Source: Collinsella aerofaciens
GTDB lineage: Bacteria; Actinomycetota; Coriobacteriia; Coriobacteriales; Coriobacteriaceae
Direction of reading: 5' to 3'
DNA: 39,144 nt
Assembly: GCF_015552075.1 (NCBI RefSeq)
Contig: NZ_JADNDZ010000070.1
Location: forward strand, 1 to 39,144
The notes under the pieces: model-generated
Seen by the model: the letters and a program-made list of their open reading frames with translations, nothing else
What the model was told of the DNA's origin: nothing
Databases searched by the model: none
Position numbers and translations under genes: made by a program
Shown: positions 1 to 39,144 of the stretch, piece after piece
How the letters are laid out: every line of letters begins with the position of its first letter
How positions within the stretch are numbered: position 1 is the first letter of the stretch

Positions 1-250
1 AGAACGCTCCCGCAAACTGCCTCTTGACAACTTATAGGAGCGTCGGTTTTGTTTTCACGGTTTTCGGTATGGCCGAGGCTGTCCGTGTTAACGTAGTAGA
101 TGGGCCACTTTTGTGGCAAGGGGGCCGATCTGCGGGCCAGGGTAGCTAAAAGAGCCCCGTCCCAAAAAGACTGATTGGGAGCTGGGGCGTGTCGATGCGA
201 TAGTATTGCATGGTGGTATTCGACTAACCGAGGGTTTATCCGAGGGCTTT
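1..250. other. Upstream non-coding stretch
   Basis: I see no convincing gene here. A TTGACA box lies at about 26-31 without a good -10 at the right distance. A GCGATAGTAT stretch around 197-206 could be the -10 region of the GntR gene that follows; the same ten bases recur at about 2171-2180, upstream of the glutamine synthetase homologue. Any gene ending before the window cannot be seen. Confidence 0.4.
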
Positions 251-943
251 ATGGAACAGCACCAGCATTATCAGAGCCTGCAAGATCAGGCATACAACGC
301 ATTACGCTCCAAGATTATCTATGCCGAGCTCAAGCCCGGCACGCGCCTTTCGGCGATTGGTCTGGAAAAAGAGACGGGAATCGGGCGCACGCCCATTCGC
401 GAGTCCTTTGTGCGCCTGCGTGAGCAGGAGCTGGTGGAAACGCGTCCCAAAAGCGGCACCTATGTCTCAAAAATCAGCATGGAACGCGCCGAGAACGCCT
501 GTTTCTTGCGTGAGAAACTCGAGAGAAGCGTGCTTATTAAATGCTGTTCGGCTGCTACGCCCGAGCAAAAGCAGCGGCTTGAGCAGATTCTTACCGAGTC
601 CGAGTCGCTCGACCATGGCGAAACGCGCCGTTTCTTTGACCTGGATAACCTGTTCCATGAGACATGTTTTGAGATTGCCGGTCGTCACATGTTGTGGGAT
701 TGGATGAAGAGCATCAACACGCATTTTGAGCGATACAACTGGTTGCGTATGGTGTCGCAGGATCTAGATTGGGAGCCGATTCGTCGGCAGCATCGCCGGA
801 TTCTCGAGGCCATTAAGAGGGGCGATACCGATGCGGCGAGTTATCTGGCAGAGACGCACTTGCACCTGATGCCCGAGGAGCAGGGCCCGGTTATCGCCTT
901 GCATCCCGACTATTTTGAGCTGCCTAAAGACTCGTCTATCTAG
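251..943 (+). CDS. GntR family transcriptional regulator (FadR/FCD type)
   Basis: A 230-residue DNA-binding regulator. The N-terminal third (about residues 10-75) is a GntR winged helix: helix, then the IGRTPIRESFVRLREQELVE recognition segment, then a wing ending in SGTYVS. The remainder is an all-helical FCD-like effector domain with DLDNLFHETCFEIAG and, near the end, HRRILEAIKRGDTDAA, the usual D...H...H pattern that holds a metal and a small organic acid in this class. I start at the ATG at 251, giving the normal short lead before the first helix; an in-frame ATG at 206 would add 15 unlikely residues. The upstream ribosome site is weak. No metabolic gene adjoins it, so its ligand cannot be guessed. 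The next gene, a LacI regulator, follows after about 130 bases. Confidence 0.88.
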   Translation: MEQHQHYQSLQDQAYNALRSKIIYAELKPGTRLSAIGLEKETGIGRTPIRESFVRLREQELVETRPKSGTYVSKISMERAENACFLREKLERSVLIKCCSAATPEQKQRLEQILTESESLDHGETRRFFDLDNLFHETCFEIAGRHMLWDWMKSINTHFERYNWLRMVSQDLDWEPIRRQHRRILEAIKRGDTDAASYLAETHLHLMPEEQGPVIALHPDYFELPKDSSI

Positions 944-1070
944 CCCATCATCGCATCTGCTCGAGACGCAAAAAACGACGCTGCTCACCTACAGCGTTTT
1001 GCAAGCGAGATTTTTAAAAAAATGCCTAAAATGGCTCAGACTGCCGACAATTGGGAAACAGAGGTGCGCT

Positions 1071-2093
1071 ATGGCGCAGATGAGAATCAAGGACATTGCT
1101 GCTCAGGCGGGCGTGAGCCCGGCCACGGTGTCGCGCTATCTCAACAACCGCCCCGGGCAGATGACCGAGGAGACCCGCGCTCGCATCGCCGAGGTTATCG
1201 AGCGCACCGGCTATCGCCCACGTGCCGCCGCGCGCAACCTGCGCTCCTCGCGCACCAACCTTATCGGTGTGATTCTGGCCGACATCGCCAACCCGTTCTC
1301 GAGCGCCATGCTCGAGGGGCTTTCCGTCAGCGCCGCCGCGCGCGGCTGCTCGCTCATGACGGCCATCAGCGGCAACGATCCCGCCAAGGAAGCCGAGTCG
1401 CTCACCAGGCTTATCGACGCCGGCGTGGACGGCCTGGTCGTCAATACCTGTGGTGGCAACGACGGGCCGATCGCTTCGGCTGCGGGCCGTCTGCCGGTCG
1501 TGCTGCTCGACCGCGACATTGCCGACGGCGGTATCGATCTGGTCACGTCCAACAACCGCGAGCTGGTTGCCGGCCTGGTAGACGCCCTTGCCGCCGCGGG
1601 CAGCGAGCGCCTGTGCCTGCTTACCGAGGCAAGCGACGAGAGCCCCGTCCGTCGCGAGCGCGCCGAAGCCTTTACCGATGAGCTCGCCCGCCTCGGCCTT
1701 GCCGGCGAGGTCGTCACCCTTGCCGATGGCGGCGCCACGGGCGTCAGCCGCCTGGACGAGGCCATCCGCGACTATGCAGGTAAAAAGCTCGGCCTTATCG
1801 CCGTTAACGGCCTGGTCTTTTTGCGTCTGACCGAGGCGCTGGCACAGTTGGGACCTTCGTTGCCGGCGGGTCTCAAGATCGCAACGTTTGACGACTATCC
1901 CTGGAACCACGTGCTCTTTGGCGGTGTGACCACGGCAGCGCAGGACACTCTTACCATTGCCGAGCGCGTAGTCGAGCGCCTGTCCGAGCGTATCGACGTT
2001 GTTACCACTACGGTGGGCGATGCCGCAAAGCTCGCCCCCAAGCGCATCGAGGTCCCCGGCCACATCGAACACCGCGCTTCGACCTCGCGCTAA
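1071..2093 (+). CDS. LacI family transcriptional regulator
   Basis: A 340-residue regulator. Residues 3-55 are a LacI helix-turn-helix (IKDIAAQAGVSPATVSRYLN, then the hinge ARNLRSSRTNLIGV). The rest is a periplasmic-binding-protein-like sugar domain with the family landmarks ILADIANPFSSAMLEG, a DGLVV segment, a PVVLLDRD segment and a late IATFDDYPW segment. The ATG at 1071 is preceded by GAGGTG at about 1061-1066 and puts the helix-turn-helix at the very N-terminus; an in-frame start at 915 would add 52 residues that match nothing and would overlap the GntR gene. No sugar transport or catabolic gene is adjacent, so its regulon is probably elsewhere. It is read in the same direction as the glutamine synthetase homologue, 134 bases upstream of it. 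Confidence 0.92.
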   Translation: MAQMRIKDIAAQAGVSPATVSRYLNNRPGQMTEETRARIAEVIERTGYRPRAAARNLRSSRTNLIGVILADIANPFSSAMLEGLSVSAAARGCSLMTAISGNDPAKEAESLTRLIDAGVDGLVVNTCGGNDGPIASAAGRLPVVLLDRDIADGGIDLVTSNNRELVAGLVDALAAAGSERLCLLTEASDESPVRRERAEAFTDELARLGLAGEVVTLADGGATGVSRLDEAIRDYAGKKLGLIAVNGLVFLRLTEALAQLGPSLPAGLKIATFDDYPWNHVLFGGVTTAAQDTLTIAERVVERLSERIDVVTTTVGDAAKLAPKRIEVPGHIEHRASTSR

Positions 2094-2146
2094 CTACTCG
2101 TTCGCAACTGCCTGTTCGCACACGTTTTTTGAGCGCTTGATACGCT

Positions 2147-2162
2147 TTAACCCTGCGGAAAC
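2147..2162 (+). promoter_or_regulatory. Possible GlnR box upstream of the glutamine synthetase homologue
   Basis: The sequence TTAAC-N6-GAAAC matches the actinobacterial GlnR half-site pair (gTnAC-N6-GaAAC) at every defined position except the first G. It lies 66 bases before the glutamine synthetase start. A GlnR-like regulator is the second gene of the same unit, which makes autoregulation plausible. A single short match could be chance. Confidence 0.4.
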
Positions 2163-2227
2163 ATTTTTCTGCGATAGTATCTGCGATATAGACCAGTCGA
2201 AACCCGCCCGAAAGAAAGGGGAGCGAC

Positions 2228-3565
2228 ATGAACCAGCAGAACATCGATTACGTACTCCGCTCCGTAGAGCAGCGTGACATCCGCTTTGTGCGTCTGTGGT
2301 TTGTCGACATTCTCGGCCGCCTCAAGAACTTTGCCATTAGCCCCGAGGACCTCGAGGTCGCTTTTGAGGAGGGTATTGGCTTTGACGGCTCCGCCATCGA
2401 GGGCTTTGCCACGCCCGAGGAAGCCGACATGCTGGCATTCCCCGATGCTTCGACCTTCCAGATTCTGCCGTGGCGCCCGAGCCACAACGGCGTCGCCCGC
2501 GTGTTCTGCGACGTGTGCACTCCCGATTGCAAGCCCTTTGCCGGCGATCCACGCGATGCCCTGCGTCGCATGTTCCGCAAGGCCGAGAAGGCTGGCTATC
2601 TGCTCAACGTGGGCGCCGAGCTGGAGTATTACTATTTCCCCGACGAGCACACCCCCGAGCCGCTCGACAACGTGGGCTACTTCGATCTTTCGGTGAGCGA
2701 TGCCGCTCGCGACCTGCGTCGCAACACAGTCCTCACGCTCGAGAAGATGTCCGTGCCCGTGGAGTACACCTTCCACGCCGCCGGCCGCTCACAGCACGGC
2801 ATGAGCCTGCGCCACGCCGAGGCCCTGAGCATGTCCGACGCCATCACCACGGCCAAGCTCATCATTAAGCAGCAGGCCTACGAGAGCGGTTGCCACGCCT
2901 CCTTTATGCCCAAGCCGTTGACGGGCGAGGACGGCAGCGCTATGTTCCTGTGCCAGTCGCTATTCGACCACGACGGCAACAACGTCTTTTGGGGCGAGGA
3001 CGACGAGAAGTATCACCTCTCCGATATCGCCAAGCACTACATGGCCGGCATCCTGGCGCACGCGCGCGAGATCAGCGCCATCACCAACCCCACGGTAAAC
3101 TCGTACAAGCGCATCACCACGGGCGGCGACTCCGTGCCGCAGTACGCCACGTGGGGCCTGCGCAACCGCGCGAGCATGGTCCGCATCCCGGTCTACAAGC
3201 CCGGCAAGCAGCTGTCCACGCGCATCGAGCTGCGCAGTCCCGATCCCATGGCCAATCCGTACCTGGTCAACGCCGTCACGCTGGCGGCTGGTCTGGACGG
3301 CATCGAGCGCAAGCTGGAGCTCCCGCCCGAGGCAACGGCCGAGACGCTCAAGCTCGCCGACCGCCAGATGGTCGAGGCCGGCTACACGCCGCTGCCGCGT
3401 TCGCTCAAAGAGGCGCTCGACGTGTTTGAGGACTCGCAGTTTATGAAGGATGCCCTCGGCGAGCACATCCACAGCTTTTTCCTTAAAAAGAAGCGCGACG
3501 AGTGGCATAAGTTTGAGTCCACGATCACCGAGTGGGAGATCAAGCACTACCTGGCGAACTCCTAA
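2228..3565 (+). CDS. Glutamine synthetase family protein (type I fold, altered metal site)
   Basis: A 445-residue protein collinear with actinobacterial GlnA2-type glutamine synthetases, which join ammonia to glutamate using ATP. Kept landmarks: GFDGSAIEGF (residues 51-60), the GAELEYYYF pair E131/E133, FMPKPL (226-231), ITNPTVNSYKR (285-295) and RIELRSPDP with E334 and R336. However, the segment normally read HHE...GQxEI is here FHA...SQHGM, so two metal-binding glutamates align with A184 and G191. The usual GSxMH histidine aligns with F240 (GSAMF), and the flap glutamate is close to D301. These changes at once make ordinary activity doubtful: it may be a ligase for another substrate or a regulatory pseudoenzyme. 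The start has a good ribosome site (AAAGGGGAG). It is 50 bases from the GlnR-like gene, probably one operon. Confidence 0.85.
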   Translation: MNQQNIDYVLRSVEQRDIRFVRLWFVDILGRLKNFAISPEDLEVAFEEGIGFDGSAIEGFATPEEADMLAFPDASTFQILPWRPSHNGVARVFCDVCTPDCKPFAGDPRDALRRMFRKAEKAGYLLNVGAELEYYYFPDEHTPEPLDNVGYFDLSVSDAARDLRRNTVLTLEKMSVPVEYTFHAAGRSQHGMSLRHAEALSMSDAITTAKLIIKQQAYESGCHASFMPKPLTGEDGSAMFLCQSLFDHDGNNVFWGEDDEKYHLSDIAKHYMAGILAHAREISAITNPTVNSYKRITTGGDSVPQYATWGLRNRASMVRIPVYKPGKQLSTRIELRSPDPMANPYLVNAVTLAAGLDGIERKLELPPEATAETLKLADRQMVEAGYTPLPRSLKEALDVFEDSQFMKDALGEHIHSFFLKKKRDEWHKFESTITEWEIKHYLANS

Positions 3566-3615
3566 TCGCGCTGGCTTGTCCCAGTACGATTGAGCTCATT
3601 TCTTTGGAGGCCGAT

Positions 3616-4278
3616 ATGTCCGAAAAGAGTGCCCTGTTCATGGCGCGCACGACGCGCTTCCACGAGTTTGCCCGCAGCCTGACGACCACCCTGGGTGTCG
3701 AGGTGAGCCTTGCCACCCCCGATTCGCCGACTGCGGCGCACGACTTTGACCTGCTGATCCTCGATTCCGACGGCATCCGCAGCGACCGTATCGATCAGAT
3801 TGCCAAGTGGCTCGACGATCGCGGCGGCGTTCCCATGCTGGTGATCGTCGACGACGAGGCGCTCGGCACCCTACGCCTGCCGAATCACGCGCATGCCGAC
3901 TTCGTGTGCCCCACGGCGACGCCCAATGAGCTCAAGGCTCGCGCGCAGCGCCTGATGGGCGAGGAGGAGACCGTCACCGCCGACGATGTGCTCAATATCG
4001 ATAACCTCGAGATCAACCTGGCTACCTACCAGGTGACGCTCGATGACGAGCCCATCGACCTGACGTTGATGGAGTACTCGCTGCTGAGCTTTTTGGCGAC
4101 GCACCCCAACCGCGCCTACAGCCGCGAGGTGCTGCTGCACCGCGTGTGGGGCTTTGAGTACTGCGGCGGCACGCGTACCGTCGACGTGCACATTCGACGC
4201 ATCCGCTCCAAGGTGGGCCCGCAGATTGCAGCGCACATCACCACCGTCCGCGGCGTGGGATATCTGTTTAAGGACTAG
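3616..4278 (+). CDS. GlnR-like winged-helix response regulator
   Basis: A 220-residue orphan OmpR/PhoB-type regulator with no histidine kinase nearby. Residues 1 to about 115 form a receiver-like domain with a poor phosphorylation pocket (the FDLLILDSDG segment is where the acceptor would lie), as in GlnR of Streptomyces and Mycobacterium. Residues about 130-220 are a classical winged helix: DLTLMEYSLLSFLATHPNRA, SREVLLHRVWGFEY, GGTRTVDVHIRRIRSKVG, TVRGVGYLF. The wing and recognition helix closely resemble GlnR, which controls nitrogen genes in actinobacteria. The start is the ATG at 3616 after TTGGAGG; the same frame opens further upstream at 3532 inside the preceding gene and is less likely. 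Its place after a glutamine synthetase homologue supports a nitrogen-control role, which is inference. Confidence 0.85.
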   Translation: MSEKSALFMARTTRFHEFARSLTTTLGVEVSLATPDSPTAAHDFDLLILDSDGIRSDRIDQIAKWLDDRGGVPMLVIVDDEALGTLRLPNHAHADFVCPTATPNELKARAQRLMGEEETVTADDVLNIDNLEINLATYQVTLDDEPIDLTLMEYSLLSFLATHPNRAYSREVLLHRVWGFEYCGGTRTVDVHIRRIRSKVGPQIAAHITTVRGVGYLFKD

Positions 4279-4299
4279 CAAGTAAATAGAGGAATGTGA

Positions 4300-4329
4300 G
4301 GGTACCGGAGATTTCTCCAGTACCCTTTT
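4300..4329 (+). terminator. Intrinsic terminator of the glutamine synthetase/GlnR-like unit
   Basis: GGGTAC pairs with GTACCC and, after one mismatch, GGAG pairs with CTCC around an ATTT loop, followed by a TTTTC tract. It begins 22 bases after the GlnR-like stop codon. Confidence 0.85.
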
Positions 4330-4458
4330 CTCGTTTAGGGCGAAAAGAAGACCTTTCACCGATTTAAAGTGGGTCAGTAAAAACAATATCAAACGTATAA
4401 CTATCTCACGAATATCATTTAGTTACCGTATCTCCCTACTGCACGGATGGAGGAAGAA

Positions 4459-5586
4459 ATGCGTTATTCGAGAAAGGTGATTGTCGGATTCATAGTATTG
4501 CTTGCCGCCCTGATGTCTCCAAGGTTGGTTTTTGGAGACGACGACTTGGTTCGTGTCACACCGCAAATAGCTGTGGAGCAAGCGCAAGCTTTCTTTGATG
4601 ACGTATCGGATGAGCCGGTGACCGCTTGTGACCCAGTAAAAATGGTGAATTCCGATGGGGAATCAATCGGGTATATCGTTCGCGCGAAGCGGGATGACGT
4701 TAACTATGGCTACGTCGTATTTGATTCAGAGCGATCTTGGTGGATCAGCGAATACTGCTTGGCTCCGAACGCCCCTATGCCCATTGAGAATACAAGCGAT
4801 GAAATAGCTCTTCTCGCATCCCAAGATGACATCGTTGCTTTGAAATTTGACGAGCTGTCTTTTGGTATTGCAGATCTGGATAATAACGTTGTTTTAGATG
4901 AGAAGGGATGCCGGTCAACAGCGGTGTTTTCTGTGGGAAATAGCCGCAGCGGATCTCCAGGCAGGTTCGAGGATGTTTTCGTATCGCCCAAAGACCTGTA
5001 TAAGCAAGGATATGTCATTGACGCAAGTAAAACAATTTCAGGGATGATAACGCCTACACAATCAGAGGTTATTAAAGAAACGGGGACCTATGCTTGCGAT
5101 GTGTCTGCAATGTTTGCGGTAAGCAGCCATTATGTAACGCTAAACCGGCTCAAATTGCCAGACTTATATCATGAGCTTTGGCAGTTATCGGGAACATCCG
5201 GCGATCCAAATAAGTCATTCGATCAAGCTACGGGCCTTTACTTTACCCAAGGAAGGACTCCATCTCCAAATGCTGCCCCGGCTATTAAGGAGTTCTGTGC
5301 TAGGCGCGGGAAAAGGCTTGAGACATCATTTGCTTGGTATCCATCTTGGGATTCTTTCAGGGCAACTGCAGATTCTGGAAATCTCAGTATTTTTTCTGGG
5401 ACTCTCAGGTCAAGCCATGACGCTCATGCGATGGCTGTTGCGGGATATGTGGCTATGCATAATACATATTCAAATGATAAGAAATATATGCTTGTTGTCT
5501 GGGACGGTTGGTTCAATCAGCTGCGTTTTCTTCCATATGACACAACGATTTATATATCGCATGAAGGGACGTATTGTGGAGAGTGA
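4459..5586 (+). CDS. Secreted papain-fold (C10/C39-like) cysteine peptidase homologue, copy 1
   Basis: A 375-residue exported protein. Residues 1 to about 27 are a Sec signal peptide (RYSRKV, then a long hydrophobic core, ending LVFG). A propeptide-like domain follows, with a GYVVFDSERSWWISEY segment reminiscent of the SPI/pro-domains of streptopain-like enzymes. The C-terminal part carries a papain-type order: Cys in TYACDVSAMFAVSSHY, His in DAHAMAVAGY, Asp in VVWDGW. The gene at 11275-12447 is a clear paralogue with all three residues kept. I prefer the ATG at 4459, because GGAGG sits five bases before it; the ATG at 4447 overlaps that ribosome site. Base composition is clearly lower in GC than the flanking genes, suggesting acquisition. 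The stop overlaps the next start. The substrate is unknown and peptidase activity is inferred from motifs only. Confidence 0.75.
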   Translation: MRYSRKVIVGFIVLLAALMSPRLVFGDDDLVRVTPQIAVEQAQAFFDDVSDEPVTACDPVKMVNSDGESIGYIVRAKRDDVNYGYVVFDSERSWWISEYCLAPNAPMPIENTSDEIALLASQDDIVALKFDELSFGIADLDNNVVLDEKGCRSTAVFSVGNSRSGSPGRFEDVFVSPKDLYKQGYVIDASKTISGMITPTQSEVIKETGTYACDVSAMFAVSSHYVTLNRLKLPDLYHELWQLSGTSGDPNKSFDQATGLYFTQGRTPSPNAAPAIKEFCARRGKRLETSFAWYPSWDSFRATADSGNLSIFSGTLRSSHDAHAMAVAGYVAMHNTYSNDKKYMLVVWDGWFNQLRFLPYDTTIYISHEGTYCGE

Positions 5587-5929
5587 CGGCGAAGATGATA
5601 GAAAACGCATACGTAAAACGCTGGGGCTTCTTTGCGCATTTCTTGGGATATTGGTTGTCGCGGCCTATCAACCGAGCCCCTCGGTCGTTGGTGGAAAAGA
5701 TGACGAACATATTTCAGTTGAAGTACAGACGCTGTCGGATATTCATAACGGGCAATTTGAGGCGCTTATGCCAAGTGGTTGCCGTAAGAAAATCGATATG
5801 CGCCGTAAGTCAAGTTCCGGATATGTTTCAGGGTTGAAAGCAGGTGATAAATGGATTCTAGTTTTTGTGGAAGATAAGGAACTTGACGGGACTGTTCTGT
5901 ATCCCCATTCAGCTGAGAAAGTCAAATAA
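5576..5929 (+). CDS. Small membrane-anchored protein partnered with peptidase copy 1
   Basis: About 117 residues: a short charged N-terminus (ESDGEDDRKRIRK), one hydrophobic segment (LGLLCAFLGILVVAAY), then a small extracytoplasmic domain that looks beta-rich and could be OB- or SH3-like (SGYVSGLKAGDKWILVFVEDKELDGTVLY is the most structured part, quoted in two pieces: SGYVSGLKAGDK and WILVFVEDKELDG). I choose the GTG at 5576 because GAAGGGA lies just upstream; ATGs at 5537 and 5561 are in frame but lack a site. It overlaps the peptidase stop by 11 bases, indicating translational coupling. A protein of the same build follows the second peptidase (10883-11269). Function unknown; an anchor, inhibitor or immunity partner for the peptidase is possible. 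Confidence 0.6.
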   Translation: MESDGEDDRKRIRKTLGLLCAFLGILVVAAYQPSPSVVGGKDDEHISVEVQTLSDIHNGQFEALMPSGCRKKIDMRRKSSSGYVSGLKAGDKWILVFVEDKELDGTVLYPHSAEKVK

Positions 5930-5950
5930 AGTAGACAAGGGGAATGAAGA

Positions 5951-6535
5951 ATGATTGATAGAAAGCAGTTTTTAGGTCTGATGGCAGGGGCTCCTATTTT
6001 GATGCGAGCTGGGATGGCAGAAGCCGTGGAGTTGCCGGACGCTCGGAAGCGATTGACGCTCGTGGTCGACACGGTGGTCAGAGATGAAAATGGCAATGAA
6101 AAAACGCGAACAAGAAGCAGAGAGACTATTTTCACGCCAGAGAGCGAAATTGTGTCTGCGGACGCTATGGCCGGTGATGTCATAACAATCCAGAGGGAAT
6201 CAGATGAAACGTTGCCGCTGCTTGCCAAGATTGAGCTCACGGTCGCTTATTTTAACGATAAAACAGAAATTGAGATTCGTTCCGGAAAGTACTCGATAGT
6301 CCAAACCGATCCGCTTGTGATGTATGCAAACGCTTGGTACGCGCTCATGCAGAAGGATAAATTCGTGATGAATAACTTCACGGAAAGCGAAGCATCATAT
6401 GAAACGGGGTGGGGGCCAACGCCATACGACGCGGAGAAAGATAAGTGGACGTGCGGATCAGGCATGGGTGCGACGATTACGGACTTTATTAACGATTCAA
6501 CATATAGTTTTGCTATCGACTGTTATATCGAATAG
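5951..6535 (+). CDS. Secreted hypothetical protein with Tat-like leader
   Basis: A 194-residue protein that I do not recognise. The N-terminus (DRKQFLGLMAG, then a hydrophobic stretch ending MAEA) resembles a twin-arginine leader with RK in place of RR; it may equally be a Sec signal. The mature part is predominantly strand-like and polar, with one helical-looking patch (MYANAWYALMQKDKF) and three aromatic, glycine-rich segments toward the end. Only two cysteines occur in the mature part, both near the C-terminus (WTCGSG, FAIDCY). AAGGGGAATGAAGA precedes the ATG. It follows the small anchored protein by 21 bases, so it is probably the third gene of that operon and shares its low GC. The second peptidase cassette has no equivalent of this gene. 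Confidence 0.6.
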   Translation: MIDRKQFLGLMAGAPILMRAGMAEAVELPDARKRLTLVVDTVVRDENGNEKTRTRSRETIFTPESEIVSADAMAGDVITIQRESDETLPLLAKIELTVAYFNDKTEIEIRSGKYSIVQTDPLVMYANAWYALMQKDKFVMNNFTESEASYETGWGPTPYDAEKDKWTCGSGMGATITDFINDSTYSFAIDCYIE

Positions 6536-6654
6536 ACATGACGGCATAAAACGAATTGGCTTATAAGCATGTCATTACTTAAGCAAAGCTGAAATCTTGG
6601 CATCTAGTGCTCGGGACTGCCCAGCTTGGGGTACAACTCAACGTGAACAATGAT

Positions 6655-6684
6655 GGCCCGCCACATGTTTGGCGGGCCTTTGGT
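6655..6684 (+). terminator. Hairpin between the secreted-protein operon and the HtrA gene
   Basis: GGCCCGCC pairs perfectly with GGCGGGCC across an eight-base loop, followed by TTTGG and then TTATTT. It could terminate the upstream operon. It also sits only about 25 bases before the HtrA start, so it could lie in that gene's leader. Confidence 0.6.
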
Positions 6685-6707
6685 TATTTGACGAAAGGAT
6701 CGCAGCT

Positions 6708-8171
6708 ATGAGCGAGAACGATTCTCAGCGTCCCCAGGACGCGGGCAACGCCGGCGAGACCCAGCAGCAGCCGCGCGTGCAGGTGGAGTCGACGCCTGCC
6801 GACGGCAACAACATTCCCTACGTGCAAGCCTACGACACACAGACCGGCAAGCCGCTGGGCGGCCAACAGGTCGTGAACAAGCACACGGTGGTCAAGACCA
6901 AGACCAAAAAGCTGCCGATCTTTATTACGGCGCTTGCCGGCTGTGCCTGCGGCGCCCTGCTGGTCATTGCGCTCATTATGAGCGGCACGCTCGATATCGG
7001 CGGCGGCAGGAACGCCGTGACGGCGGGTGCTTCGGGTTCATCGACGCAAAAGATCACCATCGACTCCGAGGACACCACGCTGGCCGAGGCCGTCTCTGCC
7101 AAGGCCCTGCCCTCTGTCGTTTCCATTACCGCCACTTCGAGCGGCAGCCAAAATGGCTCGCTTTCGCAGTCTGCCGACGAGCCGGATAGTTCGGGCAGTG
7201 TCGGTTCGGGCGTGGTACTCGATACCGAGGGCCACATCCTCACCAACAACCACGTGGTCGATGGCTATGACCAGTACGTGGTTACCATGGACGACGGCAC
7301 CACCTACGAGGCCGAGTTCGTGGGCAACGACGCCTCGAGCGACCTGGCCGTCATCAAGCTCAAGGATGCCGACGCTTCCAAACTCACCCCGATCGAGATC
7401 GGCGACTCCTCCAAGCTCAACGTGGGCGAGTGGGTCATGGCGATCGGCTCGCCGTTCGGCAACGAGCAGTCTGTCTCCACGGGCATTGTGTCGGCGCTGT
7501 ATCGCTCCACGGCCATGAGCTCTACCAACGGTAACACCATCTATGCCAACATGATCCAGACCGATGCCGCCATCAACCCGGGCAACTCCGGCGGCGCGCT
7601 CGTCAACGACAATGGTGAGCTGGTGGGCATTAATTCGCTTATCGAGAGCTATTCGGGCTCCAGCTCGGGCGTGGGCTTTGCCATTCCGGTTAACTACGCC
7701 AAGAACATTGCCGACCAGATCATCGACGGTAAGACGCCGGTGCACCCGTACCTGGGCGCCACGCTTTCGAGCGTCAACGCGCTCAACGCCCGCACCAACA
7801 AGCTGAGCACCGATAGCGGCGCGTATGTGGCGAGCGTCGTTGAGGATGGCCCTGCTGCCAAGGCCGGCATCCAGGAGGGCGATGTCATTACCAAGCTGGG
7901 CGACGACGAGATTACGAGTGCCGATGGCCTGATCATCGCCCTGCGCAGCCACGAGGTGGGCGAGAAGGTCGAGATCACGCTCATGCGCGGCAAGGAAGAG
8001 AAGAAGGTCACCGTCGAGCTGGGCTCCGATGAGGAGCTGCAGAACCAGCAGCAGGATGACAGCGCGACCGACACCGGCAACGGCGGTATTACCGACGAGC
8101 AGCTGCGCCAGTATCTGGAGGAGCTGTTGGGCCAGCAGGGCCAGGGTCAGGGCTACGGCCAGGGTTACTAA
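6708..8171 (+). CDS. HtrA/DegP-type membrane-anchored serine protease with PDZ domain
   Basis: A 487-residue protein quality-control protease of the cell surface. Residues 1 to about 65 are a polar, glutamine-rich cytoplasmic segment. A single membrane anchor follows (LPIFITALAGCACGALLVIA). The trypsin-like domain holds His in TNNHVVDGY (about residue 182), Asp in SSDLAVIKL (about 211) and Ser in NPGNSGGALV (about 292). A PDZ domain follows (GAYVASVVEDGPAAKAGIQ, about 365-445). The C-terminus is a low-complexity Q/G tail with repeated GQG and GYGQGY. The ATG at 6708 follows GAAAGGA at suitable distance; the frame is open further upstream but without a site. This layout is the usual one of actinobacterial and firmicute HtrA. 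It ends 28 bases before a strong terminator and is probably monocistronic. Confidence 0.93.
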   Translation: MSENDSQRPQDAGNAGETQQQPRVQVESTPADGNNIPYVQAYDTQTGKPLGGQQVVNKHTVVKTKTKKLPIFITALAGCACGALLVIALIMSGTLDIGGGRNAVTAGASGSSTQKITIDSEDTTLAEAVSAKALPSVVSITATSSGSQNGSLSQSADEPDSSGSVGSGVVLDTEGHILTNNHVVDGYDQYVVTMDDGTTYEAEFVGNDASSDLAVIKLKDADASKLTPIEIGDSSKLNVGEWVMAIGSPFGNEQSVSTGIVSALYRSTAMSSTNGNTIYANMIQTDAAINPGNSGGALVNDNGELVGINSLIESYSGSSSGVGFAIPVNYAKNIADQIIDGKTPVHPYLGATLSSVNALNARTNKLSTDSGAYVASVVEDGPAAKAGIQEGDVITKLGDDEITSADGLIIALRSHEVGEKVEITLMRGKEEKKVTVELGSDEELQNQQQDDSATDTGNGGITDEQLRQYLEELLGQQGQGQGYGQGY

Positions 8172-8198
8172 CGAGCCATTTCGCACATGCCGAAGCCA

Positions 8199-8240
8199 GA
8201 GGGGCTGTCCCATCAACGCGGGACAGCCCCTCTTTTCTTA
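8199..8240 (+). terminator. Intrinsic terminator of the HtrA gene
   Basis: A perfect 13-base stem (GAGGGGCTGTCCC with GGGACAGCCCCTC) around an eight-base loop, followed by TTTTCTT. Confidence 0.92.
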
Positions 8241-8241
8241 T

Positions 8242-8272
8242 TGATCCGTTGGGGACGGAGGAAAACGGATCA
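8242..8272. repeat. Palindromic repeat family C, copy 1
   Basis: TGATCCGTT pairs with AACGGATCA around a 13-base loop containing GGGGACGGAGG. The reverse complement matches bases 16832-16862 at nearly every position, so this is a dispersed element rather than a simple terminator. Confidence 0.65.
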
Positions 8273-8307
8273 CTTGTGGCTGGCAAGAGGCCTGGTTCGT
8301 AATGGTC

Positions 8308-8510
8308 TGGACAGTTAGTTCAGATACGTATAAATCTGGGGCAGCTTGGGATGCGTTTTGAGCAATTTTTGATTGGGATGGGGTTGGAATGGGTGTTTGG
8401 GAGGGCGAGCGGGACGTTTACATGGTCTCAGGGAGCCCAAATTAGTTGAAACAGGGGTGTTCGTGTCTAATCCAGCTCTAGGATTTATACGTATCTGAAC
8501 TAACTGTCCA
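8308..8510. repeat. 203-base module with perfect 29-base terminal inverted repeats
   Basis: The left arm (8308-8336) begins TGGACAGTTAGTTCAG and ends ATAAATC. The right arm (8482-8510) is its exact reverse complement over all 29 bases. Each arm contains the self-complementary core ATACGTAT. The 145 bases between the arms hold no open frame of note. The layout suggests a miniature inverted-repeat element or a very stable hairpin RNA. I see no clear target duplication outside the arms. Confidence 0.75.
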
Positions 8511-8546
8511 CCCCAGTCTGGCGGCTGCCGATTCGGTGCGGTTTGA

Positions 8547-10847
<2,301 letters not shown>

Positions 10848-10852
10848 TGATT

Positions 10853-10888
10853 TGTTGAGGAACTGCGCAGAGGCTCAGTTCCTCAACA
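10853..10888. terminator. Bidirectional terminator between ligA and the peptidase cassette
   Basis: A perfect 13-base stem (TGTTGAGGAACTG with CAGTTCCTCAACA) around ten bases. The T-tracts on either side are weak. It covers the last bases of the minus-strand gene and serves two converging units. Confidence 0.75.
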
Positions 10889-11269
10889 TCTCCTTATAGT
10901 GTTTGCCTGTTCAATTTCGATATCGTTTCCCTCGTATGATCCAGATGCGTCTACCGACTCAAAGCGTGAGTAGGAAACTCTTGTCCCAACTTTGATTTGG
11001 GAAAGCTTGTCTTTGATTCGGCCAGATGAGGGGAATGTAATCCGGGTTTGCTTTCCAGCGTCGGTGTAGCGGGGACTGTTGTCTGTTTGGATTACGAGTT
11101 CCGTTCCCTCAATAGAATGAACGCTGCCGGCTCCAAAGACAAGGTAATCATCTCCTCCGCTATAGCGGGCTCTATCTGTGCATGAAGAAACGGATGCAAA
11201 CATAGCGAAAATCACCAATATCGTAACCAGGGCAAAGGCCGTGGTGCCATAGCATTTTGATGGTGCCAT
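10883..11269 (-). CDS. Small putative lipoprotein partnered with peptidase copy 2
   Basis: About 128 residues. A hydrophobic leader (TTAFALVTILVIFAMFASVS) ends in the lipobox-like VSSC, so it is probably a lipoprotein. The remaining 95 residues look like a small beta-barrel: SVHSIEGTELVIQTD, TRITFPSSGRIKD, VGTRVSYSRFESVD. Its size, anchor and position match the small protein at 5576-5929, which follows the other peptidase copy; sequence identity is low by eye. I start at the ATG at 11269, five bases after the peptidase stop codon; a TTG at 11281 is an in-frame alternative that would overlap the peptidase. No clear ribosome site, so translation is probably coupled. Function unknown. Confidence 0.6.
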   Translation of the reverse strand: MAPSKCYGTTAFALVTILVIFAMFASVSSCTDRARYSGGDDYLVFGAGSVHSIEGTELVIQTDNSPRYTDAGKQTRITFPSSGRIKDKLSQIKVGTRVSYSRFESVDASGSYEGNDIEIEQANTIRRC

Positions 11270-11274
11270 CCGGT

Positions 11275-12447
11275 CTACCAAAAGACTGTTCCGTTCAATT
11301 TGACCATATTGGGCGTTGCATAGTTAATCGCTCGGGGATAAGTGTTCCATCCGTCGAATACTTCGAGCCACTGCAGTTCGATGCCAGAGCTTCCATTATG
11401 CCCAGTAAAATAGCCAGTTACCGTGACTGTATGACCTGATAGCTCGACGGATCCTTCACTGTTTCGGCTGTTGATCCACATATGATACAAGCCGATATTC
11501 CCTTGATCGATAGTTGCTCTGTACTGAGCGAATTGAGGCTGATAACCGAAAAATTGAGTATTAAGTGCTCTACCCTTTTGAGCGGCAAGACTTTTAAACG
11601 GAACAATTCCATCTGGGATGATCGTGCTTCCGTACTCGACGCCCTGATCATTGGTCTTATACGTTGTTGTGCCAGTGACGTTCCATATTTCTTTATAATA
11701 ATCGGGATTAAATTGATTAGCGTTTGAACTGGTGAGACCGTAATGCATTGATACAGCGTACAAGGCAGAAACGACGCATGCATACTTATTAGTGCGGGCT
11801 TCAACTAATGATTCCGAGACTCCTCGGAACGGTATTCCGTTTAAATCGTCTATTTGGAAATGCAACATCAAGTCATCTTCATTGATAATGACTGCATCCC
11901 ATGAAGTTGGGTTATTGCTTTGAGGTGCTATACCCTTTTCGGTGACAATTGGGACAGACCGTATATTGTTATAGTTGGTTACACAGTCTCTAGTTCCTGG
12001 CACCAAAGTTCCATATTCAATATCGTTGTACGAAATTAGTACGGTTGGGTTTGTGGCCTGTTGGCCGGAATAAGTTGAAATGGCGTTTGATAGAGAAGCT
12101 GAAATCGGAAGAATGGTATCGCCGAGGGTTATCTCCTTCAGAAGCCCAGGATATGATGCGTCAAGTATTAAATAACCGTAAGGGCTTCCTTCCCTTGTGA
12201 CACTGATTTCATAGCCACAGATAAGGCCGATTTGTTGGCATACGGGAACGATTTGCTCGATCTCTAAGTTCGCGGATCCGTCGACGATGGGCAACAGGGA
12301 AAGCGCGTAGTCTTGTGCTAGGTCTGATGTAAAAGCGACGGATGAGTTTGAGTCGGCAGCGAATACTCTTGTTGGGCGTGACGCGGATAAGCCGATGATC
12401 GAGGCTAGGCCGAGAAGAAACGAGCGACGTGATTGAACTCTGGGCAT
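11275..12447 (-). CDS. Tat-exported papain-fold (C10/C39-like) cysteine peptidase homologue, copy 2
   Basis: 390 residues. The leader carries a true twin-arginine motif (SRRSFLLGL) followed by a hydrophobic stretch and AFA-type cleavage site (RVFAAD), so it is probably exported folded through Tat. A pro-like domain contains GYLILDASYPG, aligning with GYVVFDSERSW of copy 1. The C-terminal domain keeps the same order of candidate catalytic residues: Cys in KYACVVSALYAVSMHYG, His in SGHTVTVTGY and Asp in EVFDGW. Between them, the DYYKEIWNVTGT and GRALNTQFFGY segments also align with copy 1. GGAG lies six bases before the ATG. Low GC relative to both neighbours. A TTACCT-N17-TATTAT promoter is possible about 40 bases upstream. 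Activity and substrate are unknown. Confidence 0.75.
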   Translation of the reverse strand: MPRVQSRRSFLLGLASIIGLSASRPTRVFAADSNSSVAFTSDLAQDYALSLLPIVDGSANLEIEQIVPVCQQIGLICGYEISVTREGSPYGYLILDASYPGLLKEITLGDTILPISASLSNAISTYSGQQATNPTVLISYNDIEYGTLVPGTRDCVTNYNNIRSVPIVTEKGIAPQSNNPTSWDAVIINEDDLMLHFQIDDLNGIPFRGVSESLVEARTNKYACVVSALYAVSMHYGLTSSNANQFNPDYYKEIWNVTGTTTYKTNDQGVEYGSTIIPDGIVPFKSLAAQKGRALNTQFFGYQPQFAQYRATIDQGNIGLYHMWINSRNSEGSVELSGHTVTVTGYFTGHNGSSGIELQWLEVFDGWNTYPRAINYATPNMVKLNGTVFW

Positions 12448-12555
12448 AATGTCTCCTGCCTATGGGGGGCAATATGCTGTCATTTTATTTGCTACATAAT
12501 ACAATCTAATTCGGATTAAGGTAAATGGATGGAATTGCTCGATAAATGGTAGTGA

Positions 12556-13395
12556 TTAGCGGACTGGTATCGCGATCCTCGTCACATACGCCCCCGGGTC
12601 GTCGCTGATGATGTCGTCGATCAGGGCGATCTCGCGCGAGGGACCGGCGGGTGTCAGGTTGCGCTCGCGCATATAGCTGAGCAGCTGCTCATAGCGTGGG
12701 GTTGCTTGCCCGTGCGTGCCGCGAAAGCTAATGGTCAGGCAGCGCGCGGCGGGTCGCGTCTCGAGGTCGCCCACGTAATCATCGGTGTCATCGAGCAGCA
12801 AAAAGACCTCGTCGTAGCCATCAAAGTCGCCGGCGGCGAGGCGCTCGGCGCTAATCCCAACGCCCAAGTTGCCCAGAAAGACAAAGGTCTCGTGCTGGCC
12901 CTTCTGCAGCTGACGAATCTGCCACTCCAGCGCATAGGCGTCGGTAGGCTTGACGCGTTCGCGCAATACGGCGCAGCGAAGCTCGGGCGCATCGATTGCG
13001 CAAATGGTATCGAGCTCGGTGTTCAGGGCATTGTGAAGCAGGGCAAGCCGGTTGTCGATCTTGCGCGACACGCGCTCCAGCTCGCGGCGCTTGCACTCGA
13101 TGAGCTCCTGCTGCTGAGCCAGCTGCCGCTGCATAAGGTTCACGTCGCGCGTGGTCACAAACTCACGGATTAGCGCGAGCGGCAAGTCGAGAACACGCAG
13201 GTGGCTGATGGTGTTGAGAGTGGAGAGCTGCCGCGATCCGTAGTAGCGGTACCCACTCGCCGGATCGATGTGTGCCGGGTCCAGCAAGCCCATCTGCTCG
13301 TAATGGCGCAACGTGCCCACGCTTAGGTTAAACAAGCGCGCCACCTCGCCAATGCGGAGCAGACCCTCGGTATGTTCAGTTGGCGAGTCGGTCAT
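12556..13395 (-). CDS. MerR family regulator with GyrI-like effector domain
   Basis: A 279-residue one-component regulator of the BmrR/BltR kind. Residues 12-80 are a MerR winged helix (LLRIGEVARLFNLSVGTLRH, YYGSRQLSTLNTI). A dimerisation helix follows (about residues 95-125, rich in Q, E and R: MQRQLAQQQELIECKRRELE). The C-terminal part is a GyrI/BmrR-like ligand-binding domain ending in YVTRIAIPVR. Such proteins activate drug exporter genes when they bind a hydrophobic compound. It lies 61 bases downstream of the MATE exporter on the same strand, so the two are very probably one operon, and a MerR-type promoter is visible in front of the exporter. Confidence 0.92.
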   Translation of the reverse strand: MTDSPTEHTEGLLRIGEVARLFNLSVGTLRHYEQMGLLDPAHIDPASGYRYYGSRQLSTLNTISHLRVLDLPLALIREFVTTRDVNLMQRQLAQQQELIECKRRELERVSRKIDNRLALLHNALNTELDTICAIDAPELRCAVLRERVKPTDAYALEWQIRQLQKGQHETFVFLGNLGVGISAERLAAGDFDGYDEVFLLLDDTDDYVGDLETRPAARCLTISFRGTHGQATPRYEQLLSYMRERNLTPAGPSREIALIDDIISDDPGAYVTRIAIPVR

Positions 13396-13456
13396 GGCGC
13401 CGCTCCTTTCAATGGACGGGGAAGGGGCGCCGAGGTCGTACGACGCAAACGATCCT

Positions 13457-14803
13457 CTACGCCATCAGCTTGTCAAAAGCTCCGCGGCGGTTGAGTACGG
13501 TAAATGCCATCACGCAAATGACTGCCGACAAAATCGATCCGCACGGCGAGGCGATGCCCATGGGAAACAGCGTGTTGGAATAGGCGTTCGACAGCAGCCA
13601 CGCGCCCGGCACGCGAATGAGCGCCACGGCCAGCACGTTGTGCGCAAAGCCGATGTAGCTCTTGCCGTACGCAGCGAAAAAGCCGCTAAAGCAAATGTGG
13701 ATGCCGGCAAAGATTGCGTCGAAAATGTAGCTGCGCATATAGCCGGTACCGGCCGCGACCACTGCAGCGTCCTTGGCAAAAAAGCCGATAAACGCCGGCG
13801 CCACCAGCCACATTAGCGCTGTGATCAGGCAGCCATACACTACCGAGATCGTCATGGCATCTTTGAGTACCTGACGTGCACGATCGCCCTTGCCTGCGCC
13901 GGCGTTTTGCGCCGTGAGTGCGCTGACGGTGGCGCCCATGGAGCTCGGCACAATGAACAAGAAGCTGATCATCTTCTCGACCAGGCCCACGGCGGCGGCG
14001 TCGACGAGTCCTCGGTGGTTGGCGATGACGGTGATAAACATAAACGCCACCTGGATGCAGCCGTCCTGCACGGCCACGGGCACGCCGATCTTAAGAATGC
14101 TGCCGAGCACCTCGGGCTGGGGGCGCAGGTCGCTGCGCTTAACGTGGATGTTCGTGCGGCGGCTCTTGAGCCACACGAGCGCGAGGGCAACGCTGGCCGT
14201 CTGGGCGGTCACCGTGCCGAGCGCCGCGCCCACGGGGCCGAGCCCCATGTGGCCGATAAACAGAAAATCGAGCGCGATATTAATGATGCATGCCACGCCA
14301 ATCACGTACATGGGCGAGCGCGAATCGCCCAGGCCGCGAAAGATGGCCGAAAGAATGTTGTACGCGGCGATAAAGGGAATGCCGACAAAGCAGATGCGCA
14401 GGTAGGCGGCGGTTCCTTCGACTGCCTCGGCCGGCGTGCCAATGAGTGCCACGATCTGCGGGCACAGCGCGAGCAGGACAGCGGCCAGCACCACCGAGAC
14501 ACCCATAAAGAGCGTAATGGTGTTGCCGATGGCGGCCTCGGCGCGGTCGAAGCGGCGCGAGCCCACGGCGTGGCCGACGATCACCGTCGTTCCCATGGCC
14601 AGGCCCACGAGCGTCACGGTAATGATATAGAGCGTCTGCGCGCCATTGCCCACGGCGGTGATGCCGGCGGCGCCGCTAAACTGCCCCATCATGTACAGGT
14701 CGGCCATGCCGTAGAGCATCTGCAAAAAGTACGAGAGCATATAGGGCAGGGCAAAGACCGCGATGGTCTTAAGGACATTGCCGCGTGTGAGGTCGTGTTC
14801 CAT
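13457..14803 (-). CDS. MATE family multidrug/sodium exporter
   Basis: A 448-residue membrane protein with the twelve hydrophobic segments of the MATE family arranged as two homologous halves. It begins with the usual short polar lead (MEHDLTRGNVLKTIAVFALP), and family landmarks are visible: ALPYMLSYFLQMLYGMADLY, VGLAMGTTVIVGHAVGSRR in the first half and ALTAQNAGAGKGDRARQVL in the second. Such exporters move cationic drugs out of the cell using the sodium or proton gradient. The gene is first in a two-gene operon with a MerR regulator of the drug-sensing type; the substrate is therefore likely an amphipathic compound, but this is inference. Confidence 0.93.
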   Translation of the reverse strand: MEHDLTRGNVLKTIAVFALPYMLSYFLQMLYGMADLYMMGQFSGAAGITAVGNGAQTLYIITVTLVGLAMGTTVIVGHAVGSRRFDRAEAAIGNTITLFMGVSVVLAAVLLALCPQIVALIGTPAEAVEGTAAYLRICFVGIPFIAAYNILSAIFRGLGDSRSPMYVIGVACIINIALDFLFIGHMGLGPVGAALGTVTAQTASVALALVWLKSRRTNIHVKRSDLRPQPEVLGSILKIGVPVAVQDGCIQVAFMFITVIANHRGLVDAAAVGLVEKMISFLFIVPSSMGATVSALTAQNAGAGKGDRARQVLKDAMTISVVYGCLITALMWLVAPAFIGFFAKDAAVVAAGTGYMRSYIFDAIFAGIHICFSGFFAAYGKSYIGFAHNVLAVALIRVPGAWLLSNAYSNTLFPMGIASPCGSILSAVICVMAFTVLNRRGAFDKLMA

Positions 14804-14843
14804 GGGCGGGGCTTTCTGGCTTGGTTCGTTTAGCTACCAGTGT

Positions 14844-14874
14844 AGTGAAAACCCTACAACGATTGTAGAGTCAA
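14844..14874 (-). promoter_or_regulatory. MerR-type promoter/operator of the MATE-MerR operon
   Basis: Read on the minus strand: TTGACT, a 19-base spacer, then TTCACT. The spacer starts with the perfect dyad CTACAA-TCG-TTGTAG (14854-14868). A 19-base spacer with a dyad inside it is the hallmark of MerR-activated promoters, which are twisted into shape by the ligand-bound regulator. The downstream operon encodes such a regulator. Confidence 0.8.
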
Positions 14875-14993
14875 GCTTTGTGTTGACGCCGGAGCGAAAA
14901 AAGTCTCGCGCACCATTATTCCGAGTGAATATGGACACACATCACGAGAACTCGCCGCCGGCGCTAACCTTGCAGAAAACGATTTCGGAATAC

Positions 14994-15021
14994 TTGACAC
15001 CATTATTCGGCGCGCAATAAT
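14994..15021 (+). promoter_or_regulatory. Promoter of the ABC exporter operon
   Basis: A consensus TTGACA (14994-14999), a 16-base spacer and AATAAT (15016-15021), about 40 bases before the GTG start. The words CACCATTATTC occur just upstream at 14911-14921 and again across this promoter at 14998-15008, possibly a regulator site. Confidence 0.7.
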
Positions 15022-15062
15022 ACGTGCGTTTGCGAACAACGTTTGATGGGGGTTGAACCTGC

Positions 15063-16892
15063 GTGCGCAATCTCAAAATACTGTTTTCCTATCTAGGGGC
15101 ATACCGTCGCGACGCCATCCTCGGCGTGTTCTTTGTGTCGGTCGAGACGGTGCTCGAGCTGTTTATCCCGGTCATCATGGCCAACATCATCGATGTGGGC
15201 GTGCCTGCGGGTGATATCAACTACATGCTGCTGCAGGGCGCGTACATGTTGGTGTGCGCCGCGCTTTCGCTGGTACTGGGCTTGGGTTATGCCCGCACGT
15301 CCGCCCGCGTTGCCTCGGGCCTAGGCGCTAACCTGCGCGAGGCCGAGTACAAAAAGATTCAGACGCTCGCTTTTGGTAACCTGGACAACTACGACGCCAG
15401 CTCACTCGTCACCCGCATGACCACGGACATCACCGTTATCCAAAATGCTGTGGGCAACGGCTTTCGCCCTATGGTGCGCGGCCCGGTGACGCTTATCGTC
15501 GGCCTTATCTACGCGCTGATGCTGTCGCGCCCGCTCGCCACCGTCTTTGCGATCATCTTGCCCGTGCTGGCAATCGTACTGGGCGCCATCACCTATCGCG
15601 TCAGTCCGCTCTACCGCCAACTCCAGACCTCGATGGACCACTTCAACGGCGTGGTACAGGAAGACCTCACCGCCGTGCGTGCCGTCAAGGCCTACGTTCG
15701 TACCGAGCACGAGGAGGCCAAGTTCGACACCGTCAATACCGAGCTCGCCGGCACTGCGACGAAGACCTTTGGCAACGCGGTGCTCAACCTGCCGGTGTTT
15801 CAGCTGTCGATGTACGTGGCTGCGCTCTCCATCCTGTGGATTGGCGGCCACATGATTCTCGCCGGCAAGCTGGGCGTGGGCTCGCTCACGGGCTTTATGA
15901 GCTACGTGCTGCTGATCATGAATTCGCTCATGATGATTTCCAACGTGTTTTTGCTGCTCACGCGCGCTCTTACGAGTGTGGGCCGTATCGCCGAGGTGCT
16001 CGATGAGGAGCCCTTTATCGCCAACCCCGCGGGAGACCTCGCGATTGCGGCGCCAGCGGACGGCAGTATCGAGTTTCGCGACGTTTCCTTTAAATACCGC
16101 GCGGATGCAGCCGAGGATGTGCTCGAGCATATCGACCTTCGCATCGAGAGCGGCTCGACGGTGGGCATCCTCGGCGGCACGGGCTCGGGCAAGAGCTCGC
16201 TTGTGCAGCTGATTGCGCGCCTGTACGACGCCACCGAAGGCGCCGTGCTTGTGGGCGGACGCGACGTGCGCGACTACGACCTGGCTACCTTGCGCGACGC
16301 GGTGGGCATTGTGCTGCAGAAGAATGTGCTGTTCACGGGCACCGTGCGTGAGAACCTGCAGTGGGGCAATCCGCAGGCGTCGGACGATGAGCTCCTCGCG
16401 GCTTGCCGCGCGGCGTGCGTGGACGAGTTCCTTGATCGCATCGGCGGGCTGGACGGCGAGTTGGGCCAAGGCGGCGCTGGTGTTTCGGGTGGCCAGAAGC
16501 AACGCCTGTGCATCGCGCGCACGCTGCTCAAGCATCCGCGCGTGCTCATTTTTGATGACTCCACCAGCGCGGTCGATATGGCGACCGACGCTAAGATTCG
16601 CGAGCACATCGCTCGGATTCCCGATACGACCGTGCTCATCATCGCCCAGCGTATCGCGAGCGTCATGGATGCCGATCGCATTGTGGTGTTGGACGACGGT
16701 CGTGTCCACGGCGTGGGCACGCACGAGGAACTGCTGGCGAGCGACAACATCTACCAGGAGATTTACGCCTCGCAGATGGAGTTTGCGGGGAACGCGGACG
16801 CCGGCGACGGCTGCGACGATGGCTGCGCGAATGATCCGTTCTCCTCCGTCCCCAGCAGATCACCCTTGGAAGGGGGTGAGTGCCATGCCTAA
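15063..16892 (+). CDS. ABC exporter half-transporter A (degenerate ATP site)
   Basis: 609 residues: an N-terminal domain of six membrane helices (about residues 15-300) followed by an ATP-binding domain. Walker A is GGTGSGKSS (about residue 370), the signature is VSGGQKQR (about 474) and Walker B is VLIFDDSTSAVD, where the catalytic glutamate is replaced by aspartate. The switch histidine is replaced by glutamine (IIAQRIASV). These are the marks of the non-catalytic half of heterodimeric exporters such as LmrC/BmrC types. The start is a GTG at 15063 after GGGGGT. The last 30 residues (from about CANDPFSSVPSRS) are encoded partly by a dispersed repeat (16832-16862). It overlaps the partner gene by eight bases. 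Confidence 0.93.
   Translation: MRNLKILFSYLGAYRRDAILGVFFVSVETVLELFIPVIMANIIDVGVPAGDINYMLLQGAYMLVCAALSLVLGLGYARTSARVASGLGANLREAEYKKIQTLAFGNLDNYDASSLVTRMTTDITVIQNAVGNGFRPMVRGPVTLIVGLIYALMLSRPLATVFAIILPVLAIVLGAITYRVSPLYRQLQTSMDHFNGVVQEDLTAVRAVKAYVRTEHEEAKFDTVNTELAGTATKTFGNAVLNLPVFQLSMYVAALSILWIGGHMILAGKLGVGSLTGFMSYVLLIMNSLMMISNVFLLLTRALTSVGRIAEVLDEEPFIANPAGDLAIAAPADGSIEFRDVSFKYRADAAEDVLEHIDLRIESGSTVGILGGTGSGKSSLVQLIARLYDATEGAVLVGGRDVRDYDLATLRDAVGIVLQKNVLFTGTVRENLQWGNPQASDDELLAACRAACVDEFLDRIGGLDGELGQGGAGVSGGQKQRLCIARTLLKHPRVLIFDDSTSAVDMATDAKIREHIARIPDTTVLIIAQRIASVMDADRIVVLDDGRVHGVGTHEELLASDNIYQEIYASQMEFAGNADAGDGCDDGCANDPFSSVPSRSPLEGGECHA
16832..16862. repeat. Palindromic repeat family C, copy 2, inside a coding region
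   Basis: Bases beginning TGATCCGTTCTCCTCCG nearly match the reverse complement of 8242-8272. It lies at the 3' end of exporter gene A and encodes the non-conserved tail DPFSSVPSRS, which suggests the element landed there and lengthened the protein. Confidence 0.6.
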
Positions 16893-18783
16893 GACCGCAG
16901 CCCAAGCACGCCCGGCCGACCTCAAGCGCACTGTGCGCCGCTTGCTCTCCTACATGGGGCATGCCAAGTTCTCGTTGCTCGCGGTGGGCGTGCTCGCCTC
17001 CGTCGCCGCCATCGCGAGCCTCGTCGGCACCTACATGGTGCGTCCCATCGTTAACGGTTTGGCCACGGGCGGGGAGGAACTGCTTACCAAGCAGGTCATC
17101 CTGACGGCGATCATCTACGCCGCGGGCGTACTCTCGGCCCTGGGCTACTCTCAGATTATGGTGCGCGCGGCCCAACGCGTGGTGTCCGATATTCGCCGCG
17201 ACCTGTTCGCGCACATCCAGACGCTGCCGCTCAGTTATTTTGACAGCACGCGCTCGGGCGACATCATGAGCTTTTTCACCAACGACGTCGACACGGTCTC
17301 CGAGGCGCTCAACAACAGCTTTGCCAACGTGATTCAGGCCGCCATTCAGGTTGTGGGCACCACGGCCATGCTCATCATCCTTAACTGGCAGCTCACGATT
17401 ATCACGCTCGTGTGCGATGCGGCCATTGTGCTGTATGCGCGCTACTCGGGTGCGCGCTCTAAGCGTTTCTTTGCCGCCCAGCAGGCATCGCTTGGCGACC
17501 TGGACGGATATATCGAAGAGATGGTCTCGGGCCAAAAGGTCATCAAGGTCTTTAATCGCGAGCAGGCCAACGTGGCCGGTTTCGATGCGCGCAACCAGGA
17601 GCTGCGCCGCACCGGTGGCGCCGCGCAGGCCTATGCCAACTCGATGGTGCCCATGACCGTGGTGATCGGGTACGCCAACTACGCGATCGTCGCGGTGGCG
17701 GGCGGCATGCTCTGCATCAACGGTCTGGCCGACGTGGGCGCGCTCGCGAGCTACCTGGTCTTTGTGCGCCAGGCGGCCATGCCCATCAACCAGTTCACGC
17801 AGCTGGGCAACTTCTTGCTCAACGCGCTGGCCGGTGCTGAGCGCCTGTTCGCCGCAATGGACCTTGAGCCCGAGGTGGACGAGGGTTGCGTGGAGCTGGT
17901 GCAGACGGGCGAGTCCGCGTGGGCGTGGAAGATTCCCGAGGGCCGTGGCGTGGGCGCGTACGGGCATTTGCACGATGTGGCCTCGGTCGATGACGCGGGC
18001 CGTGCGGTGGCTGCCGACGGCACCGAGCTTGTCACCGGCCTCGTCCCGCTTGCCGGCGACGTGCGCTTCCATGCCGTGGACTTTTCCTACGTGCCGGGCA
18101 CGCGCGTGCTCACGGACCTCAACCTGTTTGCCAAGCCGGGACAAAAGATCGCTTTTGTGGGTTCGACGGGCGCCGGAAAGACGACCATCACCAACCTCAT
18201 CAACCGCTTCTACGAGGTCGATGACGGCGAGATCACGTACGACGGCATCGACGTCAAGCACATCGCCAAGGCCAGCCTGCGCGGGTCGCTCGGCATTGTG
18301 CTGCAGGATACGCACCTGTTTAGCGGCACCATTGCGCAGAATATCCGCTTTGGCAAGCTCGACGCGACCGACGAGGAAGTGCGCGCTGCCGCCGAGGCCG
18401 CCTGCGCCGACTCGTTTATCCGCCGCTTGCCACAAGGCTACGACACGCCGGTTACGGCCGATGGTGCTAACCTGTCACAGGGCCAGCGGCAGCTGCTCGC
18501 TATCGCGCGCGTGGCCGTGGCCGATCCGCCGGTGCTCATCCTGGACGAGGCCACGAGTTCCATCGACACACGCACCGAAAAGCTCATCGAGCGCGGCATG
18601 GACCGCATCATGCGCGGACGCACCACGTTTATGATCGCGCACCGCCTGTCCACCGTCCGCGACGCCGACGCGATCATGGTCCTCGAACACGGCCGCATCA
18701 TCGAGCGCGGCACGCACGAAGAGCTGCTCGCCCAGCACGGCGAGTACTGGCAGCTGGCGCATGGCTTAAAAGAGCTGGATTAA
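16885..18783 (+). CDS. ABC exporter half-transporter B (catalytic ATP site)
   Basis: 632 residues, partner of the preceding gene. A six-helix membrane domain (residues about 25-320, with DIRRDLFAHIQTLPLSYFD typical of exporters) is followed by an ATP-binding domain with Walker A GSTGAGKTT (about 426-434), signature LSQGQRQL (about 530) and canonical Walker B VLILDEATSSID with the catalytic glutamate; the switch histidine is present (MIAHRLSTV). Between the two domains lies an extra stretch of about 50 residues (around VELVQTGESAWAWKIPEGRG), common in this partner of heterodimeric exporters. The ATG at 16885 follows GGGGGTGAG and overlaps the upstream stop, so the pair is made together. The likely role is export of drugs or lipids; the substrate is unknown. 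Confidence 0.93.
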   Translation: MPKTAAQARPADLKRTVRRLLSYMGHAKFSLLAVGVLASVAAIASLVGTYMVRPIVNGLATGGEELLTKQVILTAIIYAAGVLSALGYSQIMVRAAQRVVSDIRRDLFAHIQTLPLSYFDSTRSGDIMSFFTNDVDTVSEALNNSFANVIQAAIQVVGTTAMLIILNWQLTIITLVCDAAIVLYARYSGARSKRFFAAQQASLGDLDGYIEEMVSGQKVIKVFNREQANVAGFDARNQELRRTGGAAQAYANSMVPMTVVIGYANYAIVAVAGGMLCINGLADVGALASYLVFVRQAAMPINQFTQLGNFLLNALAGAERLFAAMDLEPEVDEGCVELVQTGESAWAWKIPEGRGVGAYGHLHDVASVDDAGRAVAADGTELVTGLVPLAGDVRFHAVDFSYVPGTRVLTDLNLFAKPGQKIAFVGSTGAGKTTITNLINRFYEVDDGEITYDGIDVKHIAKASLRGSLGIVLQDTHLFSGTIAQNIRFGKLDATDEEVRAAAEAACADSFIRRLPQGYDTPVTADGANLSQGQRQLLAIARVAVADPPVLILDEATSSIDTRTEKLIERGMDRIMRGRTTFMIAHRLSTVRDADAIMVLEHGRIIERGTHEELLAQHGEYWQLAHGLKELD

Positions 18784-18831
18784 CCCGTTCGAGCACGATG
18801 CTTTGGCTCTCCATGCTCCTCACCCCGCCTC

Positions 18832-18896
18832 AAACCGTCCCAACATTCGACGTTTTTTGCCAATATCAGGAAAAGCATCGAATGTTGGGACGGTTT
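18832..18896. repeat. Palindromic repeat family A, copy 1 (also a terminator)
   Basis: A perfect 19-base inverted repeat whose left arm is AAACCGTCCCAACATTCGA (18832-18850) and right arm 18878-18896. The spacer contains CGTTTTTTGCC and GAAAA. A run of T follows the right arm, so it should also terminate the ABC exporter operon. Confidence 0.85.
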
Positions 18897-18996
18897 TTCT
18901 GTCATCCGACCAGGCGGAATCGCTAACTTGCATGCGAAGGTGTGCGAATCCGCGAGCAGGGGAATAAGGTTGGTTATCCGACCCATTGGAGGGCTC

Positions 18997-20034
18997 ATGG
19001 ACCTGCCGATTGTCCTGTCCCATAAGACTGCCTGGCTGTACCACAACGTGGCGCGCCTGTCCGAGCCGCTCTCGCGAGCAAGCAGCCTATACGATGAGGA
19101 CTCGATTGCCGACGAGGCGGAGCCGACTGCGGGCTTGCCCAAATTGGGACTAGATGCCAAGGGGCTGAGAATATCTGCGGCGGTCGAGATTGTTACCGAC
19201 TATCTGGCCTCACTTGGCATCCCACATGAGGAGCTCGACCGTATTGACACGCTGGTTAGCTTCGATTTCGAGCGCTCTCGGCCGGCGGGTCTCCGACGCC
19301 ATGTGTTTGGGGCGCCCATTCCTTCGGACCATCTTATCGAGGTGGCAGAGGGCCTTCTAGTGGTTGATGAGCTCATGTGCTTTGTCCAAGCGGGTTCGTG
19401 GATGAGCGAGCCCGAGCAGCTGGAATATGGCTACGAAATCTGCGCCCGATACCATTTGAATCATCTGTCGACAGGCGATTATATCGAGATGGGGCAGAGG
19501 TATACCGTTGCCGACTTGATTGCCTATTGCAATGAGAACCGATCTCGTCAGGGGGCCATACGCGCGGCTGCCGTGCTCAAGCGCGTACACGATGGCGCGC
19601 GATCGCCCATGGAGACGGCCACCGCAATCATGGTCGTAGCAAAACGTTCCCAGGGCGGGCTGGGATACGTCAAGATCGAGCTCAACCATAGGGTCGATGT
19701 TCCCAACGAGTTCAAGTATCTCGCTAAGGCCGGGTATTTCGAGATCGACGTATATGCGCCTACAAGCGGTACGGGAATTGAATACAACGGTTCGGACCAT
19801 CTTGATAAACAGCGCAGCGCGTCGGATGCGGAGCGTATGACCGTGCTGAGCGCGCTGGGCTTTAGGATGATCGTCCTCACCGGGACTCAGTTTGCCCACC
19901 AGCTGCAATTGCACCGGGCGATGAACGCCATCGCGCTCGCTATGGGCCTTAAGTGCGACCGAAGCGAGGCATTCCAGAAGCGGCAAAACGACCTGCGAGA
20001 ATTCGTGATTCGGCACTGGGACGGCAGCCTTTAG
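18997..20034 (+). CDS. DUF559-like (VSR-type endonuclease fold) protein
   Basis: A 345-residue protein. The C-terminal 120 residues match the pattern of DUF559/very-short-patch-repair-like nuclease domains: EIDVYAP, GIEYNGSDH, a conserved Asp-Arg pair (DAERMTVLSALGFR) and MIVLTGTQF. The D...E spacing fits a PD-(D/E)xK core, so nuclease activity is possible though unproven. The N-terminal two thirds (from DLPIVLSHKTAWLYH) resemble AbiEi-type multidomain proteins only in general layout, and I do not recognise a function. The ATG at 18997 follows TTGGAGG; an earlier in-frame ATG at 18928 lies just beyond repeat copy A1. It stands alone between two copies of repeat family A (18832-18896 and 20075-20135), which hints at movement as a cassette. 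Confidence 0.7.
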   Translation: MDLPIVLSHKTAWLYHNVARLSEPLSRASSLYDEDSIADEAEPTAGLPKLGLDAKGLRISAAVEIVTDYLASLGIPHEELDRIDTLVSFDFERSRPAGLRRHVFGAPIPSDHLIEVAEGLLVVDELMCFVQAGSWMSEPEQLEYGYEICARYHLNHLSTGDYIEMGQRYTVADLIAYCNENRSRQGAIRAAAVLKRVHDGARSPMETATAIMVVAKRSQGGLGYVKIELNHRVDVPNEFKYLAKAGYFEIDVYAPTSGTGIEYNGSDHLDKQRSASDAERMTVLSALGFRMIVLTGTQFAHQLQLHRAMNAIALAMGLKCDRSEAFQKRQNDLREFVIRHWDGSL

Positions 20035-20074
20035 GGACGCTTTGGTCCTTCTTCGGGGTGCTGTGGGCAGGCAA

Positions 20075-20135
20075 ACCATCACAACATTCGACGTTTTTTG
20101 CCGAAAACGAGAAAAGCACCGAATGTTGTGATGGT
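20075..20135. repeat. Palindromic repeat family A, copy 2
   Basis: A perfect 16-base inverted repeat, left arm ACCATCACAACATTCG (20075-20090), right arm 20120-20135. The spacer again carries ACGTTTTTTGCCGAAAA. It lies 40 bases after the nuclease-fold gene. Confidence 0.85.
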
Positions 20136-20267
20136 CTGTGCTGAGGATGGGCTTGGAAAGTCCGTTTTGCTCGAAGCGACCTGTCCTGTCGTACGGGTGT
20201 CGGCATGATTCTCTCGTGGGGTATTATGTTTTCCGAAGAATAAAACGCCGCGTGAGGGGAGGGCTGC

Positions 20268-21323
20268 GTGGACGGGCACGTGCAACATGACGGCTTTGGC
20301 CGCGATATCAACTACCTGCGCATTGCCGTTACCGACAAGTGCAATTTCCGCTGCATCTATTGCATGCCGGCCGATGGCGTGGCGCCCCGCGCGCATGACG
20401 AGTTGCTCAGTGCCGAGGAAATCGCCCGCTTTGTGCGCTTGGTGGCGGGGGAGGGCATTCGCCGCGTGCGCCTGACGGGTGGCGAGCCGCTGGTCAGCCG
20501 CCGCATCATCCCGCTCATTCGCGACATCCGCGCGATCCCGCAGATCGAGGACATCTCGCTCACCACCAACGGCGTCCTGCTGCCCAAGCTGGCGCCGCAG
20601 CTCAAAGATGCCGGGCTTAACCGCGTCAACATCTCGCTCGACACACTCGACCCTACGCTGTTTGGAAAGATCACGCGCCTGGGTCGACTCGAGCAGACCA
20701 TGGCAGGCATCGACGCGGCACTGGCCTGGGGCTTTGAGCCCGTTAAGGTCAACTGCGTTGTTGTGCGCCGACTCAACCAGGATGTAGCAGCCCTCGCACG
20801 ACTGACCGTCGACCGCCCCATCCACCTGCGCTTTATCGAATACATGCCCATCGGCGACGAGCGTACGAGCTCGCATTGCGCTGTGGACCCTCATGCGCCC
20901 GCGCTCAATCCTGAGCTGTGGGACGCGAGCGATACCGTGCCGAGCGACGAGCTGCGGGCGCGCATCAATGCCGGGGCCACCGCGGCGGGACTGGGCGAGC
21001 TCGAGCCGCTCGACATCAACGACGCTCCTGCCGGCGCGGGCCCTGCGCGCTATTGGCACTTTCCGGGCGCGGCGGGAACGGTTGGCTTTATTAGCGCCAT
21101 GTCCAACCATTTTTGCGCGAATTGCAACCGTCTGCGCCTGACGGTCGACGGCAACGTGCGTCCGTGCCTGTTTAGCGATGCCGAGTATTCGGTGCGTGAG
21201 GCGCTGCGCCGTGGTGATGATATGCAGGTACTTTCGATTTGGCGCGATGCCGTGGCCCACAAACCGCAGGAACACGCGATAATTGAGGGCACGCAACGAT
21301 TTATGTCCCAAATCGGAGGATGA
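20268..21323 (+). CDS. moaA: GTP 3',8-cyclase MoaA
   Basis: A 351-residue radical-SAM enzyme that carries out the first step of molybdenum cofactor synthesis, rearranging GTP to 3',8-cyclo-GTP. The N-terminal iron-sulphur cluster motif is CNFRCIYCMP. RLTGGEPL and NISLDTLDP follow in the barrel. The second cluster is held by CANCNRLRL ... RPCLF. The protein ends in QIGG, the conserved C-terminal glycine pair that enters the active site. The start is a GTG at 20268 after GAGGGGAGGG. It is followed five bases later by the MoaC-MobB fusion, so the two form an operon. A TATTAT at about 20222 may be its -10 box. Confidence 0.96.
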   Translation: MDGHVQHDGFGRDINYLRIAVTDKCNFRCIYCMPADGVAPRAHDELLSAEEIARFVRLVAGEGIRRVRLTGGEPLVSRRIIPLIRDIRAIPQIEDISLTTNGVLLPKLAPQLKDAGLNRVNISLDTLDPTLFGKITRLGRLEQTMAGIDAALAWGFEPVKVNCVVVRRLNQDVAALARLTVDRPIHLRFIEYMPIGDERTSSHCAVDPHAPALNPELWDASDTVPSDELRARINAGATAAGLGELEPLDINDAPAGAGPARYWHFPGAAGTVGFISAMSNHFCANCNRLRLTVDGNVRPCLFSDAEYSVREALRRGDDMQVLSIWRDAVAHKPQEHAIIEGTQRFMSQIGG

Positions 21324-21327
21324 TCAT

Positions 21328-22629
21328 ATGGCCAAGAGCAGGTACGCCGATGCCACCAAGGCCGCTCGCAGGGCCGCGATGTCTGCCCACAAAGTCACGG
21401 CTGCGGCCGGCGATGTCGCCACGACCGCGCAGCCGACTGCCAGCGCTGCCACCGAGCCCGCCCGTGACGCCCGTCGCGACGAGCTGACGCACGTGGACGC
21501 CAAGGGCGAGGTACGTATGGTCGACGTGTCCGACAAGGCCGAGACCCATCGCATTGCCATCGCCGAGGGCACCATCCTCATGCATCCCGAGACGCAAGCC
21601 ATGGTGCTGCAGGACCGCGCCAAGAAGGGCGACGTGCTTGCCTGCGCCCGCGTGGCGGGCATCATGGCCATCAAACGCACGAGCGACATCATCCCTATGT
21701 GCCATCCGTTGCTCATTACCAAGAGCAAGTGCGACATTGCGCCCATCGCTCCGGCGGGAACGCCGGCCGACGAGACGCCCGAGGGCTGGGCGCCGGCGCG
21801 TCCTGACGGACAGGTTGGCTTTCACGTGCTGGTCACGGCGGGCGTGACGGGCAAGACCGGCATTGAGATGGAAGCGCTGACCGGCGCGAGTGCCGCATGC
21901 TTGACCATCTACGACATGTGCAAGGCAGTCGACCGCGGCATGGAGATCGTCGACGTGCGCCTGCTGCACAAGGAGGGCGGCCGCTCGGGCGTGTGGGATC
22001 GTGCAGAGCGTCAGGCCGCTGCCGTTGAGTCCGTGGCCGCTGACGGTGCCGCGCCCGCGCCCGCACCCGTCGCCGTCGCGGCCGCAGCTCCGACACCGGC
22101 CGTCCCCGCGATCGCGTTTATCGGCTACCAAAACTCGGGCAAGACCACGCTCGTCGAGAAGATTATTGCCGAGCTCACCCGCCGCGGTCTGCGCGTGGGT
22201 TCGCTCAAGCATCATGGGCACCACGGCTTTGATATCGATGTGCCCGCTAAGGACACCTGGCGCCATCACCAGGCCGGATCCAAGCACGTGGGCCTCATCT
22301 GCGCCACGCGTTGGGCGGAGTACGCCGACACGCGCGAGGAGGACGAGATGCCCGCGCGCGAGCTGCTGTCGCGCTACAACGATGTCGACGTGGTGATTAT
22401 CGAGGGCTACAAGACCGAGGGCTTCGACAACATCGTCGTCGCGCGCTCCGGTGTCGACCGTCTGCGCGGCAAGAGCTCGCTCGACCTGGTCGACGGTCAC
22501 ACGCTGGCCCTTGCCTGCAACGAGGCCCTGGCACGTCAGGCCTTCGATGCCGGCTTCGCGACCCGAGCCATCAACATCAACGACGCCCGAGCCATCTGCG
22601 ACCTGATCCAAGACCACCTTCAGGCTTGA
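21328..22629 (+). CDS. moaC: MoaC-MobB fusion (cyclic pyranopterin phosphate synthase / guanine nucleotide adapter)
   Basis: A 433-residue two-domain protein. Residues about 45-225 are MoaC, which makes cyclic pyranopterin monophosphate from the MoaA product: LTHVDAKGEVRMVDVSDK, MCHPLLITK, KTGIEMEALTGAS and KEGGRSG are all in place. An Ala/Pro-rich linker (about 230-265) leads to a MobB domain with P-loop GYQNSGKTTL, SLKHHGHHGFD and VVIIEGYKTEGF, a GTP-binding protein thought to help attach the nucleotide to the cofactor. The N-terminal 40 residues are a basic, Ala-rich extension. The start is the ATG at 21328, five bases after moaA; GGAGGATGATC precedes it. MoaC and MobB act at opposite ends of the pathway, so the fusion is unusual. 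No moaE, moaD, moeA or mobA is in the window. Confidence 0.93.
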   Translation: MAKSRYADATKAARRAAMSAHKVTAAAGDVATTAQPTASAATEPARDARRDELTHVDAKGEVRMVDVSDKAETHRIAIAEGTILMHPETQAMVLQDRAKKGDVLACARVAGIMAIKRTSDIIPMCHPLLITKSKCDIAPIAPAGTPADETPEGWAPARPDGQVGFHVLVTAGVTGKTGIEMEALTGASAACLTIYDMCKAVDRGMEIVDVRLLHKEGGRSGVWDRAERQAAAVESVAADGAAPAPAPVAVAAAAPTPAVPAIAFIGYQNSGKTTLVEKIIAELTRRGLRVGSLKHHGHHGFDIDVPAKDTWRHHQAGSKHVGLICATRWAEYADTREEDEMPARELLSRYNDVDVVIIEGYKTEGFDNIVVARSGVDRLRGKSSLDLVDGHTLALACNEALARQAFDAGFATRAININDARAICDLIQDHLQA

Positions 22630-22632
22630 CGC

Positions 22633-22738
22633 TGCGCCGGCCCCAAGCACCCCATCTCGCCCCTCAAGCCGTCGCTCGCGTACCAAAGTACGCGTCGCTC
22701 CTCTTTCGGGGCGACCTGGGGCACTTGGAACCGGCTCG
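22633..22738. repeat. Long imperfect inverted repeat after moaC-mobB
   Basis: Arms of about 47 bases meet at GCGTAC-CAAA-GTACGC. The outer halves pair as GCCGG/CCGGC, CCAAG/CTTGG, CCCCA/TGGGG and TCGCCCC/GGGGCGA, with C-to-T differences that still allow G-U pairs. It could be a terminator, an mRNA stabiliser or an element remnant. Confidence 0.6.
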
Positions 22739-22757
22739 CTGCGCCGCCATAACATAG

Positions 22758-22792
22758 ACCTGCCAAAAAGGGACAGGTTTATTTTGGCAGGT
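22758..22792 (+). terminator. Hairpin terminator downstream of moaC-mobB
   Basis: ACCTGCCAAAA pairs perfectly with TTTTGGCAGGT and is followed by TTTATC. The loop carries GGGACAGG, the same core as the loop of repeat family B. Confidence 0.65.
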
Positions 22793-22814
22793 TTTATCTG
22801 GGCAAACATCAATT

Positions 22815-22852
22815 CCACCACAAAGGGGCCAGACACCTTTGTGGTGGTTTTT
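22815..22852. repeat. Palindromic repeat family B, copy 1
   Basis: CCACCACAAAGG pairs perfectly with CCTTTGTGGTGG around GGCCAGACA, followed by TTTTTGCT, which would also end transcription. Confidence 0.8.
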
Positions 22853-23019
22853 GCTCTGGTAGATCTTTGGGACATGCCTTAAAATCTACCAAGTAGTTCG
22901 TGCTGGCAAAAACGGAGAGAAGAGTCCCGATGCGTCCTTAACGTTGCATACGGAAAGATTGAGTCGATGGTCGGCGGTCAATGCCCGCGGCCCGTATTCG
23001 TATGCAACAAGGAGCGCCC

Positions 23020-24306
23020 ATGTCCCTATCGCTATTCTCACAATCCCAACCATCGTTGTCTGCTCAGGCTAAGCGCCTGGTGGCAATGCGGTTTCTCATC
23101 TACACCGGCTTTCAAACCAGCTACTTTATCGGCGTTATCGGAACGCTCACCTATGCGGACGGCGCTTCGGTCGTCGCGACGTCGCTGGCCGTTCTGTTTA
23201 TGAACGTCTTCGTGATCCTGGGGTCCTTTGCGGGCGGCGCTGCGCTCGACGCCTGGGGCCCGCGCCGTCATTTCTTCCTGAGCATCGTCGGCACGCTGGC
23301 AACCGGCGCGGCGATCATCGCCTTTGGCAGCGCGACCGGAACAGTCCTTGCCGGCGCGGCGCTCTTGGGTTTTGTGATGGGGTTCGCTCAGCCCATCGCC
23401 ACGTCCTACCCGGCATACCTCACCGACGACCCCGTCGAGCTCAAAGACATCAACTCCACCATTACCATGTTCTCCAACGTGAGCATCATCGTCGGCCCCA
23501 CGCTGGGCGGCTTTGCCGCGGCGGCGGCATCGTCGCGCGCGGTGTTCGTGCTTATGATGCTGTTCACCCTGCTTGCACTCATTGCCGGCTGGGGTTTTAG
23601 ACCGCAGGCGGGCCACATCGCCGGGCAAGCGAACAACGATTCGGCGGAGGAGGGGGAGCACGCGGGCCAAGCTAATCACTCCAACCCCAGCACGTCCGTC
23701 CGCGCCACCTTCGCGACCAGCATCAAGACAGTCTTCACCAACAGCGTCCTCGCCCTGCTCTTCTGCATCATCTTCCTCTCGAACTTTGGCTACGGCGCCT
23801 TCGATCCGCTGGAGTCGTTTTTCTATCGCGATGTCTTGCACGTCGGTGTCGAGTGGATGGGCTGGCTATCGTCGGCCTGCGGTGTGGGCGCGGTGTTGGG
23901 CGCCGTGGTCGCGCTCCGCATGCCGCCGCGCCTCGTCAGTCTTAAAACGCTGCTCGTGGCGCTTATGTCCGTGGGTCTGGGAAGCCTGCTTTACGTGGGC
24001 ACGCCGTACGTGGGTGTGGCGCTCATCGGCCAGATCGCCCTGGGCGTGGCCTGGGGCGTCGTCAACCCGCTCCACAACACCATCGTGCAAACGACGGCGC
24101 CGCTCGAGCAGCTCGGCCGCGTCAACTCGGTCATGGGCTTTGGTAACATGTTCGCCGGCGTGGCGCCGCTAGCGATCGCCCCGTGGCTGGCGTCGACATT
24201 TGGCGTGCAGCAGACACTCGTAGGCGCGGGCCTGGTCGTAACGGCAGTTCCCGCGGCGCTGCTGCTGTTTGGACGCAAGCATTTTGATCGTGCTGCAGAA
24301 CGGTAA
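23020..24306 (+). CDS. Major facilitator superfamily transporter
   Basis: A 428-residue membrane protein with about twelve hydrophobic segments in two halves separated by a polar stretch (about residues 205-240, GHIAGQANNDSAEEGEHAGQ). The loop after the second and third helices reads FAGGAALDAWGPRRHF, the MFS motif A position, and the equivalent place in the second half reads LGAVVALRMPPRLVSLK. The family includes drug exporters and nutrient symporters; nothing here identifies the substrate. The ATG at 23020 follows AAGGAG at seven bases; an in-frame ATG at 22981 has no site. It stands alone, with family A and B repeats immediately downstream. Confidence 0.87.
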   Translation: MSLSLFSQSQPSLSAQAKRLVAMRFLIYTGFQTSYFIGVIGTLTYADGASVVATSLAVLFMNVFVILGSFAGGAALDAWGPRRHFFLSIVGTLATGAAIIAFGSATGTVLAGAALLGFVMGFAQPIATSYPAYLTDDPVELKDINSTITMFSNVSIIVGPTLGGFAAAAASSRAVFVLMMLFTLLALIAGWGFRPQAGHIAGQANNDSAEEGEHAGQANHSNPSTSVRATFATSIKTVFTNSVLALLFCIIFLSNFGYGAFDPLESFFYRDVLHVGVEWMGWLSSACGVGAVLGAVVALRMPPRLVSLKTLLVALMSVGLGSLLYVGTPYVGVALIGQIALGVAWGVVNPLHNTIVQTTAPLEQLGRVNSVMGFGNMFAGVAPLAIAPWLASTFGVQQTLVGAGLVVTAVPAALLLFGRKHFDRAAER

Positions 24307-24309
24307 GAA

Positions 24310-24370
24310 ACCGTCACAACATTCGATGAAAATCGCGATTTTGCCGAAAAACGTCGAATGTTGTGATGGA
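24310..24370. repeat. Palindromic repeat family A, copy 3
   Basis: TCACAACATTCGA (24314-24326) pairs perfectly with 24354-24366, and the arms extend outward with one G-T mismatch. The spacer holds the self-complementary AAAATCGCGATTTT. It starts just after the MFS stop codon. Confidence 0.85.
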
Positions 24371-24396
24371 TTGTGCTGAGACCCGAACACCACAAG

Positions 24397-24435
24397 CCGC
24401 CACAAAGGGGACAGGCACCTTTGTGGTGGTTTTTG
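24397..24435. repeat. Palindromic repeat family B, copy 2
   Basis: CCGCCACAAAGG pairs with CCTTTGTGGTGG (one G-T mismatch) around GGACAGGCA, followed by TTTTTGCT. It lies 27 bases after a family A copy; the same A/B pairing recurs at 35263-35375. Confidence 0.8.
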
Positions 24436-24522
24436 CTCCAACGCGCCCGTGCGCGCCTTGGTATACCATGAACGTCACATCCGCCCGCATCCCACACCGC
24501 CACGCTACCTAGAAAGACCCCC

Positions 24523-25344
24523 ATGGACGCCACATTCAGCCACATCAAAGCCGTGTTCTGCGATATCGACGGCACGCTGCTCACAAGCGAGCACACGGTG
24601 TCCCCGCGCACCGTGGCCGCGATCCGCGCCCTGCGCGAGCGCGGCGTGCTCTTTGGCCTGTGCACCGGGCGCGACGCCCACGCGACCGAGGCCATGTATG
24701 AGCTCTGGGGCATCGACGGTCTGGTAGACGTGATGGTGGGCTGTGGCGGCGCCGAGGTCATCGACCGCACACACGGCATCAACGAGCTGAGCTACCCGCT
24801 GCCGGGCGAAACCATCGCGCGCATCTGCAAGCACATGGCGGACCTTCCGGCAACGCCCGTTTGCCCCCGAGACGGCGTGTTCTACGTTCCCGAGACCAAC
24901 GCGTGCGTCGAGCATCTATCGCGTGTCGACGGCGTGCCCTATAAGGTGGTCGATTTTGCCGAGTTCTTGCGCGAACCGCAGCCCAAGGTGATGTTTACCA
25001 TGGCGCCCGAGGTGATGCCGCAGGCCATCGAGCGCGCATCGACGTTCGCCGACGACACCGTTAAGGCGGCCGCCCTGCAAACCACGCAGCGGCTCTACGA
25101 GTTCATGGATCCGCGCGTGTCCAAGACGCGCGGCCTTGTGCGCGTGGCGGAGCTTAACGACATGGAGCTCCAGAACATCTGCGTGTTTGGCGACGCGGAT
25201 AACGACACCTGCATGGTGGCCGACGCCGGCGTGGGCGTGGCCATGGCAAACGGCAGCGATGCCACCCGCGCCGCTGCGGACTATGTAACCGCCAGCAACG
25301 ACGAAGACGGCATCGCGATCTTTATCGAGGAGCATCTGCTGTAG
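24523..25344 (+). CDS. HAD superfamily phosphatase, Cof-like subfamily
   Basis: A 273-residue soluble hydrolase. Motif I is FCDIDGTLLT (nucleophile D and acid D, about residues 14-16), motif II the threonine in GLCTGRDA, motif III a lysine near PRVSKTRGLVRV and motif IV FGDADNDTCMV. The middle section is a type IIB cap, as in Cof/YbiV proteins, which remove phosphate from sugar phosphates or cofactors. It is of normal length. The ATG at 24523 has a weak ribosome site (AGAAAGACC). It is alone, with a family B repeat right behind the stop codon. The substrate cannot be told from sequence. Confidence 0.92.
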   Translation: MDATFSHIKAVFCDIDGTLLTSEHTVSPRTVAAIRALRERGVLFGLCTGRDAHATEAMYELWGIDGLVDVMVGCGGAEVIDRTHGINELSYPLPGETIARICKHMADLPATPVCPRDGVFYVPETNACVEHLSRVDGVPYKVVDFAEFLREPQPKVMFTMAPEVMPQAIERASTFADDTVKAAALQTTQRLYEFMDPRVSKTRGLVRVAELNDMELQNICVFGDADNDTCMVADAGVGVAMANGSDATRAAADYVTASNDEDGIAIFIEEHLL

Positions 25345-25853
25345 CGCTGGGGCAAACCACCACGAAGGGGACACCTTTGTGGCGGTTTGTTCTAAGACTG
25401 GCGAGCGGGGCGCTATTTATGCCGAGGCAGTTTCCCGCGAACTTAAATGTTGATGTATAAACATCATGATATATGTCGGTCGTTACTAATAGGCAATCTA
25501 GCTGGCAGGTTGTCAGAGCAGGCAAACGCTCTACCGTTTACAGCTACAAATCGACCGCTCGCAGAATATGCTACTAAAAATAAAATGTTGTACAAATAAC
25601 AACAAAGTATGAATTACCTAAAGTAGACAACAAATCTACCTGCTGTTTTTAAATAATAGAATTCAATAAAACAATGCATACTTTGAGCAATTGTCAAGAA
25701 TAAAGATTTTTCGACGCTAAAATGGAAGAAAAAGACGCCCCACATGTTTAAACAATGGCTAAACTTACCAATGTAAGGCACGTATAAATATTGACTGCGT
25801 GCCGGTTAGATAGCGAAAGAGCAGGATCGCGGTCTCTTGGGGAGGAGGCATCG
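25345..25853. other. AT-rich leader of the pilus locus
   Basis: 509 bases without a credible gene. After a family B repeat, the composition turns strongly A/T-rich. Several short dyads are visible: TGATGT/ACATCA (25451-25466), CAAAGTATG (25603-25611) with its inverse CATACTTTG (25677-25685), GTAGA/TCTAC near 25624-25640, CTTAC/GTAAG (25764-25777) and GGCACG/CGTGCC (25777-25803) around TATAAAT. This is probably a long regulatory leader for the adhesin gene; no single promoter is decisive. Confidence 0.5.
25354..25391. repeat. Palindromic repeat family B, copy 3
   Basis: AAACCACCACGAAGG pairs with CCTTTGTGGCGGTTT (two G-T mismatches) around GGACA. It begins nine bases after the HAD phosphatase stop codon and may serve as its terminator. 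Confidence 0.75.
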
Positions 25854-28800
25854 ATGACAGCAAATTCAAATAAATCTAAGCAAGGTAATAAAGCGGCGCA
25901 TCGTGTGATAGCGGGTGTTTTGTGCGGAGCTTCTGTCTTGAGCTTGGTACTGTCGCTCGTCATGCCCCCGATCTCCCAGGCCATTGCTAATGATGCCCAG
26001 GCAGCCTCTACCGAGAAAACTGTAATGGGGGGGGTTCCTCAAGTGAGTCTACTGATGTAGACAACACTGGCGGGGATGTCGAAAACCAGAATAGTGACGA
26101 GGTCGAGGGCGGCGAGACTGGCGACGATGCTTCCGAGGCAGATCCGTTGTCTGATGACGCGGAAGCCGAGGGTGCTGCGCAACCTGCGGATGATGGAGAG
26201 CCCGTCTATAAGGTCGCTACTATTGCAAATGAAGGTGAGGCTCACGGACTTCAACAAGATACGGACGGTTACACGCTGCTGGAGAGTGACGATGATTGGA
26301 CTACCTATCTTGCCATGGAGAAGAAGCCCGAAAAGCTGCGTCTTGCGGCTGATATTAGTTCGAGTACATCAATCACCATCAGCCAAAACACCACGATCGA
26401 CCTTGCGGGGCACAAGCTTAATTACCGCACCGGCAGCAACGACACGTTCATTACGGTTAAGAGTGGCGCACTTACCATTGAGGACTCTGCAACACCAATC
26501 GATACGACTTCTCTTGTTGATGGTGATCATCCCGGCCAGCCCGCAATCATGGCATGGGATGCCAGCAACAAAGCTACTCTTACCTACTATGTGACATCAA
26601 GTGTGCCTAATGAGGACCGCCTTGGCACCACTGAAACCACAACTAAGCATGTCGTCAGCGGCTTCGGTGCAATTATCGGTGCGTCCGAAAGCGGATCGGT
26701 TCAACAGGTCATTTCCGTTCAGGATGGCGGTACGCTTAACCTCACCGGCGGTATGATCACAACGCCGAATAACTTGGCTAACAATGGCCATATTATTTTT
26801 GCCGAAGGCAAGAATAACGATACCCAAGTGAATATCAGCGGCGGCTATATCACTGGCGCGAATCTTAATCAGCAGCGCGGAGGCTGGGGCGGCGGCCTGT
26901 GCGTAGTAGGCGCGAAAGTCACAGTCAACATGACCAACGGCGTGATTGCCGCGAACAAGGCCGCTTCTGGTGGCGGCATTTATGCTGAGAATGCCACGCT
27001 GAATCTCTCCGGTGGTGTCATCTCGGGCAACGCTACGTATGCAAACACTATCAACAATGGAGATAACACCAATGATGGCGGTTACGGCGGCGGTGTTTAC
27101 ACCAAGGGCGCAAACGTTACCATCAGTGGATCTGCCACTATAACTAACAACCGAGCTAACGCTCGCGTTGCTGACAGTAACGTTTATAACAACGGCCTGC
27201 TCGGCGGCGGCGGCATTGCGTCTACCACCAATGGAACGCTAACTATGACGGGCGGCTCCGTTACGGCCAATTACTCCCATGAGGCTGGCGGCGGAATCTA
27301 CGCTGGCTTTTGGAACCAGAAGATTACGTTCAAAATGACGGGCGGTACAATCGCGGGCAACGTGGCGGAGAACGCCGAAGGCGGCGGTCTGCGTATCAGC
27401 ACTGATACGCACGCGACAATTGACGCTGACGCTGACGGCAAGATATATATCACCAACAACAAGACCATGACGGGCTCTAACTCTGGCGAAGGTCGCAAAG
27501 GCGACTGGGGCGGCGGCGGTATCTTCATTCAGAAGAACGGTAGACTCACCATTCTCAAATCGCTCATCACTGACAATAAGGCCGGTGGCTGGAGCGGCGG
27601 AATTGGCGCATGTCCTACGGGCGAGACGATCGTTTCACACTCCAATGGTGCTGCTATCTATGGCAATACTGATAACGTTGACCAAGATGGCGCTACATTG
27701 GATACACCCCATTATTCCGCTGGTGGCGATGGCAAAAAGCAAGACCAGGATCCTGATTACATCACGCCTGACTTCAAAAGCGCCGGCCATAAGGATTTCT
27801 TCCTGGTACGTAATAAAGATGGCGCGGATAAGACGATCGCTGTCGTTCTTGGCAAGATGCTCGGCGGCGGATCGGCTGGTTGGCAGGGCACTTGCGATGG
27901 AAATCCGATTACCATCGACCCAAATGGCGGTGCCGAGGCCAAGTACATGTTCGGTCTTGAGGCCCATCCGACTGATGAGGCCATGGGAAAGGCGAAGACA
28001 GCGGCTACGACCATCATCAGTGGTAACTACTCCTACACCCACGGTGGCGGCATTATGACCAACGGCGATCTTGTCGTTGGCGACGCCGCTGCCTTGGACG
28101 TGTACCCTGCAATTAAAGTCAAGGCCAACAAGTTCCTTATAAAGGATGGCGCTAAACAAGATCTCAAGAATCATTCCTATCAGTTTGAGCTCCTGGGCGC
28201 ACCTGCCAATTCATCCAATGAACCATACTGGAATGAGGACGGCACACTCAACGCAAACGGATGCGAGGCGACGTCTGCGGTTACCGTTAATGAAGACGGT
28301 GAGATTGTCATTGATACTGCCGCGAACTATCAGTCGGGTAATTACGACCTTTACCTGGTTGAGGTCCCCATCAATGAGGAGGGCACCACATTCGATAAGA
28401 CCATCTATAAAATTCATGTGAGCGTCAGCGCTAATCCGGTTACAACTAGCCTTTTGGGGATCAACATTAATCGCTATGTGGTTGATGCGAACACATCCAA
28501 AGTATCCGTCAAAAAGAAAAACGGTACCGAATTCACTGATTATGATGGCTTCTATAGCTGGAGCACGGATACGGCTGACAGTGCCGTCTCGACCGTAAAA
28601 ATCGGCAACGGCTCCAATCCTGCATTTATGAACGAACTTGCTCCCTACAAGACCTCAGGCACCTGGACGCCTCAGGTGACCAAGAAGGTCGATGGCGGCG
28701 AGATGAAGAAGTTCAAGTTCAAGTTGTATGCTGAGAATACCGACAACACGGAGAAAACTTTTCAGCCCATATATACATATACTTCTGGGTCAGAAAACCC

Positions 28801-29221
28801 TCAGACAGTAAAGTTCAATCCGGTACAAATCGGCCCACTAGGCGTTGATGAGCTCGATAGCAATCAGCAGGCGAAGTTCACCTACTACATCCGTGAATGC
28901 CCCGCCGACGGGAACGAAGGCACTGAGCACGAAGGCTACAAGAACGACACAAAGACTTTCAAGGTCGTGGTGACGGCAAAGGATGACGGCAAAGGACATC
29001 TGACCTGCACGCCGGCCTATTACGAGGTCGACGCCAACGGCGCGGAAACCAAGACCGACACCCCCACCTTCACCAACACCTACTCCACCTCATTGCCCCT
29101 TTCTGGTATGTCGGGCGTCACTCTGACGTACCTTGCCGGCGCGGCGGTGCTTTGCGCTGCTGCGGCCTGGATGCACATTCGTCGCAAGGCGAATGCGAAG
29201 GGGGGTGAGCGTCGTGAATAA
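25854..29221 (+). CDS. Large LPXTG-type beta-helix pilus adhesin, frame broken at a G8 tract
   Basis: A strong ribosome site (GGGGAGGAGG) precedes the ATG at 25854, which opens a signal peptide (VIAGVLCGASVLSLVLSLV ... AQAAS). At a run of eight G (26027-26034) the frame shifts; reading on gives a stop at 26060. The rest of the protein is in the next frame, open without stops from the G run to 29221 (a TTG at 26147 could start it, but no ribosome site or signal would remain). With nine G the product would be about 1122 residues: signal; acidic linker (SDEVEGGETGDDASEADPLS); a right-handed beta-helix of many GGGIYAENATLNLSGG-like turns; two Spy0128-like isopeptide pilin domains (the last ending TPTFTNTYSTS); sorting signal LPLSG, membrane segment and RRK tail. 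Probably the pilus tip adhesin. Confidence 0.8.
26027..26034 (+). repeat. Homopolymeric G8 tract at the adhesin frame switch
   Basis: Eight consecutive G immediately after the signal peptide. Adding one G or removing two joins signal peptide and body. The run G-GGG-GGG in the upstream frame is also a possible -1 ribosomal slippage site. Confidence 0.85.
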
Positions 29222-30878
29222 GAATGTTAGCTCCTTCCCGATCTTGTTTGCGCTGCTTGCCTTCTTGATCGGTACCTGCGCGGTTGTGTTCCCCGCTTCC
29301 GCGCAGGCCGCGCCGACCTCGAAAGGTTCCATCACGGTGAGCGGCGCCGTGGCGAGCAGCTACGATGCCTACCAGATCTTTAGCGCCGACGTCGTCGACG
29401 GTGACAGCGACGCTAAGATCGCCACCGACCTCGCTTGGGCAAACGACGCCGCGCGCGACGCTGTCCTGCCTGTGCTGCACAGCGCCGGCATGCCCAAGTC
29501 CCAGACCACCGCGCAGAAAGCTGCCGAGTGGCTCAACGACGATTCTCACCTTACGAGCGCGCTGAGCGCACAGCTCGCTCGTTCCCTCCAGAGCTCCGAC
29601 GCCGTGTCCGTGGCCCTTAACGCGGGCGCGGCGGCCGAGCTGCCCTGCGGCTACTGGCTCATCGTCGCCGACGACGATGCCATCGCCCAGAACGAGGTCG
29701 GCACCGCGCCGATCATGGTGCTGGTCGGCGGCAGCGCCGTCACCGTCAAGCCCAAGGCCGCGACGTCCAAGGTCGCCAAGCACGTGCTGGAGGACGGCAC
29801 CGCCGCCTGGGGCAAGGCCGCCGACGCCACGGTCGCCGACGACCTGTACTGGCGCCTCTCGGCCACGGTCCCGGCGGGCCTCACCGCCTACGACACCTAC
29901 ACGGTGCAGTTCGTCGACACCATGAGCGCGGGGCTCGACCCCTCCAAGGTCGCCGCGAGCATGCACGTGTACGTGGCGGCGGGGGCCGAGGGAGGCTTCG
30001 ACGCCGTCTCGACCGGCAAGGACGGCCGTGCCGGCACCGAGCCCGCCAAGGGCTGGACCGACATCACGGCCCAGTGCAGGGTCTCGGTCGAGGGGAACTC
30101 CTTCACCGTGCGCACCGGCGACCTCATCGCCGCGCTCGGCGGGGCCGACGCCTTCACCGCGGGCGCCCGCGTGGTCGCCGTGTACAACGCGCCGCTCAAC
30201 AGCGCATGCAACCACGGCATCGCGAAGGGCAACCCCAACGAGGTTTACCTGCGCTACCCGCGCTCTCCCTTTGCCGACCAGTCCGGCGACGCCGGCTTCA
30301 CCCGCACGCCGAGCGATGACGCGACGGCCTACACCTGGGATCTCGCGCTCACCAAGCGCGGCAGCGACGGCGACAAGCCGCTGCCCGGGGCGGTCCTGAG
30401 CATCACCGACGACCGCGGTCGCACGCTGGCGGCCGATGGCGCGTGGGATGCGGAGGGCAAGGCCACCGTCACCACGGGCGAGGACGGCCGCGTGACCGTC
30501 TCGGGCGTGGACTCGGGCAAGCTGGAGGTCCGTGAGCTCAAGGCACCCAAGGGCTACACCGCCTTTGAGGGCACGCGCTCCGTGACGGTCAACGCCGAGG
30601 GCCTGGACGTTAAACAGGTGGCCGCCGCCAAGCCCAAGCTCACCATCACCGCCGAGTCGCCCCTGCGCGCCGACAGCGCGGACGGGTCGACGGGCAGCCT
30701 GGAGGCGTCGCTCATCAACACGCCCACCGGCACGCCCCCTAGCACTATCACCGGAGGCTTTATGCCCTCGACAGGCGATATGGCAATGTACGCCGCGGCC
30801 GCCGCAGCGGTCGCCGGAGCCGCACTCCTCGTGGTCGCGCTCCTGATCAAGCGGGGAGGCGGCAACCATGCAGAGTAG
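29214..30878 (+). CDS. LPXTG-family pilin subunit, very high GC
   Basis: A 554-residue sortase substrate. It has a signal peptide (NVSSFPILFALLAFLIGT ... AQAA). The first domain (YDAYQIFSADVVDGD ... WANDAARDAVL) is clearly homologous to that of the following pilin. A middle pilin domain contains YTVQFVDTMSAGLDP. A Cna-B-like domain carries an E-box-like segment (LEVRELKAPKGYTAFEG). The sorting signal is MPSTG, with Met for the usual Leu, then a hydrophobic Ala-rich helix and KRGGG tail. The GTG at 29214 overlaps the adhesin stop by eight bases and follows AAGGGGGGTGAG. Base composition is strikingly richer in G/C than in both flanking pilus genes. It is probably a minor pilin or base subunit. 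Confidence 0.88.
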   Translation: MNKNVSSFPILFALLAFLIGTCAVVFPASAQAAPTSKGSITVSGAVASSYDAYQIFSADVVDGDSDAKIATDLAWANDAARDAVLPVLHSAGMPKSQTTAQKAAEWLNDDSHLTSALSAQLARSLQSSDAVSVALNAGAAAELPCGYWLIVADDDAIAQNEVGTAPIMVLVGGSAVTVKPKAATSKVAKHVLEDGTAAWGKAADATVADDLYWRLSATVPAGLTAYDTYTVQFVDTMSAGLDPSKVAASMHVYVAAGAEGGFDAVSTGKDGRAGTEPAKGWTDITAQCRVSVEGNSFTVRTGDLIAALGGADAFTAGARVVAVYNAPLNSACNHGIAKGNPNEVYLRYPRSPFADQSGDAGFTRTPSDDATAYTWDLALTKRGSDGDKPLPGAVLSITDDRGRTLAADGAWDAEGKATVTTGEDGRVTVSGVDSGKLEVRELKAPKGYTAFEGTRSVTVNAEGLDVKQVAAAKPKLTITAESPLRADSADGSTGSLEASLINTPTGTPPSTITGGFMPSTGDMAMYAAAAAAVAGAALLVVALLIKRGGGNHAE

Positions 30879-30986
30879 CCAATGGCCCCACAGAGAGCGG
30901 GGCGAGACATAACCAAGCAAATGCTTAGACACAGACAGATGGTTTTAGATCAAATGGACTTCAAGCAGAAAGCAGAGGAAAAGAAG

Positions 30987-32708
30987 ATGAGTATGAGCAA
31001 GAACATCGCCCGCCTGGCAGTGACGGCAGGCCTCACCGCAGCGCTGAGCTTCGGCGGCGTCATGGCCCCGGTCACGATGGCGTTTGCTGATGATGTGGCT
31101 ACTACGACCAATAGCATCAAGATCAACAAGAACAATGAGAATGGCGATGTGACGTACAAGGCCTACCAGATTTTCAAGGCCGATGTTGTGGATGGAACCG
31201 ACGGGTCGAGCAAGGTCGTTTCGAACATCGATTGGGCGAGCCCTAAGGCGAAGGATGCGGTTCTGAACTATCTTTCAAAGGTACCCAACTCTGGTATCAC
31301 CCTTAGCTCCTCAGCACAAGCTGCTGCTAAGTATCTGACCGATCATGCAGATGGCACCGGCGAGACGACCCCCATTGAAACCGACAATCTGTTCAACGGG
31401 TTGGCAAAGGAGGTCGTGAAGAGCGTAGGCCAGACGGGTTCTTCCTTTACCACCGACGATGTCTTTAAGCCCCAGGACGGGAACGGAAATGCCCTGCAAG
31501 GCTATTATCTCTTTGTGACTGACGAGAGCACCTTGAGCACCGATCAGGAAGTGAAGAAGAATACTGGTACTTCGCCGATCTTCGCTGTTGTCGGCGACGC
31601 TCTCGTGACCGTTACCGAGAAGACCAGCATTCCCACAGTTGTGAAGAAAGTCAAAAACGACGACGGCAGCAATTGGGCCGACAAGGCCGACTCGCAGATG
31701 GGCCAGAAAGTTGAATATAAGCTGACTGGCACCGTTGCCAGCAATATCGCAACGTTCGATACTTACCATTATGAGTTCAGCGATAAGCTTTCTGACGGTC
31801 TGACGGCAGATGCTAGCAGCGTCATCGTTAAAATCGGTGATACGATCCTTTCACCCAACACGACTCCTGGCGCCAAGACCGGTTACGATGTTTCGATTGA
31901 TGCAACTAACACGTTGACTGTAAAGTTTGCCGACCTCAAGACCGCTGCGGAACAGGCTAACGCGGCGCTCGACGGTAGCTCCAATGTCGTTGTCACTTAC
32001 ACCGCTATGCTTGATCCCACGAAGGCTACGAACGTTACTGTCGGCGGCACAGGTAACGACAACGCCGTAAAACTCATTTATTCCAACAATCCCATGGGCG
32101 AAGGAACGGGTGAGTCTGTGCCCGATACCGTCCGCGACTACACCTACGCGCTTAAGCTTATCAAGCAGGATGCTGATTCTGATACTACTAAGATTGACAA
32201 TGTAGAGTTCACCATCCAAGCAACCGATCCTGACGATGTTGGCTCCAAGGATATGTATGTCGGCAGCGAAGGCACTCTTGTCAATGAGGCCTATAAGTTC
32301 AAAACGGCGAATGGCGGCAAGATTAATGTCAAGGGTCTCGATGCTGGTACCTACACGGTGCACGAGGTCGAGGGCAGTAACCCTGGCTACAATACGCTGG
32401 ACGACTTTACCTTCACTATCAAGCCTGAGGGGCTTAATAAAGACGAGGGTGTGGCGCTCGACGAAAAAACAGCTGTAAATACGCTGAAGGTTACTGTGCA
32501 GAAACCTGACTCCGCTACCATGGTTACCCCGTCAGTCGACGGCGGCACCGTCACCCTTACCGTCAAGAACAAGAAGGGCTCCAACCTCCCGCTCACCGGT
32601 CTCAACGGCGTGACCTTCACCTGGATCGCTGGTGGCGCGGTGCTGTGCATCGGCGTGGCGCACCTCATCCGCAGCCGTAAGCAGGCTGAGGAGTCCGAGC
32701 AGGAGTAA
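30987..32708 (+). CDS. Probable major (backbone) pilin, LPLTG sorting signal
   Basis: 573 residues, with signal peptide (ARLAVTAGLTAALSFGGVMA ... AFADD). The first domain contains YKAYQIFKADVVDGTDG, shared with the preceding pilin. A lysine-rich junction (IPTVVKKVKNDDG) leads to the second domain and could hold the linking lysine. YTYALKLIKQDADSD starts a Cna-B-like third domain, with the E-box in YTVHEVEGSNPGYNTL. The C-terminus has LPLTG, a membrane helix and RSRKQ tail. This layout is that of backbone pilins of sortase-assembled pili (SpaA/FimA-like). The ATG at 30987 follows AGAGG; a second ATG lies six bases on. It is separated from the previous gene by 108 bases and followed by a terminator, so it may be expressed at a higher level of its own. 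Confidence 0.9.
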   Translation: MSMSKNIARLAVTAGLTAALSFGGVMAPVTMAFADDVATTTNSIKINKNNENGDVTYKAYQIFKADVVDGTDGSSKVVSNIDWASPKAKDAVLNYLSKVPNSGITLSSSAQAAAKYLTDHADGTGETTPIETDNLFNGLAKEVVKSVGQTGSSFTTDDVFKPQDGNGNALQGYYLFVTDESTLSTDQEVKKNTGTSPIFAVVGDALVTVTEKTSIPTVVKKVKNDDGSNWADKADSQMGQKVEYKLTGTVASNIATFDTYHYEFSDKLSDGLTADASSVIVKIGDTILSPNTTPGAKTGYDVSIDATNTLTVKFADLKTAAEQANAALDGSSNVVVTYTAMLDPTKATNVTVGGTGNDNAVKLIYSNNPMGEGTGESVPDTVRDYTYALKLIKQDADSDTTKIDNVEFTIQATDPDDVGSKDMYVGSEGTLVNEAYKFKTANGGKINVKGLDAGTYTVHEVEGSNPGYNTLDDFTFTIKPEGLNKDEGVALDEKTAVNTLKVTVQKPDSATMVTPSVDGGTVTLTVKNKKGSNLPLTGLNGVTFTWIAGGAVLCIGVAHLIRSRKQAEESEQE

Positions 32709-32808
32709 CGCTCGCTCACCCATCCCTTTGGCAGGTGGGATGTGATGGCCATGAGACTTGCGGACACTTTTCTCGTCCATCCACGTTCTTGCTTTGCTAT
32801 TCTCTTTT

Positions 32809-32848
32809 CGGGGCAGACTCCGCACTGGAGTTTGCCCCGTTCTTTTTG
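32809..32848 (+). terminator. Terminator of the pilin genes
   Basis: CGGGGCAGACTCC pairs with GGAGTTTGCCCCG (one G-T pair) around a five-base loop, followed by TTCTTTTT. Confidence 0.88.
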
Positions 32849-33184
32849 GATAACACAGGCAGCCTCCACCGTCCGATGCGGACTCATCCGTCATCGCGTT
32901 TCTTGACTCGTATGAAGTTCGGTTTAAGGTCCGTAGGCGCACGCGCAGTGCGGACGGTGGAAGGCATTTGCGCCGCAACAAGCGCAAATAAGAATGCCCG
33001 GGGGTCGGATTCCGGGCATTTAACAAAAGCTGAAAACTAGGCCGCCCGCGCTCTCAACACTTACGCGGGGTGCGTCGTTTTCTATAGACATTGTATCCCG
33101 AATCGCCCCGCCGATCCGGGACATTTTGAAAACTCAAATGCTGGCTTATGCACGAAAGGAATCTCGTTAATTCCGAAAATAATG

Positions 33185-33208
33185 TACAATTCCAATTAAA
33201 ACTGGAAT
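33185..33208 (+). promoter_or_regulatory. Putative promoter and overlapping operator of the AbiEi-like gene
   Basis: TACAAT (33185-33190) resembles a -10 box. The dyad ATTCCA-N8-TGGAAT (33189-33208) overlaps it, where a repressor would block the polymerase. Many antitoxins of this kind repress their own gene; no strong -35 is visible. Confidence 0.45.
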
Positions 33209-33220
33209 CAAACGAAAACG

Positions 33221-34189
33221 ATGGAAATGAACGAAGCGCTAATCTACTTACAAGAAGCACTAGGCCTCTCCGCCAAGGCCAAAGTTTGGCCTGGATCCGC
33301 ACGCTTGCCGCTGCATCTGCGTGCGATTGAGGTCCGCGTTGTTGACGCAAACGGTTTTTCGTTTTTGCTTGCAAGTTTGCCTACTGGCGTCGGGCTTCCC
33401 GAGGCTAAGAGGGTCTATAGTCAGCTAGCCTTGCGTGCGGAGACTCCTGTTGTCGTTTCGTTTCCTGATGCCGATGCACGTCAGCGCAAAGCATTGGTCG
33501 CACAAGGGATTCCCTTTGTCTGTCCCGGTAGACAGGCTTTTCTTCCATTTATGGGCACAGCTTGCACGGAGAGGGGCGGTGCCCGGTTTCGCAATCACGC
33601 GACCAAGATGTCGCCCAACGCGCAGGCTGCCGCAATCTGGGGAGCAGCCCAGGAGCCATATCGTCCCTATGACCTTTGTCGTGCGCTTGGGATTTCGGCA
33701 AGCCGCGCGAGTGAGGCCATAACCGAGCTTGTTGACAGGGGGCTCGCGAAGCGCGAGCGTCGCGAGCGACGTGTCGTTGTGTTCCCTGTTGCCGTTGATC
33801 TTCTGCTCAGCGAGCACATGGCAGAGCTCTCCTCGCCAGTCTCGAAGGTCTGTTTTGCAAGGAAGACGCCGCGGATCGACTATCTTGCTGACGCCGGGGA
33901 GACGGCGCTCGCTGCGCGTTCCATGCTCGCTACGCCGGGTATGGAACAAAAGGCCGTCTTAAGAAGTGCATGGCGTCAACTGAGCAACCTCGAAGTCGCA
34001 GACGGGGAGTTGCCGGATAACGAAACGGCGTTGATCCAAGTGTGGCGCTATGCGCCCGTGTTTGCCGACTCCTCCCGCGTCGACGACATTTCGCTTGCGC
34101 TATCTTTGGCGGCAATCGACGATGAGCGAATTCAGCTCGAAGTCGATCGCATGTTTGGAAAGGAATATCCATGGCAAGAAGCGCTGTAG
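33221..34189 (+). CDS. AbiEi-like antitoxin/winged-helix protein (orphan)
   Basis: A 322-residue protein. A central winged helix (about residues 130-190) reads YDLCRALGISASRASEAITE, then LVDRGLAKRERRERRVVVFP. The C-terminal part (IQVWRYAPVFADSSRVDDIS, then LALSLAAIDDERIQLEVDRM) resembles the uncharacterised regulators that precede AbiEii-type nucleotidyltransferase toxins. This resemblance is from memory and needs a search. The ATG at 33221 has a weak site; another ATG lies at 33227. A partner gene begins 19 bases before its stop with a good ribosome site (AAAGGA) but ends after 14 codons, so the toxin seems lost. It splits the pilus locus, standing between the pilins and their sortase. Confidence 0.6.
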   Translation: MEMNEALIYLQEALGLSAKAKVWPGSARLPLHLRAIEVRVVDANGFSFLLASLPTGVGLPEAKRVYSQLALRAETPVVVSFPDADARQRKALVAQGIPFVCPGRQAFLPFMGTACTERGGARFRNHATKMSPNAQAAAIWGAAQEPYRPYDLCRALGISASRASEAITELVDRGLAKRERRERRVVVFPVAVDLLLSEHMAELSSPVSKVCFARKTPRIDYLADAGETALAARSMLATPGMEQKAVLRSAWRQLSNLEVADGELPDNETALIQVWRYAPVFADSSRVDDISLALSLAAIDDERIQLEVDRMFGKEYPWQEAL

Positions 34190-34215
34190 AAGGCCTTCAA
34201 GAATTCGAACCGTAG
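34171..34215 (+). pseudogene. Truncated start of a possible AbiEii-like toxin gene
   Basis: ATG at 34171, seven bases after AAGGA, encodes MARSAVEGLQEFEP and then a stop. The peptide resembles the first residues of nucleotidyltransferase-like toxins paired with AbiEi-type proteins. No continuation is recognisable in any frame up to the sortase gene, so the rest appears deleted. Confidence 0.4.
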
Positions 34216-34311
34216 GCGGCGTTTCGGTCCTAGCTGCGTTACCCGCGGCAGAAGTTCGCTAATCGGCTATTATTTGTTTAGACAACTTGAGTTGTAGAGG
34301 AGTGACCGGCG

Positions 34312-35250
34312 ATGGTGCAGGGCGCCAAACATATGAAGAGCAATAACGCTGCGGACAACGGCGGCTCAAGCCCTCAGCCCAAACCTCAACCAAAGCCCAA
34401 GCGCCGCCGCAAGCGACTGCCGCGCTGGGCTGATCGGCTCGTCACCATCGTCATCATCCTTATTGGCGTGGGCCTTATGACCTGGCCGTGGATCTTGGAC
34501 CGGCTCGAAGCTTCGGGCGTGTTCAACCAGATCAGCACCGTGTCCAGCACCGTGGACGCGCTGTCGGAAGAGGAGCGCGAGCGCATCCTGCTACAGGCGC
34601 GCTCCTATAACGAGCAACTGGCGGGCGAGGCCACCGAGCTTCCCGCCGACCAGATCGAACCCTACGACCAGCAGCTCATCTTTGACCGCGACCCCATGAT
34701 GAGCTGGGTCGAAATCCCCTCCATCGACGTGAGCATGCCCATTTACCATGGCACGAGCGAGGAAGTCCTCATGGCGGGCGTCGGCCACTTGGAGGGCACG
34801 AGCCTGCCGGTGGGCGGCACCTCGACGCATTGCGTGCTCACCGCGCACTCGGGCATGCGCAACTTGAGCATGTTCGACGACATTCATTCGTTGGAGTCCG
34901 GCGACCTGGTGCTGCTGCACACCATGAACAAGACGCTCGCCTACAAGATGGTGGACTCCGAGGTCGTGTTGCCCGAGGAGATGGAGTCGCTGACCATCGA
35001 GCCCGGCGCCGACAAGGTGACGCTCGTTACCTGCACGCCCTACGGCGTGAACGACCACCGTCTGCTGGTGCATTGCGTGCGCACCAAGTACAACAAGAAG
35101 GACGTAGACAAGCAAAAGTCGCTGGCCGGCCGCCACTGGGGCAAGCGCGAGTTCGCCGTGCTCATCGTGGTCGTGGCCATTGTGCTGCTGCTGCTGGACA
35201 TCGTGATCCACGCGGTCCGCAAGCGCCGCAAGGCCAAGGCCTCGGCATAA
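34312..35250 (+). CDS. Class C (pilus-assembling) sortase
   Basis: A 312-residue membrane enzyme that cuts LPXTG-like signals and links pilins by isopeptide bonds. A lysine/proline-rich cytoplasmic tail (about residues 15-45) precedes the first membrane helix (LVTIVIILIGVGLMTW). The catalytic domain has WVEIPSIDVSMPIYHGT, His179 in LTAHSG, Cys241 in TLVTCTPYG and Arg250 in NDHRLL. A second membrane helix lies near the C-terminus (FAVLIVVVAIVLLLLDIVI), then a basic tail; two anchors and the TPYGvN-HRL pattern define class C. A DPF/W lid is not obvious; EPYDQQL precedes the domain at that place. GAGGAG precedes the ATG at 34312. It presumably serves the three sorting-signal proteins upstream, though it is separated from them by 1.6 kb. 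Confidence 0.93.
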   Translation: MVQGAKHMKSNNAADNGGSSPQPKPQPKPKRRRKRLPRWADRLVTIVIILIGVGLMTWPWILDRLEASGVFNQISTVSSTVDALSEEERERILLQARSYNEQLAGEATELPADQIEPYDQQLIFDRDPMMSWVEIPSIDVSMPIYHGTSEEVLMAGVGHLEGTSLPVGGTSTHCVLTAHSGMRNLSMFDDIHSLESGDLVLLHTMNKTLAYKMVDSEVVLPEEMESLTIEPGADKVTLVTCTPYGVNDHRLLVHCVRTKYNKKDVDKQKSLAGRHWGKREFAVLIVVVAIVLLLLDIVIHAVRKRRKAKASA

Positions 35251-35262
35251 GACATTCTCCAG

Positions 35263-35297
35263 AACCACCACAATGGGGACAGGCACCTTTGTGGTGG
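35263..35297. repeat. Palindromic repeat family B, copy 4
   Basis: CCACCACAATGG and CCTTTGTGGTGG pair with one mismatch around GGACAGGCA. It lies 12 bases after the sortase stop and 13 before a family A copy. Confidence 0.75.
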
Positions 35298-35310
35298 TCG
35301 GGGGGCTTCC

Positions 35311-35375
35311 AAACCATCACAACATTCGATGAAAATCGCGATTTTGGCGAAAAGTATCGAATGTTGTGATGGTTT
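35311..35375. repeat. Palindromic repeat family A, copy 4
   Basis: Perfect 20-base arms: AAACCATCACAACATTCGAT (35311-35330) and its reverse complement at 35356-35375. The spacer GAAAATCGCGATTTTGGCGA nearly equals that of copy 3. Confidence 0.88.
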
Positions 35376-35494
35376 TCGCTGTGGGCGGTGCGGTTTCGCT
35401 GCAGAACCGCCAGCCCGCCGCCTGCCAGCCCGCCGCCCTCGTTACGTTTTCGCTGCATTTAGGTAAAGCGCCTGCTCCAAGCGGCGTTGCCTTG

Positions 35495-35500
35495 TATACT
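35495..35500 (+). promoter_or_regulatory. Likely -10 box of the gatCAB operon
   Basis: TATACT about 35 bases before the gatC start. No clear -35 is seen. A 13-base direct repeat CCAGCCCGCCGCC lies upstream, near 35410-35440. Confidence 0.45.
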
Positions 35501-35535
35501 AGAGCGGTTTATCTGTTATGCGGAAGGGAGCGCCT

Positions 35536-35847
35536 ATGGCACTCAGCGAGAAAGACGTGCGCGGCATCGCCGAGTACGCAAAGATCGCACTGACCGATGA
35601 CGAGCTCACCCAGATGACGTCCTACATGAACGACGCCGTCCGGATGCTCGAGCCCGTCTTGCAATATGACTTGCCCGACGTGGAGCCCACGTTCCATCCC
35701 ATCGGAAGCCTGTCCAACGTGATGGGCGATGACCTGCGCGAGCCCGAGCGCGACCTGCCGCTCGACGTTGCGCTCGAGAACGCCGGCAGCGCGCGTGACC
35801 GCTACTTCCGCGTGCCGTCCATTTTGGGAGAGGGGGAGAGCGAGTAA
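35536..35847 (+). CDS. gatC: Asp-tRNA(Asn)/Glu-tRNA(Gln) amidotransferase subunit C
   Basis: A 103-residue subunit that wraps around GatA and GatB and stabilises the complex that converts Glu-tRNA(Gln), and often Asp-tRNA(Asn), to the correct amide. Recognisable parts: VRGIAEYAKIALTDDELTQM near the N-terminus, the VEPTFHP segment in the middle, and YFRVPSILGEG at the C-terminus. Length is normal. The ATG at 35536 follows GAAGGGAG. Its stop overlaps the gatA start by one base. Confidence 0.95.
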   Translation: MALSEKDVRGIAEYAKIALTDDELTQMTSYMNDAVRMLEPVLQYDLPDVEPTFHPIGSLSNVMGDDLREPERDLPLDVALENAGSARDRYFRVPSILGEGESE

Positions 35848-37361
35848 TGGCCCAGAGCTTCGATTCCCTTACCGCCGCCCAGGTTGCCGCGGGCGTTGCC
35901 GCCGGTGACTTTACCGCTACCGAGGTGGCTCAGGCCTCCCTTGCCGCCGTTGAGGCGCGCGAGGGCGGGGTCCAGGCGTTCCTGCAGGTGTCGCCCGAGC
36001 TCGCGCTCGAGGCCGCCGCGCGCGTGGATGCCGACCGTGCCGCCGGAAAGCCGCTGCCCCCGCTCGCGGGCGTGCCGCTGGCCATCAAGGACAACATGAA
36101 CCTCGTGGGTACGCGCACCACCTGCGCTTCCCGCATGCTCGGGGATTACCAGAGCGTCTACACCGCCACCTGCGTCCAGCGTATGCTCGACGCCGGCTGC
36201 CTGCCCATGGGCAAGGTCAACATGGACGAGTTCGCCTTTGGTAGCTCTACCGAGAGCTCGGCCTTCCACCGTACCAACAACCCCTGGGATACCGAGCGCG
36301 TGCCCGGCGGCTCCTCGGGCGGCTCCGCTGCCGCCGTTGCCGCGGGCGAGGTCGCGCTCTCGCTGGGTTCGGACACCGGCGGCTCCATCCGCCAGCCGGC
36401 GGCGCTCTGCGGCGTGGTGGGCCTTAAGCCCACGTACGGCGCCGTGAGCCGTTACGGCGTGGTGGCCTTTGGCTCGTCGCTCGACCAGGTTGGCCCCTTC
36501 GGCCGTACGGTCGAGGACGTCGCGCTGGCCATGAACGCGCTTACCGGCGCGGGCCACGATCCGTACGACTGCACCAGCCAGGACTGTGCCGTCGACTTTA
36601 CCGAGCACCTCAACGACAGCATCGAGGGCAAGCGCGTGGGCATCATCCCCGCGTTCATGGAGGCTGAGGGCCTGACGCCCGAGGTCAAGGCCGCTGTTCA
36701 GCGCGCCGCCCAGGAGCTGCAGAACCAGGGTGCCGAGCTGGTCGAGGTCGACCTGCCGCACCTGGACGCCGCCATCGCCGCCTACTACGTCATCGGCCCG
36801 GCCGAGGCGTTCTCCAACCTGGCCCGCTTTGACGGCATCCGCTACGGCTATCAGGAGGAGGGCTGCGCCAACCTGTCCGACCAGAGCTCGCTTTCGCGCG
36901 CCCACGGCTTTGGCGCCGAGGCCAAGCGCCGTCAGATGCTTGGCGCCTACCTGCTGAGCTCGGGCGTGTACGACAAGTACTACTACGCTGCGCAAAAGGC
37001 CCGCACGCTCATCACGCAGGACTACGACGCCGCGTATGCCAAGGTGGACACCATCCTCATGCCCGCCTCGCCGCGCACGGCCTTTAAGTTTGGCGAGATC
37101 AGCGACCCCACGCAGATGTACCTCTCCGACCTGTACACCATCTCGCTCAACATTTGCGGCAACGGTGGTATCTCGGTGCCGCTGGGTCTGGGCGAGGACA
37201 GCAAGCTGCCCGTTTCTGCCCAGCTGGTGGGTCCGGCCTTTAAGGACCGTCAGCTGCTCACGTTTGCCCGCGCCCTTGAGCGCGGCTTTGCCGATGCCGC
37301 CACGGGTGCGCCCGCGCTTTCCGTCGCGCCCGATTTTGCCGGGAAGGGAGGCGAGCTGTAA
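35847..37361 (+). CDS. gatA: Asp-tRNA(Asn)/Glu-tRNA(Gln) amidotransferase subunit A
   Basis: A 504-residue amidase-signature enzyme that releases ammonia from glutamine for the GatB reaction. The catalytic Lys is in LAIKDNMN (about residue 76), the cis-Ser in GGSSGGSAAAV (about 150-160) and the nucleophile Ser in LGSDTGGSIRQPAALCG (about 172-180). KPTYGAVSRYGVVAFGSSLDQVGPF follows in usual form (quoted here: KPTYGAVSRYG and SSLDQVGPF). Normal length. The start overlaps the gatC stop and the stop overlaps the gatB start, each by one base (TAATG), a tightly coupled operon. Confidence 0.97.
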   Translation: MAQSFDSLTAAQVAAGVAAGDFTATEVAQASLAAVEAREGGVQAFLQVSPELALEAAARVDADRAAGKPLPPLAGVPLAIKDNMNLVGTRTTCASRMLGDYQSVYTATCVQRMLDAGCLPMGKVNMDEFAFGSSTESSAFHRTNNPWDTERVPGGSSGGSAAAVAAGEVALSLGSDTGGSIRQPAALCGVVGLKPTYGAVSRYGVVAFGSSLDQVGPFGRTVEDVALAMNALTGAGHDPYDCTSQDCAVDFTEHLNDSIEGKRVGIIPAFMEAEGLTPEVKAAVQRAAQELQNQGAELVEVDLPHLDAAIAAYYVIGPAEAFSNLARFDGIRYGYQEEGCANLSDQSSLSRAHGFGAEAKRRQMLGAYLLSSGVYDKYYYAAQKARTLITQDYDAAYAKVDTILMPASPRTAFKFGEISDPTQMYLSDLYTISLNICGNGGISVPLGLGEDSKLPVSAQLVGPAFKDRQLLTFARALERGFADAATGAPALSVAPDFAGKGGEL

Positions 37362-39037
37362 TGAAGGAGCTTTCCGAGGTCCTGCAGGATTGGGAGGCCG
37401 TGATCGGCCTGGAGATCCATACCGAGCTCACCGCACTCGATACCAAGATGTTCTGCAACTGCAAGCTCAGCCACGATGACGAGCCCAACGCTAACGTGTG
37501 CCCGGTGTGCCTGGGCCTGCCCGGCGCCCTGCCGGTGCCCAACAAGCGCGCCATCGAGAGCATCGTCAAGGCCGGTCTCGCCACCAACTGCGAGATCCAG
37601 CGCCACTCGATGTTCTACCGCAAGCACTACTTCTATCCCGATATGGCCAAGAACTTCCAGACCACGCAGGGTCCGGTCGCCTTTGCCATGTACGGCCATC
37701 TGGACCTGGACGTGACCGGTCGCGGTGCCGCCGAGCGCCCCGACTGCGCGTTTGGCGAGGCCGAGGCCCAGAGCCTGGCGAGCGCCTCGGCCAACGCCGA
37801 GGGCCTGTCCACGTCCATGTCCTCTACCATGCGCGAGGGCAATCAACGTGCCGGCCACCTGGCCAGCTACGACGCGTCCAACCTGCAGATGCCCGAGCGT
37901 CGCGAGGACGGTTCCTACACGGTGCCCATCCGCATCCTGCGCATCCACATGGAGGAGGACGCCGCCAAGATGGTCCACGTGGGCGGCGCCGAGGGCCGCA
38001 TTACCGCCGCGGCCGAGTCGCTCGTCGACTACAACCGCTGCGGCACGCCGCTGATTGAGCTCGTCACCGAGCCCGACCTGCGCACGCCCGAGGAAGCGCG
38101 CCTGTTTATGGAGAAGCTCCGTCGCATTTTCGTGACGCTGGGCATTTCGGACTGCTCCATGGAGAAGGGTTCCATGCGCTGCGACGGCAACGTGTCGCTG
38201 CGCCGCCGCGGAGAGACCAAGCTGGGCACCAAGACCGAGCTCAAGAACCTCAACTCGTTTAAGAGCCTGCACGACGGCCTTGCCTACGAGATCTGCCGCC
38301 AGGCCGAGGTACTCGAGGAGGGCGGCATCATCTATCAGGAGACCCGCCACTGGGAGCCCAGCCGCAAGCGCACCGTGGTCATGCGCGTGAAGGAGACGGC
38401 CGACGACTATCGTCTGTTCCCCGATCCCGACCTGGTGCCGTTCGATCTGGACGACGAGTTTATCGACCGCTGCCGTGGCGAGATTCCCGAGCTGCCCGAT
38501 GCCAAGCGCGCCCGTTTTGAGGCCGACTTTGGCATTAAGACGGCCGATGCCGAGCAGATTGCCGGCGATCCGGAGTTTGCCGACTTCTTTGAGGCCGCCG
38601 CTGCCGGTATGGCCGGCAAGGAGGCCCAGACGGTCGCAAACTTGCTGGTGAACGAGATGATTGCTTATCTTAAGGGCGCGGGCGTGTCGCTTGCCGAGTC
38701 CGGCATTGCGCCGGCTCAGGTGGCAGCGCTGGCCAAGCTGCTGGCGACCGATGCCATCAGCTCCAACCAAGCGCACGAGGTCTTTGAGGCCATGGCCCAG
38801 ACCGGCGACGACCCCAACAAGATCGTCGACGAGCGCGGTATGCGTCAGGTGAGCGATGCCGGCGCGCTGCAGCCGATTGTGGACGAGGTGCTGGCAAACT
38901 GTGCCGAACAGGCGCAGCAGTATCGTGACGGCAACCAGAAGGTCATCGGCTTTTTGATGGGCCAGTGCATGAAGGCGAGCCGCGGCAAGGGCAACCCGAA
39001 GCTCTTCAACGAGTTGCTGAGAACGTCGCTCTCGTAG
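37361..39037 (+). CDS. gatB: Asp-tRNA(Asn)/Glu-tRNA(Gln) amidotransferase subunit B
   Basis: A 558-residue subunit that binds the mischarged tRNA, activates its side chain with ATP and transfers ammonia. VIGLEIHTEL opens the kinase-like domain; the zinc cysteines are in CNCKLSH ... CPVCLGLPG; FYRKHYFYPDMAKNFQ, RIHMEEDAAK, SLVDYNRCGTPL and SMRCDGNVS are all conserved. The C-terminal helical and YqeY-like domain ends in IGFLMGQCMKASRGKGNP. It is roughly 60-80 residues longer than usual. The extra material appears mainly as a stretch of about 50 residues before RILRIHMEED (around GEAEAQSLASASANAEG). It is last in the operon, and a terminator follows. Confidence 0.96.
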   Translation: MKELSEVLQDWEAVIGLEIHTELTALDTKMFCNCKLSHDDEPNANVCPVCLGLPGALPVPNKRAIESIVKAGLATNCEIQRHSMFYRKHYFYPDMAKNFQTTQGPVAFAMYGHLDLDVTGRGAAERPDCAFGEAEAQSLASASANAEGLSTSMSSTMREGNQRAGHLASYDASNLQMPERREDGSYTVPIRILRIHMEEDAAKMVHVGGAEGRITAAAESLVDYNRCGTPLIELVTEPDLRTPEEARLFMEKLRRIFVTLGISDCSMEKGSMRCDGNVSLRRRGETKLGTKTELKNLNSFKSLHDGLAYEICRQAEVLEEGGIIYQETRHWEPSRKRTVVMRVKETADDYRLFPDPDLVPFDLDDEFIDRCRGEIPELPDAKRARFEADFGIKTADAEQIAGDPEFADFFEAAAAGMAGKEAQTVANLLVNEMIAYLKGAGVSLAESGIAPAQVAALAKLLATDAISSNQAHEVFEAMAQTGDDPNKIVDERGMRQVSDAGALQPIVDEVLANCAEQAQQYRDGNQKVIGFLMGQCMKASRGKGNPKLFNELLRTSLS

Positions 39038-39106
39038 CTGCGAGGCCGGGGAAGCCCCGAGTCGCCGGGGTGTTTCCTCCAAATTTCAAACAGTCCTGCG
39101 CAAGAC

Positions 39107-39132
39107 GAAGGCCACATTAAGTGGCCTTCTTT
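39107..39132 (+). terminator. Terminator of the gatCAB operon
   Basis: GAAGGCCAC pairs perfectly with GTGGCCTTC around ATTAA, followed by TTTG. It lies about 70 bases after the gatB stop codon. Confidence 0.85.
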
Positions 39133-39144
39133 GCGTGCGGAACT

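Follow-up and report, generated by a model that had tools for sequence, protein, structure and literature searches.

A 203 bp module located in the htrA–ligA interval of Collinsella aerofaciens (positions 8308–8510 of the window, i.e. the whole 39,144-nucleotide stretch analysed here) is, on balance, probably a DNA-geometry site: a protein-bound, wrapped or looped stretch with a structural spacer. A protein gene, an RNA element or a simple transposon is the poorer account of it. It combines inverted arms at whole-turn spacing with a phased spacer largely free in its letters, and related modules receive IS insertions in time with the helix. A nucleoprotein structure is the simplest account of these four properties taken together.

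Module anatomy and distribution

The arms of the module (8308–8336 on the forward strand, 8482–8510 on the reverse strand) are perfect reverse complements at 29/29 positions, which far exceeds a chance origin, and when lengthened to 34 nt (8303–8336 and 8482–8515) they match at 94%. They enclose an interior of 145 nt (8337–8481), and ATACGTAT within the module is self-palindromic. Hence, the original prediction of a 203 bp unit with perfect 29 bp inverted arms and a self-complementary core is borne out. The left arm consists of a tip (TGGACA, 8308–8313), a core common to three genera (GTTAGTTCAGAT, 8314–8325) and a tail (ACGTAT, 8326–8331), followed by AAATC, which is common to the right arm; the core-to-core length is 191 bp. 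The interior is private in sequence to this locus (locus A of arm family 1) and constrained in length. No other inverted repeat in the 39 kb window pairs arms of at least 18 nt with a long spacer, the remaining five of the six pairs with such arms having spacers of 4–27 nt.

The upstream ORF (6669–8171, forward strand) is taken, following the first reading of this DNA, to encode an htrA-like protease, and the downstream ORF (8619–10847, forward strand) is on the same grounds presumed to be ligA, an NAD-dependent DNA ligase. A terminator-like stem-loop (8198–8233, forward strand) with 14 bp arms and an 8 nt loop follows htrA and is separate from the module. The window also holds four copies (18832–18896, 20072–20138, 24308–24372 and 35311–35375) of a stem-loop repeat with the arm AAACCRTC(A/C)CAACATTCGA and a loop of 13–27 nt, which form a dispersed hairpin family distinct from the paired-arm modules.

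A BLAST search of the module against its own genome (G000, 126 contigs) showed that the arms recur on other contigs and the interior does not. The 10 arms found correspond to five family-1 modules: A (in the window), B (upstream of pth) and E (in hypF) are intact, while C and F are each interrupted by an IS. With up to three mismatches allowed, the arm is present in 17/43 genus genomes and 20/396 class genomes, and the core pair GTTNGTTCAGAT/ATCTGAACNAAC occurs at module spacing in 19/65 family genomes, covering 3/6 genera. All named GTDB matches to the arm are Collinsella, with C. aerofaciens in the majority. These matches, together with a pth identity of 97–99%, place the window in the aerofaciens group. 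The arm search proposed at the outset thus revealed a multi-copy, patchy element, as opposed to one that occurs once and keeps its position throughout the genus. A 15-base arm pattern also matched 94 viral contigs, a pattern this short being weak evidence of a phage link.

The arm tail is lineage-specific. The aerofaciens group has ACGTAT or TTTGTAT, G248 (which carries eight family-1 modules) has ATGAAC/ATGCAC, G019 has ATGCGT, and both G285 and G102 have TCCGGAGC; relatives with lineage-specific tails were found in two genera besides that of the aerofaciens group. One genome (G020) has the TTTGTA type on both arms at all four loci, and arm types are mixed in three others (G034, G005 and G009). 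The copies within G019, and likewise those within G248, have only short motifs in common. Most G248 copies carry an off-centre motif, TTTCCGACAGTTTT, and modules of this genome (L315–L320, L351 and L352) display an additional T-run ~30–35 bp outside the arms.

The 41 modules extracted at several loci of the aerofaciens group are all 202–205 bp long, and interiors at different loci show no BLAST similarity. At orthologous loci the interior is shared, and its orientation relative to the flanks was identical in all 28 comparisons in which interior and flanks could both be scored. Inverted arms of recombination-site size around ~150 bp are what an inverton (i.e. an invertible promoter with the arms as recombination sites) would present, but the lack of a single flipped interior in these 28 comparisons makes that reading hardly credible.

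Locus A is occupied in 10/20 and empty in 10/20 aerofaciens-group genomes, so that the empty site sought in relatives exists and the module behaves as an insertion. Locus B is present in 11/22 genomes and absent from 11/22, and module C accompanies B wherever examined. Module E forms an in-frame 71-codon insertion in hypF in 4/21 genomes; in all four, the left arm has TTTGTT in place of TTAGTT, and an in-frame TAG is thereby lost. The interior had been described as without coding sense, which stands for locus A and fails for the family, given that the hypF copy is translated in frame. The patchy presence implies that the site is dispensable, not essential.

Modules recur near pth (L102/L321/L353), carB (L105/L110/L317) and hypF (L115/L316) in different species and genera, the base position not always being identical between them. 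A 375-aa ORF between C and B (L023 354–1481, G000 contig C41), with DUF559 similarity that is weak and below cut-off, is gained and lost together with both modules, and in G040 an ORF 48% identical to it adjoins the pth-side module. All-against-all BLASTP of the ORFs around 26 loci linked only neighbourhoods that are orthologous, apart from a small number of weak cross-hits, hence no companion gene common to the modules and no arm-binding protein was found among them.

Conserved arms and turn-quantised length

Among same-type orthologous alleles, variable sites amount to 18/336 in arms, 240/1087 in interiors and 182/834 in flanks, i.e. arms are ~4-fold less variable in place than either interiors or flanks. 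At site B, alleles of the ACGTAT and TTTGTAT types have an interior identity of 0.51–0.55 and a flank identity of 0.80–0.88, the baseline for shuffled interiors at locus A being 0.44–0.47. Taken together, these values indicate that the arms are maintained, whereas the interior can take almost any sequence. The interior at site B has either lost nearly all similarity by divergence or been exchanged in place, and arm conservation of this kind could stem from gene conversion rather than selection.

The variability data bear on the proposal that the module is a non-autonomous, MITE-like transposon, its arms acting as terminal inverted repeats moved by some transposase, with a short phased interior selected so that the ends synapse and with pre-bent DNA preferred as target. 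The presence/absence polymorphism at A (10/20), B/C (11/22) and E (4/21) fits such an element, as do the terminal inverted repeats themselves, a tip of the form T(G/A)GACA common to several arm families, the occupation of one site (B) by arms of different types whose interiors are almost unrelated, and flank phasing seen without an insertion (see below). However, loci of one genome do not share interiors, and after insertion the arms stay fixed in place as the interiors drift. Furthermore, there is no clear target duplication at A or E, where the exact boundary is uncertain, and no transposase-bearing element with these ends, or transposase gene between such arms, was found among the arm matches in genomes of the genus (43), the family (65) and the class (396). 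Because a shared interior was looked for and not found, the module is not filed as a MITE. The mobile-element claim in the original prediction is supported in part, by the insertion-like, multi-copy and patchy behaviour. A plain MITE fits poorly, and we regard the MITE-like reading as rather unlikely overall, although a mobile ancestry is conceivable.

The spacing of the arms is constrained in a manner that the interior sequence is not. Core-to-core lengths in family 1 fall at 182–184 and 190–195 overall: 190–193 in the aerofaciens group, 192–193 for the eight G248 copies, 184, 184, 194, 194, 194 and 195 in G019, 182 and 183 in G285 and G102, and 182 (194 full length) for three copies in G040/G041. 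A second arm family (family 2, arm CAAATATGAGTACTG) came to light through the IS of G000, which is inserted in modules of this type; the arm is present in 21/65 genomes searched, all within the genus. The at least 50 intact family-2 pairs listed, many of which are orthologous and hence not independent cases, measure 181 (1), 189–190 (24) or 199–201 bp (25). Module lengths therefore step by one helical turn.

Helical phasing and IS insertions

Across 26 non-redundant family-1 loci, A/T frequency oscillates in step with the arm, with a period of ~10.5 bp. The amplitude is 0.071 inside (positions 24–90) and 0.065–0.068 in the two nearest outside windows, fading by ~150 bp. In those windows, 200 sets of random anchors on the same sequences gave a mean amplitude of 0.009 and a maximum of 0.023, corresponding to a z of 15.7–16.3 for the arms. 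The phasing was replicated at 11 family-2 loci despite their different arms (z 12.7 inside, 8.3–9.1 outside). For the family, the arms are thus not the limit of the signal: A/T phasing runs past them by an average of ~120–150 bp on each side, an extent that would correspond approximately to 8170–8650 around the window module. Interior phasing relative to the arms is likewise established at the level of the family.

Scored per locus in 400 bp windows, 25/32 family-1 sites exceed the 95th percentile of the background and 23/32 exceed the 99th, as do 11/11 family-2 sites, although this background is mostly coding DNA, which limits the comparison; the phase test is independent of it. The site in the window is at the 96.8th percentile, i.e. 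only moderately phased, and 4/8 G248 copies fall below the 90th. Predicted curvature, as estimated with a wedge table, exceeds the 95th percentile at 18/32 family-1 and 11/11 family-2 sites and reaches the 92nd percentile at the window site.

Phase and length agree with each other. The arm-anchored A/T phases are 1.4 for family 1 and 4.8 for family 2, from which, by our own arithmetic, left and right arms would be in register at lengths of 182.3 or 192.8 and at 178.6, 189.1 or 199.6, respectively, close to those observed. When family 2 is anchored at the module centre, coherence is lost, as expected if the 189 and 200 bp modules are one turn apart, and it is retained in the arm-anchored analysis. 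De novo detection in other species added three more modules, L158, L160 and L190, whose tip is TGGACA or TAGACA and whose phasing amplitudes are at the 99.9th, 93.5th and 98th percentiles, respectively.

Candidates of similar size were rejected where phasing was absent. These are an inverted repeat at L334, rejected as a module, and the inverted repeats GGGACAGGTTTATTTTGGC (L131/L149), rejected as a further family. The latter, of ~180–200 bp, lie directly after pth in several genomes (L131 2147–2326, L149 2135–2333) and are possibly terminator-related.

The phasing also weighs on the suggestion that the module is a long hairpin RNA, serving as a terminator or processed RNA element. A perfect 29 bp stem does fold strongly, and the 213 nt stretch at the window module folded as single-stranded DNA has a z of −6.3 against 200 dinucleotide shuffles. 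However, the arm sequence itself is conserved across loci beyond what pairing demands, and interiors fold weakly, with z mostly between +1 and −2.5 and a few lower (mononucleotide shuffles). Rfam returned no match in the module, its two hits being far below the gathering score and both outside. The signal is instead one of DNA helical phase that reaches the flanks and agrees with IS positions, and it is lacking from the similarly sized inverted repeats after pth. The hairpin RNA reading offered by the original prediction is accordingly given up as very improbable.

Alleles without the module are informative. Flank phasing is present in the empty alleles at A and in 4/5 empty hypF alleles of the aerofaciens group, counting validly scored loci only since many hypF loci are on the other strand and could not be validly scored. 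The phasing is therefore not caused by the module, and either predates or survives it. This supports the choice of pre-bent DNA as a target; it is also compatible with a mobile origin.

The IS found in G000 is a 1.5 kb element of the Mutator/IS256 family (Pfam Transposase_mut, E 7e-99). Eleven of its 16 ends in this genome lie within modules, and 5/6 pairs of ends matched by complementary 8 bp duplications are in modules. Excision of the IS in silico returns the module lengths to 190, 192, 190, 200 and 200. Family 2 yielded 14 distinct target duplications (G000 4, G007 2, G010 3, G011 1, G005 1 and G001 3, with a G010 insertion sharing its duplication with a G000 one counted once), at a near-arm distance of 71–73 in 10 cases and 82–83 in four. 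Two family-1 insertions lie at 68 and 79 from the arm, such that the two distances in each family are 10–11 bp apart. None of the 16 in-module insertions departs from the A/T-peak phase by more than 1.3 bp (Rayleigh R 0.95, p ~5e-7), in a sample where some loci were picked for unpaired or contig-end arms and which is biased towards insertions, not towards particular positions. No strong base consensus was found across these 16 targets. Three further IS256-family copies (L437, L443 and L448) lie just outside modules, separated from the arm by ~28, ~90 and ~100 bp, respectively. They are close to the A/T-peak face, being off the outside phase by 1.8, 0.8 and 0.3 bp in the same order.

Symmetric, helically periodic composition in families 1 and 2 could also denote a strong gyrase site, or a topological site of the BIME kind, where the phased DNA would be wrapped by gyrase and specificity would come in part from the arms. 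According to PMC6379681, E. coli gyrase sites follow a symmetric 130 bp motif with a ~10.75 bp GC period, and BIME-2 elements bind gyrase and serve as gyrase sites; REP elements are IS targets according to PMC1525189. Against this, the phasing in Collinsella covers ~450 bp as opposed to 130, the gyrase motif as described is without long, conserved, lineage-specific arms, and family 1 is absent from several genomes of the same clade. A gyrase site proper therefore appears a distinctly improbable identity for the module.

A putative nucleoprotein site and its known relatives

The DNA-geometry reading can be set out as a mechanism. A sequence-specific protein would bind the arms, and wrapping or looping would bring ~450 bp of DNA into a single nucleoprotein structure. 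The interior would be a bendable spacer in this structure, free of any requirement for particular letters. The IS transposase may recognise this bent or occupied structure and insert on one face of it. Least certain are the putative host role in chromosome or supercoil architecture, whether strong-gyrase-site-like or in pinning loops or plectonemes, and the placement of the module in DNA that would have been phased beforehand.

More tentatively, the modules may be chromosomal sites of a bacterial class not described before, specified by their geometry, with conserved, putatively protein-bound arms at whole-turn spacing, a sequence-free phased spacer, a nucleosome-like wrapped or looped complex of ~450 bp and a landing pad for an IS256-family element at fixed rotational positions. 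No description of such elements was found in the literature on Collinsella, in a search whose coverage extended to few subscription journals. If the proposal is true, a major gut genus carries sites whose information lies in DNA shape more than in sequence, with conserved arms at the ends, and the IS insertions are natural footprints of a nucleoprotein structure formed in vivo. It would furthermore provide a direct handle on the protein that wraps DNA at these sites, and on the way in which safe targets are selected by a Mutator/IS256-family transposase.

Bacterial MITEs, including Correia-type and Rickettsia palindromic elements, are short, mostly non-coding, have inverted termini and show presence/absence polymorphism; Rickettsia palindromic elements also occur as in-frame copies within protein genes. 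The modules resemble them in these respects, down to the in-frame copy within hypF, but keep only arms, length and phase, whereas MITE copies share their interior. In the case of the Tn5053-type 'res site hunter', the transposon finds a nucleoprotein complex that fixes the insertion position. The putative complex at the modules would likewise fix the position of the IS, which in contrast is of the Mutator/IS256 family, and no resolvase or res site was identified.

The REP/BIME elements of enterobacteria and pseudomonads are, according to PMC1525189, dispersed extragenic inverted repeats targeted by specific ISs. The modules are likewise dispersed inverted repeats that serve as a specific IS target, holding the majority of the IS ends of G000. 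Unlike short REP palindromes in high copy, they have arms of 24–29 nt ~150 bp apart, a fixed, turn-quantised length of ~200 bp, a free interior and few copies per genome (five in G000, eight in G248), and an arm determines where the IS inserts, through its distance and its helical phase. The modules share a symmetric, helically periodic base composition with the strong gyrase site of Mu (SGS) and the gyrase motif of E. coli, in which it serves wrapping (PMC6379681 and PMC12393610), but extend over ~450 bp and add two conserved inverted arms. Finally, curved DNA pins plectoneme tips (PMC6301789), making intrinsic curvature a functional feature there as in the modules, which go beyond such DNA in having conserved inverted arms at turn-quantised spacing.

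Follow-up and report, generated by a model that had tools for sequence, protein, structure and literature searches.

The closest described systems are the G-tract pilus operons of bifidobacteria, bbr_0113 and bbr_1889 of Bifidobacterium breve UCC2003 and their equivalents in other bifidobacteria (Penno et al. 2022, PMC9187656). In B. breve UCC2003, transcription falls past the leader stop and variants whose tract is in frame produce pili, and the tract-length mixtures of B. breve shift in mice (PMC9187656). The bifidobacterial tracts range from 8 to 13 between strains (Table 1 of that study); those of B. breve are mostly 10-11, and one B. bifidum strain has 8 (PMC9187656). The locus analyzed here lies in a window (the whole stretch of DNA that was analyzed) of 39,144 nt from Collinsella aerofaciens. 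As in the B. breve operons, the tract is in the gene that opens a sortase-pilus cluster, the signal peptide and the LPXTG body are in two ORFs parted by the G run, the second ORF has neither a start nor an export signal of its own, and the length of the run varies among relatives and sets the frame (G8 twice, G9 eight times, G10 once). Read in this way, the Collinsella locus has every sequence-testable feature of a bifidobacterial G-tract pilus operon, and because of this we group it with those operons. It differs from them in belonging to another class, the Coriobacteriia, in its shorter runs (8-10), and in being known here from assembled sequence alone. In addition, the run is absent from some Collinsella relatives, either by loss or from the outset, and the same leader and run precede very dissimilar adhesin bodies from one strain to another.

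More distant parallels are found in Campylobacter, Neisseria, and Helicobacter, in which surface proteins are frame-switched by slipped-strand mispairing at intragenic G runs. Poly-G contingency genes of these genera are named in PMC8355987 and PMC3786947. The Collinsella gene resembles them in having an intragenic G run that sets the frame of a surface protein, whereas these bacteria are Gram-negative, the proteins are unrelated, and they carry more tracts per genome. With the sortase pili of Streptococcus pyogenes and other bacteria, the Collinsella cluster shares PF12892, PF16569, PF17802, PF04203, and LPxTG-type anchors, and the C-terminal half of its adhesin body resembles S. pyogenes pilins in fold. 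Unlike these pili, it has a large strand-repeat region that matches no solved structure, and a probable G-run switch.

ORF and Pfam reading shows that the adhesin gene heads a unit that also encodes two further pilins, and that a sortase lies further downstream (Table 1). The adhesin and second-pilin reading frames share 8 bases, the stop of the first overlapping the start of the second, and the possible regulator sits between the pilins and the sortase. Sortase-assembled pili are recognized by LPxTG-type pilins with isopeptide or SpaA-like domains and a linked sortase, and all of these are present here. A scan for sigma-70 promoters gave no more matches than were found in shuffled sequence.

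Table 1. Features of the adhesin gene and the pilus cluster (positions in the window)
Feature	Position	Strand	Details and basis
Ribosome-binding site GGGGAGGAGG	25838..25848	+	5' of leader ATG; sequence
Leader ORF: signal peptide and adhesin start	25854..26060	+	68 codons, then TAG owing to frame
G8 tract, putative slippage site	26027..26034	+	G9 in eight relatives, G8 in TF06-26, G10 in MCC370
Remaining adhesin, offset frame	26033..29221	+	Acidic linker, strand-rich repeats, FctA/Spy0128, LPLSG; open frame, PF12892, orthologues, model and fold search
Second pilin	29214..30878	+	SpaA prealbumin-like domain, PF17802 (E 1e-13); MPSTG anchor
Third pilin, likely backbone	30882..32708	+	GramPos_pilinBB (PF16569, E 1e-16) and SpaA domains; LPLTG anchor
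Terminator-like hairpin, 14 pairs	32809..32839	+	Closes three-pilin unit; predicted by consensus scan
Possible regulator	33221..34189	+	Weak MarR/TrmB-like match, below curated cut-off; unit membership uncertain
Sortase, presumed pilus polymerase or anchoring enzyme	34312..35250	+	PF04203 (E 7e-26)

A first-pass annotation, made from the sequence, described a well-initiated leader with a signal peptide that runs into eight G and then stops at 26060, and direct reading of the sequence bears this out. The leader starts with the ATG at 25854 and has the signal peptide VLCGASVLSLVLSLVMPPISQAIA, GTAAT directly precedes the G8, and the leader stop is the TAG ending at 26060. The strong ribosome-binding site of the leader is kept in relatives as GGGGAGGAG[AG]CATCGATG. 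The uninterrupted offset frame that had also been described, with its acidic linker, pilin domain, and LPLSG anchor, is likewise seen, uninterrupted from 25994 up to a stop whose last base is 29221. The only in-frame start of the body with a Shine-Dalgarno-like motif (GAGG) is a non-conserved TTG at 26147, and no hydrophobic export signal is found in the first 400 residues of the body ORF or after this TTG. The body ORF is thus without a convincing translation start of its own. Leader and body are in different frames at the G8, and the sequenced copy therefore reads as being in the off state, as had been proposed. The predicted single protein of about 1122 residues fits the orthologues with leader and body in one frame, which are 1,104-1,179 aa long.

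The body is arranged as the acidic linker, Gly-rich strand repeats, a FctA/Spy0128 domain (Pfam profile match to PF12892, E 4e-12), LPLSG, a hydrophobic helix, and an RRK tail. An AlphaFold model of the body, built from 12 sequences (mean pLDDT 70.8), shows many short strands followed by pilin-like domains. Foldseek searches against solved structures matched the major and minor pilins of S. pyogenes in the C-terminal half of the body only, and found no solved-structure match for the N-terminal strand-repeat half. The label of beta-helix given to that half in the first-pass annotation thus agrees with the repeated short strands of the model and is not confirmed by the fold search, and a beta-helix in the adhesin body is a plausible prediction.

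We searched 45 Collinsella genomes, mostly draft assemblies with one genome per species, and found the leader in 22 of them. An uninterrupted G run occupies the same codons in 11 of these 22 genomes. In 8 of the 11 the run is G9 and a single frame spans leader and body; in two it is G8 and out of frame (this genome and Collinsella sp. TF06-26, G020), and in one it is G10 and out of frame (C. aerofaciens MCC370, G009). Another 8 of the 22 leader-bearing genomes have non-tract codons at the site, with leader and body in frame wherever the contig permits a reading. Two have a broken leader (G002 and G010), and in one the locus runs off its contig. The first-pass annotation had named a mix of 7, 8, and 9 G in related genomes as a sign of slippage, and a mix of 8, 9, and 10 is found at the same codons, with the downstream frames intact in the 11 genomes. 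The relatives are thus not all fixed in frame without a G run, though 8 do carry non-tract alleles, and because of these 8 the switch is not kept everywhere. Off states occur in 3/11 tract alleles versus 0/7 testable non-tract alleles, a Fisher-type contrast with a small sample. The two G8 alleles are in separate clades and need two separate events on the leader tree. Tract and non-tract alleles do not cluster significantly on this tree, consistent with frequent exchange or change.

The two genomes with a broken leader show a different arrangement. In G002 and G010 (L065 and L066; from locus base 6001), the leader is cut down to ATGGGGTG..TGA; a GTG start overlaps this stop, and the adhesin body behind the short broken leader has a new signal peptide. 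The adhesin gene of these strains seems to have acquired a new head at the tract, and its body is perhaps coupled to the broken leader by re-initiation.

The bodies behind the off alleles are all open, with 1,075 codons in this gene, 1,079 in TF06-26, and 1,014 in MCC370. In pairwise comparisons of the bodies, dN/dS is 0.30 between this gene and its nearest relative, 0.57 between TF06-26 and G007, and 0.31 between MCC370 and TF06-26, and because of these values the bodies are not decaying freely. The G8 allele of TF06-26 and the G9 allele of G007 are 93% identical over 7.1 kb around the run, and their bodies are 90% identical. A one-way loss, in which a chance frameshift starts the decay of a pseudogene, would fit with the frequent loss of adhesins and with the broken leaders of G002 and G010 before a body with its own signal peptide. 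It is nevertheless extremely improbable here, for no second lesion is found in any of the three open bodies, and all three off cases arise at the run itself and none elsewhere.

The G-GGG-GGG of the run is a slippery sequence, and polymerase slippage can arise at long G runs, so the gene might always be out of frame and yield a share of full-length protein by programmed ribosomal frameshifting or transcriptional slippage. This explanation is very unlikely, as most relatives are in frame at the same run, the G8 and G10 alleles would require opposite shifts, and the predicted fold of the RNA 3' of the run is only a little more stable than that of shuffled sequence (z -1.45). A programmed ribosomal frameshift is expected to combine a fixed offset in homologues with a slippery site and a stimulatory structure, and at this locus both offsets occur and the fold is weak. 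Some leaky rescue may exist on top of genetic switching.

Pattern searches of the 2.32-Mb genome found nine runs of exactly G7 and 11 runs of at least eight G (five G8, four G9, one G10, and one G12). The decay of run length from G6 to G7 predicts 0.5-0.8 runs of at least eight G, and even a lenient ratio of 0.25 predicts about 3 at most (P <= 3e-4 for the 11 observed). Because 11 are observed versus about one to three predicted by run-length decay, the long G runs of this genome form a class of their own. GGG makes up 4.8% of the glycine codons in orthologous adhesins, and no GGG-GGG pair is found elsewhere in the gene in the eight orthologous adhesin genes examined.

Other G runs of this genome also look switchable, and two of them vary in length. 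A Flp-pilin gene has G10 in this genome and G9 in the near-identical strain G061 (3-kb loci 99.2% identical), and a G12 in this genome (L124, G000:C57), which is not covered by any clear long ORF, corresponds to a G10 in G061 (L117, G061:C1; 3-kb loci 98.7% identical). Given these differences between near-identical strains, a sequencing error at one site accounts poorly for the whole class. For the adhesin itself, a sequencing or assembly error would mean that the run was miscounted in this assembly and that the gene is truly in frame. Homopolymers are error-prone, and probable two-colour Illumina poly-G artefacts are found at contig ends of the Collinsella MAGs G006, G030, and G028. However, the site is 26 kb inside its contig, and off lengths occur in two more genomes, in both directions (G8 and G10) and in separate clades; together with the variation of other tracts, this makes a miscount unlikely. 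Even if it were true of this copy, the locus would stay a tract-bearing gene. The MAGs G006, G030, and G028 each show dozens of runs of at least ten G, many of them close to contig ends; these are probably two-colour Illumina artefacts, and raw G-run counts in such MAGs are therefore untrustworthy.

We consider it very probable that replication slippage at the G run turns the adhesin on and off, and probably the pilin unit with it. The slippage interpretation offered by the first-pass annotation is supported because G8, G9, and G10 occur at one site, the bodies are open, the two G8 alleles are independent, long G runs are in excess, and other tracts vary. In the proposed mechanism, the G run in the adhesin leader would be a contingency tract whose length occasionally slips by one base during replication. 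With nine G, leader and body would form one protein, which would be exported and anchored by sortase. With eight or ten G, translation would end a few codons past the run and no exported adhesin would be made. At an off length, the untranslated mRNA and the lost coupling to the overlapping next gene would probably lower the whole pilin operon. Reversible slippage within one strain is what we infer from a comparison of lengths between species or strains rather than within a clone (one genome per species). Polarity on the pilin operon, and an effect on adhesion or immunity, are expected by analogy with B. breve. Most assemblies show one state (8/11 tract alleles in frame), and tracts of 8-10 G are rather short for fast slippage.

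Searches of the open-access literature turned up no account of phase-variable pili in Collinsella or Coriobacteria, and a G-tract pilus switch in Coriobacteriia is apparently unreported. Collinsella is a common human gut genus. If the slippage switch is true, one assembled genome reports one pilus state alone, and gene-presence surveys and automatic annotation, which calls the gene broken, would misjudge pilus-capable strains. A second class of gut Actinomycetota would then also be known to use the bifidobacterial mechanism. The joining of one leader and run to such different bodies adds to the interest, as do unrelated Flp-type pilins with similar runs behind double starts.

These Flp-type pilin genes (L072 and L083-L111) have a weak Flp_Fap match and DUF6273 or DUF285 at the C-terminus, and the family occurs in 13/45 Collinsella genomes. 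In this genome, L072 (G000:C90:15500-24163) has runs at contig positions 18794-18803 and 21680-21688. A G9 or G10 lies about 50 bases 5' of EYV codons, right after ATGCATG, which provides overlapping starts in two frames. In one subfamily, G9 puts the first ATG in frame and G10 the second, while in another (L102, L105, and L106) G9 leaves no start in frame. Collinsella might have a few G-tract contingency genes across its genome, which together span two unrelated pilus classes, the sortase pilus and Flp-type pilins with ATGCATG before the run, in which G9 and G10 would both be on with different N-termini and a third length alone would be off; we put this forward tentatively, as a reading that could well prove wrong.

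Two further G9 runs were observed in this genome. One (L071, G000:C89:3500-10900; contig 6987-6995) is at the C-terminal end of an ORF assigned from its sequence to acetyltransferase-like hexapeptide-repeat proteins, where other lengths would alter the last residues. The other (L073, G000:C98:22500-29500; contig 26242-26250) is near the C-terminus of an ORF of ~1,000 codons with surface-protein-like repeats. In other Collinsella genomes, ten-G runs occur in or just past the signal-peptide-like N-termini of long ORFs (L126, L130, and L137), which suggests further switchable exported proteins in the genus.
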